Part shown: positions 1 to 64,000 of the stretch, piece after piece
Position numbering within the stretch: the first letter of the stretch is position 1
Layout: every line of letters begins with the position of its first letter
Assembly: GCA_009772985.1 (NCBI GenBank)
Contig: WOUS01000003.1
Coordinates: 62,001-126,000 of the forward strand
From: Anaerolineaceae bacterium
GTDB taxonomy: Bacteria > Chloroflexota > Anaerolineae > Anaerolineales > Villigracilaceae
Direction: 5' to 3'
Length of the DNA stretch: 64,000 bases
Position numbers and translations under genes: made by a program
Notes under the pieces: model-generated
The model's input: only the letters and a program-made list of their open reading frames with translations
The model's database searches: none
What the model was told of the DNA's origin: nothing

Positions 1-588
1 GCCGTCCGCAAGGCCTTCCCGAAGATCAAACTGCAAGTGGACGCCAACTCGGCCTACACGCTGGAGACCGCCGCGGCGCTCCGTCCGCTCGACGACCTCG
101 ACCTGCTGCTCATCGAACAGCCGCTCAACGAAGACGACATCTGGGACCACGCCAAACTGCAAGCGCAGTTCCGCACGCCCATCTGCCTCGACGAAAGCAT
201 CGTCAGCCCGCGGCACGCCCGCTACGCCATCGAGATGAAAGCCTGCCAGATCATCAACATCAAGGCCGGGCGCGTCGGCGGATTGAGCCAGGCCGTCGCC
301 GTCCACGACCTGTGCCGCGCCAGCGGACTGCCGGTCTGGTGCGGCGGGATGCTCGAGACCGGCATCGGGCGCGCCTCCAACCTGGCGCTGGCCTCCCTGC
401 CCGGCTTCACCCTGCCCGGCGACATCTCCGCCTCCGAGCGCTACTACGCCCGCGACATCACCCGCGAGCGCTTCACCCTCAACGACGACAGCACCATCAC
501 CGTCCCGTCCGGCCCCGGCCTGGGCATATGCGTGGACGAAGCCGCCCTGAAGGAATTCACCCTCAACGAGATGACCCTATGCGAATGA
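1..588 (+). CDS. menC: o-Succinylbenzoate synthase / N-succinylamino acid racemase family, C-terminal part
   Basis: This is the C-terminal part of an enolase-superfamily enzyme; its 5' end lies before the window. The barrel metal ligands are visible in order: VDAN near residue 14, the Glu of IEQP, and the Asp of CLDES, followed by the catalytic Lys region NIKAGRVGG. This combination is typical of the MenC/NSAR branch, which dehydrates SHCHC to o-succinylbenzoate in menaquinone synthesis or racemises N-succinylamino acids. Which of the two reactions applies cannot be decided from the sequence. The last ten bases overlap the start of the downstream CapA gene, so the two are probably cotranscribed. 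Confidence 0.85.
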   Translation, partial: AVRKAFPKIKLQVDANSAYTLETAAALRPLDDLDLLLIEQPLNEDDIWDHAKLQAQFRTPICLDESIVSPRHARYAIEMKACQIINIKAGRVGGLSQAVAVHDLCRASGLPVWCGGMLETGIGRASNLALASLPGFTLPGDISASERYYARDITRERFTLNDDSTITVPSGPGLGICVDEAALKEFTLNEMTLCE

Positions 589-2278
589 ACCAGCGCTCCC
601 TGCCGCGCCTGTGCCTGCTCGCCGCCCTCGCGCTCCTCACGGCCTGCCTCCCGGCGGGCGGCGGCATCTCCACCCCCTCCTCCGTGGCCGCCTCCCCCGC
701 CGTGGACGCGCCGCTTTCCGCCAACACTCCCTTCCTGCCGGAGGGCTACGCCACCCCCACCGCGCCCCCGCCCCCCGACCCCACCGCCACGTCCACGTGT
801 GGATTTCGCCCGCCGTCCCCATCGCCCTGCGCGACGCCGCCCTCGCCACCGGCTTCCCGCCCGCCGCCGACCCATCCGGCGCGGCCATCCTGCTCGACGT
901 GCAGCCGCTGACATCAGCCACTTCCCCCACCTCCACTTGGATCTACGCGCTGGTGGCGCCCTTCCCCACCGTGACCGACGGCGTGACCGCCGACGACCTG
1001 CGCCGCTCCTGGGCCGGCGAACCAACCGGACCGTTTGCCGGCCGCCCGTTGTGGATGGACCAGCCCACCCTCGACGCATTCACCGCCCTGTGGGGCGCGC
1101 CCGGTTCCGGGTCCGTGCAGGTGGCGCCAGCCGGCGAACTGCTGGACGCGATGTGGGCCGGCCAGCCCGCCTGGGGCATCGTCCCGTTCGAGTCGCTCCA
1201 GCCGCGCTGGAAAGTCCTCAGCGTGGACGGCCAGTCGCCCATCCACAAGGAGTTCGACCAGTCCGCCTATCCGCTGGCCGTTCCCTTCGCCCTCCAGCCT
1301 GCCGCCTTCAGCCTGCCGCCCTCGAACCGCGACCCGTCCAAAATGACCGTGCTGGTGATGACCGGCGTGACCGCCATGGTGCGCGCCACCGCCTCGCGCA
1401 TGGAAACGAAGGGCCTCACCTATCCCGCCGAAGGCATCGGCGGCTGGCTGCGCTCCGCCGACGTGACCCACATCAGCAACGAGATCTCGTTCGCCGACTC
1501 CTGCCCGCCCCCCAACCCGAGCCAGACCAGCCTGACCTTCTGCAGCGACCCCGACTACATGGCCCTGCTCGTGGACGTGGGCGCCGACGTGATCGAGTTG
1601 ACCGGCAATCACATGAACGACTGGGGCACCGACAACTTCCTCTACACGCTCGACCTCTACCGCCAGAATAACATGCAGGTCTACGGCGGCGGCGCCGACC
1701 TGACCGCCTCGCTCAAGCCGCTGACCCTCTCGAACAACGGCAACAAATTGGCCTTCATCGGCTGCAACCCGGTCGGCCCAGTAGCCGACTGGGCCACCGC
1801 CAGCCTGCCCGGTTCGGCCCCCTGCGGCGACTATGGCTGGATGGTGACGGACATCGCCCGCCTGCGTTCCGAGGGCTACCTGCCCATCGCCACCTTCCAG
1901 TATTACGAGTACTACACCCCCTACCCGGCCGAACACCAGGTCAGCGTCTTCGGCCAGATGGCCGACGCCGGCGCGGTCATCGTCAGCGGCAGCCAGTCGC
2001 ACTACCCGATGGCGATGACCTTCCGGGGCGAGACATTCATCCACTACGGGCTGGGCAACCTGTTCTTCGACCAGATGAACTACATCCTGCCGGACGGCTC
2101 CATCACCACCGGCACGCGCAACGAATTCATTGACCGCTACGTCATCTACGACAACCGCGTCATCAGCGTCGAACTGCTGACCGCCGTGCTGGAGGATTAC
2201 TCCCGCCCGCGCCCGATGACCGAGGCCGAGCGCAGCCAGCTGCTCGAAGATGTTTTCAAGGCCAGCGGCTGGCGGTAA
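579..2278 (+). CDS. CapA-family lipoprotein, reading frame broken by a one-base shift
   Basis: The ATG at 579 opens a lipoprotein signal peptide (hydrophobic core then lipobox LLTAC) and a P/T-rich linker ending in DPTAT near 791. The natural continuation (VHVWISPAVP and onwards) lies in another frame from about 791 to 2278, so one base is missing around 789-797. The second part holds about 200 residues resembling a periplasmic-binding fold, then a CapA/PgsA-type metallophosphatase-like domain (ELTGNHMNDWG, GGGADL, SGSQSHYP, YGLGNLFFD). CapA proteins are linked to poly-gamma-glutamate or capsule metabolism at the cell surface. The reading frame after the shift is intact for 490 residues, so a recent mutation or an assembly error is likelier than old decay. 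Confidence 0.75.
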
Positions 2279-2288
2279 AAAAAGACTA

Positions 2289-2404
2289 ACCGCGAAGGTG
2301 CGAAGACCGCGAAGTTTTTGTAACCCGCGAAGGGTTTCTTCGCGACCACAATGAATCCTTCGCGGCCGCCTGCCCCCGTTCTATGGGGGTCGCTTTTTCG
2401 CGGT
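2289..2404. repeat. CGCGAAG palindromic intergenic repeat, copy 1
   Basis: The gap between the CapA and cyclase genes is filled by alternating ACCGCGAAG and CTTCGCGG motifs that can fold on themselves. It carries an internal GACCCCCATAGA-type block in inverted orientation compared with the copy at 13147. The third copy is at 19889. No coding potential is visible. Confidence 0.75.
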
Positions 2405-2418
2405 AAAAACGCACCGGC

Positions 2419-3054
2419 ATGAAAATCCACGACATCACCCTCACCATCTCCCCCGCCATGCCCGTCTGGCCGGGCGACCCGCCCGTGACGCTCGAACAGA
2501 TCGAATCCATGGACCGCGGCGCGCACGCCAACGTCACCCGGCTGGACATGTCGGCCCACACCGGCACCCACGTCGACGCCCCGCACCACTTCCTCAACGA
2601 CGGGCGCACGGTGGAAAACCTCCCGCTGGACGTGTTGACCGGCCCCGCCCTCGTCGTCCAACTCCCGAACTCCCTGGACCTCATCACTGCCGCGGCGCTG
2701 GAGGCGGCCTCCATCCCCGCCGGGACCGAGCGCCTGCTCCTGCGCACGCGCAACTCGGACCTGTGGGCGCGCCGCGCAACGGACTTCTTCCCATCCTTCG
2801 TCGGCATCTCCGCTGACGGCGCGGAATGGCTCGTCCGGCGCGGCCTCCGTCTGGTGGGCATTGACTACCTGTCCGTCGCCCCCTTCCAGCAGAGCGAGCC
2901 GACGCACCGCATCCTGCTCGCGGCGGGCATCGTCCTGCTCGAGGGCGCGGACCTGCACACGGTCCCGCCCGGCGCGTACGATCTGTACTGCCTGCCGCTC
3001 AAGTTGCTCGGCAGTGACGGCGCGCCGGCGAGGGCGGTGTTGGTAGAAAAATAG
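2419..3054 (+). CDS. Cyclase-family metal-dependent hydrolase (kynurenine formamidase-like)
   Basis: The 211-residue protein matches the cyclase/KynB fold. The signature SAHTGTHVDAPHHF near residues 44-57 provides the zinc-binding His and Asp residues. The N-terminal stretch ITLTISPAMPVWPGDPP and the C-terminal PPGAYDLYCLPLKL are also typical. Family members hydrolyse N-formylkynurenine, cyclic amides or isatin; no other tryptophan-catabolism gene adjoins it, so the substrate is open. The last 90 bases have a divergent duplicate at 3811-3900, beyond the toxin-antitoxin pair. Confidence 0.8.
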   Translation: MKIHDITLTISPAMPVWPGDPPVTLEQIESMDRGAHANVTRLDMSAHTGTHVDAPHHFLNDGRTVENLPLDVLTGPALVVQLPNSLDLITAAALEAASIPAGTERLLLRTRNSDLWARRATDFFPSFVGISADGAEWLVRRGLRLVGIDYLSVAPFQQSEPTHRILLAAGIVLLEGADLHTVPPGAYDLYCLPLKLLGSDGAPARAVLVEK

Positions 3055-3097
3055 GATTTCTGGGCAGAATCGGCACAGCAGGGGGCGAATTGTCGTG

Positions 3098-3121
3098 TAT
3101 AATGTCTATATTGAATAGACA
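3098..3121 (+). promoter_or_regulatory. vapB promoter -10 with overlapping operator-like palindrome
   Basis: A TATAAT box (3098-3103) is followed immediately by the palindrome TGTCTAT-ATTGA-ATAGACA (3103-3121), which covers the expected start of transcription. A palindrome at this position upstream of an antitoxin gene is the usual arrangement for autorepression by VapB or VapBC. Binding is an inference. Confidence 0.55.
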
Positions 3122-3133
3122 GTTGGAGGCAGT

Positions 3134-3394
3134 ATGATCAACGTTCCCATTGCCGAAGCGCACAACCGGCTTTCGTCCCTGCTCAAGAAGGTTCAGAAAG
3201 GCCCCATCCTTCTCACCCGAAGGGGAAAGGCAGTTGGCGTGATTCTCTCCCCCGAGGAATTCGAGCGCCTGCATCAGTTCGAGGCTTACAACAGCATCGT
3301 GCGGCTTTCGCATACTTTGCGCGAGAGCGGCGTGACCGCATCGGAACTGTACCAGGCCTCCCGCCGGGAATTGGAAGGGGAAAATGATCATTGA
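3134..3394 (+). CDS. Type II antitoxin, Phd/YefM family (VapB-like)
   Basis: This 86-residue protein has the Phd/YefM N-terminal DNA-binding fold: INVPIAEAHNRLSSLLKKVQKGPILLTRRGKAVGVILSPEEFERL. That segment normally binds the operator, and the C-terminal tail normally wraps the toxin. It sits just upstream of a PIN-domain toxin and overlaps it by 11 bases, which indicates translational coupling. A purine-rich GTTGGAGG stretch precedes the ATG. The palindrome at 3103-3121 is a plausible operator. Confidence 0.85.
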   Translation: MINVPIAEAHNRLSSLLKKVQKGPILLTRRGKAVGVILSPEEFERLHQFEAYNSIVRLSHTLRESGVTASELYQASRRELEGENDH

Positions 3395-3803
3395 TGCCGG
3401 TGTACTCCTGAATGCGCTTTTCCCGGACGAAAGCCAGCCTCAGGCGCAGTTGCTCCTGCGCAATCATGCCTCGCAGCAGACGCGCCTCAAGGCTCCTATC
3501 CTGCTGATGTTCGAGGTGAGCAATGCCGTCTGGCAGGCAGAGCGGCGCGGGCGCATCACCGGCCTCCAGGCGGAGGAAATCCTGAGAGCCGCCTCGGCCC
3601 TGGATATCGAACTGTTACCGCTGGGGTGGGGCGAAATGCTGCCTCTGGCGCGCCGCTTCGGGCGCAGCGCCTACGACGCCTCCTACCTGACCCTGGCCGA
3701 GCGCCTCGGCGAACCGTTCATTACCGGCGATGAGAGGCTGTACAATGCCGTTCATCCGAAACTGGATTGGGTGCTCTGGATTGGGGACTATGCTGGCGAA
3801 TAA
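3384..3803 (+). CDS. PIN-domain toxin (VapC-like ribonuclease)
   Basis: The 139-residue PIN protein has the acidic active-site residues in their usual places: the N-terminal MIIDAGVLLNALF, the central Glu in MFEVSNAVWQAE, and the Asp pair of YDASYLTLAERLGEPFITGDERL. VapC-type PIN toxins cut RNA, often tRNA or rRNA, until neutralised by the antitoxin. It overlaps the upstream antitoxin by 11 bases. Directly after its stop lies a 90-base copy of the cyclase gene end, which marks it as part of an inserted cassette. Confidence 0.85.
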   Translation: MIIDAGVLLNALFPDESQPQAQLLLRNHASQQTRLKAPILLMFEVSNAVWQAERRGRITGLQAEEILRAASALDIELLPLGWGEMLPLARRFGRSAYDASYLTLAERLGEPFITGDERLYNAVHPKLDWVLWIGDYAGE

Positions 3804-3810
3804 CTCTAAA

Positions 3811-3900
3811 AAGCCCGGCGCGTACGAACTGTTCTGCCTGCCGCTCAAATTGCTCGGCAGTGATGGCGCTCCGGCGAGGGCAATATTGGTGGGGAAATAG
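3811..3900 (+). pseudogene. Detached 3' end of a cyclase-family gene (duplicate of 2965-3054)
   Basis: Thirty codons starting KPGAYELFCLPLK and ending in a TAG stop align without gaps to the last thirty codons of the cyclase gene. Counting by eye gives about 77 of 90 identical bases, with most differences at third positions. It has no start codon and is a remnant. It lies between the VapBC pair and hsdM and is treated here as a recombination scar. Confidence 0.8.
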
Positions 3901-3992
3901 AGGCGGACAGCAGGCCCATTTTTTAAAGGCAGTGGATAATCTATGAGGTGGGATTTGTTGTACAATAAGGTATCACGCTCTGGAGGATCTGG

Positions 3993-5528
3993 ATGGCAGG
4001 CAAGCAAAAAAACAACGGTGCAACACTGGACTTCGAAGCACAATTATGGGCGGCGGCGGATAAGCTGCGCGGACATATGGACGCGTCGGAGTATAAGCAT
4101 GTGGTGCTGGGGTTGATCTTCCTGAAATATATATCCGATTCGTTCGAAGAAGTTCATGCACAATTAGTCAAAGAAAAAGATGCGAACCCCGAAGACCGGG
4201 ATGAGTATCTGGCGCAGAATATATTTTGGGTGCCGAAGGAAGCGCGCTGGTCATTCTTGCAGGGCAAGGCGAAACAGCCTGAGATCGGGAAATATCTCGA
4301 TGATGGCATGGTTGCCATTGAACGCGATAACCCGACGCTGAAAAATATCCTGCCGAAGGACTTTGCCCGCCCGACGCTGGACAAAATCCGCCTGGGCGAG
4401 TTGATTGATCTCGTAAGCGGAATCGGCTTGGGGTCCAGTGAGAACCGAGCGAAGGATGTGCTTGGGCGCGTCTACGAATATTTCCTGTCCCAATTTGCAA
4501 GCGCGGAAGGCAAGAAGGGCGGAGAGTTCTACACGCCGCAGTCGGTGGTGCGCGTGTTGGTGTCGATGCTGGCGCCGTACAAGGGACGCATCTTCGACCC
4601 ATGCTGTGGATCGGGCGGCATGTTCGTGCAAAGCGAAAAGTTTGTGGAGGCGCACGGCGGCAAGGTGGATGACATCGCCGTGTATGGACAGGAAAGCAAC
4701 CCGACCACCTGGAAACTTGCCAAGATGAACCTTGCTATTCGCGGCATTACCAGCGACCTGGGCAAGGAGAACGCGGATTCATTCCACAGGGATTTGCATC
4801 CCGACCTGAAAGCGGATTTCATTCTCGCCAACCCGCCGTTCAACATGAGCGATTGGGGCGGGGATAGATTGCGCGAAGATAAACGCTGGAAATATGGCGT
4901 GCCGCCGGTGGGCAATGCCAACTATGCGTGGGTGCAGCACTTTATCCATCACCTCGCGCCGAATGGCACGGCGGGATTCGTGCTGGCGAATGGCAGTATG
5001 TCGTCGAACACGTCGGGAGAGGGCGAGATCCGCAAGGCGCTGATCGAAGCGGATATGGTGGATTGCATGGTGGCGATGCCCGGTCAATTATTTTTCTCGA
5101 CGCAAATTCCTGTATGTTTGTGGTTTTTGACGAGGAATAAGAACGATGGAAAAAATCGTAATCGCAAAAGCGAAACCTTATTCATTAACGCACGCAAGAT
5201 GGGAACATTGACCGACCGCGTTCATCGTGATTTGACAGAAGACGATATTGCGAAGATCGCGGATACCTACCATGCGTGGAAGGCGGGAAAGAAATATGAA
5301 GAAGTTGCTGGCTTTTGTAAATCAGCCACGCTGGAAGAGATTCAAGAGCAAGGATATGTGCTCACGCCTGGACGATATGTGGGCGCAACAGAACTCGAAG
5401 AAGATGATGAACCTTTTGAACAAAAGATGGGACGTTTGACGAAAGAATTGGAAGCACAGTTTGAAGATAGTGATAGGTTAGAGAAATCCATTCGTGCAAA
5501 TTTGCAGAAATTAGATTATGGCAAATAA
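3993..5528 (+). CDS. hsdM: Type I restriction-modification system, DNA methyltransferase subunit M
   Basis: The 511-residue protein contains an N-terminal helical HsdM domain ([32 protein letters not shown]), the SAM-binding motif [10 protein letters not shown] near residue 203 and the catalytic NPPF motif of N6-adenine methyltransferases near residue 280. With HsdS it protects the host recognition site, and with HsdR it forms the restriction complex. The ATG at 3993 is preceded by a CTGGAGG ribosome-binding site. Its last 11 bases overlap hsdS. Base composition is clearly lower in GC than in the flanking core genes, which suggests horizontal acquisition. Confidence 0.95.
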
Positions 5529-6756
5529 CTGGACTTACAAAAAGATTGAGGATGTTGCCGAGAAGGTTGGCATGGGTCCTTTCGGTTCTTCAATCAAAGT
5601 AGAAACTTTTGTTCCTACTGGTATTCCAGTTGTTAGTGGTCAGCATTTGCATGGATTTCGCCTTAATGAAAATGCTGGCTTCAATTTTGTTACTGAGGAA
5701 CACGCTGACAAGTTGAAGAACGCCAACGTTTTTCGTGGCGATATTATTTTTACCCACGCTGGAAATATAGAAAATGTTGCATACATCCCCGAAAACTCAA
5801 AGTATGAGAGGTATGTTGCTTCGCAACGACAATTTTATATGCGTTGCGATTTGAGCAAAATATTACCTAGCTTTGTGGTTTATTATTTCAATTCTCATGA
5901 GGGGAAGTATAAACTTACGGCAAATTCATCATCCGTTGGTGTGCCTTCAATAGCTCAACCTGTAAGTTATCTTCGGAAACTTGAAATTCCTGTTCCACCA
6001 CTACCCGAACAACACGCTATTGTGGGGATTCTTGACGCGCTGGACACCAAGATTGAAATCAATCGCCGTATGAATGTCACGCTTGAGTCCATAACGCGGG
6101 CGGTGTTTCGTCAGTGGTTTGTGGAAAATGAAGAAGTAAAGAGTTGGGAAATCCAGACTTTACAACAACATATTGAAGCGGAAAAAGGGCTTAGTTACAA
6201 AGGAGAAGGGCTGTCGAAAGATGGCGGAACGCCAATGCATAATCTAAATTCTGTCTATGAAGGCGGCGGCTACAAATATTCAGGCATTAAATATTACACT
6301 GGCGAATATAGAGAGCGTCATATCATAAATGCTGGGGATATTATTGTAACTAACACAGAGCAAGGTTTTCAATATTTGCTTATTGGATTCCCTGCGATTG
6401 TTCCAAAGCATTTTGGCGGCAAAGGGATATTTACTCATCATATTTTCCGAGTACGTCCTTTGTCAACATCGCCAGTCAAAACACATTACCTTTATTTCCT
6501 TTTAATGAATCCATATGTAAGAGATCAAATTATTGGTTGCACAAACGGAACTACTGTAAACATGCTCAGTGCTGACGGCTTAAGAACACCAAAGTTTCAC
6601 TTGCCGCCAAAACAACTAATTGATGAGTTTGAGAAATTTGCAACACCTATTTTTGAAAAGATGGAATTAATACATGAAGAATCGCGCATGCTGGGGAGTC
6701 TGCGGGATAGTCTGCTGCCGAAGTTGATGAGGGGTGAAGTCCGCGTTGGCGCGTAG
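5518..6756 (+). CDS. hsdS: Type I restriction-modification system, specificity subunit S
   Basis: The 412-residue protein has two target-recognition domains. Each ends in a conserved helical segment: [25 protein letters not shown] in the middle and [17 protein letters not shown] at the end. These helices space the two half-sites and bind HsdM. It is the most AT-rich gene of the operon. The stop codon TAG at 6754-6756 lies inside a GTAGGGGCGGGTCT repeat, so the final residues VGA and the stop appear to come from that element. Confidence 0.93.
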
Positions 6757-6890
6757 GGGCGGGTCTCTCCTGCGGGCAAGACGGTCTGGCTTAACAAGAT
6801 GAATGTCGGGCAAAATATCATTGCAAAACGTGGAGACCCGCCCCTACCCCGTCGGCAATGATAATGTTGGAAAACATGACCCGCCCCTAC
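6753..6890. repeat. REP-like element cluster between hsdS and the transposase
   Basis: GTAGGGGCGGGTCTC (6753-6767) is matched in inverted orientation by GAGACCCGCCCCTAC (6833-6847), with a further GACCCGCCCCTAC at 6878-6890. The sequence between and after the right-hand copies repeats about every 40 bases as variants of CAATGATAATGTTGGAAAAC. The same GTAGGGG/CCCCTAC ends occur at 7203, 40111 and 63324. Such palindromes are the expected substrates of REP-associated tyrosine transposases, and one is encoded immediately downstream. Confidence 0.75.
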
Positions 6891-6923
6891 CACCATCATC
6901 AACAATGATATTATTGGAAAACC

Positions 6924-7455
6924 ATGAAATTCGACCCCAAAATTCACCATCGCCATTCCATTCGATTGCAAGGATATGATTATTCCCAATCGGGCGCGTA
7001 TTATGTCACCATCGTCACGCACGGGCGCGAATGTGTATTTGGCGAGGTCGTCAACGGCAAAATGACATTGAATCAATTTGGTCAAATCGTACAACGCGCA
7101 TGGTTCGATTTGCCGAAACATTATCCACACATTGTATTGGGCACGTTTTGCATTATGCCAAACCATGTCCATGTGGTGATTATTTTGATTGATGGTGGGA
7201 TTGTAGGGGCGGGTCTGAGACCCGCCCCTACAGATGGCGCGCCACCCGTTATCCGAAATCGTGCGCGCGTTCAAATCATTTTCTGCGCGGCGGATCAACG
7301 AATTACGCAAGACACAGGGCATCCCCGTTTGGCAGCGCAATTATTACGAACACATTATCCGCGACGACGAGGAACACAACCGCATTCATCTGTACATCGA
7401 ATCCAATCCCGTCAATTGGCTGGAAGATAACGAAAATCCTGAGATGAAAAAATGA
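6924..7455 (+). pseudogene. REP-associated tyrosine transposase (IS200/Y1 family), frameshifted
   Basis: The first part (6924 to about 7232) carries the HUH motif in CIMPNHVHVV. The second part (about 7234-7455) lies one frame over and carries SEIVRAFKSFSARRINELR and the catalytic Tyr region in WQRNYYEHIIRDDEEHNRIHLYI. A +1 shift near 7233 joins them. It falls next to a perfect 29-base REP palindrome at 7203-7231 inside the gene. RAYT proteins are single-copy domesticated transposases that act on REP sequences. The final ATGA overlaps the hsdR start, so the gene sits inside the hsd operon. It may be dead, frameshift-expressed, or misassembled. Confidence 0.8.
7203..7231. repeat. REP palindrome inside the transposase gene
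   Basis: GTAGGGGCGGGTCT, a single G, then AGACCCGCCCCTAC form 14-bp perfect arms with a one-base centre. On the plus strand it encodes VGAGLRPAPT in the transposase frame. The frame break occurs just after it. Confidence 0.85.
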
Positions 7456-10400
7456 CCCACTTCACCGAATCCATCATCGAAGATACCGCACTCGAATGGC
7501 TCAAAGACCTGGGCTATACCGTCGTCTTTGGCAACGACATCGCGCCTGATGAACCCGCCGCCGAGCGTGAGAATTATGGTGAAGTGATTCTTGCTGAAAG
7601 ATTGAAAGATGCGCTCAAACGAATCAATCCAAGTGTTCCTGCGGAGGCCTTGGAAGATGCCTTCCGCAAGGTAACACGTCCGGGGTCACCTTCTCTGGTG
7701 GGTAATAATCGCTCCTTCCATAAAATGCTTGCCGATGGTATCGAAGTCGAGTATCGCCACGAGGGACGCATCAAAGGCGATAAAGTCTGGCTGATTGATT
7801 TTGATAACCTTGATAACAACGACTGGCTGGCAGTCAATCAATTTACTGTGGTGGAAAACCATATCAACCGCCGCCCGGATGTGGTCATCTTTGTTAACGG
7901 TCTGCCGCTGGCAGTGATCGAACTCAAGAATGCCGCTGATACCAAAGCCACCATCTGGTCTGCATTCAATCAACTCCAAACCTATAAAAACGAAATCACG
8001 CCCCTGTTTGTCTACAATGAAGCCCTGATCATTTCAGATGGCACGCATGCCCGCATCGGCTCGCTGACCGCCGATAAGGAACGCTTCATGCCGTGGAAGA
8101 CCATCGCGGGCGATACGCTGGCAGACGGTCACGCCATCGAGTTGGAAGTGCTCCTGCGCGGTGTCTTCGAGAAACGCCGCTTCCTGGATCTCGTGCGTTA
8201 CTTCATTGTCTTTGAAGATGATGGCGTCGGTCAACCCATCAAGAAGATGGCAGGCTATCACCAGTTCCATGCTGTGAATATGGCAATTGAACAAACCCTG
8301 CGCGCTTCGATGGAAAAAGGCGCGGCAATTTCCGAAAGCCGCGGGCATTATTTCACGCATCCACCCCGCGACGCCAGACCGGGTGACCATCGTATCGGCG
8401 TGGTCTGGCATACGCAGGGTTCCGGTAAAAGCCTGACGATGGCCTTTTTTGCGGGAAGAATTGTCCTGCATCCCGAGATGGAAAACCCCACCATCGTGGT
8501 CATCACCGACCGCAACGATCTGGATGATCAACTTTTCGGCACGTTCTCGCGCTGTAAAGACTTATTGCGTCAATCTCCTGTCCAGGCCGATAGTCACGAG
8601 AATTTAAAAAAATTGCTTCGCACTTCGGCTTCGGGCGGCGTGATTTTTACAACGGTACAAAAATTTATGCCGCCTGTTCTAAAGAAAAATGGCATCAAAA
8701 CCCGCGCGGAAGTTGAGTTACTATCGGAACGGCGCAATATTGTTGTCATTGCCGATGAAGCGCACCGCAGTCAATACGATTTTATCGATGGCTACGCCAG
8801 CGCCATGCACAAGACTTTGCCGAACGCTTCTTTCATCGGCTTTACAGGCACACCGATTGAACTCAAAGATGCCAATACGCGCGCCGTCTTTGGCGACTAC
8901 CTGAGCATTTACGATATCCAGCAGGCAGTCATTGATGGTTCGACTGTGCCAATCTATTACGAAGGCCGCCTCGCCAAACTGGAATTGAAGGAATCGGAAA
9001 GGCCGAAGATCGATCCTGAGTTTGAAGAAGTCACCGAAGGGGAAGAGACAGAAGAGAAGGAAAAACTCAAGACCAAATGGGCCGCCCTCGAAGCCATCGT
9101 TGGCACGGACGAACGCGTTGATTTGATTGCACGTGATTTGCTGAGGCACTTCGACCTGCGTCTCGAAGTCATGGAAGGGAAAGCCATGATCGTGTGCATG
9201 TCCCGCCGCATCTGCGTGGACTTGTACAACGCCATCATCAAACTCCGCCCCGAATGGCATTCGAACGATGACACGCAAGGCGTCATCAAAATCGTGATGA
9301 CAGGCAGTGCCAGCGATACAGACTGGCAAATGCACATCCGAACCAAAGAGCGTCGCGAGAAACTTGCCAACCGCTTCAAAGATTCCAAAGACCTGTTCAA
9401 GGTGGTAATCGTACGTGATATGTGGTTAACCGGTTTCGATGTTCCGTCATTGCACACTATGTACATTGACAAACCCATGCAAGGACACGGTCTTATGCAA
9501 GCTATTGCACGCGTCAACCGTGTGCATGGCGATAAACCGGGCGGACTGATTGTTGATTATCTCGGTCTGGCGTATCACTTGCAACAGGCACTGGCACTCT
9601 ACACGGAAAGCGGTGGTAAGGGCAATACCGCCATCGATCAACAAGAAGCAGTTGCGCTTACTCTGCGCGAATATGAAATCTGCAAAGATTTATTTCATGG
9701 CTTTGATTATTCCAAATGGAAAAACGGCAATGGTGGTGAACAACTCGTTCTGATGAATTGGGCCCAGGATCATATCCTTGGCTTGGAAAACGGCAAGCAA
9801 CGTTATACCCAAACCGTCACACGCCTTTCGCAAGCCTTTGCGCTGGCCGTGCCAAATGAAAGAGTGTTGGCGATCCGCGATGATGTTGGATTCTTCCAGG
9901 CCGTGCGCGCCCGTATTATCAAGTCATCGCCCGAACACGAACTGCAATCCGAGGATATTGAGCAGGCCATTCGCCAGATCATCTCGCGCGCTGTTGCGTC
10001 TGATGAAGTCATTGATATTTTCAAGGCGGCAGGTTTAAAGAAACCCGATATCTCCATTCTCTCGGATGAGTTTTTGGCAGACGTTCAAAACATGCCGCAA
10101 AAGAATGTAGCGATTGAGTTATTGAGAAAACTGCTTAACGATGAGATCAAACTGCGCTCGCGCAAAAATGTAGTTCAATCACGCTCGTTCCTGGAAATGC
10201 TTGAAAGAACGATTCGCTCCTACCAAAACCGCGCCATCGAAGTTGCCGAAGTCATCTCAGAGTTGATTGAACTCGCCAAAGAAATGCGCGCAGCCAGCAA
10301 GCGCGGCGAAGAACTCAAACTTTCAGAAGACGAACTCGCCTTTTATGATGCGCTGGAAGTCAATGATAGCGCCGTCAAGGTATTGGGAGATGACACGCTC

Positions 10401-10604
10401 AAGGATATTGCCCGCGAACTGGTTAAATCAGTCCATGAGAATGCAACCATTGATTGGACGATGAAGGAAAACGTCCGCGCGAAACTACGCGTTATGGTCA
10501 GGCGAATTTTACGCAGACACGGCTATCCGCCCGACAAGCAGGAAAAAGCCACGCAGACTGTTTTAGAGCAGGCCGAAGTCATAGCAAAAGATTGGGCTGG
10601 GTAA
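7452..10604 (+). CDS. hsdR: Type I restriction-modification system, restriction and translocase subunit R
   Basis: The 1050-residue protein has the N-terminal HsdR nuclease core ([17 protein letters not shown], the Asp/Glu-x-Lys nuclease triad). Next come the superfamily 2 helicase motifs: Walker [10 protein letters not shown] near residue 322, [13 protein letters not shown] near 432, FTGTP, and [11 protein letters not shown]-terminal helical domain follows. It pumps DNA and cuts unmodified DNA together with HsdM2S. Translation appears coupled to the transposase remnant through an ATGA overlap at 7452-7455. No inactivating lesion is seen, so restriction is probably functional. Confidence 0.95.
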
Positions 10605-10655
10605 ATTTGGTAGAGTGAATTCCATTCCAAATATTTACTTGAGGAGACTTGAACC

Positions 10656-10877
10656 ATGTCCGAAATCAAATTCGAAATCACCAAAAAGATCGGCGTGCTG
10701 TCCACATCAACGAGCGGCTGGTCGAAGCAACTCAACCTGATCAGTTGGAACGACCGGGATGCAAAATACGACCTCCGTGAATGGTCCCCGGACGGCGTGA
10801 AAATGGGCAAAGGCGTCACCCTGTCCAAGGAAGAATTGCTGGCCCTAAAAGAGTTGCTGAATACAATGGAGTTGTAA
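10656..10877 (+). CDS. PC4/YdbC-family nucleic-acid-binding protein
   Basis: This 73-residue protein resembles the bacterial YdbC/PC4 (p15 coactivator) family: FEITKKIGVLSTSTSGWSKQLNLISWNDRDAKYDLREWSPDGVKMGKGVTLSKEELLALKELL. The family forms small dimers that bind single-stranded DNA or RNA. A GAGGAG site precedes the ATG. It follows hsdR by about 50 bases and may belong to the same cassette. A role in restriction or in protecting single strands is only a guess. Confidence 0.75.
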   Translation: MSEIKFEITKKIGVLSTSTSGWSKQLNLISWNDRDAKYDLREWSPDGVKMGKGVTLSKEELLALKELLNTMEL

Positions 10878-10890
10878 TTTGGTTTCCCTC

Positions 10891-10949
10891 GCGCTTCAAC
10901 CCTGCTCAGCGCAAGCCCACCCCAACATCGCGCTGATCAAATACCGGGG
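10891..10949 (+). pseudogene. Detached 5' end of an mvaD gene (duplicate of 12165-12223)
   Basis: The 59 bases encode SLALQPCSAQAHPNIALIKY, and the matching stretch of mvaD encodes AIALRPCSAQAHPNIALIKY. Only about three base differences are visible. The copy breaks off after this stretch and is followed by the Fic gene, then by the complete mvaD. It is a remnant and mirrors the cyclase remnant at 3811 on the other side of the hsd operon. Confidence 0.8.
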
Positions 10950-10999
10950 CGGCCGCTTTCAATTCCTTGTTCCCATAATCTGCCGCGCCGGAAATGCTC

Positions 11000-11005
11000 T
11001 ATAAT
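11000..11005 (+). promoter_or_regulatory. -10 box of the Fic gene, leaderless arrangement
   Basis: TATAAT is followed by exactly six bases (GGGGAC) and the ATG at 11012. A start of transcription seven bases after the -10 would coincide with the A of the start codon. No convincing -35 is seen at the standard distance. Confidence 0.6.
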
Positions 11006-11011
11006 GGGGAC

Positions 11012-12142
11012 ATGAGCAACCCGTTCCTCCTTTGGCAGCCCACATACACCCTCACCTCCCGCCTGGCGCGTTGGTTGATGGACATCGAAGCCGCCCGCGC
11101 CGTGGTGGAGCAGAATCCCCTGCCTCCGGCAGTCGAGGCGGAACTGCGTCAGCGAATCCGCATCCGCGCCACGCATTATTCCACGCGTATCGAAGGCAAC
11201 CGCCTGACCATCGAACAAGCCGCCCAGGTCATCACGGAACAAGAGGCCAAAATACAGGGACGTGAGCGCGACGTGCGCGAAGTGCGCAACTACTGGAACG
11301 CCCTGCTGCGGGTGGAGGAATGGGCCGCGCAGCGAAAACCTTTCACCGAGGAGTTGGTCCGCCGCCTGCACGCCCTGGTCGAACATGGAGCGAGAGCCGC
11401 ACCCACCCCATACCGTGACGGGCAGAACGTCATCCGCGATGCGGCCAGCGGAGGCATCGTTTACCTGCCGCCGGAAGCGAAGGATGTCCCGGCGTTAATG
11501 GCGGCCCTGGTCAACTGGGTGGAACAGGCGGAGAAAGAGAAAGCGCCGGTCCCCATCCTCGCCGGTCTGGCGCATTACCAGTTCGTCACCATCCATCCAT
11601 ATTACGACGGCAACGGCCGCACTGCCCGCCTGCTGGCGACCTTTCTCCTGCATCGCGGCGGGTATGGCCTGCATGGTTTCTTCTCGCTCGAAGAACATCA
11701 CGCCCGCGATCTGGATGCATATTACAAAGCCCTGACCATCCATCCACACCATAACTACTACGAGGGCCGCGCCGACGCCGACCTGACTCCCTGGCTGGCG
11801 TATTTCCTGGGCCTGCTGGCAGACGTGTTCGGCGCCGCCCGCGACGAAGCCTTGCGCCTGATGCAGTCGCCGCCAGCGCCCGAGCCGGAGCATCTGCGCC
11901 GGCTGGATCACCGCGCCCGCGTCGTCCTGGGACTGTTTGCCCGCCAGGAAGAGATCACGGCATCCCAGGTGGCGCAGGTACTGGGGCTGTCCGAACGCAT
12001 GGCGCGCAACCTGCTGCAAGAATGGACGGCAGACGGCTGGCTCGTGGCGACCGATCTCTCCCGCCGCAAGCGCGCCTACGGCTTATCGGAAATTTATCGG
12101 CAATCCATCGGCAATTTATCGGCAATTCCGTCAAAAAAATAA
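11012..12142 (+). CDS. Fic-domain protein (probable AMP transferase)
   Basis: The 376-residue protein contains the Fic motif HPYYDGNGRTARLL, with the catalytic His and the phosphate-binding GNGR loop. The inhibitory helix motif STRIEGN near the N terminus is typical of self-inhibited Fic proteins. A C-terminal winged-helix-like segment (ITASQVAQVLGLSERMARNLLQEW) follows. Fic enzymes transfer AMP or related groups to target proteins; the target is unknown. The start is set at 11012 because TATAAT lies six bases before it, although an in-frame ATG exists at 10994. It lies between an mvaD remnant and intact mvaD, so it is part of the accessory island. Confidence 0.88.
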   Translation: MSNPFLLWQPTYTLTSRLARWLMDIEAARAVVEQNPLPPAVEAELRQRIRIRATHYSTRIEGNRLTIEQAAQVITEQEAKIQGRERDVREVRNYWNALLRVEEWAAQRKPFTEELVRRLHALVEHGARAAPTPYRDGQNVIRDAASGGIVYLPPEAKDVPALMAALVNWVEQAEKEKAPVPILAGLAHYQFVTIHPYYDGNGRTARLLATFLLHRGGYGLHGFFSLEEHHARDLDAYYKALTIHPHHNYYEGRADADLTPWLAYFLGLLADVFGAARDEALRLMQSPPAPEPEHLRRLDHRARVVLGLFARQEEITASQVAQVLGLSERMARNLLQEWTADGWLVATDLSRRKRAYGLSEIYRQSIGNLSAIPSKK

Positions 12143-12143
12143 C

Positions 12144-13148
12144 ATGCCACCTGCCTCCGCCATCGCGCTTCGACCGTGCTCAGCGCAAGCCCACCCCAAC
12201 ATCGCGCTGATCAAATACTGGGGCAACCGCGACGAAGCCCTGCGCCTGCCGGCCAACGGATCCATCTCGATGAACCTGGCCGGGCTGGAAACGCGCACGT
12301 CAGTAACGTGGGACGAGAAACGAGTGGCGCGCGGCGATGCGTTTAACCTGAATGGCTCCCCCGTCACCGGGCCGGGGCTGGAGCGTGTGTCGGCCTTCCT
12401 CGACCTGGTTCGCAAAATGGCGGGATTCGATTTCCGCGCGGACGTGGTCAGCGTCAACAACTTCCCCGCCGGGGCCGGGATCGCGTCGTCGGCGTCGGCC
12501 TTCGCGGCGCTGGCGCTGGCCGCGGCAAAAGCCGCCGGGCTGGACCTTGCCGAAGCGGACCTCTCACGGCTGGCGCGGCGCGGCTCCGGGTCTGCCTGCC
12601 GCAGCGTGCCGGGCGGATTCGTGGAATGGGCCGCGGGCGCGTCCGACGCGGATTCCTTCGCCGTCTCCATCGCCCCGCCCGAAGGCTGGCCGCTGGTGGA
12701 CATCATCGCCATCGTCAGCGAGGCGCACAAATCCACCGGCTCCACCGAAGGCCACGCGCTGGCCGCCACCAGTCCGCTCCAGGGGGCGCGCGTGGCAGAC
12801 GCGCCGCGGCGGCTGGACCTCTGCCGCGACGCCATCCTGAAACGCGATTTTGCCGCGCTGGCCGAAGTGACCGAACTCGACTCGGCGCTGATGCACGCCG
12901 TGATGATGACCTCCACGCCGCCGCTGTTCTACTGGCACGCGCCCACGCTGACGGTCATGCAGGAAATCCGGCTGGCGCGGGCGCAGGGACTGGCCGCCTG
13001 CTGCACCGTGGACGCCGGGCCGAACGTCCACGTGATCTGCGAAGCGGACGCGGCGGAGGCAGCGGCCAGGTTGATCGCGGACATGCCGGGGGTCCGGGAA
13101 GTGCGCCGCGCACAGGTCGGGGGTCCCGCGCACATCGAGTCAGATTAA
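12144..13148 (+). CDS. mvaD: Diphosphomevalonate decarboxylase
   Basis: The 334-residue GHMP-kinase-fold enzyme has the family signatures AHPNIALIKYWGNRDEALRLP, SISMNL, the ATP-binding FPAGAGIASSASAFAALALA, RRGSGSACRS, and the C-terminal TVDAGPNVHVI. It decarboxylates mevalonate 5-diphosphate to isopentenyl diphosphate with ATP, in the cytosol. The start ATG lies one base after the Fic stop. No other mevalonate gene is in the window. A near-identical copy of its 5' end lies upstream of the Fic gene at 10891, showing that the insertion boundary is at the 5' end of this gene. Confidence 0.93.
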   Translation: MPPASAIALRPCSAQAHPNIALIKYWGNRDEALRLPANGSISMNLAGLETRTSVTWDEKRVARGDAFNLNGSPVTGPGLERVSAFLDLVRKMAGFDFRADVVSVNNFPAGAGIASSASAFAALALAAAKAAGLDLAEADLSRLARRGSGSACRSVPGGFVEWAAGASDADSFAVSIAPPEGWPLVDIIAIVSEAHKSTGSTEGHALAATSPLQGARVADAPRRLDLCRDAILKRDFAALAEVTELDSALMHAVMMTSTPPLFYWHAPTLTVMQEIRLARAQGLAACCTVDAGPNVHVICEADAAEAAARLIADMPGVREVRRAQVGGPAHIESD

Positions 13149-13265
13149 CCGCGAAGAAACGACCCCCATAGAGCGGGGGCAGGCGACCGCGAAGTTTTTT
13201 TGATATCGCAAAGGGCTTCTTCGCGACCATGTTAATTTCTTCGCGGACTTCGCTTCTTCGCGGTT
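13147..13265. repeat. CGCGAAG palindromic intergenic repeat, copy 2
   Basis: The segment runs from AACCGCGAAG to CTTCGCGGTT with several internal CGCGAAG/CTTCGCG motifs and a GACCCCCATAGAGCGGGGG block. The block is the reverse complement of one in copy 1 at 2289, so the two copies are in opposite orientation. Confidence 0.75.
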
Positions 13266-13287
13266 CATCACCCTCCCCAAAAACGGA

Positions 13288-13293
13288 TATAAT
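13288..13293 (+). promoter_or_regulatory. Putative -10 box for the RseP-like gene
   Basis: TATAAT lies 50 bases before the ATG at 13344. A recognisable AAAGAGG ribosome-binding site lies in between. No good -35 is visible, so this is a modest prediction. Confidence 0.4.
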
Positions 13294-13343
13294 CAGCCCG
13301 ACCGCGCCGCCGGGCGCGAATTTTTATCACTAAAGAGGTTCAG

Positions 13344-14735
13344 ATGAGTACAACTTTCCTCGGCGGAGTCATCTTCGTGGTGGTCTTCGCCGGCATCATC
13401 CTGGTTCACGAACTGGGACATTTCTTCGCCGGCCGCCTGCTGCGCATCGAGGTGGAGGAGTTCGGCATCTTCATCCCGCCGCGCCTGCTGCGCCTGTGGC
13501 GCAGTAAAGGCTCGCTGGTCATCGGGAAGAAGCGGGTGGTCATCCCGCGCAACACCGACCTGCCCTTCGACCATAAGACCGCCGTGCCGCGCGTGGTGGA
13601 CGCCACCGCCGACGAAGTGGACGGCAAGTTGGTGCTGCGCTCGATCAAGTTCGCCGCCGCCGAAGACAGGCAACCGGTCCCGCCGCCGCCCGCCGCGGCG
13701 GAAAAGGGACAGCCCGCCAGGGCCGATGAGGAACAGCCGGTCATCAAGGGGTCGCCCAAACTAAACGAAGAGACCGGGGCGGTGCGCCTGAGCGGGCCGC
13801 TGACCGAGGTCAGCCCCGGCACCGAGTTCACCCTGAACTGGATCCCGCTGGGCGGTTTCAACCGCTTCAAGGGCGAGGAAAATCCCAATATACCGGGCGG
13901 GATGGCTGCCGCCAGCCCGGGGAAACGCATCCTCGTTCTCGTGGCGGGCGCGGCCATGAACCTGCTGACCGCCGTGATCGTCTTCATGGCGCTCTTCTCG
14001 CAGACGGGCGTCCCCGACCCGACCCGCACTGGCATCCTCCAGGTCATGGCGGGCATGCCCGCCGAGGCGGCCGGGTTCCAGGCTGGCGATATTCTCCTGA
14101 GCGTGGCTGGCGAGAGCGTCCAGTCCACCGACCAGGCCATCGCCATCATCAACGCCCATCCCGGCCAGGAAATCATCATCACGGTCCAGCGCGGCGACGA
14201 AACCATCGCCATCGCCGTCACCCCGCAGGCCGCCGACTCCGACGGCCTGGGCCGCATTGGCGTTGCGCTCGGCAACCCATACCGCCCGGCGAATTCCATC
14301 TGGGAGACCATCCCGGTCAGTTTCGAGGCCACCTACGGATTCACCGAACAACTGCTCGCCTTCCCCGGCCAACTCATCGCCGGCACGCTGACGCCGGAGG
14401 AGGCGCAGGTCGCAGGTCCGCGCACGATCTGGAATCTGTTCCAGCAGGCCGTGGCGCGCGACACCGCCAGCAGCCAGACCGCCGCGCCGAGTTACTACAC
14501 TCTCTGGCTCATCATCTCGCTTACCGTCTCCGTCGGAGTGTTCAACCTGTTGCCCATCCCGGCGCTGGACGGGGGGCGCATCTTCATGGCGCTGATCGAG
14601 ATCGTCTTCCGCCGCCGCATCCCGGCCAAATACCAGATGGCGATCAACGGCATCGGCTTCATAATCCTGTTCACGCTTCTTGGCGTGTTCTACATCAAGG
14701 ACATCATCAGCCCGGCAGTAATCACCCTGCCCTGA
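13344..14735 (+). CDS. rseP: RIP metalloprotease, M50 family (RseP-like site-2 protease)
   Basis: The 463-residue membrane protease has the zinc motif HELGH at residues 22-26 in the first membrane helix. A PDZ domain follows at about residues 215-300 (GMPAEAAGFQAGDILLSVAGESV). The second metal-site motif is NLLPIPALDGGR in a C-terminal helix. An extra hydrophilic, proline-rich segment near residues 110-150 separates the first helix from the rest. The family cleaves membrane-embedded anti-sigma factors or signal-peptide remnants. The gene starts a run of plus-strand genes. Confidence 0.88.
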   Translation: MSTTFLGGVIFVVVFAGIILVHELGHFFAGRLLRIEVEEFGIFIPPRLLRLWRSKGSLVIGKKRVVIPRNTDLPFDHKTAVPRVVDATADEVDGKLVLRSIKFAAAEDRQPVPPPPAAAEKGQPARADEEQPVIKGSPKLNEETGAVRLSGPLTEVSPGTEFTLNWIPLGGFNRFKGEENPNIPGGMAAASPGKRILVLVAGAAMNLLTAVIVFMALFSQTGVPDPTRTGILQVMAGMPAEAAGFQAGDILLSVAGESVQSTDQAIAIINAHPGQEIIITVQRGDETIAIAVTPQAADSDGLGRIGVALGNPYRPANSIWETIPVSFEATYGFTEQLLAFPGQLIAGTLTPEEAQVAGPRTIWNLFQQAVARDTASSQTAAPSYYTLWLIISLTVSVGVFNLLPIPALDGGRIFMALIEIVFRRRIPAKYQMAINGIGFIILFTLLGVFYIKDIISPAVITLP

Positions 14736-14748
14736 GGAGAAGGCTGGC

Positions 14749-15729
14749 ATGAAGAACGAACCCGCATTCCAGATGGTGATTGACGCCCTGCTCAACGCGC
14801 AGACGTCGTTCCCGGCGCGTTACCTGCGCCTCTTCGCGGACCTCGAGCCTGCCAGCCTGAAACTCGTGCTGGATGCCTGGCCGAAGGTCGCCGCCCGCCG
14901 CAAGCAAGCCCTGCTCGAAGACCTGAAAGACCTGGCCGAAGCGGACATCCTGACCAATTTCGATGACCTGGGCCGCGCCCTGCTGGCCGACCCCGACGCG
15001 CCGGTACGCGTGCAGGCCACCCGCCTGTTGTGGGAATGCAACAACCCGAAACTCGTCCCGGTTTTCCTGAAAGCCATGCAAGCGGACGAATCGCCCGATG
15101 TCCGCGCCGCCTCGGCCACCGCTCTCGGCCTGTTCATTTATCTTGGCGAACTGGAGGAGATTCCTTCCAAAATCCACCACGCCGTGGAAGACGCCCTGCT
15201 GAAAGCCGCCGCATCGAAAGAGCCGACCCTCGTGCGGCGGCGCGCCCTCGAAGCGCTGGGATTTTCCTCGCGCCCGCAAGTCCCGCCGCTGATCGAGGCC
15301 GCCATCCACCAGAAAGATACGGAATGGGTGGAGAGCGCCCTGTTCGCCATGGGCCGCTCCAGCGACGAACGCTGGGAGAAGGAAATCCTGCCGCGCCTGC
15401 GCCATGAAAACGAAGATATCCGCCGCGAGGCAATCGCCGCCGCCGGCGAGATTGGCCTTCCGCCAGCGCGGAAGGCGCTGCTCGACTTGCTTGAAGACGA
15501 AGAAGATCTCGAAATCCGCCGCCAGGCCATCTGGGCGCTCTCCAAGATCGGCGGGGAAGGCGTGCACGCCCGGCTGGAGGAACTACTCGAAGCCGAAGCG
15601 GACGATGAAGAGGCCGAGTTCATCGAAGAAGCCCTGGAAAACCTGATCCTCGTCGAGGGACTCAACGAACTCGATATGTTCGAGTTCGATCCCGACGCCG
15701 ACCTGCACGAAGAAGAAAACGACGACTGA
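14749..15729 (+). CDS. HEAT-repeat protein
   Basis: The 326-residue acidic protein consists of repeated pairs of helices with HEAT/PBS-lyase-type spacing, for example DPDAPVRVQATRLLWECN, DESPDVRAASATALGLF and EDIRREAIAAAGEIG. It ends in a strongly acidic tail (DADLHEEENDD). No catalytic motif is seen; such proteins act as scaffolds. It begins 13 bases after the protease gene with a GAGGAGAAGG ribosome-binding site, so the two are likely cotranscribed. Confidence 0.75.
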   Translation: MKNEPAFQMVIDALLNAQTSFPARYLRLFADLEPASLKLVLDAWPKVAARRKQALLEDLKDLAEADILTNFDDLGRALLADPDAPVRVQATRLLWECNNPKLVPVFLKAMQADESPDVRAASATALGLFIYLGELEEIPSKIHHAVEDALLKAAASKEPTLVRRRALEALGFSSRPQVPPLIEAAIHQKDTEWVESALFAMGRSSDERWEKEILPRLRHENEDIRREAIAAAGEIGLPPARKALLDLLEDEEDLEIRRQAIWALSKIGGEGVHARLEELLEAEADDEEAEFIEEALENLILVEGLNELDMFEFDPDADLHEEENDD

Positions 15730-15735
15730 ATTTAT

Positions 15736-15782
15736 GTGTCATTGCGAGGGCTGGAAAGTGCATCCAGCCCTCGCAATGACAC
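15736..15782. repeat. GTCATTGCGAG-type palindrome
   Basis: Perfect 20-base arms (15736-15755 and 15763-15782) begin GTGTCATTGCGAG and end CTCGCAATGACAC, with a 7-base loop. It fills almost the whole gap between two genes. Related, more complex copies are at 19667 and 53024. Confidence 0.85.
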
Positions 15783-15798
15783 ACCCAGACCTCCCATC

Positions 15799-16707
15799 AT
15801 GCTCTATCTCTCCACCTTCGCCAACAATCTCCTCCCCATCCTGCTGCTTGGCGGGGCCGGGTTTGCGCTGGGAAAATTCATCTCCGTGGACCCGCGCCCG
15901 CTGGGGCGCGTCATATTCTACATCCTCAGCCCGGCGCTGGTCTTCAACCTGCTCACCCAGAACGACCTGCCGCTGGAGAAAATCGCCGGGATGATGGGCT
16001 ACGCCGCCGCCGTGATGCTGACCGCAGCCGGGATCGCCTACCTGCTCGCCCGCCTCCTGCGGCTGGAACGCGCCGCGCTGATCGCAGTGGCGCTGACGAC
16101 GATGTTCGGCAACAACGGGAATTACGGATTGCCGCTGATCGCCTTTGCCTTCGGACAGGAGGCGCAGGCCTACGCCAGCATCTACTTCGTGACCAGCGCG
16201 ATGATGCTGTACACCTTCGGCGTGCTGATCGCCTCGCTCGGCCACCTGAACCTGAAACAGGCCGCGCTGGGGCTGCTCAAGGTGCCGGCCATTTACGCCA
16301 TCATTATTTCCGTGGTCTTCATCCAGACCGGCTGGAGCCTCCCCGGCGCTCTCCAGCGCACCGTCGCGCTGGCGGCGGGAGGCGCCGTCCCTGCCATGTT
16401 GGTGCTGCTTGGATTAGAATTGGGGCGGGCCGCGTGGAGCCGGAACCTGCGCGCCCTGGGCATCCCGGCCTTCGTCCGCCTGGTCATCGGTCCGCTCATC
16501 GGGCTGGGCATGGCGGCGTTGTTCGGCCTGCAAGGCCCCGCCCGCCAGGCCGGCGTCACCGAGGCCGGCATGCCCTCGGCCGTGATGACGACCATGCTGG
16601 CCGCCGAATACAAATTGGAACCGTCGCTCATCACCGCCATCGTCCTCGTCAACACCCTGCTCAGTCCGCTCACCCTGACCCCGCTCCTGGTTTTCCTGGG
16701 AAGGTAA
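15799..16707 (+). CDS. AEC-family membrane transporter (auxin efflux carrier type)
   Basis: The 302-residue protein has about ten hydrophobic helices in two five-helix halves, as in the AEC/bile-acid transporter fold. The family motif FGNNGNYGLPL lies around residues 110-120. Bacterial members export or import dicarboxylates or other organic anions; the substrate is not predictable here. The ATG at 15799 directly follows the palindromic repeat, and the first helix fits this start. The stop is one base before the next gene. Confidence 0.85.
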   Translation: MLYLSTFANNLLPILLLGGAGFALGKFISVDPRPLGRVIFYILSPALVFNLLTQNDLPLEKIAGMMGYAAAVMLTAAGIAYLLARLLRLERAALIAVALTTMFGNNGNYGLPLIAFAFGQEAQAYASIYFVTSAMMLYTFGVLIASLGHLNLKQAALGLLKVPAIYAIIISVVFIQTGWSLPGALQRTVALAAGGAVPAMLVLLGLELGRAAWSRNLRALGIPAFVRLVIGPLIGLGMAALFGLQGPARQAGVTEAGMPSAVMTTMLAAEYKLEPSLITAIVLVNTLLSPLTLTPLLVFLGR

Positions 16708-16708
16708 C

Positions 16709-17911
16709 ATGCGCCGATTTTTTGTTTTCCTCCTGACCGCTGCGCTGACGCTCGGGCTGGCCGCCACCGCCCGGGCGCAGACCGCCGTCACGGTCACCGA
16801 AGTGCAGATGGAATATCTCTTCGGGGATCACGTCACGTTCGCGGCAAACGTCCAACCGGCTTCCGGCCTGCAGGAGACGCTGGTCTTCTTCCAGGCCGAG
16901 GGCGACAGCGTGACGCGCGTCGCGCCGCTCGAGGTGGCCGCAGACGGCAGCGCCAGCAGCCGGATCGAGGTCCGGGACGCCCCGCTGAGACCGTTTGCCC
17001 GCGTCAGTTTCTGGTTCCGCATCACCCCGGCCGGCGGCGAAGCCTTCACCAGTCCGCACTATTTTTTCCATTACACCGATAACCGCGTCGTCTGGCAGAC
17101 GCTGGAGGACGCCTCGGTGAGCATCCACTGGTACGACGGCGACGCGGCCTTCGGCCAGGCGGCCTTCGACACCGCCCACGCCAGCCTGCAGGCGTTCAAT
17201 GAACTGATACCGGTCACACTCACAGCCCCGGTGAACGTGTACATCTACGCCACCGCCGCCGACCTGCAGAGCGCCATCGGCGCGCAGGCCTGGGTGGCGG
17301 GCCACGCCAGCCCCGACCTGGGAGTGGCGCTCACCTCGATCACGCCGGGTGAGGAACAGATGCTGGTAATGCAGCGCCAGATCCCGCACGAGATGGCGCA
17401 CGTCCTGCTCTACCAGAAAATGGGCGCGGCCTACAACAACCTGCCGACCTGGTTGAGCGAGGGGATCGCCTCCAGCCTGGAACTCTACCCCAACTCCGAT
17501 TACATGCTCGCCATCCAGATCGCCAGCCAGAACGACGCCCTGCTCCCCCTGGCCGACCTGTGCGGGCCGTTCCCGCAGGACGCCTCCGGCGCGTTCCTGG
17601 CCTACGCCGAATCGGACCGGGTCACGCGCTACATCCTCGACACGTACGGGACCTCGGGCCTGCAGGCGCTGGTTCAGGCCTACACCGACGGTCTCGACTG
17701 CAACCGCGGCGTGGAGCGCGCCCTCGGCATTTCTCTCGTGCAGTTGGACAGGCAATGGCGGTGGGCCGTGCTGGGGGAAGGGGGAGCAGACGCGGCCTTC
17801 GAGAATCTCCTGCCCTACCTGGTTGTGCTGACCGTGATCCTGGCCGTCCCGGCCTGGGGCGGCCTGGCGATCAAGCGAAAGAGGGAAGATGGAACCCGGA
17901 AACGCAAATAA
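16709..17911 (+). CDS. Secreted, membrane-anchored peptidase MA-like metallohydrolase
   Basis: The 400-residue protein starts with a signal peptide (RRFFVFLLTAALTLGLAATARA). A beta-rich domain follows, then a peptidase MA-like zinc domain with HEMAHVLLYQ and the downstream Glu in WLSEGIASSLE. It ends in a membrane helix with a very basic cytoplasmic tail (KRKREDGTRKRK). It is predicted to be an outward-facing protease of unknown substrate. Its 3' end overlaps the acylphosphatase gene by 23 bases if that gene starts at 17889. Confidence 0.8.
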   Translation: MRRFFVFLLTAALTLGLAATARAQTAVTVTEVQMEYLFGDHVTFAANVQPASGLQETLVFFQAEGDSVTRVAPLEVAADGSASSRIEVRDAPLRPFARVSFWFRITPAGGEAFTSPHYFFHYTDNRVVWQTLEDASVSIHWYDGDAAFGQAAFDTAHASLQAFNELIPVTLTAPVNVYIYATAADLQSAIGAQAWVAGHASPDLGVALTSITPGEEQMLVMQRQIPHEMAHVLLYQKMGAAYNNLPTWLSEGIASSLELYPNSDYMLAIQIASQNDALLPLADLCGPFPQDASGAFLAYAESDRVTRYILDTYGTSGLQALVQAYTDGLDCNRGVERALGISLVQLDRQWRWAVLGEGGADAAFENLLPYLVVLTVILAVPAWGGLAIKRKREDGTRKRK

Positions 17912-18212
17912 CGCCGGACTGCCTTCGCAGGGGATGAGCCGTGTCCACGTCCACATCCACGGGCGGGTGCAGGGCGTGGGCTTCCGCGCCTTCGTGCAGG
18001 AGATCGGCGCGCGCTTGGAACTGACCGGCTGGGTGCGCAACGTAGGCTATGACGGGGTGGAGGCCGCGGCCGAAGGCCACCGCTCGGCGCTCGAGCATTT
18101 CATCGAGGAAGCGCGCCGCGGTCCGCGTAGCGCGCGCGTGGACGATTTCCGCGTGGACTGGGAGACGGCAACGGGGGAATTCAGCCGGTTCGAGATGAGC
18201 GCCAGCCGGTGA
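17889..18212 (+). CDS. acyP: Acylphosphatase
   Basis: The core of about 90 residues has the acylphosphatase signatures GRVQGVGFRAFV (phosphate loop and catalytic Arg) and GWVRNVGYDGVE (catalytic Asn). The enzyme hydrolyses carboxyl-phosphate bonds such as acetyl phosphate. Two starts are possible: 17889 (after GAGGGAAG) or 17934, which gives the standard family length. The upstream start overlaps the peptidase gene. Confidence 0.88.
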   Translation: MEPGNANNAGLPSQGMSRVHVHIHGRVQGVGFRAFVQEIGARLELTGWVRNVGYDGVEAAAEGHRSALEHFIEEARRGPRSARVDDFRVDWETATGEFSRFEMSASR

Positions 18213-18235
18213 GGCGCGCCCGGTTTCTTACAAAT

Positions 18236-18943
18236 TTAAACGAACCCCAGCCCGCGTTCCTTCAACGAGACCCAGCGTCCCTGGCCGATGACCACGTGGT
18301 CGAGCACGTCAATGCTCAACAATTTCCCGGCCTGGACAATGGCGCGCGTCACGGCCACGTCGTCGGGACTGGGAGTCGGATCGCCGCTGGGATGGTTGTG
18401 GGCGACGATGATGGCCGAGGCGTTGCGCCGGATGGCGGGCTTGAACAACTCGCCCACATGCACCTGCGCTGAGTTGACCGCCCCTTTGTAAACCTCGACA
18501 ATGTCCAGCACGTGGTTGCGCGCGTCAAGCACGAAGACGCGCAGATGCTCCTGCTCCAGTCCCGACATCTCGTAAGAGACCAGAGCGGCCGCATCCGCCG
18601 GGCTGTTGATGGTGGGACGCTCCTCCGGGGCCTCGAGCGCCAGCCGGCGGCCCAGTTCGATGGCGGCTTTGACCTGGGCAGCCTTGGCCTCGCCAATGCC
18701 GTGCTGGTTGCAGAGTTCCTCGAACGGGGCGCGGTGCAGTCCCGCCAGCCCGCCAAAGGCAGAGAGCAGGCGCTGCCCCACTTGGACGGCGTTCTCGCCG
18801 CGGACGCCGACGCGCAGGAGGATGGCGAGCAGTTCGGCGGTCGAGAGCGCCTGCGGCCCGAGGTGCGCCAGCCGCTCACGCGGACGCTCGTCTGCGGCCA
18901 GGTCAGTAATGCGATAGATCGGTCGAAGTGCGGTTTCGGTCAT
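18236..18943 (-). CDS. radC: RadC-family JAB-domain protein
   Basis: The 235-residue protein has the N-terminal RadC helical region ([25 protein letters not shown]), a helix-hairpin-helix-like segment and the JAMM metal motif [14 protein letters not shown]. RadC proteins are conserved and often linked to DNA repair or competence, but their biochemical role is unsettled. The ATG is preceded by a GAGGGAG ribosome-binding site. The gene is transcribed away from the tRNA genes. Confidence 0.93.
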
Positions 18944-19002
18944 AGGTCTCCCTCACAGGATGGATGTCTCTATTTTACAGCCAAATTCATCCGCGCGCTT
19001 GC

Positions 19003-19031
19003 TTGACATTCCCCATCCTGTCAGGTAGAAT
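19003..19031 (+). promoter_or_regulatory. Promoter of the tRNA-Ala genes
   Basis: A perfect TTGACA (19003-19008) and TAGAAT (19026-19031) are separated by 17 bases. The first tRNA starts 18 bases after the -10 box. It is the best consensus promoter of the window and could also feed the second tRNA and the T-box leader. Confidence 0.8.
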
Positions 19032-19049
19032 ACCCGTCGCCTTGCAAGC

Positions 19050-19125
19050 GGGCCTGTAGCGCAGTTGGGAGCGCGCCTCAATCGCACTGAGGAGGCCAGG
19101 GGTTCGAATCCCCTCAGGTCCACCA
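19050..19125 (+). tRNA. tRNA-Ala (CGC), with encoded CCA
   Basis: The cloverleaf folds fully. The acceptor GGGCCTG pairs with CAGGTCC and includes the G3-U70 pair that identifies alanine tRNAs. The anticodon stem CCTCA/TGAGG encloses the loop ATCGCAC, giving anticodon CGC. The T arm GGTTCGAATCC is canonical. The body ends at 19122 and CCA is encoded. Confidence 0.95.
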
Positions 19126-19126
19126 G

Positions 19127-19204
19127 GATTGACGATTGCCGATTTACGATTGCTGATTGGCATCCCAGGCAATCTACAATCCTCAATCGGCAATCAACAA
19201 TCAG
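19127..19204. repeat. ATTG-rich inverted-repeat spacer between the two tRNA genes
   Basis: Multiple GATTG-type words (GATTGACGATTGCCG, GATTGCTGATTGG) are answered by CAATC-type words (CAATCCTCAATCGGCAATC) and can form an imperfect hairpin. It looks like a short palindromic repeat insertion. No gene is seen in it. Confidence 0.6.
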
Positions 19205-19208
19205 AAAC

Positions 19209-19281
19209 GGGCCCATAGCGCAGTTGGGAGCGCGTCTCAATGGCATTGAGAAGGTCGAGGGTTCGAATCCCTCTGGGTCCA
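19209..19281 (+). tRNA. tRNA-Ala (GGC), CCA not encoded
   Basis: The acceptor GGGCCCA pairs with TGGGTCC, again with the G3-U70 alanine determinant. The anticodon stem TCTCA/TGAGA encloses ATGGCAT, giving anticodon GGC. The discriminator A is followed by CTA instead of CCA, so the terminal CCA would have to be added enzymatically. Confidence 0.95.
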
Positions 19282-19286
19282 CTATA

Positions 19287-19313
19287 GTTGGACAAATTGC
19301 CAATTTGTCCAAC
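19287..19313. repeat. GTTGGACAAATTG palindrome
   Basis: Perfect 13-base arms around a single C follow the second tRNA. The core is nearly the same as the centre of the 110-base repeat at 31954 and 38711. It could act as a weak transcript-end hairpin but has no T tract. Confidence 0.7.
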
Positions 19314-19661
19314 AACAAAAGTCATGCCAGGAGTAGTAGGTCATCCCGTCAGCGAGAAGGGAGAGCGAGGTGGAAGCCCTTCAGCGGTATCCGCGGGAAT
19401 ACCAGTCAGACCGAACTCGCCTGCCGTCCGCAAGGACAGACTGCGCTGGTGAAGGTAAGTCGGGTTGCCAACCCGACCTGCAAAAGTAGTCAGCGCCGGG
19501 TCAGCCCGTTATCGCGAATGAGTGACGTTATCACGTTGGCAAGTTTGCAGGTTGGCACGTTTGAACCTGTCAACTTGTAAACGTGTCAACATGCTAACGT
19601 AAACCCGGGTGGTACCGCGGAGATTCAACCCTTCGTCCCTGAGTGGATGAAGGGTCTTTTG
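19314..19661 (+). promoter_or_regulatory. T-box riboswitch (leucine) controlling leuS
   Basis: The leader contains an AGTA element (AGGAGTAGTAGG), a long Stem I region and the near-universal T-box bulge GGTGGTACCGCGG at 19608-19620. A terminator hairpin (arms 19628-19638 and 19645-19655) with a T tract follows. A candidate specifier is CTC at 19416-19418 in the context CCGAACTCGCC, a leucine codon that matches the downstream leuS. Uncharged tRNA-Leu would stabilise the antiterminator and switch leuS on. The T-box call is strong; the exact specifier is inferred. The leader begins right after the tRNA-Ala(GGC) gene. Confidence 0.88.
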
Positions 19662-19666
19662 TTACC

Positions 19667-19772
19667 TGTCATTGCGAGCCGCGTTCTGCGCGGCAAAGCA
19701 ATCCCCAAAGAGCGGGGACTTTCTCCTCGACAATCCGGGGATTGCTTCGTCGCTGCGCTCCTCGCAATGACA
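19667..19772. repeat. GTCATTGCGAG repeat between the T-box and leuS
   Basis: It starts TGTCATTGCGAG and ends CTCGCAATGACA, with nested internal pairs (GCAATCCCC and GGGGATTGC). It lies in the leuS leader after the T-box terminator. It belongs with 15736 and 53024. Confidence 0.8.
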
Positions 19773-19798
19773 CAACAACGAAACGAAAGGAGGCACGC

Positions 19799-19882
19799 AT
19801 GTTCGAGAATATCAGAACCAGGTACGAGGTCCAGCACTGCCTTCTCGCGCGCCTCCGCACGGGGCATTCTCTATCAAAATAG
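19799..19882 (+). CDS. Possible 27-residue leader peptide or gene-start remnant
   Basis: AAAGGAGG (19786-19793), an ideal ribosome-binding site five bases before an ATG, opens a 27-codon frame. Its product starts MFENIRTRYEV, ends in TGHSLSK, and is followed by TAG. The frame ends just where the CGCGAAG repeat begins. It has no recognisable homologue. It may be a leader peptide of the T-box operon or the beginning of an older gene cut by repeat insertion. The ribosome-binding site is better than that of leuS itself. Confidence 0.35.
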   Translation: MFENIRTRYEVQHCLLARLRTGHSLSK

Positions 19883-19888
19883 AATTTG

Positions 19889-19966
19889 AACCGCGAAGAC
19901 GCGAAGAACGCAAAGGTTTCTTCGCGTCGCAAAGAAAAAACTTCGCGACCTTCGTTCCTTCGCGGT
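19889..19966. repeat. CGCGAAG palindromic intergenic repeat, copy 3
   Basis: Runs from AACCGCGAAG to CCTTCGCGGT with internal GCGAAG/CTTCGC pairs. It is shorter than the copies at 2289 and 13147 and lacks their GACCCCCATAG block. It lies in the leuS leader. Confidence 0.7.
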
Positions 19967-20005
19967 GTATCACTGACAAAACCGAATTAATCACAAGGAC
20001 AGAAC

Positions 20006-22558
20006 ATGAGCGACTACATTCCACAGGAAATCGAACCAAAATGGCAGGCCAAATGGGACGCGGACGGGCTGTACCACGCCGACATTGACGAGAGCCGGCC
20101 CAAGCATTACGCGCTGACGATGCTGCCGTATCCCTCCGGCGACCTGCACATCGGCCACTGGTATGCGATGACCCCCTCCGACGCGCGCGCCCGCTTCATG
20201 CGCATGAACGGGTACAACGTGATGCTCCCCATTGGTTTCGACTCGTTCGGCCTGCCGGCCGAGAACGCCGCCATCAGGGAAGGCATCCACCCGATGAAGC
20301 GGACGTATGAAAACATCGAGCGGATGCGCGGCCAGTTGCGCTCGATGGGCGCCATGTGGGACTGGCGGCGCGAAGCCGTCTCCTGCGACCCGGAATACTA
20401 CAAGTGGACGCAGTGGTTCTTCATCCAACTCTACCAACGCGGGCTGGCTTATCGCAAGATGTCGCCGGTGGACTTCTGCCCGCACTGCAACACGACCCTG
20501 GCGCGCGAGCAGGTCTGGGGCGAGGACCGTCACTGCGAACGCTGTGAGACGCCCGTCATCAAGAAAGACCTGGCGCAGTGGTTCTTCAAGACCACCGCCT
20601 ACGCCGACGAGTTGCTGAACTACGAAGGCATGGACTGGCCGGACAGAGTGAAGGTTTTACAAACAAATTGGATTGGTAGAAGTGTTGGCGCCGAAGTCAG
20701 TTTTCAAGTTATCAGTGATCAGTCATCAGTAACCAACAAACTGATCACTGATAACTGTTCACTGATTACTGTCTTCACTACCCGCCCGGATACCCTGTGG
20801 GGCGCGACCTTCATGGTGCTCTCCCCCGAGCACCCGCTGGTGGACAAGGTCACCACGCCGGAACACAAAGCCGAGGTGGAAGCCTACAAGGCCCAGGCCG
20901 CCCGCCAGTCGGACATAGACCGCGAGGCCGCCGACAAGGAAAAGACCGGCGTCTTCACCGGCGGTTACGCCATCAACCCGGTCAACGGCGGGAAAATCCC
21001 GGTCTGGATCGCGGACTACGTGCTGATGACCTACGGCACGGGCGCCATCATGGCCGTCCCGGCGCACGACCAGCGGGATTTCGAGTTCGCCCGCAAATAC
21101 GGGATCGAGGTGCGGGTGGTGATCCAACCAGACGATATGGACGCGCTGGACGGCGCGACCATGCCCGCCTCGGTCCCGGCGCACGGCACGATGGTCAACT
21201 CCGGACCGTTGACCGGCACCTCCGCCGACGAAGCCTTCCATGCCGCGATCAAATATGTCACCGAAAAAGGCTTCGGCAAGGGTTCCATCAACTACAAACT
21301 GCGCGACTGGCTGATCTCCCGCCAGCGCTACTGGGGCGCGCCCATCCCAATGATCCATTGCGAAAAATGCGGCTGGAATCCGGTCCCGGAGGCCGAACTG
21401 CCCGTGCTGCTGCCCGAAGACGTGGCGTGGAAGCCCACCGGCGAGTCGCCGCTGAAACTGCATCCGACGTGGAAACAGGCCAAATGTCCGGTTTGCGGCG
21501 GGGAAGCCGAGCGCGAGACCGACACGATGGATACGTTCATGTGTTCGTCGTGGTACCACCTGCGCTACCTGTCCCCGCACTACGACCAGGCCCCGTTCGA
21601 CCCGAAAGAGTACAACTACTGGATGCCCGTGGACACGTACACCGGCGGCATCGAACACGCCAACATGCACCTGATCTACACGCGCTTCTTCCACAAGGCG
21701 CTGCGCGACATGGGCATCACCGAAGGTCCCGAGCCGATGATGCAGTTGCGCAACCAGGGCATGGTGCTGGGCGAGGACCACGAGAAAATGTCCAAGAGCC
21801 GCGGCAATGTGGTGGCCCCCGACGAACTGGTGGAACGCTACGGCGCGGACGCGGTGCGCGCCTACCTGATGTTCTTCGCCCGCTGGGACATGGGCGCGCC
21901 GTGGAACTCCTCCGGCATTGACGGCACCGTCCGCTGGCTGCGCCGCACCTGGACGATGGTGCTGGACTCCGACGACTCGAGTCGTCGGACTCCCGCGGCA
22001 AATTGCTCCGATGAAACCAAGCGGATTCTGCGCCGCCGCCTGCACCAGATGCTGAAGCGCGTGACGCGCGATTTCAAGCAGTTCGAGTTCAACACCATCG
22101 TTTCCTCGCTGATGGAATTGCTGAACGAGATGACCAAAGCCAAAGAAGCGGGCGCGTACGGCACTCCCGAATGGAACGAGGCCGTGGACATCTACCTGCG
22201 CATGTTGGCCCCCGTTTCCCCGCACATTGCCGAGGAGTTGTGGTACCGGACAGGCAGGGGCGAGCCGTCTGGGAAGGATAAGGCCGCCTCGTCAAACGAC
22301 AAGGCTCGCCCTTACAAATCCATCCACAACCAGCCCTGGCCCGCCGTGGACGAAGACGCCGCCCGCGAGGACGAGATCGTCATCCCGGTACAGGTCAACG
22401 GCAAGTTGCGCGACCGCATCACCGTCGCGTTGGACGCCACCGAGGAGCAGATCCAGTCCGCGGCGCTGGCGAGCGATGCGGTGAAGAAGTTTATGGAAGG
22501 CAAAGCCCCAAAGAAAGTCATTTACGTGAAGGGCAAGATGGTCAGTGTGGTGGTGTAA
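20006..22558 (+). CDS. leuS: Leucyl-tRNA synthetase with three repeat-derived insertions
   Basis: The 850-residue class I synthetase has the HIGH motif at residues 48-51, KMSKS at 594-598, the CP1 editing domain starting near ITVFTTRPDTL, and the C-terminal anticodon and tail domains. It charges tRNA-Leu. The ATG is preceded by AAGGA. Transcription is controlled by the T-box at 19314-19661. Three stretches that look like intergenic palindromic repeats are read in frame: residues about 235-255, 655-670 and 751-770. They replace or extend loops at the CP1 entry, near the anticodon-domain boundary, and just before SIHNQPWP. All catalytic motifs are intact, so the enzyme is probably functional. 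Confidence 0.95.
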   Translation: MSDYIPQEIEPKWQAKWDADGLYHADIDESRPKHYALTMLPYPSGDLHIGHWYAMTPSDARARFMRMNGYNVMLPIGFDSFGLPAENAAIREGIHPMKRTYENIERMRGQLRSMGAMWDWRREAVSCDPEYYKWTQWFFIQLYQRGLAYRKMSPVDFCPHCNTTLAREQVWGEDRHCERCETPVIKKDLAQWFFKTTAYADELLNYEGMDWPDRVKVLQTNWIGRSVGAEVSFQVISDQSSVTNKLITDNCSLITVFTTRPDTLWGATFMVLSPEHPLVDKVTTPEHKAEVEAYKAQAARQSDIDREAADKEKTGVFTGGYAINPVNGGKIPVWIADYVLMTYGTGAIMAVPAHDQRDFEFARKYGIEVRVVIQPDDMDALDGATMPASVPAHGTMVNSGPLTGTSADEAFHAAIKYVTEKGFGKGSINYKLRDWLISRQRYWGAPIPMIHCEKCGWNPVPEAELPVLLPEDVAWKPTGESPLKLHPTWKQAKCPVCGGEAERETDTMDTFMCSSWYHLRYLSPHYDQAPFDPKEYNYWMPVDTYTGGIEHANMHLIYTRFFHKALRDMGITEGPEPMMQLRNQGMVLGEDHEKMSKSRGNVVAPDELVERYGADAVRAYLMFFARWDMGAPWNSSGIDGTVRWLRRTWTMVLDSDDSSRRTPAANCSDETKRILRRRLHQMLKRVTRDFKQFEFNTIVSSLMELLNEMTKAKEAGAYGTPEWNEAVDIYLRMLAPVSPHIAEELWYRTGRGEPSGKDKAASSNDKARPYKSIHNQPWPAVDEDAAREDEIVIPVQVNGKLRDRITVALDATEEQIQSAALASDAVKKFMEGKAPKKVIYVKGKMVSVVV
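20708..20770. repeat. GTTATCAGTGATCAGT repeat inside leuS
   Basis: Perfect 16-base arms (20708-20723 and 20740-20755) with further CAGT/ACTG words on both sides. It is translated as a Ser/Thr/Asn/Ile-rich loop between SVGAEVSF and TVFTTRPD. Its sequence and codon usage differ sharply from the GC-rich gene around it. Confidence 0.8.
21968..22013. repeat. GACGACTC palindrome and GCTCCG tail inside leuS
   Basis: TCCGACGACTC meets GAGTCGTCGGA in a perfect 22-base palindrome (21968-21989). It is followed by CTCCCGCGGCAAATTGCTCCG. The same word order (palindrome, ACTCCCGC, then GCAGTTGCTCCG) occurs intergenically at 47691-47769. It encodes DDSSRRTPAANCS. Confidence 0.75.
22256..22313. repeat. GGGCGAGCC ... 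GGCTCGCCC repeat inside leuS
   Basis: Nine-base inverted ends (22258-22266 and 22303-22311) flank a 36-base interior. It adds about 20 Lys/Ser-rich residues between ELWYRTGR and SIHNQPWP. The outer bases resemble the GTAGGGGCG repeat family. Confidence 0.65.
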
Positions 22559-22598
22559 AGGGAGTGAATGGTGAATAGCAAGAAGTGAGAAGGAATAA

Positions 22599-22635
22599 CG
22601 AAATCCCCGCAGGCGCAAGGCTTGCGGGGATTTCG
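22599..22635. terminator. Bidirectional terminator between leuS and the SUMF1 lipoprotein gene
   Basis: Thirteen-base arms CGAAATCCCCGCA and TGCGGGGATTTCG flank a short loop between two convergent genes. A weak T-rich stretch follows on the plus strand. Confidence 0.75.
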
Positions 22636-22653
22636 TTTGTGCCAAGATAGGAT

Positions 22654-25131
22654 TTATGGGATGGATTCGCAGTGCTGCGGTTCTGTGTATATCCACTGGC
22701 AGGAGTCTTTGTGAGCCCAGCAGGAATTAGCGTCCGTATAAACGGAACACGGATCGACGGGGGGCACGCCCGGGTCGTCAGGCGGTGGCGCCGACGCGCA
22801 CGGCGGGATGCCGGCCACCCAGATCGGATAGTCGGGATAGGTCTGGCAGGTTGGAGCAGGGTCGCCGGCTCGTTGCAGGCAGAACGTCAGCGCATCGGGC
22901 GAGTCGGGGCGCAGCCCGGCGCAGTAGACCCTCCCGGCAACGGTCGGGTGGATGGCGCACGTGTAGGCCGTTTCCCCATCCGATGCCGTGAAGGTAACCT
23001 CCACACCAGGGACCAGCCAGGCCAGGCCAGTGTCGATCATGAAGTACGTGTGGAGTTCGTCGTGACAGCCGATGGCAGACATCCGCCAGCCGCCTGCCGC
23101 GGCTCCCGCGCAGTCGGGAATGATCATCGGCTCGCTCAAACACATCCCGTCCGCCAGGCAGAATGTGATCGTTGTTTCCGCGCCGGCTGTCCCGGGGACG
23201 CCCGGACACATGTACCAGCCGCCGCCCCAGTCTTCACAGGTCAGCCCGAAACCATTGGCATTCGCGGCCGCCAGCGCCAGGTCGAAAGGCCAGTAGTGGA
23301 TGCTGGCAGCCGGCGCTGGGGCCTCGGGCGGGTAACACATCGGTTCGATGACAAATCCCGGTTCCAGACCGCCGCCCGGGCAGGCCGGGACGGCAATCGT
23401 CCGGTGGGAACATTCCAATCCCTCGAAGCAGATTGCGATGTCCACCTCCGTGCCGGCCGGCTCGGCCAGGTTGCCGCAGATCTGGACGCCGGGGGCCATG
23501 CCGATGCAATCCAGCGCCACGCCATCGGCAGAAACGCTCTCCAGCGGCGGCCAGCCTTCACCGTACATCACCTGCACGGTCGGGTGGTCCTCAAAACAGA
23601 ACGGATCGGCAACCAGGAACCGCACCCCGACCGGGCAATCCTCCATCACAGGCGCCCAGGGCATCCATTCATACTCTGCGCCGGATGCGTCCGTGCCGTG
23701 CAGATAGAATTCGTAATGGTCGCCCACGCGCAGGTCCGGAGCAGTGCAGCGAAGCTCTGCATCCGAAACCGCCACGCAGGGGATGTCCACATCGTTGATG
23801 CGGACAATATCCCAGGTGATGGGCGGGTCATAATAGAACGTAATGGTGAACATGCCATCCACCGGGCATTCCAGCGCCATGCTGAATCGTTCCGGAGCGA
23901 ACGAGTCGCAGTCCGTTGGCTTGTCCGGGTAAAGATGACCGATCCCACCGCGCGGCAGGAAATGGACCTGAACATGGTATTCATCTGGATATTCGGTCGT
24001 TTCGGGTACAGGACCTTCACAGTGCAGCATGCGGAGCATCTCATCGTAATAACAATCGAACGGGATGCCATCCACGGTAACCTCATATTCCACCTCTTCG
24101 GAACTGTCTGCTTCGATGACGATGTGCATGCGCCCCTCCGGGTCGGGGCAGGAGGCGGCGCTAAAGCCAATGCTATACCAGGGATCCTCGTCCGGATCCT
24201 CGACCGGCTCGCCGCCGGGGTCCAGCGGGTCGGGCGGGACGACCTCGTGCCGGTCGCGCGTGGGCGTGTATGCCTCCGGGAGTGTCTCTCCAGCCGCAAC
24301 ACAGCGGAAGCCGACGTCCTTGTAGGAGCGGTAGGGATTGGCGCCCACGCGCGCCGCGCCGCGCATCTGGAACGGTTCGGAATTCAGCCCGCCGCCGCGC
24401 ACGACCTTCAACTCGCCGTAGTACGGTCCGATCGGATCGTTCGCCGGGGAGAGGGTATAGTAATCTTCATCGTACCAGTCGTGCACCCACTCCCAAACGT
24501 TGCCGGACATGTCCCACAGGCCGAAGGGGCTGTTGCCCGCGGCCAGCGAGCCGACCGCCAGCGTGTCGGGCGGGACGAGACAGCCGAGCATGTTGGTCAG
24601 GTCGCAGGCCGGGTCGCCGGCTCCCCAGGGGTAGCGCAGGCTGTCGGTCCCGCGCGCGGCGAGTTCCCATTCGGCTTCGGTCGGCAGGCGACTGCCGGCC
24701 CAGGCGCAGTAGTCGCGCGCCATGTTCCAGTTTACGCCCACCACGGGGTACTCGGCGTAGGCCGGGTCGCCGTAGTGTGATTGCGGTCCGCTCTCGAGCG
24801 GGATGACGGGGATGCAGCCGCCCGCGGCCACGCAGTCGGCGTACATGCCATTGGTGACTTCGTGGGTGTAGATATTGAACGCGGCGAGCGTGACCTCGTG
24901 CCGGGGCAGTTCGTCGTCGCCGGCGTCCGCGTCGGTTTCATCGCTCCCCATCCAGAACGTGCCGCCGGGAATGAGGATGGTCTCGGCCCCGTCGGTGTTG
25001 GTCGGGGCAGGAGTCGCGTCCGCGCCAGCCCCTGCCCCTCCGCCGATCGAAGGCCAATTACAGGCGGCGGCAAATGCCGCCAGGAGCAGAACGAGGCCCA
25101 CCCCCATCAGAATACGGCTGATGTTACGCAT
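22654..25131 (-). CDS. Lipoprotein with SUMF1/formylglycine-generating-enzyme-like domain
   Basis: The 825-residue protein has a lipoprotein signal (LLAAFAAAC at about residue 24). An SUMF1/EgtB-type domain follows at roughly residues 50-290 (IPGGTFWMGSD, PRHEVTLAAFNIYTHEVTN, RLPTEAEWELAARG, GNVWEWVHDWY, VGFRC). A long Cys-rich region of beta repeats ends in EPQHCESIP. Many SUMF1-like proteins are not sulfatase activators and serve as C-type-lectin-fold modules, so the enzymatic role is uncertain. It would be anchored outside the cell. Confidence 0.8.
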   Translation of the reverse strand: MRNISRILMGVGLVLLLAAFAAACNWPSIGGGAGAGADATPAPTNTDGAETILIPGGTFWMGSDETDADAGDDELPRHEVTLAAFNIYTHEVTNGMYADCVAAGGCIPVIPLESGPQSHYGDPAYAEYPVVGVNWNMARDYCAWAGSRLPTEAEWELAARGTDSLRYPWGAGDPACDLTNMLGCLVPPDTLAVGSLAAGNSPFGLWDMSGNVWEWVHDWYDEDYYTLSPANDPIGPYYGELKVVRGGGLNSEPFQMRGAARVGANPYRSYKDVGFRCVAAGETLPEAYTPTRDRHEVVPPDPLDPGGEPVEDPDEDPWYSIGFSAASCPDPEGRMHIVIEADSSEEVEYEVTVDGIPFDCYYDEMLRMLHCEGPVPETTEYPDEYHVQVHFLPRGGIGHLYPDKPTDCDSFAPERFSMALECPVDGMFTITFYYDPPITWDIVRINDVDIPCVAVSDAELRCTAPDLRVGDHYEFYLHGTDASGAEYEWMPWAPVMEDCPVGVRFLVADPFCFEDHPTVQVMYGEGWPPLESVSADGVALDCIGMAPGVQICGNLAEPAGTEVDIAICFEGLECSHRTIAVPACPGGGLEPGFVIEPMCYPPEAPAPAASIHYWPFDLALAAANANGFGLTCEDWGGGWYMCPGVPGTAGAETTITFCLADGMCLSEPMIIPDCAGAAAGGWRMSAIGCHDELHTYFMIDTGLAWLVPGVEVTFTASDGETAYTCAIHPTVAGRVYCAGLRPDSPDALTFCLQRAGDPAPTCQTYPDYPIWVAGIPPCASAPPPDDPGVPPVDPCSVYTDANSCWAHKDSCQWIYTEPQHCESIP

Positions 25132-25235
25132 AAGTTCTCCTTTTTTTCAATGGAAACAGTGAGAAGAAAGTTGGAAGTATCTGTAAATATTATACAGAGT
25201 CCCAGGCCCGAACGAATCACTCTATTCTCCTATCG

Positions 25236-25322
25236 TTGAGGCTGGCCGCCGCCATCCTGCTCTTCGTGGCTTACCGATTCTGGGTCTTCGGCCTGAAACA
25301 CTACAACAGCACGGGGACATAA
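25236..25322 (+). CDS. Possible small membrane peptide (28 residues)
   Basis: A TTG codon at 25236 opens LRLAAAILLFVAYRFWVFGLKHYNSTGT, one membrane-spanning segment with a positive flank. A plus-strand terminator follows within six bases, which only makes sense if something is transcribed rightwards here, since the neighbours on both sides are on the minus strand. There is no clear ribosome-binding site and the start codon is weak, so this remains a candidate. Confidence 0.35.
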   Translation: MRLAAAILLFVAYRFWVFGLKHYNSTGT

Positions 25323-25327
25323 ACGAG

Positions 25328-25362
25328 CCTCCCGAAGACCGATCATCTCCGGGAGGTTTTTT
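25328..25362 (+). terminator. Plus-strand rho-independent terminator
   Basis: CCTCCCG (25328-25334) and CGGGAGG (25350-25356) form the stem, followed by six T. The T run overlaps the stop codon of rsmF, which is on the opposite strand. It implies a rightward transcript ending here. Confidence 0.75.
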
Positions 25363-26782
25363 ACATCCAGCCGCGCGGGAAATGGTTTTTCACCACCCCC
25401 TGCACCCGCTTGCCCCAGCCCAGCGGCCAGCCATCCACCGTGACGAGCGTCCAGCCCGCCGGGCCGCCGGAGGGCAGCGTCTCGCCGCGCAGGTACGCGG
25501 CCAGCGCCGGGCTGCCCGGCTCCAGGTTCAGCGGATGCTGCGCCTGGCCGCGCCGCAGGAACAGCACCAGCGGATGGGCCGGCTCGAATCGTTCTTTCTT
25601 GAAATTGCCGAACCAGACGCCCGGATGGACAACGCGCAAAGTCCCGAAATCCGGCATCTCCTCCGGGATGAAATACAACCGTTCGCCCCGGACCTTCAGC
25701 CTGTCCGCGGCGAAATCAGCCGCCAGCGCGTCCGCGGCGAACGCGGCCCACAGCCCGCGCCGGGCGCGGTCCATTTCCGGCATCCGTTCGTCCCCGGCCC
25801 TGTCCGCACCGGGCGCGCCCTTGCGCTTGAGCAGGCAAACGAAATGCCCCTCCCCGCTCACGCGGTGCGGGAACAGGCGCATGGCCCCGGCCAGCGATTC
25901 TTGCGCTTTTTGTTTTTTGTTTTTTGCTTTTTGTTTTTCGCTTTTTTCTTCCAGCCATTCCGGCCGCCCGCGCTCGAAGCCCTCGAACAGCGGCAGCGCC
26001 TCCACATCGAACTCCGGGAACTCGCGCAGGAATTCGGCGATCACCCCTTCGTTTTCCTCCGGGGCGAAGGTGCAGGTGGAATAGAGCAGCGCGCCCCCCG
26101 GCCTCACCAGTTTCCCGGCCACGCGCAGGATGTTGCGCTGGCGCACAGCGCAGCCCGCCACCATCTCCGGCGACCAGTCGAGGCGCGCGCCCATGTCCTT
26201 GCGGAACATGCCCTCGCCGGAACAGGGCGCGTCCACCAGCACCCGGTCGAAGTACGGACCGAAGTGGTCGGCCAGCCGCTCCGGGGTCTCGTTGGCGACG
26301 ACCACATTCCCCGCGCCCCAGCGTTCCACGTTCATCGCCAGGTGGCCGACGCGCTTGTCCTTGATCTCGTTAGCAACCAGCAGGCCGCCTCCCTGCATCA
26401 GGGCGGCGAGGTGCGTGGTCTTCCCGCCGGGGGCGGCGGCCAGGTCGAGGACGCGGTCACCCGGCTGCGGGTCCAGCAGCGCCGCGGGAGACATGGCCGA
26501 GGGGTCCTGCAGGTAGTACAGTCCGGCAAGGTGGTAGGGATGAAGACCGGGAGAAAAAGATGAAAGCGGAAAGATGAAAGCGGACGGACACCAAGGGATG
26601 GCGTCGCCCAGCGGGAACGGCGAAATCTTCCCGAAATCCGCCGCCGAAAGTTTCAGCGTGTTGACCCGCAGCCCGCCGACCGGCTCCCCCTCCAGAGCGG
26701 CGGCGAACGCGGGGAACTCGCCGCCGAGCAAGCGGGACATGCGGTCGAGGAACAGGGGCGGGATGGGAACCGGCGCAGTCAC
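25361..26782 (-). CDS. rsmF: RsmF-type rRNA/tRNA cytosine-C5 methyltransferase with repeat-derived segments
   Basis: The 473-residue NOL1/NOP2/Sun enzyme has the SAM motif LDLAAAPGGKTTHLA, the two catalytic cysteines in DAPCSGEGMFRK and YSTCTFAPEENE, and the RsmF-specific C-terminal domain. It methylates cytosines in RNA. The GTG start at 26782 is exactly six bases from a TATAAT on the minus strand with no ribosome-binding site, so the mRNA is probably leaderless. Residues 67-76 are encoded by a 14-base tandem repeat. Residues about 278-294 come from an A-rich repeat giving a Lys/Gln/Asn run. Both look like repeat insertions in loops. Confidence 0.9.
   Translation of the reverse strand: MTAPVPIPPLFLDRMSRLLGGEFPAFAAALEGEPVGGLRVNTLKLSAADFGKISPFPLGDAIPWCPSAFIFPLSSFSPGLHPYHLAGLYYLQDPSAMSPAALLDPQPGDRVLDLAAAPGGKTTHLAALMQGGGLLVANEIKDKRVGHLAMNVERWGAGNVVVANETPERLADHFGPYFDRVLVDAPCSGEGMFRKDMGARLDWSPEMVAGCAVRQRNILRVAGKLVRPGGALLYSTCTFAPEENEGVIAEFLREFPEFDVEALPLFEGFERGRPEWLEEKSEKQKAKNKKQKAQESLAGAMRLFPHRVSGEGHFVCLLKRKGAPGADRAGDERMPEMDRARRGLWAAFAADALAADFAADRLKVRGERLYFIPEEMPDFGTLRVVHPGVWFGNFKKERFEPAHPLVLFLRRGQAQHPLNLEPGSPALAAYLRGETLPSGGPAGWTLVTVDGWPLGWGKRVQGVVKNHFPRGWM
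25901..25950. repeat. A-rich repeat (AAAAACAAAAAGC type) inside rsmF
   Basis: On the minus strand it reads as alternating AAAAAGC, AAAAAAC and CAAAAAGC words. The same words appear in intergenic gaps at 38590, 38860, 47628 and 51375. It encodes a lysine-rich run in the methyltransferase. Confidence 0.7.
26556..26583. repeat. Two tandem 14-base units inside rsmF
   Basis: AAAGATGAAAGCGG occurs twice head to tail. On the coding strand it gives SAFIFPLSSF, inside a loop before GLHPYHLAGLYYLQDPSAM. Such AAGATGAAAG words are atypical for this GC-rich gene. Confidence 0.7.
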
Positions 26783-26788
26783 GAGGCG

Positions 26789-26796
26789 ATTATAAT
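26789..26796. promoter_or_regulatory. Shared bidirectional -10 (ATTATAAT) for rsmF and the creatininase gene
   Basis: The palindrome ATTATAAT provides TATAAT on both strands. On the plus strand AGCGTT (6 bases) leads to the ATG at 26803. On the minus strand CGCCTC (6 bases) leads to the GTG at 26782. Both transcripts would start at the first base of the start codon. Confidence 0.7.
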
Positions 26797-26802
26797 AGCG
26801 TT

Positions 26803-27492
26803 ATGCGAATCGAAGACCTGAATTGGATGGATATCGAAGAATATCTCAAACGCGATGACCGGCTGATGCTGGTGATCGGCGCATGTGAACAGCACGGATA
26901 CCTGAGCCTGCTGACCGACATCAAGATCCCGCTGGCGCTGGCCGACGCCGCCTCCACCCGGACCGGGGTGCTGGTGGCGCCGCCCCTGAACTTTGGTTCC
27001 AGCCCCTACTTTCTCGCCTACCCCGGCACGTTCAGCCTGCGCCTGTCCACACTCATGGACGCGGTCGAGGACATCCTCCGCTCGGCCTACGGGCAGGGGT
27101 TCCGCCGCATCCTCGTGTTGAACGGTCACGGCGGCAACAGCGGCGTGAAGGCGCGGCTGACGGAACTCGCCAACGAACTGGCCGGACTCCAAATCCAATG
27201 GTATGCCTGGTGGATGGCGCACAGCGTGGAGGAGATCGCCATCCGGCACGAGGTCAAGCCGGCGCACGCCAACTGGCTGGAGGCGTTCCCGTTCACCATC
27301 GTGGCCGACCTGCCGGAGGGCGAGAAGGTCCCGCCGCGCGTCCCGTCGGAGGTGCTGGACGCGGCGGCGACGCGGGAAGTGTACGGGGATGGGTCGTTCG
27401 GCGGCAGGTACCGGGTCCCGCAGGAGACGATGCAGGAGATCTTCGACGCCGCGCTGGCCGACATCCTGCATTTGCTGGAATTTGAGTCTTGA
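26803..27492 (+). CDS. Creatininase-family amidohydrolase
   Basis: The 229-residue protein has the metal-binding motifs of the family: GACEQHGYLSLLTD near residue 26 and the Gly-rich VLNGHGGNSGVKA near residue 105. Family members include creatininase and the MftE peptidase; several act on cyclic amides or peptide-derived cofactors. No mycofactocin genes adjoin it, so no substrate is assigned. The gene is read divergently from rsmF with only 20 bases between start codons and has no ribosome-binding site. Confidence 0.85.
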   Translation: MRIEDLNWMDIEEYLKRDDRLMLVIGACEQHGYLSLLTDIKIPLALADAASTRTGVLVAPPLNFGSSPYFLAYPGTFSLRLSTLMDAVEDILRSAYGQGFRRILVLNGHGGNSGVKARLTELANELAGLQIQWYAWWMAHSVEEIAIRHEVKPAHANWLEAFPFTIVADLPEGEKVPPRVPSEVLDAAATREVYGDGSFGGRYRVPQETMQEIFDAALADILHLLEFES

Positions 27493-27518
27493 CCGATTGC
27501 AGTTCAACCGGATATAAT
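27489..27518 (+). promoter_or_regulatory. rpoC promoter
   Basis: TTGACC (27489-27494), 18 bases, then TATAAT (27513-27518). The -35 overlaps the last codons of the creatininase gene. The transcript would have a leader of about 130 bases. Confidence 0.65.
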
Positions 27519-27560
27519 CTGCCTCCGTTGAATAACGAGAAAAACTGCGACATACCGGCG

Positions 27561-27591
27561 AGCGCTTGAAGCGAAATTGCTTCGAAGCGCT
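27561..27591 (+). promoter_or_regulatory. Hairpin in the rpoC leader
   Basis: AGCGCTTGAAGC pairs with GCTTCGAAGCGCT (one bulged base) and is followed by TGCTTTTA. It could be an attenuator or a transcript-stabilising hairpin; the T run is short. Confidence 0.5.
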
Positions 27592-27657
27592 TGCTTTTAT
27601 GCGTCCTGGAGGCGGGTAATTCGCAGTACCTAGTTTGGAAGTCGAGGAGACAGATCA

Positions 27658-31896
<4,239 letters not shown>

Positions 31897-31914
31897 CGGT
31901 CCGGAAACGTTGCG

Positions 31915-31945
31915 ACGAGGTGGTTCATCGAACCACCTCGTTTGT
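31915..31945 (+). terminator. rpoC terminator
   Basis: ACGAGGTGGTTC and GAACCACCTCGT form a 12-bp stem around ATC, followed by TTTGTATTT. Confidence 0.8.
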
Positions 31946-31953
31946 ATTTAATC

Positions 31954-32063
31954 GGTTCATTGGGAGTTGCCGCGACGCGCCACTATATTTGGTGGTCTGC
32001 TGTGGGACAAATTGGCAATTTGTCCTACATGTGCTGGTCTATCACGGCGATTCCCAGAGACCC
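31954..32063. mobile_element. 110-base MITE-like element, copy 1
   Basis: This 110-base segment, starting GGTTCATTGGGAGTTGCCG and ending in CCCAGAGACCC, is matched at 38711-38820 with a single visible difference. Its two ends are imperfect inverted repeats (TGGGAGTTGCCGTGAC against TGGGAATCGCCGTGAT). Its centre is the palindrome GGACAAATTGGCAATTTGTCC. It encodes no protein. Confidence 0.8.
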
Positions 32064-32080
32064 ATTTAATCTTATGGGGG

Positions 32081-32109
32081 TTGTATTTATGACATAAATT
32101 CTGTAAGAT
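32081..32109 (+). promoter_or_regulatory. Promoter of the SH3-domain lipoprotein gene
   Basis: TTGTAT (32081-32086), 17 bases, TAAGAT (32104-32109). It lies 38 bases before the ATG at 32147, which has an AAAAGGAG ribosome-binding site. Confidence 0.6.
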
Positions 32110-32146
32110 GTATGTACCGTTCCCACAATTGGAAAAGGAGACCCCC

Positions 32147-32989
32147 ATGAAAAAAATCATACCGCTTTTCATTGTTGTGCTCCTGGCGCTCGCCGGCTGT
32201 AACATGCCGCAGGTTGTCACACCCGGGAATACGGACGAGCCGCCGGGGATCGCGCCCCAGCCCTCCGCCACCGTGGATCTCGCCAATGCCGTCAACGCCA
32301 CCCTGACGGCTCTCGCCGCCCCGCTGCCGCTCATCCCCGAGGCAACAGGCACGCCGACGCCCACCTCCACACCCGGCAAGCCGACGATCTCGGTGACGAC
32401 GGCCACCAACTGCCGCACCGGACCCGGCAAGGTCTACGACCTGGTGGGCGGACTCCTGCCCGGCGAGACGACCGAGATCGTGGGCCGCGACCTCACCGGC
32501 CAGTACTGGCTCGTCCGCAACCCAGACGTTCCGAACGGTTTCTGCTGGCTGTGGGGCATGTATGCCACGCCGATGGGTGAATATGCGGCCCTGCCCATCT
32601 TCACGCCGCCTCCCACCCCCACGCCGGCTCCCGGCTTCTCGGTTTCGTACACCGGTCTGGAGGTCTGCGCGCCGCTGTACGCCTTCCGGTTCCAGATCAC
32701 CAATACCGGCGCGCTGACCTGGGAGTCCATCAAGATCGAAATCACCGACACCACCACGGCCACTTCGACCGCCCATACGCTGGATTCCTTCCGCGCCTAC
32801 GATGGCTGCATCCTCGATATCAACCAGAATGACCTGCTGCCCGGCGAGGGCGGGCCTGTGACCAACGTCAACCCCGGCCAGTTGAACTACAACCCCGCCG
32901 GGCACAGCATCACGGCCATCATCACGCTCTGTTCGGCGAACGGCCTCGGCGGAACGTGCGTCTCGCAGACTCTAAACTTCACGCCGTGA
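32147..32989 (+). CDS. Lipoprotein with SH3-like domain
   Basis: The 280-residue protein begins with a lipoprotein signal (KKIIPLFIVVLLALAGC). A T/P-rich linker follows, then an SH3b-type domain (TNCRTGPGKVYDLVGGLLPGE ... YWLVRNP) and a beta-sandwich C-terminal domain. Bacterial SH3 domains usually bind peptidoglycan or peptides at the cell surface. The start at 32147 has a strong AAAAGGAG site, so the in-frame ATG at 32108 is unlikely. Confidence 0.82.
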   Translation: MKKIIPLFIVVLLALAGCNMPQVVTPGNTDEPPGIAPQPSATVDLANAVNATLTALAAPLPLIPEATGTPTPTSTPGKPTISVTTATNCRTGPGKVYDLVGGLLPGETTEIVGRDLTGQYWLVRNPDVPNGFCWLWGMYATPMGEYAALPIFTPPPTPTPAPGFSVSYTGLEVCAPLYAFRFQITNTGALTWESIKIEITDTTTATSTAHTLDSFRAYDGCILDINQNDLLPGEGGPVTNVNPGQLNYNPAGHSITAIITLCSANGLGGTCVSQTLNFTP

Positions 32990-32996
32990 CCGGGAT

Positions 32997-33024
32997 GGGG
33001 CGGCCTCGAGGCCGCTCCGTTTGC
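32997..33024 (+). terminator. Terminator after the SH3-domain lipoprotein gene
   Basis: GCGGCCTC/GAGGCCGC is a perfect 16-base palindrome, extended by GG and CC, followed by GTTTGCGTTT. Confidence 0.6.
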
Positions 33025-33037
33025 GTTTAATTGTCTG

Positions 33038-33066
33038 TTGCAATCAAGTCCCGTATTTGCTAGAAT
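33038..33066 (+). promoter_or_regulatory. Promoter of the lipoprotein gene at 33111
   Basis: TTGCAA (33038-33043), 17 bases, TAGAAT (33061-33066). The ATG at 33111 follows a GAGGAG ribosome-binding site. Confidence 0.65.
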
Positions 33067-33110
33067 CATCCCACAATCACAACCACATTAATCACTGAGG
33101 AGAATAAGAT

Positions 33111-33887
33111 ATGAAAGCCAGAACCCTGGTTCTTTGCCTTGTAACTGTTTCGCTCATCCTTTCCGCGTGCGCTGGAAAACCGACGCCGGACGTTGCAGCA
33201 ACATTCACGGCACAAACGATGACCCCGGAGAGCCTCAACCAATCCGCCTCCACTCCGACCATGACAGCCACGGAAAATCCCTATCTGCTTTACGATGAAT
33301 TCGACGATCCAAACAGCGGCTGGTCTACTTTTGGCGATACATCGAGTGGGGAGGTGGGGTACGCGAATGGCTCCTTCAGGCTCGCCTTCTACCAGGCCGG
33401 GTACTTCAATTCCTCCTATTCTGTTGGCACATACACTGATTTCATCGTTGAGACGCGCGTCTGCACTTCAGCCACAACGCCCGGGATCGGCGCCGGACTG
33501 ACCCTGCGGGCTTCGGATTACAACTGGTATTTGTTCTGGGTCTATCCCGTCAGCCGTGAATATAGTTTCTCGAAAGGGTTCTCCAACCCACAGACCGGCT
33601 TTTACCAGGAAACCAGCCTGCTCCCACGTACTGCCTCTGATGTCATCCAGCCATTCAATTCTGGTGGCATGTTGTGCCTTTTCATAAAAGCCGCGGCGCA
33701 TGGCGACGCCTTCGATTTCTGGGTTGCCGGGGAAGATAACGTTTATCAATACCTGGCATCCGCACGCGATGCTGAGTGGGCAGACGGCCATCTTGGGCCA
33801 TCGGCGGATGCACCGAAATCGGACTTTTCCCCGGCTCCAGTTGAGGCCTTGTTCGATTGGATCAAGGTTTACCCCTATTCAGACTAG
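33111..33887 (+). CDS. Lipoprotein with a LamG/DUF1080-like beta-sandwich domain
   Basis: The 258-residue protein has a lipoprotein signal (LILSAC), a Ser/Thr/Pro linker, and one beta-rich domain starting DEFDDPNSGWSTF. That sequence is the typical opening of concanavalin-like domains in secreted Chloroflexota proteins. Ligand binding rather than catalysis is the usual role. No partner gene is apparent. Confidence 0.7.
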   Translation: MKARTLVLCLVTVSLILSACAGKPTPDVAATFTAQTMTPESLNQSASTPTMTATENPYLLYDEFDDPNSGWSTFGDTSSGEVGYANGSFRLAFYQAGYFNSSYSVGTYTDFIVETRVCTSATTPGIGAGLTLRASDYNWYLFWVYPVSREYSFSKGFSNPQTGFYQETSLLPRTASDVIQPFNSGGMLCLFIKAAAHGDAFDFWVAGEDNVYQYLASARDAEWADGHLGPSADAPKSDFSPAPVEALFDWIKVYPYSD

Positions 33888-33998
33888 CGCTTATCGTCAG
33901 AGTCGCCGCGAAAACCCCGATGGATCAGGGCTGTTCACTTGCATCAGCAGTTTACCTCTTGAGCGGGCCATGAGTTCAACAGCATGGGTTCCATAACC

Positions 33999-34030
33999 AG
34001 CGGGGCGGAATATGCCGCCCCGCTTTCTTT
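33999..34030 (+). terminator. Terminator downstream of the 33111 lipoprotein gene
   Basis: AGCGGGGCGG and CCGCCCCGCT form a 10-bp GC-rich stem with a 6-base loop, followed by TTCTTTT. Confidence 0.75.
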
Positions 34031-34033
34031 TCC

Positions 34034-34062
34034 TTGACGCTTTCCCTCTTTCCCCGTAAGAT
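34034..34062 (+). promoter_or_regulatory. gyrA promoter
   Basis: TTGACG (34034-34039), 17 bases, TAAGAT (34057-34062), about 80 bases before the gyrA start. Confidence 0.65.
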
Positions 34063-34090
34063 AGCAGAACAAAATTTCCCTCCCTCCCTG

Positions 34091-34115
34091 CCCCTCTCCC
34101 AAATTAGGAGAGGGG
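34091..34115. repeat. CCCCTCTCC palindrome in the gyrA leader
   Basis: CCCCTCTCC and GGAGAGGGG flank CAAATTA. This short palindrome with the GTTAGGGGTGAGGG tail ends just before the gyrA ribosome-binding site (GGAG). It could influence translation of gyrA. Confidence 0.6.
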
Positions 34116-34139
34116 TTAGGGGTGAGGGCAGGAGTCACT

Positions 34140-36671
<2,532 letters not shown>

Positions 36672-36759
36672 GAAAGAACGAGTAATGAGTAAATCGTGCG
36701 CCCCGCGCCGTGATCGGACGCGGGGCGTTTCTATTTTACGGAACTGAACAAGCAACCTT

Positions 36760-38580
36760 TTACGCCCGCGCCCGCTTCCTCAACGCAATCTCTTTCTTCT
36801 CGTTCAACTCGATGATGTGGATGGCCGTGCCGGCGCGGGCGCCGAGGGCGGCCAGGCCGGAGAGGTGGTCGCGCGAAAAGCCGCGGCCGCCCGCGCGCGC
36901 ACCGAGCGCCAGCAGGCCGAGCAGGTCGCAGGTCCGGCCGCGCGGCACGAACAGCGGGACGATGACCGGGAAGCGGTCATCCGCCGGGCGGTGGAGCACC
37001 TTGCCGCAGCGCAGCGAGTCCGCCAGTTCCTTCTTCAGTTCCAGACGGGCGGATTTGGCCGCCAGGTTGCAGAGTTCCTTCACGCGCGGCGAACCGGCCT
37101 CGTATTCGAAGACGGCGGCGTGCCTGCATTGCAGCAGCGCCGGGACGGTCGTCACGAGGGCATGGTACAGGTCCGGCAGGGCGATGCCGTCCACCACGTC
37201 GGGGCGAAGTTCCACCAGCGCGGCCTCGAAGTCCACCCGGTCGGGGTAGAAGCGGGCGTTGATCCACGTTTCGATGCGTTTCTTGAGCGGCAGGAACAGG
37301 GTGGCCGACCCGACGCCGGAGAGCGCAACGGAAAGCGTTTGAGAGCGGGCTTCGAGGAAACTGCCCAAAATCTCGTCGAGCAGGGCCGTGCCGGCGGTCC
37401 AGATCAGGCCAAGCAGGCCGAGCAGGAGCGTGTACACGGCGGCGCGGTTGATGACCACGTCCACGTCCCACAGGCCGCGCCGCAGCATCGAAACCGCCAG
37501 CGTCACCGGCACCAGCAGCAGGCCGAGGTAATAGAGCGGGCGGTTCAGGAGCATGGACCAGATCAGGCCGGAGGCGGTCAACTCGAACACGGGCAGGCGG
37601 TTGAGCGGGATGAGCAGCAGGTACGAGATGACCAGCGCCCCGGCAAAGCCCAGCACCGCCCATTTGGTTTGCTGGCGCTCCGTCAGCGTGGAGACGCGCC
37701 GGTAACGATAGATCTGCGCTCCGACCCCGATCCCGTAGAACGCCATCGCCATCAGGAAGATGACCACCGGCGGCAGGCGGATGGGGTTGACCGCCGCCGG
37801 CAGGAAGAAGGCCGCGTACCAGAGCGTGGCCGCCAGCGCCGGCCAGAGCGTCCAGCGCGGGGCAAATTTTCCGTTCGGGAACAGGTAGAGCAGCCAGACC
37901 GGCAGAACCACGCCGAGCAGCCCCGTCGCCGCCACCGGGACCCGCAGCCAGGGGTACACGTCGTCGGCGAAATACATTTCCGGCGCGGAGCGCACCACGA
38001 ACATGACCAGCGTCAGCGCCAGCCCGGCCGCCATCCAGTCGTCGGACTTGCGCCAGAAGACCAGCGCGGCCACCAGCGTGAACCCGGCCACGAACAGGAT
38101 GTGGAAAGCCGTCATGTAGCCGGCCATGAAGCCGGGCGACAGGTTCATGCGCGCCAGCGCCTTCTCGTACGCGGCCGGGCGGAGGAGAACCACGCGGCGC
38201 GCGGGACCGTCAGCCTGCCGCGCCACGCCCAGCGTCACCGTCTCCCCCTCCCCTCCGTCGAGCAGTTTCCAGGCCCCGGCGGGCGTCGTCCCGGCGGGGA
38301 CGGGCTGGCCGTCCACCGAAACGAGCACGTCGCCCGGCTGGATGCCGGCGTCCTCCGCCAGCCCGCCGGTCTGCGGGTAAAGAAGGAGATGCCCGGCCTC
38401 GTCGGCGCGGATCTCCAGCGCCAGGATGTTGCCACGCAGGCGCGACAATTCCACCGGCACGCCGGCCGCGAACAAGCCCAGCGCCATCAGCGCCAGCAGG
38501 GCGAATCCAATGCGCACCAGCCACAGCCAGGCGCCGCGCAGGCGGCGGTCAGACGGTTCGGGATGTTTTTTTGCTGCCAT
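36760..38580 (-). CDS. ComP-like membrane receptor: PDZ, multi-helix membrane domain, GAF-like domain, no kinase
   Basis: The 606-residue protein has an N-terminal membrane helix, a PDZ-like domain (AEDAGIQPGDVLVSVDGQPV, about residues 75-130), about eight to ten further helices, and a soluble C-terminal GAF-like domain (about residues 440-590). The order PDZ plus membrane domain recalls the sensor part of ComP-type histidine kinases, but no histidine-kinase core follows. It may signal through a separate partner. The start has a GGAGGTG site. Confidence 0.7.
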   Translation of the reverse strand: MAAKKHPEPSDRRLRGAWLWLVRIGFALLALMALGLFAAGVPVELSRLRGNILALEIRADEAGHLLLYPQTGGLAEDAGIQPGDVLVSVDGQPVPAGTTPAGAWKLLDGGEGETVTLGVARQADGPARRVVLLRPAAYEKALARMNLSPGFMAGYMTAFHILFVAGFTLVAALVFWRKSDDWMAAGLALTLVMFVVRSAPEMYFADDVYPWLRVPVAATGLLGVVLPVWLLYLFPNGKFAPRWTLWPALAATLWYAAFFLPAAVNPIRLPPVVIFLMAMAFYGIGVGAQIYRYRRVSTLTERQQTKWAVLGFAGALVISYLLLIPLNRLPVFELTASGLIWSMLLNRPLYYLGLLLVPVTLAVSMLRRGLWDVDVVINRAAVYTLLLGLLGLIWTAGTALLDEILGSFLEARSQTLSVALSGVGSATLFLPLKKRIETWINARFYPDRVDFEAALVELRPDVVDGIALPDLYHALVTTVPALLQCRHAAVFEYEAGSPRVKELCNLAAKSARLELKKELADSLRCGKVLHRPADDRFPVIVPLFVPRGRTCDLLGLLALGARAGGRGFSRDHLSGLAALGARAGTAIHIIELNEKKEIALRKRARA

Positions 38581-38888
38581 GCGACACCTCCAAAAAAACG
38601 AAAAGCCAAAAGAGGAACGCGGATTACGCGGATTTTGCGGATTACGCCGATGTTTTCTGAAAGAATCCGCGAAATCAGGTAAATCGGCAAAATCCGCGTT
38701 GAGCTTTCTGGGTTCATTGGGAGTTGCCGTGACGCGCCACTATATTTGGTGGTCTGCTGTGGGACAAATTGGCAATTTGTCCTACATGTGCTGGTCTATC
38801 ACGGCGATTCCCAGAGACCCGATTTCTGTGAGCGCAACAAACTGTCAGGGTGCCAGAAAACGAAAAGCAAAAGACCGGCGGAGACTTG
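38581..38888. other. Gene-free stretch filled by repeats
   Basis: From left to right it holds AAAAAAACGAAAAGC words and an ATCCGCG/CGCGGAT palindromic block (about 38613-38698, with ACGCGGATT at one end and AATCCGCGT at the other). These are followed by the second 110-base MITE-like copy (38711-38820) and another short A-rich GAAAAGCAAAAG word near 38865. No promoter or gene is recognised apart from the ribosome-binding site of the left-hand gene. Confidence 0.7.
38711..38820. mobile_element. 110-base MITE-like element, copy 2
   Basis: Matches 31954-32063 in the same orientation at 109 of 110 positions by eye. The near identity indicates recent duplication or active mobilisation. Confidence 0.85.
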
Positions 38889-40100
38889 CTACTCGAAAAA
38901 CAGGTAATCCATCACGATCTGGTCATCCTGCACGATGAGCGACAACTGCCCGGAGCGCGTCCCGGCCTGCCAGGCCAGGTAACGGGCATCGCCGCGGCTC
39001 TCGAAGTGGAGCAGGCGGAACTGCGTCCCGGCGGGCAGACTGGCGAAGAAAGCGGCGTAATCCGCCTGGACCGACGCCGCGCCGCGCGCCACGCTTCCGC
39101 CGCGCACGTGGACCGCGTCGGCGCGGTAGAACGCGGCCACTCCTCCGGACTGGAGGCTGTTGAGCGCGGCGAGGAACTGGACGGTGAACGCGTCCGGTTG
39201 GGGGACGGAGGGAGTCTCCGGCGCGGGCGTGACCGGCGTTACAGGCGCGGGAGTCGGCGTGACCGGGGCGGGTGTCGGCGTGACCGGCGCGGGGGCAGGC
39301 GTGACCGGTGTCACGGGCGCGGGGGCCGGCGCCACCGGCTGCAATGGGGCGGGCCAGGCGAAGTCGGCGGCCGCCTTCCAGACGGCGGGAAGGTGGGCGC
39401 GGCAGTAGTCCCACGAGAAGAAGTTGGCGGCCGGGATGCCGAGCATTTTGGCAGTGTTGAGGAAGTCGGCGATGTCGGCGGGGGTCGCGGCCCAGCCGGG
39501 GGTCCCGTAGGCCGCGCCGGTGGCAAGGTAGGGTTTGGCGTGCGGGAGGGCGTCGCACTGGCGTTTCGATTCGCGCAGTTGATTCCCGGCGTTGTGCGCC
39601 TGCTCCCAGTAGACCTGCGGCATGTGGTAGTCGCAAAATTCGAGGAAGACCGCCCAGGGCAGTTCGGGATGATAATCGGGGAAACGGTAGGAACTCAGGG
39701 CAACCGGGATGTCCAGCCCGGCGCGCACGGCGGTCATGAACTTGCGGGCGGCTTTGTCGCGGCCCGGCAGTTTGTACTCCTGCTCGGCGTCCACCACGTA
39801 GCCGTCGAGGCCGAGAGCCTGGGCGCGCTGGATGGCGACAGCCGCCTCCCCCGCCGGGTCATTGCCGTAGACGTAGTGCCAGCCCCAGACGGCGATGCCC
39901 GCCGCGCGCAGCGCCTGCACAACCGGGGCGGTGAAGTCGCTGCCAGACGAGTCCACGCCGAAGGGACGCGGGCCGTCGGCGATCTTGACCAGCACGTGGC
40001 TGAGTCCGGCGGCTTGCGCGGCGGCGAGGATGGCGGCCGGCGCGCCTTTTTCACATTCGGGGAGGATGAAAGTGAAGAAGCCTTTGCCCTGGAGAGTCAT
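38889..40100 (-). CDS. TIM-barrel glycoside-hydrolase-like protein with T/P linker and NTF2-like domain
   Basis: The 403-residue protein has an N-terminal barrel (HVLVKIADGPRPF, GIAVWGWHYVYGND, GYVVDAEQEYK, PVALSSYRFPDYHPELPW, DYHMPQVYWEQAH) similar to DUF1906/GH25-like domains. It then has a tandem APVTPTPAPVTPTP linker of about 45 residues and a C-terminal domain (FLAALNSLQSGGVAAFYRAD) resembling NTF2/SnoaL folds. No signal peptide is visible, which is odd for a wall-active enzyme. The ribosome-binding site lies against a REP-like element. Confidence 0.6.
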   Translation of the reverse strand: MTLQGKGFFTFILPECEKGAPAAILAAAQAAGLSHVLVKIADGPRPFGVDSSGSDFTAPVVQALRAAGIAVWGWHYVYGNDPAGEAAVAIQRAQALGLDGYVVDAEQEYKLPGRDKAARKFMTAVRAGLDIPVALSSYRFPDYHPELPWAVFLEFCDYHMPQVYWEQAHNAGNQLRESKRQCDALPHAKPYLATGAAYGTPGWAATPADIADFLNTAKMLGIPAANFFSWDYCRAHLPAVWKAAADFAWPAPLQPVAPAPAPVTPVTPAPAPVTPTPAPVTPTPAPVTPVTPAPETPSVPQPDAFTVQFLAALNSLQSGGVAAFYRADAVHVRGGSVARGAASVQADYAAFFASLPAGTQFRLLHFESRGDARYLAWQAGTRSGQLSLIVQDDQIVMDYLFFE

Positions 40101-40110
40101 TTTTCCACCT

Positions 40111-40163
40111 GTAGGGGCCGATCTGCGTGTCGGCCCAAGGCGGACACATAGGTCCGCCCCTAC
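40111..40163. repeat. GTAGGGG...CCCCTAC repeat between two minus-strand genes
   Basis: Outer ends GTAGGGGC and GCCCCTAC enclose two inner hairpins (GGGCCGA/TCGGCCC type and GGCGGAC/GTCCGCC). The stop codon TAG of the HD-domain gene lies in the right-hand CCCCTAC end. Confidence 0.75.
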
Positions 40164-40726
40164 GAAATATTCCCGACCAAACCAAGTTCGGGGGCGATGG
40201 CGCGCATCGCCAGGATGACGTTGCCGACGTGCTCCCAGAGTTCGAGGCCAAATTCGGCGGCGGCTTTCTCGATCTCGGCGCGGTTGGCTCCGGCGGCGAA
40301 GGCCTTATCCTTCCACTTCTTTTTGACGGAGGCCGGCTCGAGGTCCAGCAGGGAGCGGGACGGGCGGACGAGGGCGACGGCGGTGATGAGTCCGGTCACC
40401 TCGTCGCAGGCGTAGAGGGCTTTCTCCATGCGCGTCACGCGCGGGACCCCGGTATGGTCGGCGTGGGACATGACGGCGCGGATGATTTCCTCCGGCACGC
40501 CGCGCTGGCGCAGGATGGGTTCGCCTGCCTGCGGGTGGCCTTCGAGCGTGGGATGGATCTCCCAATCGAAGTCGTGGAGCAGGCCGGCGGCGCGCCACAT
40601 CTCCACATCCTCGCCGAATTTTTCGGCGTAGAAGCGCATGGCGGCTTCGACCGCCAGCATGTGCTTGATGAGGTTTTCGTTCTTGACGAACTCATGGACA
40701 ATGGCAAGGGCTTCGTCGCGGGTCAT
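40160..40726 (-). CDS. HD-domain phosphohydrolase
   Basis: The 188-residue protein has the HD metal-binding pattern: His in LIKHMLAVEAAM, GLLHDFDWE (His-Asp pair), His in GHPQAG, and HADHTG. It resembles the small HDIG-type predicted hydrolases. The start at 40726 is chosen because AGGAGGTG lies six bases upstream; an in-frame GTG at 40732 overlaps that site. The stop TAG is part of a GTAGGGGCG repeat. Confidence 0.8.
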   Translation of the reverse strand: MTRDEALAIVHEFVKNENLIKHMLAVEAAMRFYAEKFGEDVEMWRAAGLLHDFDWEIHPTLEGHPQAGEPILRQRGVPEEIIRAVMSHADHTGVPRVTRMEKALYACDEVTGLITAVALVRPSRSLLDLEPASVKKKWKDKAFAAGANRAEIEKAAAEFGLELWEHVGNVILAMRAIAPELGLVGNIS

Positions 40727-40728
40727 GG

Positions 40729-40992
40729 TCACCTCCTGTAAACATCTTTGCGATGTTTGACGCGGATGATTTCAATGATGAGTCGATCTTCGTGGATTTC
40801 GTACATAATACGATAATCCCCAACACGAACGCGATATGTACGTTCAAAACCAGCCAGTTTTTTGACTCCCTGTGGAAAGGGATTTTCCGCCAATCCTTTA
40901 ATCACCGCGATTGCCTTAGGAATGATTTGTCGCGGCAGCCTTTCGAGTTCCTTTAGCGCCGAAGACTTGAACTCAATCTGGTAAGAGGCCAT
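40729..40992 (-). CDS. RelE/ParE-family toxin
   Basis: The 87-residue protein has the compact RelE fold pattern: YQIEFKSSALKELERLPRQI, then YRVRVGDYRIMYEIHEDRLIIEIIRVKHRKDVYRR. RelE toxins cut mRNA on the ribosome; ParE relatives poison gyrase. The C-terminal basic residues fit RelE. It overlaps the upstream antitoxin gene by 20 bases and ends two bases before the HD gene start. Confidence 0.88.
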   Translation of the reverse strand: MASYQIEFKSSALKELERLPRQIIPKAIAVIKGLAENPFPQGVKKLAGFERTYRVRVGDYRIMYEIHEDRLIIEIIRVKHRKDVYRR

Positions 40993-41179
40993 TTTTCTTC
41001 AGTTTAGCGACGACTTCTTCAAAGGGGATGGTTGGTTCATCGCGTCTTTCAAGCAGCACGGCCAAGTCTTCAAGGTCTTCGATTAATTCTTCGAATTCTT
41101 CAATTGGCAGGATCACAGCAACCTTCTTGCCAACCTCATTGGTCACATATTGCGCCTGGAGTTCTTTTATGGATAACAT
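40973..41179 (-). CDS. Antitoxin of the RelE-type pair
   Basis: The 68-residue acidic protein (LSIKELQAQYVTNEVGKKVAVILPIEEFEELIEDLEDLAVLLERRDEPTIPFEEVV) has a Phd/YefM-like N terminus and an acidic C-terminal toxin-wrapping tail. The overlap with the toxin suggests coupled translation. An AGAGGCG site precedes the ATG. Confidence 0.8.
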   Translation of the reverse strand: MLSIKELQAQYVTNEVGKKVAVILPIEEFEELIEDLEDLAVLLERRDEPTIPFEEVVAKLKKNGLLPD

Positions 41180-41189
41180 GCGCGCCTCT

Positions 41190-41411
41190 TCATAACGCTA
41201 ACAAGTCGCAAGACTGGTTTATTCCCTGAGCGCGATCCAGCAAGGCTTTTTCTGCCATATTTTCCAGCGCGCCCCGCGACCCGGCAAAAGCCTTTTGCCA
41301 GCGGAGATCATCCTCCAACTCATCCAGGATCCAATCCGCCAGGGCATCCTGTTCCTGTGCGGGCAGTTCCCCCACTTTGATAATCACTCGTTCGAATCGC
41401 TTGGTGACCAT
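41190..41411 (-). CDS. Small antitoxin-like protein upstream of the RelE pair
   Basis: The 73-residue protein (ELPAQEQDALADWILDELEDDLRWQKAFAGSRGALENMAEKALLD) resembles small acidic proteins often found beside toxin genes. It starts after GGAGGTG, and a TATAAT on the minus strand lies at 41429-41434. It lies 10 bases upstream of the antitoxin gene and probably heads the operon. Whether it binds a toxin or DNA is unknown. Confidence 0.6.
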   Translation of the reverse strand: MVTKRFERVIIKVGELPAQEQDALADWILDELEDDLRWQKAFAGSRGALENMAEKALLDRAQGINQSCDLLAL

Positions 41412-41436
41412 AACGCACCTCCAGACCCATTATACC

Positions 41437-42087
41437 TTACGGAGAGGACGCCCCCTCCGGCGGGAAAATCGGTTCCGGGTCGCCCAGCACGGGGAGAGGG
41501 TGCGAAATGTGCACTTCCCACAGGGCATTGACCGTTGCCAGCAGTTCGCGCAGATTCCAGTATAGCACGGATGAGCGGCGGTAGTCGCGCCGGTCGGCCT
41601 CCACACCAACCGAATCCACGCCGAGGCGGTTGCACAGGTAGAGGGCGCGCGGCAGGTGGAATTCCTGCGTGACGAGGATGGCCTCGGTCACGCCGAAGAT
41701 GGCCTTGGCCCGGTAACAGGTATCGTAGGTACGCCGCCCGGCATAGTCGAGTACGATGGCCTCATCCGGCACGCCCAGCGACAGGGCCAGTTCACGCATG
41801 GCCGCCGGCTCGTTGTAGTCCACGAAGCGGTTGTCGCCGCTCATCAATATTCTCTCGACTTTGCCCGCCCGGTAGAGGTCCGCGGCGGCGGCGACGCGGT
41901 CGTGAAGGATGGGGGTGGCGGAGCCGTCGCGCCACAGCCCCGCGCCGAAGACGATGGCAACGCGCCGCGCCGGGACCTCGTCCACGGTGTACACCCGTCC
42001 GCGCGCCGAGAGCGCCGTCACCAGCCGGGGCACAAGCAGGACGAGCAGGCCAAGAGCAGCAAGGATGAGCAGGATTTTCAGGATCAT
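41437..42087 (-). CDS. SanA/YdcF-like DUF218 membrane protein
   Basis: The protein of about 216 residues has one N-terminal membrane helix (LKILLILAALGLLVLLVP) and a DUF218 domain: RVAIVFGAGLWRDGSATPILHDRVAAA, SGDNRFVDYNEPAAM and VTQEFHLPRALYLC. SanA and relatives act at the envelope; SanA is linked to vancomycin permeability in E. coli. The start is uncertain: an ATG at 42087 or a GTG at 42108, neither with a clear ribosome-binding site. Confidence 0.8.
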   Translation of the reverse strand: MILKILLILAALGLLVLLVPRLVTALSARGRVYTVDEVPARRVAIVFGAGLWRDGSATPILHDRVAAAADLYRAGKVERILMSGDNRFVDYNEPAAMRELALSLGVPDEAIVLDYAGRRTYDTCYRAKAIFGVTEAILVTQEFHLPRALYLCNRLGVDSVGVEADRRDYRRSSVLYWNLRELLATVNALWEVHISHPLPVLGDPEPIFPPEGASSP

Positions 42088-42283
42088 TTTGAGGATGCGT
42101 TTGAACACAGGCAGGATTTTACCTGAAAACAGCGGAGTGCGGGCCTGGGTCTGCGCTCCATGAGACCATGGAACAATGCCGGGAGTTGAACGTATCAGGA
42201 CTGGCAACAGGCCGGGGATGAGGGGTCAACAAGGGTCTGGCCGACAGTATCAGGATACGTTCGAACACGATAGAAACCCAACT

Positions 42284-42317
42284 TAAAACAAGATGCGGAC
42301 TTTCGTCCGCATCTTGT
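42284..42317 (-). terminator. Terminator of the phosphonate-type transport operon
   Basis: ACAAGATGCGGAC and GTCCGCATCTTGT form a perfect 13-bp stem. On the minus strand it is followed by TTTTAAG, just after the last permease gene. Confidence 0.85.
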
Positions 42318-42330
42318 GGGAAACCAAACG

Positions 42331-43476
42331 CTAGGTCAGTTTCTTGCGCACTTCTGCGCTCAGGAAATCCAGCACCCAGACAACGATGACGATGGCCCAA
42401 ATGGCTGTTGCGGCCTGGTTGTAGCCAACCATCGAGTTGATCTTTTCGCTCAGGTAATACCCGATCCCGCCGCCGCCCACGAAACCGATGATGGTCGAAA
42501 TGCGGACGTTGATATCCCAATGGTAGACGATGAACGAAACAAAGTCCGGGACGATCTGCGGGATGACCGCGAAACGCACCACCTGCATGCGGTTGGCGCC
42601 GCTGGCCTGGAGCGCCTCGATCGGGCCCGGGTCAATGCTTTCCACGGCTTCTGAGAATAGCTTGCCCAGCGAAGCCACCGTGACCACGGTCAGCGCCATC
42701 GTGCCTGCAAACGGACCGTAACCGAGCCAGAAGGCGAAGACGGTTGCCATCACCAGCGGGTCATAGGAGCGCATGATGTTGAAGAATGAGCGCGTGATGT
42801 AGTAGACGCTCGTCCCAAGCGGGCCGCGCTTGGTGATGTTGCTGGCCGCCAGGAAACTGAGCGGGGCGGCGATGATGGTGGCGATGGTGGTGGAGAACAG
42901 GGCCATGAAGATCGTGACGAAAATCTCGCGCGTCACATCTTTCATAGCCTGGCTGGGTTTCAACCCGCTGATGGGGATATAGGTATCCACTTCGATGGCG
43001 CTTGCCACACCGCCCGCAGAAGCGGCAATTGCCCTGGCTTCCACTTCGGCGGAGAAATGCCCATCCGCATCCGTTGTTGTCCGCAGGATCGTGAAGACCC
43101 GGCCATCCGGGAAATGCCAGCGGACGGCAATCTCGGTGCTGGGCGCCATATCGAACCCTTCCAGAATGAATCTTTCTTTTTCTCCTGCGCAGGGCACACT
43201 GGTCACCAGCCGCGGGCCAGACTCGACCGGCTCAGATATCGGCGCAGAATCACACGGAATGGGGAAAGTGGTCGTTATCGTTACCGTCTCGGTATCGCGG
43301 GTGAACAGGTCCGGGTGCAGGAAGGCGCTGACAAACTCCCTGGCCTTATATGCGTCCTTTACCAGGCGGACAAAGTCCATATTGGTCACGCGGTATGAGA
43401 CCGAATACAGGTAGACCAACGCTGCAATAACCAGCGCGCTGAGGACCATGCGTTTGAGATGGGAAAGTTTCTTCAT
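42331..43476 (-). CDS. phnE: Phosphonate-type ABC transporter permease with extra external domain (second permease)
   Basis: The 381-residue permease has one N-terminal helix, an extra segment at about residues 62-150, then the usual BPD-transport core with the EAA-like loop (LFSEAVESIDPGPIEALQASGANRMQVVRFAVIPQIVP). PhnE proteins are normally around 250-300 residues. The extra segment has two Cys (about residues 75 and 96) and ends FTILRTTTDADGHFSAEVEA, resembling the one in the first permease. It begins two bases after that gene. It passes phosphonate, phosphite or phosphate-like oxyanions inward. Confidence 0.88.
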   Translation of the reverse strand: MKKLSHLKRMVLSALVIAALVYLYSVSYRVTNMDFVRLVKDAYKAREFVSAFLHPDLFTRDTETVTITTTFPIPCDSAPISEPVESGPRLVTSVPCAGEKERFILEGFDMAPSTEIAVRWHFPDGRVFTILRTTTDADGHFSAEVEARAIAASAGGVASAIEVDTYIPISGLKPSQAMKDVTREIFVTIFMALFSTTIATIIAAPLSFLAASNITKRGPLGTSVYYITRSFFNIMRSYDPLVMATVFAFWLGYGPFAGTMALTVVTVASLGKLFSEAVESIDPGPIEALQASGANRMQVVRFAVIPQIVPDFVSFIVYHWDINVRISTIIGFVGGGGIGYYLSEKINSMVGYNQAATAIWAIVIVVWVLDFLSAEVRKKLT

Positions 43477-43478
43477 GG

Positions 43479-44942
43479 CTACACCAATCTTTCCCGCACT
43501 TTGGCGCTCAGGTAGTCGAGCGTAATGACCACCACCGCGATGGCAATAAAGGCTGCCCCGACCGCTCCCATTTCATTGATTTGGATCCATTGGATCAAGT
43601 ATTGACCGATCCCGCCGCCGCCCACCATGCCGATGATAATTGACATCCGGACGTTAATGTCCCAGCGGTAGATGGTGAAAGCCGTGAAGGGCGGCACGAT
43701 CTGCGGGATGACGCCGTACCGCGCCACCTGCAGCCAGTTTGCGCCGGTGGCTTTCACGGCCTCGATCGGTCCCGGGTCGATCCCTTCGATCACTTCGGAA
43801 TACAACTTGGCCAGGGCTACCACCGAATGGACTGCCAGCGCCATCACCCCGGCAAAGGGACCCAGGCCGACAATGATCACGAAAACAATGGCAAGGATCA
43901 GCGCCTCGATCGAGCGCACAAAATTCAAGATGGTGCGGGTAATAACATAAATGAACAGGGTGAACGGGTTGCCGCCCATCAGGTTGCGGGCTGCCAGGAA
44001 ACTGATCGGGATCGCCAACAGGATGGAAAGTGTGGTTGCCATCAAAGCCATGGTGACCGATTCCATCATGCCTTTGAGCACGAAACCGCCATTGGACGTG
44101 ATCTGGTAACCGCCCAGGGGGCGATACTGGTCGAAATAGACCCGGTGCTGGAGCATCAGGGACGGGTCGGGCTGGGCGATCATCACCGTGCTCGGAACAT
44201 GGATCACAACCGTCAGCGAACCGGTTGCATCCGTGCGCACAATCAGGGGAGCATTCTCATTCCCGCCCAGAGGCTTGTCATCCCCGATGGCCGTTTCCCA
44301 CCAGACAATGGTATCCGTATCCGGCCACATACCGGAAACGGAGACCGTCAATGCCTCGCTCAATTTGGCGCAGTCTGGTGTGGCAGAAGCCACTTTACCA
44401 TCTTCTTCCCGGCGGGCTTGCGGCGGCGTTTCCGTTGCCGAACAGGGGACAGAAACATAGGTCCACATCCGGTTCAACTCGCGCCGTTCTTCAACCATGT
44501 CCGGGTAGAGCATGGGGCGGATGATCGCCATGGCTCGATCCAGGCTGGCGGCGCTGAAATCAACTTCAACCAGTTGCCAGCCGATGCCGTAGGCTGCCAT
44601 CATACCAAATAGGAGCGGGATGAGGATGGTGCGCGTGCGGCCGCAGCCGGCCAGACTGGCCGCGTCCCATATATTCCACAACCACATCCCTGCCGGGGCG
44701 AGGTACCAGAATCCGCCAAACTTGAACCATGCCAGGAATGCAAGGAGCGGATAAATGGACGAGTCCCATGATATCAGCGGCTCGGCGTACCAGGCCACAA
44801 TACCCGTCAAGACCAGGAAGGAAAGCAGGATCGCCACACCTCGGTACCACTGGCGCAAGGATACGTGACCGAGACCGGGCAGCAATGCAGAAAGCGCTCC
44901 CGCCAGGAGCGGAGAGCGCCGCGCGGGTTCCGATTCTTTCAT
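43479..44942 (-). CDS. phnE: Phosphonate-type ABC transporter permease with enlarged N terminus (first permease)
   Basis: The 487-residue protein has about four extra N-terminal helices, an external segment at about residues 161-250 with Cys near 167 and 191, and then a typical PhnE core (KLYSEVIEGIDPGPIEAVKATGANWLQVARYGVIPQIVP). The external segment ends LIVRTDATGSLTVVIHVP and seems related to that of the second permease. The start overlaps the phnC stop (ATGA). Both cores are homologous, so the transporter is probably a heterodimer. Confidence 0.88.
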   Translation of the reverse strand: MKESEPARRSPLLAGALSALLPGLGHVSLRQWYRGVAILLSFLVLTGIVAWYAEPLISWDSSIYPLLAFLAWFKFGGFWYLAPAGMWLWNIWDAASLAGCGRTRTILIPLLFGMMAAYGIGWQLVEVDFSAASLDRAMAIIRPMLYPDMVEERRELNRMWTYVSVPCSATETPPQARREEDGKVASATPDCAKLSEALTVSVSGMWPDTDTIVWWETAIGDDKPLGGNENAPLIVRTDATGSLTVVIHVPSTVMIAQPDPSLMLQHRVYFDQYRPLGGYQITSNGGFVLKGMMESVTMALMATTLSILLAIPISFLAARNLMGGNPFTLFIYVITRTILNFVRSIEALILAIVFVIIVGLGPFAGVMALAVHSVVALAKLYSEVIEGIDPGPIEAVKATGANWLQVARYGVIPQIVPPFTAFTIYRWDINVRMSIIIGMVGGGGIGQYLIQWIQINEMGAVGAAFIAIAVVVITLDYLSAKVRERLV

Positions 44943-45712
44943 GCCGAGGCCTCGACGGTCGTGGCGCGCACTTCCTGCGCTTCCTCGCCGTAGATTTCCT
45001 TGAACTTGGCGCGGTCAATCTCTGCCGGCAGCCCCTCGAAAACCTTGATGCCATCCTTCAAGGCGATCACCCGGGTGGCATAGCGATGCACCAGGTCCAG
45101 GAAATGCAGGCTGCAGATGACCGTCATCCCTTCCTTGTTCAATTGTTCCAGGTAATGCAGGATGGAATGGGACAGCACCGGGTCCAGGCTGGCGACCGGC
45201 TCGTCGGCCAGCACCAGGCGCGGTTCCTGCATCAGGGCGCGGGCGATCCCGACCCGCTGCTGTTGTCCGCCCGAGAGGGCGTCGGCGCGGCTGGAGGCTT
45301 TATCGGCAATCCCCACCCGTTCGAGCGCCTTGACCGCCCGCTGTTTATCGGTCGGAGGCCAGATGCCCAGCAGGGAGAGCCAGGGATTGGCGTACCCCAA
45401 ACGCCCGTTCATGACATTGGTCATCACGCTGGAGCGCTTGACCAGGTTGAACTGCTGGAAGACCATCCCGATCTGGCGGCGGATGCGGCGCAATTCCGCT
45501 GGAGGCGCGGCAGTGATATCAATGTCGTCCCAGGTTATTTTACCTTCCGTTGGATCGATCAGCCGGTTGATGCAGCGCAGCAGGGTGGACTTGCCCGACC
45601 CTGACAGGCCGATCACCACCAGGAATTCCCCATCTTTGACTTCAAAACTGACATCTTTTAACGCTTGCGTGCCGTTCGGATACACTTTGGTGAGGTTTTG
45701 GATTCGCAGCAT
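44939..45712 (-). CDS. phnC: Phosphonate-type ABC transporter ATP-binding protein
   Basis: The 257-residue ATPase has Walker A GLSGSGKSTLLRCINRL, the Q-loop, signature DALSGGQQQRVGIARAL, Walker B LVLADEPVASLDP and the switch His (CSLHFLDL). The sequence and partners identify PhnC. It drives uptake with the two permeases. It is separated from phnD by a terminator hairpin, so it is likely expressed at a lower level than the binding protein. Confidence 0.93.
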   Translation of the reverse strand: MLRIQNLTKVYPNGTQALKDVSFEVKDGEFLVVIGLSGSGKSTLLRCINRLIDPTEGKITWDDIDITAAPPAELRRIRRQIGMVFQQFNLVKRSSVMTNVMNGRLGYANPWLSLLGIWPPTDKQRAVKALERVGIADKASSRADALSGGQQQRVGIARALMQEPRLVLADEPVASLDPVLSHSILHYLEQLNKEGMTVICSLHFLDLVHRYATRVIALKDGIKVFEGLPAEIDRAKFKEIYGEEAQEVRATTVEASA

Positions 45713-45728
45713 GATGCACCCTCAGTTT

Positions 45729-45758
45729 AAAAAAGAGGGAGGGCGGAAGCCCTCCCTC
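45729..45758 (-). terminator. Attenuating terminator between phnD and phnC
   Basis: GAGGGAGGGC and GCCCTCCCTC form a 10-bp stem with a four-base loop. On the minus strand it is followed by TTTTTT. It lies within the operon after phnD, the usual way to make more binding protein than transporter. Confidence 0.8.
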
Positions 45759-45772
45759 AGTTGGAGATTTGT

Positions 45773-46810
45773 TTACTTGTAGGAATTGATGTCGAAGCCG
45801 ATCGACTCCAGGTAGACGCGATAGTCATCGAAGAAGGAGTCATCCACGATCTTCAAGCCGCCGATGCTGTAGCCGCCGTTCTTGAGCAGCGCCAGGCCAT
45901 CTTCGGTGGAAGCGATGGTTTCGAATGCGGTCACGATGGCGGCACGTATGGCGGGATCCATCCCGGCAATCAGGGAAATCGTGTCGTTCGGGATGATCGG
46001 GTCGGAGACCCACAGGACGGCCACTTTGTCGTTGACATCCGGGAAGTCGGTGGTGACAGACGTGCGGGCATCCACATAGACTGTGCCGAAGTCGCAGATT
46101 TCGCCTTCGTTCTTGGCATTATTGCCGGGGCTCAGGTAGATCGACTTGACGATCGTCGGATGGCCCTGCACCCAGGCGCCAGCCTTGGGACTAATGCCAT
46201 TAGATTTAAAGTAGCCGGATGGGACCAGGTAGCCGGAGGATGACAGCGGGTCTGCATAGCAGGGCTTCTTCCCGTTCAACTGGGCCAGGGCGGTGGCGGC
46301 ATCGGCGGTGTTGACGCCGGTGGCGGTGTCATAGTAGACAGTGAAGACGCCTTTATCAACCAGGGCCTGATTGGCGATCACTTCGAAAGCATAGTGATCG
46401 GCGCCATTGCGCAGGGTGACCAGGCCGATGGTGGCATAGCCCTTCTCGTAGGCTACGATGTAAGGCACGGTCGGCAGGAAGCCAACGTGCGCATTGCCGG
46501 AGCCCATGGCTTCGATCAGCGCGGCATAGCTAGTCGGGACGGTGACCACGAAACTGTAGCCGGTCAGTTCGGTCAGCTTGGCGGCAATCGCCTCGCCACC
46601 GGCGATCAGTTCCTGCGTATTCGCAGACGGGGCCAGGGCCAGGATGATCGGGTTCTCCGGGGTGCCCAGCGCGGGCGCGGGCGGCTCGGTGGGAACGGCA
46701 GTAGGCGGCTCGGTGGCGGCCACGGGGGTGGGCGTCGCCTCAGGACCGCAGGCAGCCAGCAGCATAGTCAGGGCCGCCAGCATCGAAACGAACACAAACA
46801 ACTTCTTCAT
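45773..46810 (-). CDS. phnD: Phosphonate/phosphate-like ABC transporter substrate-binding lipoprotein
   Basis: The 345-residue protein has a lipoprotein signal (LTMLLAAC), a T/P-rich linker and the PhnD fold (LALAPSANTQELIAGGEAIAAKLTELTGY, GNAHVGFLPTVPYIVAYEKGY, YADPLSSSGYLVPSGYF). It should bind phosphonate, phosphite or a similar oxyanion outside the membrane. No C-P lyase or phosphite dehydrogenase gene is in the window, so the ligand is undetermined. It is preceded by an AGAGGAG site and a minus-strand promoter at 46870-46898. Confidence 0.92.
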   Translation of the reverse strand: MKKLFVFVSMLAALTMLLAACGPEATPTPVAATEPPTAVPTEPPAPALGTPENPIILALAPSANTQELIAGGEAIAAKLTELTGYSFVVTVPTSYAALIEAMGSGNAHVGFLPTVPYIVAYEKGYATIGLVTLRNGADHYAFEVIANQALVDKGVFTVYYDTATGVNTADAATALAQLNGKKPCYADPLSSSGYLVPSGYFKSNGISPKAGAWVQGHPTIVKSIYLSPGNNAKNEGEICDFGTVYVDARTSVTTDFPDVNDKVAVLWVSDPIIPNDTISLIAGMDPAIRAAIVTAFETIASTEDGLALLKNGGYSIGGLKIVDDSFFDDYRVYLESIGFDINSYK

Positions 46811-46839
46811 TTTTTTCTTCTCCTCTCAAGAGTTTTTTA

Positions 46840-46856
46840 GGGGAAACAGTTTCCCC
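46840..46856 (-). promoter_or_regulatory. Operator-like palindrome near the phnD start of transcription
   Basis: GGGGAAAC-A-GTTTCCCC is a perfect 17-base palindrome a few bases downstream of the predicted start of transcription, and upstream of the ribosome-binding site. A repressor site is plausible; the regulator is unknown. Confidence 0.5.
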
Positions 46857-46869
46857 AGTCGACAGTACG

Positions 46870-46898
46870 ATAATATCTCGAATTGGCAGAATAGGCAA
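46870..46898 (-). promoter_or_regulatory. phnD promoter
   Basis: On the minus strand TTGCCT (46893-46898), 17 bases, TATTAT (46870-46875). It is divergent from the leaderless promoter at 46923. Confidence 0.6.
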
Positions 46899-46922
46899 GT
46901 GATATGTCTCATAAATTTTTGT

Positions 46923-46928
46923 TATAAT
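46923..46928 (+). promoter_or_regulatory. -10 box of the DUF4230-like gene, leaderless arrangement
   Basis: TATAAT followed by six bases (CAGCGT) and the ATG at 46935. No ribosome-binding site is possible in this leader. Confidence 0.65.
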
Positions 46929-46934
46929 CAGCGT

Positions 46935-47627
46935 ATGTCGAACCCACAACCTCCCCGCCCCCTGCAATCCATCCTGCCGATGCTGCTCGTCCTGGCGACC
47001 GTCGGCCTGGTCTGGTTCCTGGTCAACTCGACCAGCCGCGCCCTGAACACGGTCAACACCGTGCTGGACCCGCTCCAGCGGACGAACAACGAACTCAGCA
47101 CCCAGGTGGCCGGCCTGCTCCACCCCACCCCCACGGTCATCCCGGACCCGGTGACGATCATTGACAAAGTGCGCGCGGTGGCCCAGCTCCAGACGATCCA
47201 CTACACGGTCGAGAAGGTCATCACCGCCGAGGTCAACCAGGGCGTCCTCGGTCCGCTATTCGGCGACAGGCTGCTGTTCGTGGCGCACGGCTACGTCATC
47301 GCCGGGGTGGACCTGGGCAAGATAACCGCCGAGGATATGTGGCTGGAGGGCGGGATGCTCCACGTCCGCCTGCCGCAGGCCGAGATCCTGGTCTGCACAC
47401 TCGATGAACAGAAATCGTACGTCTATGACCGGCAGACGGGAGCGCTCACCCACGGCGACCCGAACCTGGAGACCGCTGCCCGGCAGGTGGCTGTGGAGGA
47501 GATCTGCAAGGCCGCGCTCGAGGACGGCATCCTCGACCAGGCGCAGATCAACGCAAACCTGTTCCTCGAGCGGTTCTTCCAGAATCTGGGCTACCAGGCG
47601 GTCATCTTCGAGGAACCGAAACCGTAG
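46935..47627 (+). CDS. DUF4230-like membrane-anchored protein
   Basis: The 230-residue protein has a single N-terminal membrane helix (LQSILPMLLVLATVGLVWFLV), a short helical and T/P linker, and a domain with TIHYTVEKVITAE, GDRLLFVAHGYVIAGVDL and VRLPQAEILVCTLDEQKSYVYDRQTG. These fit DUF4230 proteins of unknown function. The ATG at 46935 is six bases downstream of TATAAT, hence a probable leaderless mRNA. Confidence 0.72.
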   Translation: MSNPQPPRPLQSILPMLLVLATVGLVWFLVNSTSRALNTVNTVLDPLQRTNNELSTQVAGLLHPTPTVIPDPVTIIDKVRAVAQLQTIHYTVEKVITAEVNQGVLGPLFGDRLLFVAHGYVIAGVDLGKITAEDMWLEGGMLHVRLPQAEILVCTLDEQKSYVYDRQTGALTHGDPNLETAARQVAVEEICKAALEDGILDQAQINANLFLERFFQNLGYQAVIFEEPKP

Positions 47628-47777
47628 ACCAAAAAAAACAAAAAGCAAAAAACGAAAACAAAAAAACTCTGCACTCTCCACGTTCCGGCATCCTGGAGTC
47701 AGACGACTCCAGTCATCGGCGCCCTGCCGAAGTCGGGAGACTTCGGACTCCCGCCGCAGTTGCTCCGTGGTTAATTT
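47628..47777. repeat. Compound repeat cluster between the DUF4230-like and LipM-like genes
   Basis: An A-rich AAAAACAAAAAGC block (47628-47668) is followed by GGAGTCAGACGACTCCAGTC (47696-47715). A second palindromic piece, GTCGGGAGACTTCGGACTCCC, and the tail GCAGTTGCTCCG come next. The second half matches the insertion in leuS at 21968-22013. Confidence 0.65.
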
Positions 47778-48608
47778 TCAGGAAACTCTGGATATGCCCT
47801 TCCGCTCTGGATGGGCATATTTTGTTTCGGCCAGTTCGGCGGCGCGGGCAGACTCGCGCGGGGTCAGTTCACCCGGCTGCAAATCCAGTTGCAACACTTC
47901 ACGGAACGTCCCGATAAACGCTTGCGCGGCTTCCTCCCACGTGACGGGACGCCCGAGCAGGGCCTCGACCGTGGCGGCGCGGTCGAGCAGGCGCGACGCG
48001 GCGCGGGCGCGCCTCTCCTCGTCGGGATAGGACAGGGCTTGCAGGATGCGCGTCAGGTCGCCGGTCAGCGGGAGCGAGCCGTGCTGGAGGATGCCGTCCC
48101 GGCGGCGGGACTGGGCCGAGCCGAGCAGTTTCTTGCCGCGCACGGTGATCTCATACGTGGACGGGACATCGAAGCAGACCGGGTTGACGGTGCGTCCCGC
48201 GGCGGCGGAGTGGGATTCGCCCTCGATTTCGGCGGGCAGGCCGAGGGCGCGCAGGGCGGCAACGAGGGCATTCGCCAGGCGCTGGTAGGAGTCCAGCAGG
48301 GTCCCGGAAAGGCGCGGCTCGCCCAGCGGGGCAATGACCGAGTAGGTCAACTCGTCGGTGTGCAGGACGGCGCGGCCTCCCGTCGGGCGGCGGACGAGGT
48401 CCCAGCCGCGGGATTGGAGGCGGGGGAGGTCCACGTCGGTGAGCGGCTGGGCATAGCCGAGCGAGAGGCAGGACGGGGCCCAGGCGTAGAGGCGCAGGGT
48501 CGGGAGGGATTCGCCGCGCCCGCAGGCTTCGAGGATGGCTTCGTCGGCGGCCATGTTCCACGCGCCGCGGGCGGGAGTGGGGTGCAGGAGGAGACGCCAG
48601 GTGTTCAT
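47778..48608 (-). CDS. Lipoate/octanoate-protein ligase family protein (LipM/LplA-like)
   Basis: The 276-residue protein has the BPL/LPL fold motifs: RRPTGGRAVLHTDELTYSV (substrate-binding Arg-rich loop), CFDVPSTYEITVRGKKLLGSAQSRRRDGILQHGSLPL with the key Lys. LipM transfers octanoate from ACP to carrier proteins; LplA uses free lipoate and ATP. The cysteine in NPVCFDVPSTYEI favours the LipM branch, but this is not decisive. A TACAAT lies nine bases before the start on the minus strand. Confidence 0.85.
   Translation of the reverse strand: MNTWRLLLHPTPARGAWNMAADEAILEACGRGESLPTLRLYAWAPSCLSLGYAQPLTDVDLPRLQSRGWDLVRRPTGGRAVLHTDELTYSVIAPLGEPRLSGTLLDSYQRLANALVAALRALGLPAEIEGESHSAAAGRTVNPVCFDVPSTYEITVRGKKLLGSAQSRRRDGILQHGSLPLTGDLTRILQALSYPDEERRARAASRLLDRAATVEALLGRPVTWEEAAQAFIGTFREVLQLDLQPGELTPRESARAAELAETKYAHPERKGISRVS
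47792..47824. terminator. Hairpin at the end of the LipM-like gene
   Basis: ATATGCCC (47792-47799) and GGGCATAT (47813-47820) form an 8-bp stem with a T-rich tail on the plus strand. It lies within the last codons of the minus-strand gene and probably terminates rightward transcription from the DUF4230-like gene. Confidence 0.5.
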
Positions 48609-48653
48609 CGCGGGGGTATTGTAATCGAAAGAAACGATGGGATGGAAAAGTGC

Positions 48654-48682
48654 TTGAATTCAGAGGAATTACGTTGTATAGT
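48654..48682 (+). promoter_or_regulatory. Promoter of the tryptophanase-like gene
   Basis: TTGAAT (48654-48659), 17 bases, TATAGT (48677-48682). The ATG at 48768 follows an AGAAAGGA ribosome-binding site. Confidence 0.65.
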
Positions 48683-48767
48683 AAAATCGAGAGCAACAGA
48701 GCGCATCCGTATAAGCGCCATCGAGTGTCTGCCAAATCCAATCCCTGATACGAAGAAAGGACTTGTC

Positions 48768-50426
48768 ATGAAAGTGTTCCTGAATCCCTCGAAGATTTCG
48801 TTTCGCAAATCGGACGGCAACCTGACGCCCGAGCAGCAACTGGAAATCCTGCAAAAAAGGCTGGTTGGCGGGAACCAGCCTGTCCGCCCCGGCGACTCGC
48901 TGGAAGATATCAGGAAATTCCTGGCGATGCGCGCAGCCAAAGCCGGGCAGGAGGCCCTGCGGGCGCTGCCGGTCCACCCGAGGGAGCCGTATCGCGTCAA
49001 GGCGGTGGAAATACGGGGGGCATTCCCGACTTACAAGACAAGGTTCGAGGCCATCCAGGAGGCCGGGTACAACACGTTCCTGTTGAGCGAAAAGCACAAA
49101 CCCGTCATCTACATGGACCTGTTGACCGACAGCGGCACGTCCGCGATGAGCGACCTGCAATGGTCGGCGATGATGCGCGGCAACGAGGATTACGCCGGGT
49201 CGAGAAGTTTCTATCCGCTCGAAGCGGCGGTGAAGGATATCTACGGCTGGAAGGAAGTGATCCCCACCCACCAGGGACGCGGGGCGGAGCATATCCTTTC
49301 GAGCATCTACATCAAGCCCCTGCTGGCGCAATATCCGGGCGATCCCATCTACGTGCCGAAGAACATGTACTTCACCACCACGAAGGTGCACATCCTGAAA
49401 GCGGGCGGAACGTTCGTTGACATCATCATTGACGAGGCGCACGATCCCACCGTTTTGCTGCCCTTCAAGGGAAACGTGGATTTGAAGAAACTCCAGAAGT
49501 TGATTGACGACTGCATCGAGAAATGGGGAAAAGAGCACGGCCCGCGCCACATCGCCTACGTCCATCTCGAAGGCTGCGTCAACATGGCGGGCGGACAGCC
49601 GTTCTCGATGGAAAATCTCAAAGCGGTGCGCGCCCTGACGAAAAAATACGGCATCCCGCTGACGCTGGACGCGACGCGGGTGGCGGAGAACGCCTATTTT
49701 ATCCAGCAGCGCGAGCCGGGTTACAAAAACAAGACCGTCGCCCAGATCGTGCGCGAAATCGGCGGCCTCACCGACGGCTGCACGATGAGTTCCAAAAAGG
49801 ATCACCTCGTCAACATCGGCGGATTCCTGGCGCTCAACGACGCGGAGAAAGCCGTCAAAGCGCGGGAAATGCTCGTGGATTTCGAAGGGTATCCCACTTA
49901 CGGCGGGATGGCCGGCTACAGCATGGAAGCCCTGGCCCAGGGCATCCGCGAATGCGTGGACGATGAATGGATGGCCTACCGTATTGGACAAACGCAATAC
50001 CTGGGACAAATGCTCCAGCTGGCGAACATCCCCATCGTTGTGCCGGTCGGAGGCCACGCGGTCTTTATTGACGCCAAGAAATTCCTGCCGCATGTTCCCC
50101 AGGAACAGTTCCCGGCCCAGGCGCTGGCGGCGGCTCTCTACCTGGAAAGCGGCGTCCGGGCGATGGAACGGGGCATCGCCTCAGCCGGGCGCGACCCCAA
50201 GACCGGCCTCAACAATGTCCCCAAACTGGAACTCGTCCGGTTGACCATTTCACGGCGCGTCTATACCCAGTCGCACATGGATTACGCCGCGGAGAAGGTC
50301 GCGGAACTGTACCAGAAGCGGGAAAAGATCCACGGGCTGGACATCGCCTGGGAACCCCCGGCCGGCTCGCTGCGCTTCTTCCTGATGAGACACAAACCCG
50401 TTGGCGGTAAACTCATCGCCGAGTAG
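48768..50426 (+). CDS. Beta-eliminating lyase (tryptophanase / tyrosine phenol-lyase family) with N-terminal extension
   Basis: The 552-residue PLP enzyme has DLLTDSGTSAMSD, GSRSFYPLE, THQGRGAEHILS, TLDATRVAENAYFI and the PLP-lysine region SSKKDHLVNIGGF. These are closest to tyrosine phenol-lyase/tryptophanase. These enzymes split aromatic amino acids into pyruvate, ammonia and phenol or indole. Known members are about 460-470 residues; here about 75-80 extra residues precede the usual start near EPYRVKAVE. The gene stands alone, without a TnaB-type permease. Confidence 0.88.
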   Translation: MKVFLNPSKISFRKSDGNLTPEQQLEILQKRLVGGNQPVRPGDSLEDIRKFLAMRAAKAGQEALRALPVHPREPYRVKAVEIRGAFPTYKTRFEAIQEAGYNTFLLSEKHKPVIYMDLLTDSGTSAMSDLQWSAMMRGNEDYAGSRSFYPLEAAVKDIYGWKEVIPTHQGRGAEHILSSIYIKPLLAQYPGDPIYVPKNMYFTTTKVHILKAGGTFVDIIIDEAHDPTVLLPFKGNVDLKKLQKLIDDCIEKWGKEHGPRHIAYVHLEGCVNMAGGQPFSMENLKAVRALTKKYGIPLTLDATRVAENAYFIQQREPGYKNKTVAQIVREIGGLTDGCTMSSKKDHLVNIGGFLALNDAEKAVKAREMLVDFEGYPTYGGMAGYSMEALAQGIRECVDDEWMAYRIGQTQYLGQMLQLANIPIVVPVGGHAVFIDAKKFLPHVPQEQFPAQALAAALYLESGVRAMERGIASAGRDPKTGLNNVPKLELVRLTISRRVYTQSHMDYAAEKVAELYQKREKIHGLDIAWEPPAGSLRFFLMRHKPVGGKLIAE

Positions 50427-50438
50427 ACTCCCCCACCC

Positions 50439-50465
50439 TCTCCCGCAGGCTGCCCCTGCGGGAGA
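50439..50465. terminator. Hairpin after the tryptophanase-like gene
   Basis: TCTCCCGCAGG and CCTGCGGGAGA form an 11-bp stem. There is no strong T run, so termination is only likely. Confidence 0.55.
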
Positions 50466-50466
50466 A

Positions 50467-50541
50467 TCATTTCACCTTGTCCACAAACTCCCGCGCGGCG
50501 CGGGCAGGCGACATCAGGCCGCGTCCCTGCGCGGAGAGGCA
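50467..50541 (-). pseudogene. Detached 3' end of a ParB-like gene (duplicate of 51440-51514)
   Basis: On the minus strand it reads LSAQGRGLMSPARAAREFVDKVK and a stop. This is nearly the same as the last residues of the intact ParB-like protein, LSAQGRNLMSPARAAREFVDKVK. About 61 of 71 aligned bases agree. It lies on the other side of the BrnT-BrnA pair from the intact gene and marks the insertion of that pair. Confidence 0.8.
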
Positions 50542-50747
50542 GCCCTTTGGCGGATTCTACCTTTGGCTTTTTCCCGCCAACCCCACGCTGCCATCGAGCC
50601 ACGCCTTAAGCCCGCTCGTAACATCATAAAGGGTTCGTAAAAGAATAAATTCCCTTGTTCGGATGCAGTTGGACTGCATCCTGCTCGCAGTGCAACTGCT
50701 CGCGAACAAAAATACGGGAAGTTATTTATTTTCAGACCCAAACGGAC

Positions 50748-50776
50748 TTGCAAGACTGTCAAGGAAAGGCTATACT
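50748..50776 (+). promoter_or_regulatory. brnT promoter, leaderless arrangement
   Basis: TTGCAA (50748-50753), 17 bases, TATACT (50771-50776), then six bases (ACGTCC) to the ATG at 50783. The complete -35/-10 pair makes this the clearest case of the leaderless pattern. Confidence 0.7.
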
Positions 50777-50782
50777 ACGTCC

Positions 50783-51076
50783 ATGAAGTTCGAATGGGAT
50801 AAACAGAAAAATAGAGCCAACGTCGAAAAGCATGGATTGGATTTCGCTGACGCGTGCAAGGTTTTTGAATCCCCCATGCTGGTCCGGTTGGATGACCGCA
50901 AAGACTACAGCGAAAATCGTTGGATTGGTATTGGTTTGCTGGATATGCGTGCTGTTGTAACCGTGTTCGCCGAACCAAAAGAAAACACTATCCGAGTAAT
51001 TTCCTTCCGAAAAGCCACAAGCGACGAAAGAAAACGATATGAACAAGCCTACAAAAACGAATTTGGAACATTTTGA
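50783..51076 (+). CDS. brnT: BrnT-family ribonuclease toxin
   Basis: The 97-residue protein matches BrnT: FEWDKQKNRANVEKHGLDFADACKVF at the N terminus, DDRKDYSENRWIGIGLL in the middle and VISFRKATSDERKRYEQ at the end. BrnT is a RelE-like mRNA-cleaving toxin. It precedes its antitoxin, the usual order for this family, and overlaps it by 38 bases. Confidence 0.92.
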   Translation: MKFEWDKQKNRANVEKHGLDFADACKVFESPMLVRLDDRKDYSENRWIGIGLLDMRAVVTVFAEPKENTIRVISFRKATSDERKRYEQAYKNEFGTF

Positions 51077-51299
51077 TTCGATGACCGATGACATGATTGA
51101 TACTTCGGAAATTCCGCCGCTGACCGAAGAGTTCTTCGCCGCGGCAAAATGGCGAATGCCAAAGCCGAAAGTAAAGGTAACGGTGGAAGTCGAACCCGAC
51201 GTAATAGAATGGTTTAAGGCTCAAGGCGAAAATTATCAGCGTGATCTCGCGGCCGCCCTGCGAATATACGCTCAAGCCCATCAAGCGTTCAAGAAATAG
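51039..51299 (+). CDS. brnA: BrnA-family antitoxin
   Basis: The 86-residue protein has the BrnA signature DDMIDTSEIPPLTEEFFAAAKWRMPKPKVKVTVEVEPDVIEWFKAQGENYQRDLAAALRIY, a tail-type ribbon-helix-helix DNA-binding fold. It neutralises BrnT and usually represses the operon. The start is taken at 51039, within brnT, because BrnA homologues keep the residues before MTDD. After its stop the gap to 51439 holds an A/T-rich GCTTTTCGTGTTTTG repeat and nothing else recognised. Confidence 0.9.
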   Translation: MNKPTKTNLEHFDSMTDDMIDTSEIPPLTEEFFAAAKWRMPKPKVKVTVEVEPDVIEWFKAQGENYQRDLAAALRIYAQAHQAFKK

Positions 51300-51439
51300 G
51301 AGGCAGGCTGATATCGAACGAATGAAGGCCGACTCCTCAGAAGACGATTCCGCCCCACTGCGCCAGCCGGGGCGGAAACTTTTTTTGCTTTTCGTGTTTT
51401 GTTTTTCCCGCCCCCGCCGTCTCCAGCAGCGACTTGCGA

Positions 51440-52285
51440 TTACTTCACCTTGTCCACAAATTCGCGCGCCGCGCGGGCGGGGGACATCAGGTTGCGTCCT
51501 TGCGCGGACAGGTAACGCTGGCGGTCGAGGATCCAAAGATAGAGGTCGCCTTCGGTCTTGCCGGGGAACTCGCGCAGCACCCCGCTTCGGCGGATGACGC
51601 CAACGATGGGCAGGTAAACCCTGTCGTACCAGTGCGCCACGGCCTCCTGCTCGGAGATGTCGCGCTGGAGGTCGAGGCCCATGAAATAGCGGTGGACGGC
51701 GACGTGTTCGAGCATCCGGTCGAAGCCGTCGGGGATGGTCAGTTTGATGGCGGCCTTCGGGCGGATGCGGTCCAGGCCGGTACGTTCGAGGAAGTCCACT
51801 TTTTCGCCGAGGATCTCCAGGTCTTCCGGTTTGAGGTCCGGCGTGATGTTGACCCGGGTCTGGCACTCGCGCACGTCGGCGTCTATGAACTCCTGCCCCT
51901 GCTCGCGCGCCACCGAGACGCGGTGGTGGCCGTCCACCACGAAGTACACGTCGCCGACCTTGTAAAGCACCACCGGGGGCAGGCTGATGTCCTGGTAGAA
52001 GGCGCGGTCCACGTTCTGCCAGCGGTTGGCGATCTGGTCTTCGAGCGGCAGGAAGGCGCGGTCGAACTGGTGGTAGCGGTTGAGGCTGCCGGCAATCTTC
52101 TCGATGGGGACGGTCTTGACGCCGCGATAGATCGGCCCGCCGATGCGAAGTTTCTCCTTGACTTCATCATAGGAGAGCAGCGTTTTCGGCTGGCCGGCCA
52201 GCGCGCCGCGGGCGCGGTTCAGGAAGGCTTTGAAGCGGGCGCGGGCGAAGTCCGCTTTGACGCGCGAGGCAAGGTTATCGAACAT
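51440..52285 (-). CDS. ParB-like-domain protein
   Basis: The 281-residue protein has a ParB-type core: VPIEKIAGSLNRYHQFDRAFLPL, then YFVVDGHHRVSVAREQGQEFIDADV, which carries the CTPase/nuclease-like GHHR motif. There is no helix-turn-helix domain of chromosomal ParB and no parA nearby. A CTP- or nucleotide-dependent switch is a family-based guess. Its start overlaps the end of the upstream phosphoesterase by 11 bases. A divergent copy of its C-terminal codons lies at 50467. Confidence 0.75.
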   Translation of the reverse strand: MFDNLASRVKADFARARFKAFLNRARGALAGQPKTLLSYDEVKEKLRIGGPIYRGVKTVPIEKIAGSLNRYHQFDRAFLPLEDQIANRWQNVDRAFYQDISLPPVVLYKVGDVYFVVDGHHRVSVAREQGQEFIDADVRECQTRVNITPDLKPEDLEILGEKVDFLERTGLDRIRPKAAIKLTIPDGFDRMLEHVAVHRYFMGLDLQRDISEQEAVAHWYDRVYLPIVGVIRRSGVLREFPGKTEGDLYLWILDRQRYLSAQGRNLMSPARAAREFVDKVK

Positions 52286-52910
52286 GGGGGGCCACCTCGA
52301 TCAGCCGGTAGGGGGAAATGTTGACGACCGTTGTCGGTCCGACCTGCGTGACCGGCGGTTCCAGGTTGCTTTTGTAGACCAGGGTATGCCCGTGCAAAAA
52401 GTAGCGCGGCCGGGCGAGGCGCAGGAGCGGCAGGAAAGCGGAAAAGCCGTGGTGCGGCAGGTCGTCGTCATCGTGGATGCCGCGCGGCGGGGAATGGGCG
52501 ATCAGGATGTCGGTCCGGGCGCCGGACCGCAGGCGCTGCCACAACAAGGCCGGCAGGAGCGCGGCCGCCCGGGCATACATCTCCGGCTGGGAATACTGAT
52601 TGGCGCGTCCCGGCTGGTAGCGGTGGCAGCCGCCCAGTCCGGCCACGGTGAGACCCTTGACGCGCGCCACGCGCCGGTCGAGGTTTTCGCAGCCCTCGGC
52701 GCGCGCGGATGGGTTGTGTTCGTTGTAGGCCGGGTCGTGGTTGCCTGGCACGTAGAGCAGCGGCACGTTCAGCGACGAGACGAGGAACTCGAGGTACTCG
52801 TAGGGCAGGTCGCCGCAGCCCAGCACCAGGTCCACGCCGCGGAAATATTCGCCCACGCGGGGGGAATACAACTTGTCCACAACGGTATCGCTGACGGCCA
52901 GTATTTTCAC
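52275..52910 (-). CDS. Metallophosphoesterase family protein
   Basis: The 211-residue protein has the calcineurin-like motifs GCGDLPYEYLEFL, YVPGNHDP, LIAHSPPRG and FLHGHTLVYKS. The first motif, usually Asp-x-His, reads AVSDTVVD and lacks the His, so one metal site may be altered. It starts with GTG. It is coupled to the ParB-like gene by an 11-base overlap, suggesting a joint function. Confidence 0.82.
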   Translation of the reverse strand: MKILAVSDTVVDKLYSPRVGEYFRGVDLVLGCGDLPYEYLEFLVSSLNVPLLYVPGNHDPAYNEHNPSARAEGCENLDRRVARVKGLTVAGLGGCHRYQPGRANQYSQPEMYARAAALLPALLWQRLRSGARTDILIAHSPPRGIHDDDDLPHHGFSAFLPLLRLARPRYFLHGHTLVYKSNLEPPVTQVGPTTVVNISPYRLIEVAPHVR

Positions 52911-52966
52911 GGAGGTCTCCGGGTGTATTTTGCCCCAAATCTAACGAGGATGCAAGGCTGGACAGG

Positions 52967-52995
52967 TTGCAATTCTTGTCCGGGGTGACTATAAT
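52967..52995 (+). promoter_or_regulatory. Promoter of the Ser/Thr kinase operon
   Basis: TTGCAA (52967-52972), 17 bases, TATAAT (52990-52995). The leader to the first gene is about 180 bases and contains the repeat at 53024. Confidence 0.65.
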
Positions 52996-53023
52996 CTATA
53001 TCATAGTTCGATAATGTCATATT

Positions 53024-53104
53024 TGTCGTTGCGAGCGCCTTTTGCGAAGCAATCTCCCGGCCGATGAGGGGATTGCTTCGGCAAAGAACGCCTCGCAAAG
53101 ACAC
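53024..53104. repeat. TTGCGAG ... CTCGCAA repeat in the kinase operon leader
   Basis: Begins TGTCGTTGCGAG and ends CTCGCAAAGACAC, with inner GCGAAGCAATC and GATTGCTTCG. It belongs to the family at 15736 and 19667. Confidence 0.7.
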
Positions 53105-53180
53105 TCGAACTGGAATGTGACATTGTCAAAATAGTTTCTTTACAAAGTCATTTTGCGTCTTAACACTTTAGGAGGTTTCT

Positions 53181-55064
53181 CTGGAAACCAAAAAGATCGC
53201 TGGTCCCGGGGAAAAACCGGAGAGCAGTGAATCCAACGTCCAGCTGGCGCCGGGGACAACGCTCGTCAACCGCTACGTCATCCAGGAGGTGATTGGAGTG
53301 GGGGGGATGGGGTCGGTGTACCGCGCCCGCGACCTTCACTTCCCCAACGTGGTCAAACTGGTGGCGGTGAAAGAGATGATCAACCGCGCCCCCGACCCGC
53401 TGGTACGCAAGACCATCGTGCAGAACTTCGAGCGCGAGGCCAACATCCTGGCCACGCTCAACCAGCCATCCATCCCGCGCATCTATGATTATTTTACCGA
53501 GGCCGAGCGCTCCTACCTGGTGATCGAGTTCATCAACGGCAAAGACCTCGAGACCATCATCACCGAGACCGATGGCTTCCTGCCCGAAGAGAAGGCGCTG
53601 GGCTGGGCGCTGGAACTGTGCGACGTGCTGAGTTTCCTCCACAACCACAAACCCGACCCGATCATCTTCCGGGACATGAAACCGTCCAACGTGATGATCA
53701 ACCAGCAGGAACGCGTCGTGCTGGTGGATTTCGGCATCGCCAAGCCCTTCCAGACCGGGCAAAAGGGAACGATGATCGGCACCGAGGGATATTCCCCGCC
53801 GGAACAGTACCGCGGCGAAGCCACGCCGCTGGCCGACATCTATTCCCTCGGCGCGACCCTGCACCACGCGCTGACGCGGCGCGACCCGCGCCTGGAGCCG
53901 CCGTTCTCGTTCGCCGAGCGGCCCGTCCGCAAGATCAACCCGGCCGTCTCGATTGAACTGGAAACGATCATCAACACCGCCCTGCAATACAATCCCGAAG
54001 ACCGCTTCCAGAGCGCCGAGGCGATGAAAGATGCCCTGATGAACGCGGCGCGCAAGACCGGCGCGTTGAACCGCATCGGCATGTTCACCGCCTCCATCCA
54101 GGCTGGCGGATTGAAACCATTGTGGACCTTCACGTGCGAAGACGAGATCCGCGCCGCGCCGGCGCAGTACGAGGGCGTCGTTTACGTCGGTTCCTACGAC
54201 CATAACCTGTACGCCCTGAACCTGGCCGACGGCAAGTTTCTGTGGAAATACCCGACCGACGGCGGCATCGCCACCCGGCCGGCAGCCTTCGACGGGAACG
54301 TCTATTTCGGCTCCGAGGACCACCGCCTGCACGTCGTCAACGCGCGCACCGGGAAAGTAGTCTGGACCTATTTCACGGAGGGCCGCGTCCGCTCTTCGCC
54401 GCGCATCGCCGAAAACCACGTCTTCTTCGGCTCGGACGACCAGCACGTTCACGCCGTCAACCTGCTGACCGGGCGCGCCTCCTGGAAGTTCGAAACCGCC
54501 GCGCCGGTGCGCTCGACGCCCTTCGTGACCAACGAAGCAGTCTTTGCCGGCTGCGAGAGCGGGGAGTTCTACTGCGTGGATTTCCGCGGCGAGTTAAAAT
54601 GGCGCTACAAGGCAAAACTGGCAGTCACCTCGTCGCCCATCGCCGCGGAAGGGATCGTCTACTTTGGCTCGCTCGACAGCAGCCTCTACGCGCTCGACGC
54701 CCGCGCCGGCTGGGTCATCTGGCGCTTCCGCATGGGGAAAGGCTCCATCGCCTCGCCCGCCCTGGCCGAGGGCCTGTTGTTCACCGGCGCAGCCGACGGC
54801 ATGATCTACGCCGTGGAAGCGCGCACCGCCAAGGAAACCTGGCGGTTCCGCGCCGACCACCAGATCAGCGGGTCGCCGGTCATCTACAAAGATTCGGTCT
54901 ACTGCGGCTCGGCCGACGGCCACCTGTACTGCCTGGAATATCGCAGCGGCCGCCTGCGCTGGAAATTCAAGACCCAGGGCGCCATCACCAGCGCGCCGCT
55001 CGTGTACGATGACATTGTCTACGTCGGTTCGTCCGACCATATCGTGTATGCCCTGCTGGCATGA
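53181..55064 (+). CDS. Soluble Ser/Thr protein kinase fused to a PQQ-type beta-propeller
   Basis: About 627 residues. The kinase domain has GVGGMGSVYRA near residue 40, Lys64 in AVKEM, FRDMKPSN with Asp165, VDFGIAKPF with Asp183 and GTEGYSPPEQYRG. The C-terminal half consists of eight PQQ/quinoprotein-like blades (pattern VYVGSYDHNLYALN). No membrane helix separates the two, so the whole protein is cytoplasmic. The frame needs a CTG start at 53181, five bases after AGGAGG; the next in-frame GTG (53289) would remove part of the kinase N lobe. It heads an operon with a PP2C phosphatase. Confidence 0.88.
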   Translation: METKKIAGPGEKPESSESNVQLAPGTTLVNRYVIQEVIGVGGMGSVYRARDLHFPNVVKLVAVKEMINRAPDPLVRKTIVQNFEREANILATLNQPSIPRIYDYFTEAERSYLVIEFINGKDLETIITETDGFLPEEKALGWALELCDVLSFLHNHKPDPIIFRDMKPSNVMINQQERVVLVDFGIAKPFQTGQKGTMIGTEGYSPPEQYRGEATPLADIYSLGATLHHALTRRDPRLEPPFSFAERPVRKINPAVSIELETIINTALQYNPEDRFQSAEAMKDALMNAARKTGALNRIGMFTASIQAGGLKPLWTFTCEDEIRAAPAQYEGVVYVGSYDHNLYALNLADGKFLWKYPTDGGIATRPAAFDGNVYFGSEDHRLHVVNARTGKVVWTYFTEGRVRSSPRIAENHVFFGSDDQHVHAVNLLTGRASWKFETAAPVRSTPFVTNEAVFAGCESGEFYCVDFRGELKWRYKAKLAVTSSPIAAEGIVYFGSLDSSLYALDARAGWVIWRFRMGKGSIASPALAEGLLFTGAADGMIYAVEARTAKETWRFRADHQISGSPVIYKDSVYCGSADGHLYCLEYRSGRLRWKFKTQGAITSAPLVYDDIVYVGSSDHIVYALLA

Positions 55065-55086
55065 ACAAGCGCAGAAGGAGAAGACT

Positions 55087-56016
55087 GTGAAATTTACCGA
55101 CCTGTTCCGCCGCAAAACCAAAAAAGGCAATTCCAGGAAACACCGCGCCCGCACTGCTCCCCTGCCGGCAGTGGTGGATGTAAGCACCGCCCCCCTGCCC
55201 GAACAACAGATCCAGAACGCCCTGGCGCGCAGCCTGCGCATCGCGCCCCAGCAGATCGTCTTCGGCTGCGGCCAGTCTGTGGGAAAACAGCGCGACCACA
55301 ACGAAGACTGCCTGGTGGCCTTCACCATCAACATCGGCAGCGAGGGCAACTCCTATCCGCTGGGGCTGTTCGTCATCGCCGACGGGATGGGAGGCCACCA
55401 GTACGGCGAAGTCGCCAGCGCAGCCGCCGCCCGCACCCTGGCAGGCCACCTGCTGCGGAAATTCCACCCGACGATCATGGACGGCTCCCAGTCCATGGAC
55501 GAACCGCTGCAGGAAGTGATGCGCGCCGCCATCACCGAAGCGCAGCGCGCCGTACTCCAGGCCGCGCCGGGCAGCGGCACCACCCTGACCGCCGTCCTGG
55601 TGCTAGGCCAGCAGATGACCATCGGCCACGTCGGCGACAGCCGCGCCTACGCCATCCGCGCCAACGGCCGCACCGAGGTCATCACCCGCGACCATACGCT
55701 GGTGAAACGGCTGGAGGAGTTGGGGCAGCTCACCCCGTCTGAAGCCGCCTCGCACCCGCAGAGGAACGTGCTCTACCGCGCCCTCGGACAGGGGGAGATG
55801 CTCGACCCAGACATCTTCACCACCCAGTTCCCGCAGCCGGGTTACCTGCTGTTGTGCAGCGACGGCCTGTGGGGCGTGGTCCCCGACGAGCACTTTGCAC
55901 GCATCATCAACGAAGCCCCCAGCCTGACCAGCGCCTGCCAGAAACTGGTGGCCGCAGCCAACGATGCCGGCGGCCCCGACAACATCACCGCCATCCTCGT
56001 CCAACTGCTCGGATAG
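55087..56016 (+). CDS. PP2C-family Ser/Thr protein phosphatase
   Basis: The 309-residue protein has the PP2C metal-binding motifs in order: RDHNEDCLVAF, VIADGMGGHQYGEVAS, GHVGDSRAYAIR, LLCSDGLWGVVPDEHF and GGPDNITAILVQL. A basic N-terminal tail precedes the domain. It begins with GTG after AGGAG, 22 bases behind the kinase, and should reverse the kinase reaction. Confidence 0.92.
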   Translation: MKFTDLFRRKTKKGNSRKHRARTAPLPAVVDVSTAPLPEQQIQNALARSLRIAPQQIVFGCGQSVGKQRDHNEDCLVAFTINIGSEGNSYPLGLFVIADGMGGHQYGEVASAAAARTLAGHLLRKFHPTIMDGSQSMDEPLQEVMRAAITEAQRAVLQAAPGSGTTLTAVLVLGQQMTIGHVGDSRAYAIRANGRTEVITRDHTLVKRLEELGQLTPSEAASHPQRNVLYRALGQGEMLDPDIFTTQFPQPGYLLLCSDGLWGVVPDEHFARIINEAPSLTSACQKLVAAANDAGGPDNITAILVQLLG

Positions 56017-56021
56017 CCGGA

Positions 56022-57488
56022 ATGCCTGATTATTACGCCCTGCTGAAGGTCCCGCGCGACGCTTCGCCGGAGGACATCCGGAGCGCATACTTCGAGGCGG
56101 CGCGCCGCCTCCATCCCGACCGGAACGTCGAGCCGGGCGACACCGAGTTTTTCCTCGGCATCCAGGCCGCCTACGAGGTGCTGGCCGACCCCGTCAAGCG
56201 GGCGAAGTACGACGCCGCCCTGCCCCCCGAAGAAGGGCCGCTGCTGCCCATCCAGCAGAAGATCCTGTACAGCCGGCAGAGCATCCTGAGATCGAACGAA
56301 CCGCAACTGATCTACATGCTCATGGAATGCGCCCCCCTCGCGGACCCGGCGGCTGTCTCCTCCCCCCCGCTGAACCTCTGCCTGATCCTGGACCGTTCCA
56401 CGTCCATGCAGGGCCGCAACATGGACATCGTCAAGACCACGGCGATCCAGATCCTGCGCCGGTTGAGGCCGCAGGACATCTTCTCGGTGGTCGCGTTCAG
56501 CGACCGGGCCGAAGTGATCCTGCCCTCCGTGCGCAACACCGAACTGGGCAAACTGGAAGCGCGCATCCAGATGCTCCAGAATTCCGGAGGCACCGAAATC
56601 TACCAGGGGCTGGAGACCGGCTTGCGCGAGACCGGCCGCAATGCAGACAAGCGGCACGTCAACCACATCATCCTGCTGACCGATGGACGCACGTACGGCG
56701 ACGAGAAGAACTGCCTGGAACTGGCCCAAAAAGCCGCCGAGAGTGGGATCGGCATCAGCGGGCTGGGCATCGGCCACGAATGGAACGACGCCTTCCTGGA
56801 CGAACTTGCCGGCCGCACCGGCGGGAGCAGCATGTACGTCTCGCGGCCGGAAGATATTCAACGCCTCCTGCTGGAGAAATTCAACCACCTCTGGCATGTG
56901 TACGCCGAGGAAACGAACCTTCAGTTCAAGCCGGGGAACGGCGTCCGGCTGCGGTACGCCTTCCGGCTGCAGCCCGAGGCCGCGCTCCTGCCCCTCGACA
57001 GCCCCATGCGCCTCGGTCCCATCCCGCGCGACAACCCGCTGAAGGTGCTGATGGAGTTCCTCGTCCAGCCGGAGGCCTGCCAGGAAAAGACCGCCATCCT
57101 CCTCGACGGGAAACTGAACATCCAGATTTCCACTTTGCCAGTACCGCCTCCAATGGTAAACTTGCAGTTGTCGCGCCCGGTAACGAATGTCAGCGGGCTG
57201 GAACCTCCGCCGAGAGAGATCATCGAAGCCATCTCCAGCCTGACCCTTTACCGGCTCCAGGAACAAGCCCGGCTGGAGGTCACCGAGGGAGATTACGCCA
57301 GCGCCTCTGCCCATCTCCAGCGGCTGGCCACCCATTTGATCGCGCAGGGCAAGAAACAACTGGCCCAGACCGCCCTGCTCGAAGCAGAGCACATCATCCA
57401 CCACCAGTCCTTTTCGCAAGAAGGCAGCAAGCGCATCAAATACGGAACACGCGCCCTGTTGTCGCCCGGTCAGGAGAGTACGCTATGA
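56022..57488 (+). CDS. J-domain and von Willebrand A fusion protein
   Basis: The 488-residue protein opens with a complete J-domain (DYYALLKVPRDASPEDIRSAYFEAARRLHPDRN, HPD motif present). A VWA domain follows with an intact MIDAS (ILDRSTSMQGRNM, later SGGTEIYQGL, LLTDGRT). A C-terminal beta-rich region and a helical tail end the protein. J-domains recruit and stimulate DnaK, and VWA domains bind protein partners through a metal ion. The fusion suggests a chaperone-recruiting scaffold controlled by the neighbouring kinase and FHA protein; this is inference. Confidence 0.82.
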   Translation: MPDYYALLKVPRDASPEDIRSAYFEAARRLHPDRNVEPGDTEFFLGIQAAYEVLADPVKRAKYDAALPPEEGPLLPIQQKILYSRQSILRSNEPQLIYMLMECAPLADPAAVSSPPLNLCLILDRSTSMQGRNMDIVKTTAIQILRRLRPQDIFSVVAFSDRAEVILPSVRNTELGKLEARIQMLQNSGGTEIYQGLETGLRETGRNADKRHVNHIILLTDGRTYGDEKNCLELAQKAAESGIGISGLGIGHEWNDAFLDELAGRTGGSSMYVSRPEDIQRLLLEKFNHLWHVYAEETNLQFKPGNGVRLRYAFRLQPEAALLPLDSPMRLGPIPRDNPLKVLMEFLVQPEACQEKTAILLDGKLNIQISTLPVPPPMVNLQLSRPVTNVSGLEPPPREIIEAISSLTLYRLQEQARLEVTEGDYASASAHLQRLATHLIAQGKKQLAQTALLEAEHIIHHQSFSQEGSKRIKYGTRALLSPGQESTL

Positions 57489-58000
57489 TCATTTGTCCGA
57501 ATTGCAAGCATCAGGAAGTGGACGGAGCCATTTTCTGCGCCCAGTGCGGGGGGCAGTTGGTTTCCCATCCCGTCATCGAAACCCACAAGATCAACACCGC
57601 CGAGACCCGGCAAAAGGTCAAGGGCGATACGGCTCCCTACCGGCCGGCGCCGCCGGAGACGCTGGACGCCTGGATCTCCCTCCACGTCCTGGACAGCGGG
57701 CAAATCCTCTCCCTGGCCGAGCGGACGGAATTCACCCTGGGCCGGATCACGGAGGGCCAGCCGATCATGCCGGATGTGGACCTGACTCCTTTCAACGCCT
57801 ACGCCAACGGCGTCTCGCGCCTTCACGCGGTGCTGAAACGGGTCAATGAGAATGCCATCCTCGTGGACCTTGGCTCCTCCAACGGCACCTACGTGAACGG
57901 CAACCGCCTTGTCCCGCACATGGAGCACCCCGTCAGCCACGGCGACGTGATCTATCTGGGCAAACTCAAGTTCCAGCTGCTGTTCGGCAAAAAGGTGTAA
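57485..58000 (+). CDS. Zinc-ribbon and FHA-domain protein
   Basis: The 171-residue protein has an N-terminal zinc ribbon (CPNCKHQEVDGAIFCAQCGG). An FHA domain follows (FTLGRITEGQPIMPDVDLTPF, GVSRLHAVLKR, DLGSSNGTYVNG), which binds phosphothreonine peptides. The ATGA overlap with the J/VWA gene indicates coupled translation. It is a natural reader of phosphorylation by the upstream kinase. Confidence 0.9.
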   Translation: MIICPNCKHQEVDGAIFCAQCGGQLVSHPVIETHKINTAETRQKVKGDTAPYRPAPPETLDAWISLHVLDSGQILSLAERTEFTLGRITEGQPIMPDVDLTPFNAYANGVSRLHAVLKRVNENAILVDLGSSNGTYVNGNRLVPHMEHPVSHGDVIYLGKLKFQLLFGKKV

Positions 58001-58033
58001 AAAAGGAACAAGGACTGATCCATCGAGGTACCT

Positions 58034-58276
58034 ATGGCTCATACAGTTGTCATGCACATCACGAACGAAGACCCGATCGTCGGCGAAATGGACGAACTGC
58101 CGGCCGCCTCCGACACGATGGTCACAATCCACAACCCGCGCCGCCGTGACGGGAAGGACCTTCACTACCTGCAAAGCGACGTGGTGACGGTCATCTGGCC
58201 CATCTACCAGATCGCGTTCATCGAACTCCTCCCCACGCAGGCCGAAGAGGAAATCATCGGCCACGTCAGGGAATGA
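58034..58276 (+). CDS. Conserved-looking 80-residue protein of unknown function
   Basis: The protein starts [46 protein letters not shown]. It resembles no family that I recognise. It lies in the signalling operon, overlaps the next gene by four bases and has strong codon usage, so it is probably real. Confidence 0.6.
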
Positions 58277-58992
58277 GCATGGCCGACCGGCGTAAAATCC
58301 TCGTCGTGGACGATGAAGAGCGGATGGTGCGCTTCATCCGCCTGAACCTGGAGCACGACGGCTACACCGTCATCGAGGCCTTCAACGGGAAGGAAGCCCT
58401 CCAGCGCCTGCGCGACGCGACTCCCGACCTGATCCTGCTCGACGTGATGATGCCCGACCTGGACGGGTTCGAGGTGCTCCAGATGGTGCGCGAGATCGCC
58501 AACGTGCCGGTCATCATGCTGACCGCCAAAGGCGAGGAAGATGACCGCGTGCGCGGCCTGGAACTGGGCGCGGACGATTACGTCACCAAGCCGTTCAGCC
58601 CGCGCGAACTGGTCAGCCGCATCAATGCGGTCATGCGCCGCTCGGAAGGCCCAAGCGGGGGCATGCACGGTCTCATCGAAGTGGACGAACGCCTGAAAAT
58701 TGATTTCGACCGCCGGGAGATCTGGCTGGAAGGCAAGATCGTCAAACTCCGCCCCACCGAGTACCGCCTGCTCTACCACCTCGTCCAGAACGCCGGCTGG
58801 GTCATCTCGCACGACCAGATTCTTGCCAAAGTCTGGGGCTACGAATACCGCGACGAGCCGCATTACGTCCGGCTTTACATCAATTACCTGCGCCAGAAAC
58901 TGGAAAAAGACCCCGCCGACCCCAAATACATCCTGACCGAGCGCGGCGTGGGCTACCGCTTCGTGGACTTCCGGCGGGAAAAGCCGGCCTGA
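58273..58992 (+). CDS. OmpR/PhoB-type response regulator
   Basis: The 239-residue protein has a receiver domain ([19 protein letters not shown], phospho-acceptor in [13 protein letters not shown], conserved Lys in YVTKPF) and a winged-helix DNA-binding domain ([14 protein letters not shown]). No sensor kinase is adjacent. It starts on the ATG overlapping the previous stop. Confidence 0.95.
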
Positions 58993-59114
58993 GAAAATGC
59001 CGGAGTTTTCCGGCGCAGGTTCCCGGTCCAGCAAGCAGCGGCCCGCCCGGGCCGTTTTGCTACTTGTCAGGCAATCCACTCTCGAATATACTCTCCCCGG
59101 AGAAAGAAAACCGA

Positions 59115-59774
59115 ATGGCAAAACAACGCATCTTACTGGTGGACGATCACGAAGTGGTCCGGCTGGGGCTGAAATCCCTGCTGGAGCGCCATCCGCAGTT
59201 CGACGTGGTCGGCGAAGCATCCAACGCCCGCGAGGCGCTCGAAATCGTGAACAACACCCACCCCGACGTGGTGGTGATGGACATCCGCCTGCCCGGCACG
59301 TCGGGGATCGAGGCCTGCGAGGAGATCACCGGGCGTTTCCCGGACACCAAGGTCATCATGCTCACCTCCTACGCCGAGGACGAAATGCTCTTCTCGTCCA
59401 TCCGCGCCGGGGCTTCGGGCTATATTCTTAAGCAGATCGGCGGCGAGGACCTGGTGCGGGCGCTCGAAGCGGTGGGACGCGGCGAGGCCATGCTCGACCC
59501 CACCGTGACCCAGCGCGTCTTCCAGGAAGTGCGCCGCGCCGTCAAGGAAGAGGAAGCCTCCGCCTTCGCCCACCTCAGCCAGCAGGAGAAACACGTGCTG
59601 ATCCTGGTCTCGGAGGGCAAGACCAACCGGGAGATCGCCAAGGCGCTCTTCCTCGGCGAAGGGACGGTACGCAACTACGTTTCGAGCATCCTCTCGAAAC
59701 TGGGCGTCAACAACCGCGCCGAGGCCGCCGCCTACGCGGTCCAGCATAACCTGCGCGAATACATTGCGATGTAA
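59115..59774 (+). CDS. NarL/LuxR-type response regulator
   Basis: The 219-residue protein has a receiver ([18 protein letters not shown], phospho-acceptor [12 protein letters not shown]) and a LuxR helix-turn-helix ([40 protein letters not shown]). The start at 59115 is chosen because the receiver begins there; an in-frame ATG lies at 59064. It too lacks a neighbouring sensor kinase. Confidence 0.93.
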
Positions 59775-59781
59775 TCTGATG

Positions 59782-59811
59782 ACTTCCGAAGCCGCCGCTT
59801 CGGAAGTTTGT
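59782..59811 (+). terminator. Terminator after the LuxR-type regulator
   Basis: ACTTCCGAAGC and GCTTCGGAAGT form an 11-bp stem with a short loop, followed by TTG and TATTT. Confidence 0.7.
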
Positions 59812-59819
59812 ATTTAACC

Positions 59820-60992
59820 ATGACCCGTTTCGCTGACCGCCTCCGCTCGAACTTTCAACCAGGATCCGCCCTGCGCGGGATGCTGGGCGTGCTCCTGCTT
59901 TTCATCGTCTTCCGGGCGGCGCTGGCGGTCTGGACCTGGGGCGTGCGCCTGACCTTCCCCGACACTTTCCCGACGGATGCGGCCAGCCTCTACAAAGGCG
60001 TGCCGCCGGAGACCAATCCCTGGCTGGAACCCTGGCAGCGCTGGGACACGCCGCAGTACCAGGCCATCGCCGAGCGCGGCTACGAAGCGTTCGATACCGC
60101 TTTCTTCACCCCGCCCCTCTTCCCTTACCTGATGCGCTGGACCGCGCCGCTCTTCGGCGGGAACACGCTCGCTTCCGGGCTGTTCGTCTCCGGGCTGGCC
60201 TGCCTCGGCTGCCTGCTGGCGTTCTACCGGCTGGCCCGCTTCGAGTTCCGGGAGGAACCCGCCGCCATGCGGACGGTCGTCTACCTGGCCTTCTTCCCGT
60301 CCGCCATCTTCCTGGCCGCGGCGTACAGCGAGTCGTTGTTCCTGCTGGCGGCCATCCTGTGCCTGTACTTCGCCCGCCGGGAAAAGTGGATTCTGGCCGG
60401 GCTGTGCGGCGGACTGGCCGCCCTGGCGCGCATCCCGGGGACCTTCCTCCTGCTCCCGCTGGCCTATGCCGCCTGGCAGGCCTGGAAAAAAGGGGACCGG
60501 CGCGGCTGGCTGGGATTGGCCGCCATGAGCCTGGAACTTTGCGCCTGGTACCTGTACCAGTGGTTCGGCCTCCACCAGCCCCCCACTGCCATCCTGGCCG
60601 CCCAGAACCTGCGCGGCGGTTACCTGACCTTCCCCGGCCTGAACCTGGTCGAGGCGGCGCGGCGCATCGCCACCGGACAACTCGTCGCGGAGAATGTCAT
60701 CGAACTGGGATTTTCGCTGGCTTTCATCGTGCTCACCGTTTTCATCTGGAAAAAACTTCCCCGCATCTACGGCATCTACGCAGCCTCCCTCATGCTTTTC
60801 TTCCTGGCGCGCATGGGATCGCCCCAGCCGCTGGTCAGCATGGCGCGCTACGCGCTGGAAATCTTCCCGGTCTTCCTGTTATTTGCCCAATGGGGAAACC
60901 GTCCCTGGGTCAACCGGCTCATCCTGTATCTCTCCTGGCTCGGCCTGCTCTACTTCTCCGCCCAGTTCGCCATCTGGGGCTGGGTGGGGTAA
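59820..60992 (+). CDS. PIG-V-like membrane mannosyltransferase
   Basis: The 390-residue protein has about ten hydrophobic helices. It shows features of PIG-V/GT-C glycosyltransferases: WQRWDTPQYQAIAERGY with the DxxxY luminal motif region, FFPSAIFLAAAYSESLFLLAAI, and GLAALARIPGTFLLLPL. Such enzymes transfer mannose from a lipid-linked donor. The exact acceptor is unknown. The ATG at 59820 has no strong ribosome-binding site and lies right after the terminator above, so its promoter is unclear. Confidence 0.75.
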   Translation: MTRFADRLRSNFQPGSALRGMLGVLLLFIVFRAALAVWTWGVRLTFPDTFPTDAASLYKGVPPETNPWLEPWQRWDTPQYQAIAERGYEAFDTAFFTPPLFPYLMRWTAPLFGGNTLASGLFVSGLACLGCLLAFYRLARFEFREEPAAMRTVVYLAFFPSAIFLAAAYSESLFLLAAILCLYFARREKWILAGLCGGLAALARIPGTFLLLPLAYAAWQAWKKGDRRGWLGLAAMSLELCAWYLYQWFGLHQPPTAILAAQNLRGGYLTFPGLNLVEAARRIATGQLVAENVIELGFSLAFIVLTVFIWKKLPRIYGIYAASLMLFFLARMGSPQPLVSMARYALEIFPVFLLFAQWGNRPWVNRLILYLSWLGLLYFSAQFAIWGWVG

Positions 60993-60994
60993 AA

Positions 60995-61034
60995 AATAAA
61001 CAAAAAGGCCTGGCGCGGGAAAACCGGCCAGGCC
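60995..61034 (-). terminator. Strong minus-strand terminator of the small membrane peptide gene
   Basis: GGCCTGGC (61007-61014) and GCCAGGCC (61027-61034) form the stem. On the minus strand it is followed by TTTTTGTTTATTTTTT. It lies between convergent genes. Confidence 0.85.
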
Positions 61035-61053
61035 CAACGCGGCTCACCGAAAT

Positions 61054-61167
61054 CTACTGCCGGATCCCCATCTTGTTCAGGTCTTCGGCGCTGAATTGCG
61101 CGCAGATCAACCCGACGCAGGCGACGATAACGATAACGAGAGCGCTGACAACAGCAAACACGATCAT
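61054..61167 (-). CDS. 37-residue single-helix membrane peptide
   Basis: On the minus strand, AAAGGAGG lies six bases before an ATG. The 37 codons encode an N-terminal membrane segment (MIVFAVVSALVIVIVACVGL) and a short polar tail (SAEDLNKMGIRQ). A strong terminator follows at 60995-61034. Ribosome-binding site, hydrophobic segment and terminator together make a real gene likely. No function is known to me; the two Cys near the membrane could bind a lipid or metal. Confidence 0.7.
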   Translation of the reverse strand: MIVFAVVSALVIVIVACVGLICAQFSAEDLNKMGIRQ

Positions 61168-61267
61168 GGGGACCTCCTTTCAAATCTACCCTTATTAACG
61201 CCATCCTCTCGATTTCGTTCCACACGATTACGAAGTTGTAATGAAGGGCAAATTTCAGGGCTCTTGA

Positions 61268-61352
61268 AACGCTCCAGGCGGATTTGCAATCCGCCGTCAA
61301 AGCCGCTGGATTTCAAATCCAGCGGAAGCATCTCGTGGAGCGCTGAATTTCG
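61268..61352. repeat. Composite palindromic repeat upstream of purB
   Basis: Nested hairpins GGCGGATT/AATCCGCC and CCGCTGGATTT/AAATCCAGCGG are enclosed by outer CGCTCCA and TGGAGCG. It ends four bases before the purB -10 box. Confidence 0.7.
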
Positions 61353-61355
61353 CCG

Positions 61356-61361
61356 TATAAT
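61356..61361 (+). promoter_or_regulatory. -10 box of purB, leaderless arrangement
   Basis: TATAAT is followed by seven bases (GATGGCG) and ATG at 61369. In-frame ATGs also occur at 61360 and 61363, overlapping the box. Confidence 0.55.
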
Positions 61362-61368
61362 GATGGCG

Positions 61369-62754
61369 ATGACCGACTACACCACCTACCTCTCCCCCTT
61401 CACCTGGCGCTACGGCACGCCCGCCATGCGCCGCCTGTGGAGCGAGCACAACAAGCGCCTCCTGTGGCGGCAAATCTGGTTGGCGCTGGCCGAGGTCCAG
61501 GCGGAATACGGCCTCGTGACCGCCAAACAGGCCGCGGACCTGCGCGCGCACGCGGACGAGATTGACCTGCCGCGCGCCCTCGAAATCGAGGCCGAGATCC
61601 AGCACGACCTGATGGCCGAACTGCGCGTCTTCGCCGGGCAGTGCCCGGCCGGCGGCGGGATCATCCATCTCGGCGCGACTTCGATGGACGTGGAGGACAA
61701 CGCCGACGCGCTGCGCCTGCGCGCCGCGCTGGACCTGTTGCTGGAGTCCCTTTCCGCGCTCCTGCGGACCTTCGGCCTGCTCATCGAGAAATACGCCGAT
61801 ACCCCGCTGATGGCGTTCACCCACCTCCAGCCCGCCGAACCGTCCACGCTGGGCTACCGGCTGGCGCTCTACGGGCAGGATTTGCTGGAAGATTACCAGG
61901 TAATTAGGAATCAGGTAAAAGGGATCAGGGGGAAAGGATTTAAGGGCGCGGTCGGGACCTCGGCGGCGTACGCGGAATTGATCGGTGCCGAGAAACTGAC
62001 CGAGTTCGAGCAAAAACTATCGGCGAAACTCGACCTGCCGTTTTATCCGGTGGCCTCGCAGGTTTACCCGCGCAAACAGGATTACGAAATCGTCTCGGCG
62101 CTGGCCGGACTGGGCGCCTCGCTCTACAAATTCGCCTTCGACCTGCGCCTGCTCCAGTCGCCGCCGCTGGGTGAACTGGGCGAACCGTTCGGCGAGAAGC
62201 AGGTCGGATCGTCGGCCATGCCGTTCAAGCGGAATCCAATCCGCGCCGAGAAGATCAACTCGCTGGCGCGTTATCTCGCCGCCCTGCCGCGCATCGCCTG
62301 GGACAACGCCGCCCACTCCCTGCTCGAACGCACCCTGGACGACTCGGCCAACCGGCGCATTTTCCTGCCCGAGGCCTGTCTCGCCGCGGACGAACTCCTG
62401 CGCACCGCCAACAGCCTGCTCAAAGGCCTGCGCGTGGACGAGGCCGCCATGTCCCGCAATCTGACCGTTTACGGGCCGTTCGCGGCGACCGAGCGCGTGC
62501 TGATGGCGCTGGTCAAGGCCGGCGCGGACCGGCAGGAGATGCACGAGCGCCTGCGCGGCCACGCCATGAAAGCCTGGGAGGCAATCCGCACGGGCGGGGA
62601 GAATCCGCTCGCCTCCCTGCTGTGCCAGGATGCAATCCTGACAGAATACCTTTCCGAGGAAGACATCCGCCGCCTGATGGACGCCCGCTCCCACGTGGGC
62701 GACGCGCCGCAGCGGGCGCGCGAGATGGCGAAATTAATCAACGAAACACTATAA
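61369..62754 (+). CDS. purB: Adenylosuccinate lyase
   Basis: The 461-residue protein belongs to the fumarase/aspartase superfamily with HLGATSMDVEDNADALRLR, THLQPAEPSTLGYRLALYGQDL and the signature GSSAMPFKRNP. PurB splits SAICAR and adenylosuccinate, releasing fumarate, in purine synthesis. The start at 61369 is seven bases from TATAAT with no ribosome-binding site. Confidence 0.94.
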   Translation: MTDYTTYLSPFTWRYGTPAMRRLWSEHNKRLLWRQIWLALAEVQAEYGLVTAKQAADLRAHADEIDLPRALEIEAEIQHDLMAELRVFAGQCPAGGGIIHLGATSMDVEDNADALRLRAALDLLLESLSALLRTFGLLIEKYADTPLMAFTHLQPAEPSTLGYRLALYGQDLLEDYQVIRNQVKGIRGKGFKGAVGTSAAYAELIGAEKLTEFEQKLSAKLDLPFYPVASQVYPRKQDYEIVSALAGLGASLYKFAFDLRLLQSPPLGELGEPFGEKQVGSSAMPFKRNPIRAEKINSLARYLAALPRIAWDNAAHSLLERTLDDSANRRIFLPEACLAADELLRTANSLLKGLRVDEAAMSRNLTVYGPFAATERVLMALVKAGADRQEMHERLRGHAMKAWEAIRTGGENPLASLLCQDAILTEYLSEEDIRRLMDARSHVGDAPQRAREMAKLINETL

Positions 62755-62786
62755 GTGTAGTAGCGCAATTGCTCAAAGGAATAGAC

Positions 62787-63338
62787 ATGCCTAATCACGA
62801 ATTTGATCATCGCTCCAAGGAAGAATTTTCACATGGTAAAGCCGGATCTATCCTAAAGTTATTGCCCACTTTGCTCATCTACTTATCACTTCCCCTGATT
62901 GTCGTCAGTATGGTTGTGAGTATAGTTTTATTAGTCATTGGAGAGGCTTCGTTTTCTGAGCTGTGGCCGGATGTTATAGCTTTGGTATTTTCGCTCATCT
63001 TCATTCTGATAATTCCTTTCCATATCATAAACCAGTATAATTCAATCCAAGTCTATGAAAATGGCTTGCGCATTCAGGTTTTTGCGCTTCGATATTTCTG
63101 GATATTTATTCCTTGGAATGATGTTCTCGACGTCAGGCTCTCGCCTATTCGTGATCGATGGAAACAACCTGTTTGGCTATTGAAAGTCAGGAAGTTGACC
63201 TATTGGCATAATCTTTTGAGCATGTATTACAGAACAGGTGTAGAACCTGGAATAGTGATTACATCCGATATGATCAACCGCGAAAGATTGCTTAAAATCG
63301 TTACAGACAAACGCGCAAACAAAGTAGGGGCGACGTGA
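62787..63338 (+). CDS. AT-rich membrane protein of unknown function
   Basis: The 183-residue protein has two long hydrophobic segments (about residues 25-50 and 62-82) and a soluble part with PH-like character (YNSIQVYENGLRIQVFALRYFWIFIPWNDVLDVRL). AAAGGA precedes the ATG. Base composition is much richer in A and T than in the neighbours, suggesting recent acquisition. Its last codons (VGAT and TGA) lie within a GTAGGGGCGACGT repeat. Confidence 0.65.
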   Translation: MPNHEFDHRSKEEFSHGKAGSILKLLPTLLIYLSLPLIVVSMVVSIVLLVIGEASFSELWPDVIALVFSLIFILIIPFHIINQYNSIQVYENGLRIQVFALRYFWIFIPWNDVLDVRLSPIRDRWKQPVWLLKVRKLTYWHNLLSMYYRTGVEPGIVITSDMINRERLLKIVTDKRANKVGAT

Positions 63339-63350
63339 CGTCGCCCCTAC
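63324..63350. repeat. REP palindrome ending the 62787 gene
   Basis: GTAGGGGCGACGT, one G, ACGTCGCCCCTAC: 13-bp perfect arms with a one-base centre, the same design as 7203-7231 but with a different core. Confidence 0.85.
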
Positions 63351-63364
63351 GGATTGGTTTTTCC

Positions 63365-63387
63365 ACGCCCCGCACCGGGGCGTTTTT
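63365..63387 (+). terminator. Terminator after the 62787 gene
   Basis: ACGCCCC and GGGGCGT with a five-base loop, followed by five T. Confidence 0.75.
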
Positions 63388-63394
63388 CTTAATC

Positions 63395-64000
63395 TCAAAA
63401 CCCCATCGCCGTGAACATCTCATCGTTGGTGGCAAACTTGAATTCCTCCACGCCCAACTTCTGCGCCTCGGCCTGCTCAGCCTGTACCAGTTTTTCGAGA
63501 TGCAATTTATCCACCACGCGCTGGTGGGTTTCGATCAGACGCTGCTCGAACTTGTCCACCACGTTGTCCAGGTCAGGCATCGGCGGCCGGGACTGGAGGT
63601 ATTGCAGGACCGCATCGGCGGCCATCTCGCCGTCCCGGCGGGCGTAGCCCACCAGCCCGGTGCTGGCCTGGCGCGCCCACCCGGCCAGGAAGACGCGCTC
63701 GATGGACTGGTTGGTATCCGGGTTGAAGGCTTCGAAGGAGAGTCCGCCCACGGGGAAGCGCGGCTCCTTGACCGTCATGTACGAGTCGTTGTAGACCGGG
63801 ATGCAGAAATCCCTGTCCACCGTGTCGCCGATGGCGAAGACAATCGTGTCCGCCGCGATGACGCGCGTGGTGCCGGCGCCGCGCGCCTTCACAACGCCGT
63901 CCGAAGCCGCCAGGATGTTCTCCTCCACCTTCAGACCGCTGACGCCGTTCATCCAGTCGCCCATCACGCGGGCGGGCGAGGCCAGGAACTCGAAGCGGAA
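63395..64000 (-). CDS. FAD/NAD(P)-dependent oxidoreductase, C-terminal part
   Basis: Two hundred and one codons of an open frame run off the right edge of the window. Visible features are ADTIVFAIGDTVD (second dinucleotide-binding region), VFLAGWARQASTGLVGYARRDGEMAADAVL and a helical C terminus. The arrangement resembles ferredoxin-NADP reductases of the FprA/adrenodoxin-reductase type, but the N-terminal FAD motif is outside the window. The true start is upstream of 64000. Confidence 0.75.
   Translation of the reverse strand, partial: FRFEFLASPARVMGDWMNGVSGLKVEENILAASDGVVKARGAGTTRVIAADTIVFAIGDTVDRDFCIPVYNDSYMTVKEPRFPVGGLSFEAFNPDTNQSIERVFLAGWARQASTGLVGYARRDGEMAADAVLQYLQSRPPMPDLDNVVDKFEQRLIETHQRVVDKLHLEKLVQAEQAEAQKLGVEEFKFATNDEMFTAMGF

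Follow-up and report, generated by a model that had tools for sequence, protein, structure and literature searches.

Toxin-antitoxin cassettes bordered by diverged copies of a neighbouring gene end in an Anaerolineaceae genome

We analyzed a contiguous stretch of 64 kb, referred to as the window, from a genome of 3.03 Mb. An intact ParB-like gene lies on its minus strand (51440-52285, an open reading frame of 281 aa). No Pfam family was found for this gene at E<=0.001 and its name is used without Pfam backing. Beyond its 3' end, between two copies of that end, lie two adjacent, overlapping genes on the plus strand, coding for a predicted BrnT toxin (50783-51076; PF04365, E 2.4e-25) followed by a predicted BrnA antitoxin (51039-51299; PF14384, E 7.9e-10). 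Judged by Pfam, this cargo appears to be an ordinary member of its type II toxin-antitoxin family, with only its borders being unusual. The interval between the outer gene-end copy (the remnant) and BrnT contains a long imperfect palindrome (50631-50738), which folds at -48 kcal/mol, occurs as a single copy in 1.13 Mb of the genome and has a partial match in one other locus (L029). Neither terminal inverted repeats nor an IS-like structure spanning BrnTA was found at the cassette ends. A tRNA-associated integration was rejected, the only tRNAs of the window being located at 19 kb.

The cassette is bordered by a direct repeat of 81 nt with 83% identity (50466-50546 and 51439-51519). Its BLAST core in a self-comparison of the window covers 69 nt at 87% (E 1.8e-16). 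When the end of the ParB-like gene was queried against the whole 3.03 Mb genome, only these two strong places and one weak 50-nt match elsewhere were obtained. In the intact gene the repeated segment corresponds to the last 25 codons (51440-51514). The second copy (50467-50541, minus strand) reads CLSAQGRGLMSPARAAREFVDKVK and the intact end YLSAQGRNLMSPARAAREFVDKVK, each followed by a stop. Only a few bases from the stop codon the similarity is lost. The original prediction of a repeated ParB-like gene end flanking a BrnT-BrnA pair is thus confirmed for the repeat as well as for the Pfam-supported cargo. Its description of the 50467 copy as decayed is overstated, because this copy runs in frame to its own TGA stop and 9 of the 11 differing codons are synonymous (TAA/TGA stop pair included).

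Same-genus relatives that have the locus show the order phosphoesterase, parB, dapA-like gene and lipoate ligase-like gene, or have parB directly before the ligase-like gene. The phosphoesterase-parB order is conserved in the relatives. In the present genome parB is separated from the lipoate ligase-like gene by BrnTA, the remnant and a convergent gene for a beta-eliminating lyase. The latter gene (tryptophanase-like, 48720-50426, PF01212) follows the remnant and occupies the dapA-like position of the relatives. BrnTA was found beside parB in no relative examined, which suggests that the site is accessory in this genome. Since these relatives are only distantly related (about 80% aa) and another gene lies downstream here, they provide no clean empty site. 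An assignment of the two parB ends to donor and recipient was rejected for the same distance of the relatives. VapBC beside the cyclase gene and Fic beside the decarboxylase gene, the two arrangements described below, were also seen in no relative examined.

Two further cassettes of the window are located on the plus strand. An intact cyclase gene (2419-3054, PF04199) is followed by a predicted Phd/YefM antitoxin (3134-3394; PF02604, E 2.9e-14) and a predicted PIN toxin (3384-3803; PF01850, E 5.2e-07). This pair (3134-3803) sits between two cyclase gene ends (2967-3054 and 3813-3900) which are 87.5% identical over 88 nt, and the second end finishes exactly at its own TAG stop. In the other cassette a Fic/DOC family gene (11009-12142; PF02661, E 4.4e-19) lies between two starts of a diphosphomevalonate decarboxylase gene. 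The partial copy (10886-10956) matches the 5' part of the intact gene (segment 12160-12230 of gene 12144-13148) at 91.5% over 71 nt, and the differences show no synonymous bias. All three cassettes for which a duplicated neighbour gene end had been claimed are therefore bordered by real repeats, but the Fic case involves a gene start and not a gene end. With its 5' position and its lack of synonymous bias it looks like the product of a different history from the 3'-end cases. The region from 3993 to 10604, with the cyclase remnant on one side and the partial decarboxylase start on the other, holds a putative type I restriction-modification-like gene set and, inside it, an apparent small transposase gene (6924-7430).

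It had been proposed to search the genome for other cassettes with duplicated gene termini. A self-comparison of 1.13 of the 3.03 Mb, with genes from a simple home-made caller, indeed yielded about 15 repeats that occur in two copies, measure 50-165 nt and border cassettes of 0.5-7 kb. In most of them one copy is the end or the start of an intact gene, and several end at or just beyond the stop codon without running into intergenic DNA. Their cargo includes MNT/HepT, a Phd/YefM antitoxin and a DUF433 protein, but also genes without such a function. None of the toxin-antitoxin cassettes was found to contain an integrase, and their repeats derive from a different gene each time. For comparison, 400 kb of a genome of the same family (G017) contained one or two such cases, and no remnant-type case was found in 400 kb of a genome from another family of the same order (G057). 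Dispersed families were set aside, for example the 115-nt repeat at 31954-32067 and 38711-38825, whose copies are 98% identical and which has 19 matches in the 1.13 Mb. One pair on another contig of this genome (G000 contig C3, 60254-60391 and 64970-65107) has identical copies for about 95 nt and a sudden onset of divergence after that, as though a crossover point had been preserved.

In a survey of same-family genomes, again with a home-made gene caller, the flanks of toxin genes, 1.5 kb to either side, were set against the equivalent flanks of control genes. Direct repeats spanning the genes were present at 17 of 82 toxin-antitoxin loci and at 1 of 85 control loci (p = 2.5e-5), and the strict form, in which a gene 3' end is duplicated across the cassette, at 8 of 82 and 0 of 85 (p 0.003); both p-values are descriptive only, because the thresholds for length, identity and gene ends were fixed after the BrnT, HepT, glyoxalase and parB loci had been inspected, and because two loci of one genus (L184 and L188) probably represent one insertion. 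By toxin, spanning repeats were observed for BrnT (8/25), HepT (6/30), PIN (1/19) and ParE (2/8); by control, for glyoxalase (1/28), acetyltransferase (0/29) and parB (0/28). The groups that were added later gave 3/27 (PIN and ParE) versus 0/29 (acetyltransferase). Some of the spanning repeats are intergenic and not gene ends. The repeat pattern recurs in other Anaerolineales genomes.

At least two loci show serial stacking at one gene end. L186 has the order ATPase-like gene, BrnTA, remnant, AbrB-type antitoxin with PIN-like gene, remnant. L280/L400 in genome G067 has the order methylmalonyl-CoA-mutase-like gene, antitoxin with PIN-like gene, remnant, Phd-like and PIN-like genes, remnant. Of these, the BrnT and PIN genes are the ones that had been searched for; the other names come from our reading of the proteins and not from Pfam. 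At L186 1333-3085 and L400 2726-4535, two distinct toxin-antitoxin pairs stand at one gene 3' end, each followed by its own gene-end copy. Extra mutase-like gene ends at distances of 0.8-1.8 kb were seen in G067, G086, G105, G063, G014 (apparently three copies) and the present genome, and several remnants begin about 95-105 nt before the stop. In genus g17, G105 carries the mutase-like gene, a Phd-like gene, a remnant and an L9-like gene, and the corresponding position in G069 is taken by an unrelated gene. A single event, passed on by shared descent, may account for some of the mutase-end insertions. With 108 nt to go by, tracing the mutase remnants to a donor genus was rejected, as identities of 83-90% fail to separate the genera. 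The places in several genera where a mutase-like 3' end is repeated beside cassettes include 234879-236888 of contig C9 of the present genome (G000; 74% over about 210 nt), L396, L397, L398 and L404.

The remnants are 57-174 nt long (mean 102). Over 19 gene-end pairs the differences between the copies number 41/24/117 at codon positions 1/2/3; 115 of the differing codons are synonymous and 45 nonsynonymous. Under neutrality, modeled by random mutation of the intact codon with mutation bias ignored, 35.6 synonymous codons are expected. Restricting the set to 16 3'-end cases, with L188 dropped as the orthologue of L184, gives 31/16/105 by position (105/152 at the third position, p about 3e-19) and 103:31 synonymous to nonsynonymous codons (103/134 synonymous). 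From this excess we conclude that most of the 3'-end divergence arose while both copies were working gene ends. The two 5'-start cases, the Fic case included, together give 8/7/6 by position and 5:13 synonymous to nonsynonymous codons; to judge by these codons, their copies do not appear to have diverged mostly while functional. For the parB and cyclase pairs the changes could be polarized: 9 are derived in the remnant (4 synonymous) and 8 in the intact gene (7 synonymous). These nearly equal numbers fit two diverged alleles and not one decaying copy, although the nonsynonymous share on the remnant branch (5/9) indicates that part of its divergence is decay after the event. In one isoleucine codon the cyclase remnant retains the state common to 8/8 relatives and the intact gene is derived. 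The original prediction of a shared mode of integration thus stands in so far as the pattern is found again across the genome and the family, with an enrichment at toxin-antitoxin loci; it has to be modified in that the copy is mostly a diverged functional end, the Fic case apart.

Based on these comparisons we propose that BrnTA probably came to lie beside the ParB-like gene when two diverged alleles of the latter recombined, with the tip of the other allele left behind. Incoming DNA from a related lineage would bear the cassette beside its own version of the parB 3' end, and pairing would take place within the shared gene. The product would be a full-length gene ending in one allele's version, the cassette, and the last ~75 nt of the other allele. 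Host homologous recombination with one homologous and one illegitimate end, or a single crossover of a circle, would either do. Toxin-antitoxin pairs would punish their own loss through recombination between the repeats and might therefore be retained and enriched, which is an argument and not a result. The recurring layout suggests that toxin-antitoxin pairs come in linked to the neighbouring gene end as it exists in a related strain. Horizontal transfer of the second allele, host homologous recombination and addiction as the cause of retention are the parts of this scheme that we infer. A ComEC-type protein encoded in the genome is compatible with DNA uptake, yet such proteins are common in bacteria. 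Several observations speak against the allele scheme: the narrow range of remnant lengths is not predicted by plain one-ended illegitimate joining, 5 of the 9 remnant-branch changes are nonsynonymous, the two 5'-start cases lack a synonymous bias, and the lyase gene in the dapA-like position leaves no clean empty site.

The clustering of remnant lengths around 100 nt would fit a strict long target duplication, in which the insertion duplicates about 100 nt of the target and the outer copy later decays. The layout is as reported for restriction-modification genes (PMC3031569, PMC1643837), and codon-blind decay fits two 5' cases, one of them the Fic/decarboxylase pair. We nevertheless regard this course as rather unlikely, since the 3'-end copies differ mainly at synonymous sites with changes symmetric between the copies, and since in several pairs the similarity ends at the stop codon without extension into intergenic DNA. 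The common orientation of the two copies would also result from a tandem gene duplication with decay of one copy and insertion of BrnTA in between. That the same short tail is left in many unrelated genes, and that toxin-antitoxin loci are specifically affected, makes such an origin very improbable.

The serial arrays bear on two other explanations. Integron-like and Xer-type systems typically rebuild the 3' ends of genes and form serial arrays, and a recombinase acting in trans at attachment sites of such modules could integrate cassettes site-specifically. The repeats, however, are the coding ends of genes unrelated to one another, inspection by eye showed no motif common to their boundaries, and the toxin-antitoxin cassettes of 0.5-1 kb carry no recombinase gene, so that we give this possibility hardly any weight. 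In an integrase-free mobile circle, a toxin-antitoxin pair with a gene tip of 60-170 nt would exit between the copies and re-enter the same gene end elsewhere. The similar inner boundaries within the arrays at one gene end (L186, L280/L400), the extra mutase-like gene ends in six genomes of several genera and the narrow repeat length would agree with it. Repeats that are more than 10% diverged recombine poorly, though, and some mutase-end insertions may be one inherited event; we consider the circle quite improbable. In a broader form of this idea, integrase-free toxin-antitoxin cassettes of the Anaerolineales would use the 60-170 nt tip of a host gene as a homing arm, exit between the copies, enter that gene end again in another strain or species and stack in series; this seems unlikely to us.

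These observations bear on how chromosomal toxin-antitoxin pairs spread without transposases. Our partial coverage of the literature turned up no earlier account of xenologous gene-end repeats around toxin-antitoxin pairs, and no direct precedent for their insertion with a duplicated gene end. The gene-end scars are a countable trace of each arrival, and their synonymous differences indicate that the two copies had separated before the insertion took place. If recombination between diverged alleles is the origin, "long target duplication" can be tested as a case of recombination with diverged relatives, and recent insertions can be located by their scars independently of annotation.

Several known systems resemble the arrangement in part. 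In the work of Kobayashi and colleagues, restriction-modification genes were reported with target duplications that are long and variable, and insertion with long target duplication is known from Helicobacter pylori (Nobusato et al. 2000, Gene 259:99; Furuta et al. 2010), as given in PMC3031569 and PMC1643837. There, as here, a small addiction-type unit has target DNA directly repeated on both sides, in copies that are long and variable. The cargo of our cassettes, however, is toxin-antitoxin genes, and the 3' repeats have diverged mostly at synonymous sites, which argues against a fresh duplication. The 3'-end copies thus do not look like the outcome of a one-time duplication at insertion, with which the two 5' cases are compatible. 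Unlike integron gene cassettes, the units are bordered by different coding ends, without a shared motif by eye and without an integrase in the cassette. The T6SS immunity arrays of Vibrio cholerae, explained by homology-facilitated illegitimate recombination (PMC5361080), share with our loci the one-sided homology, the displaced older gene ends that remain and the serial arrays. Their leftovers are whole immunity genes, whereas those described here are ~100-nt tips of unrelated housekeeping-type genes.
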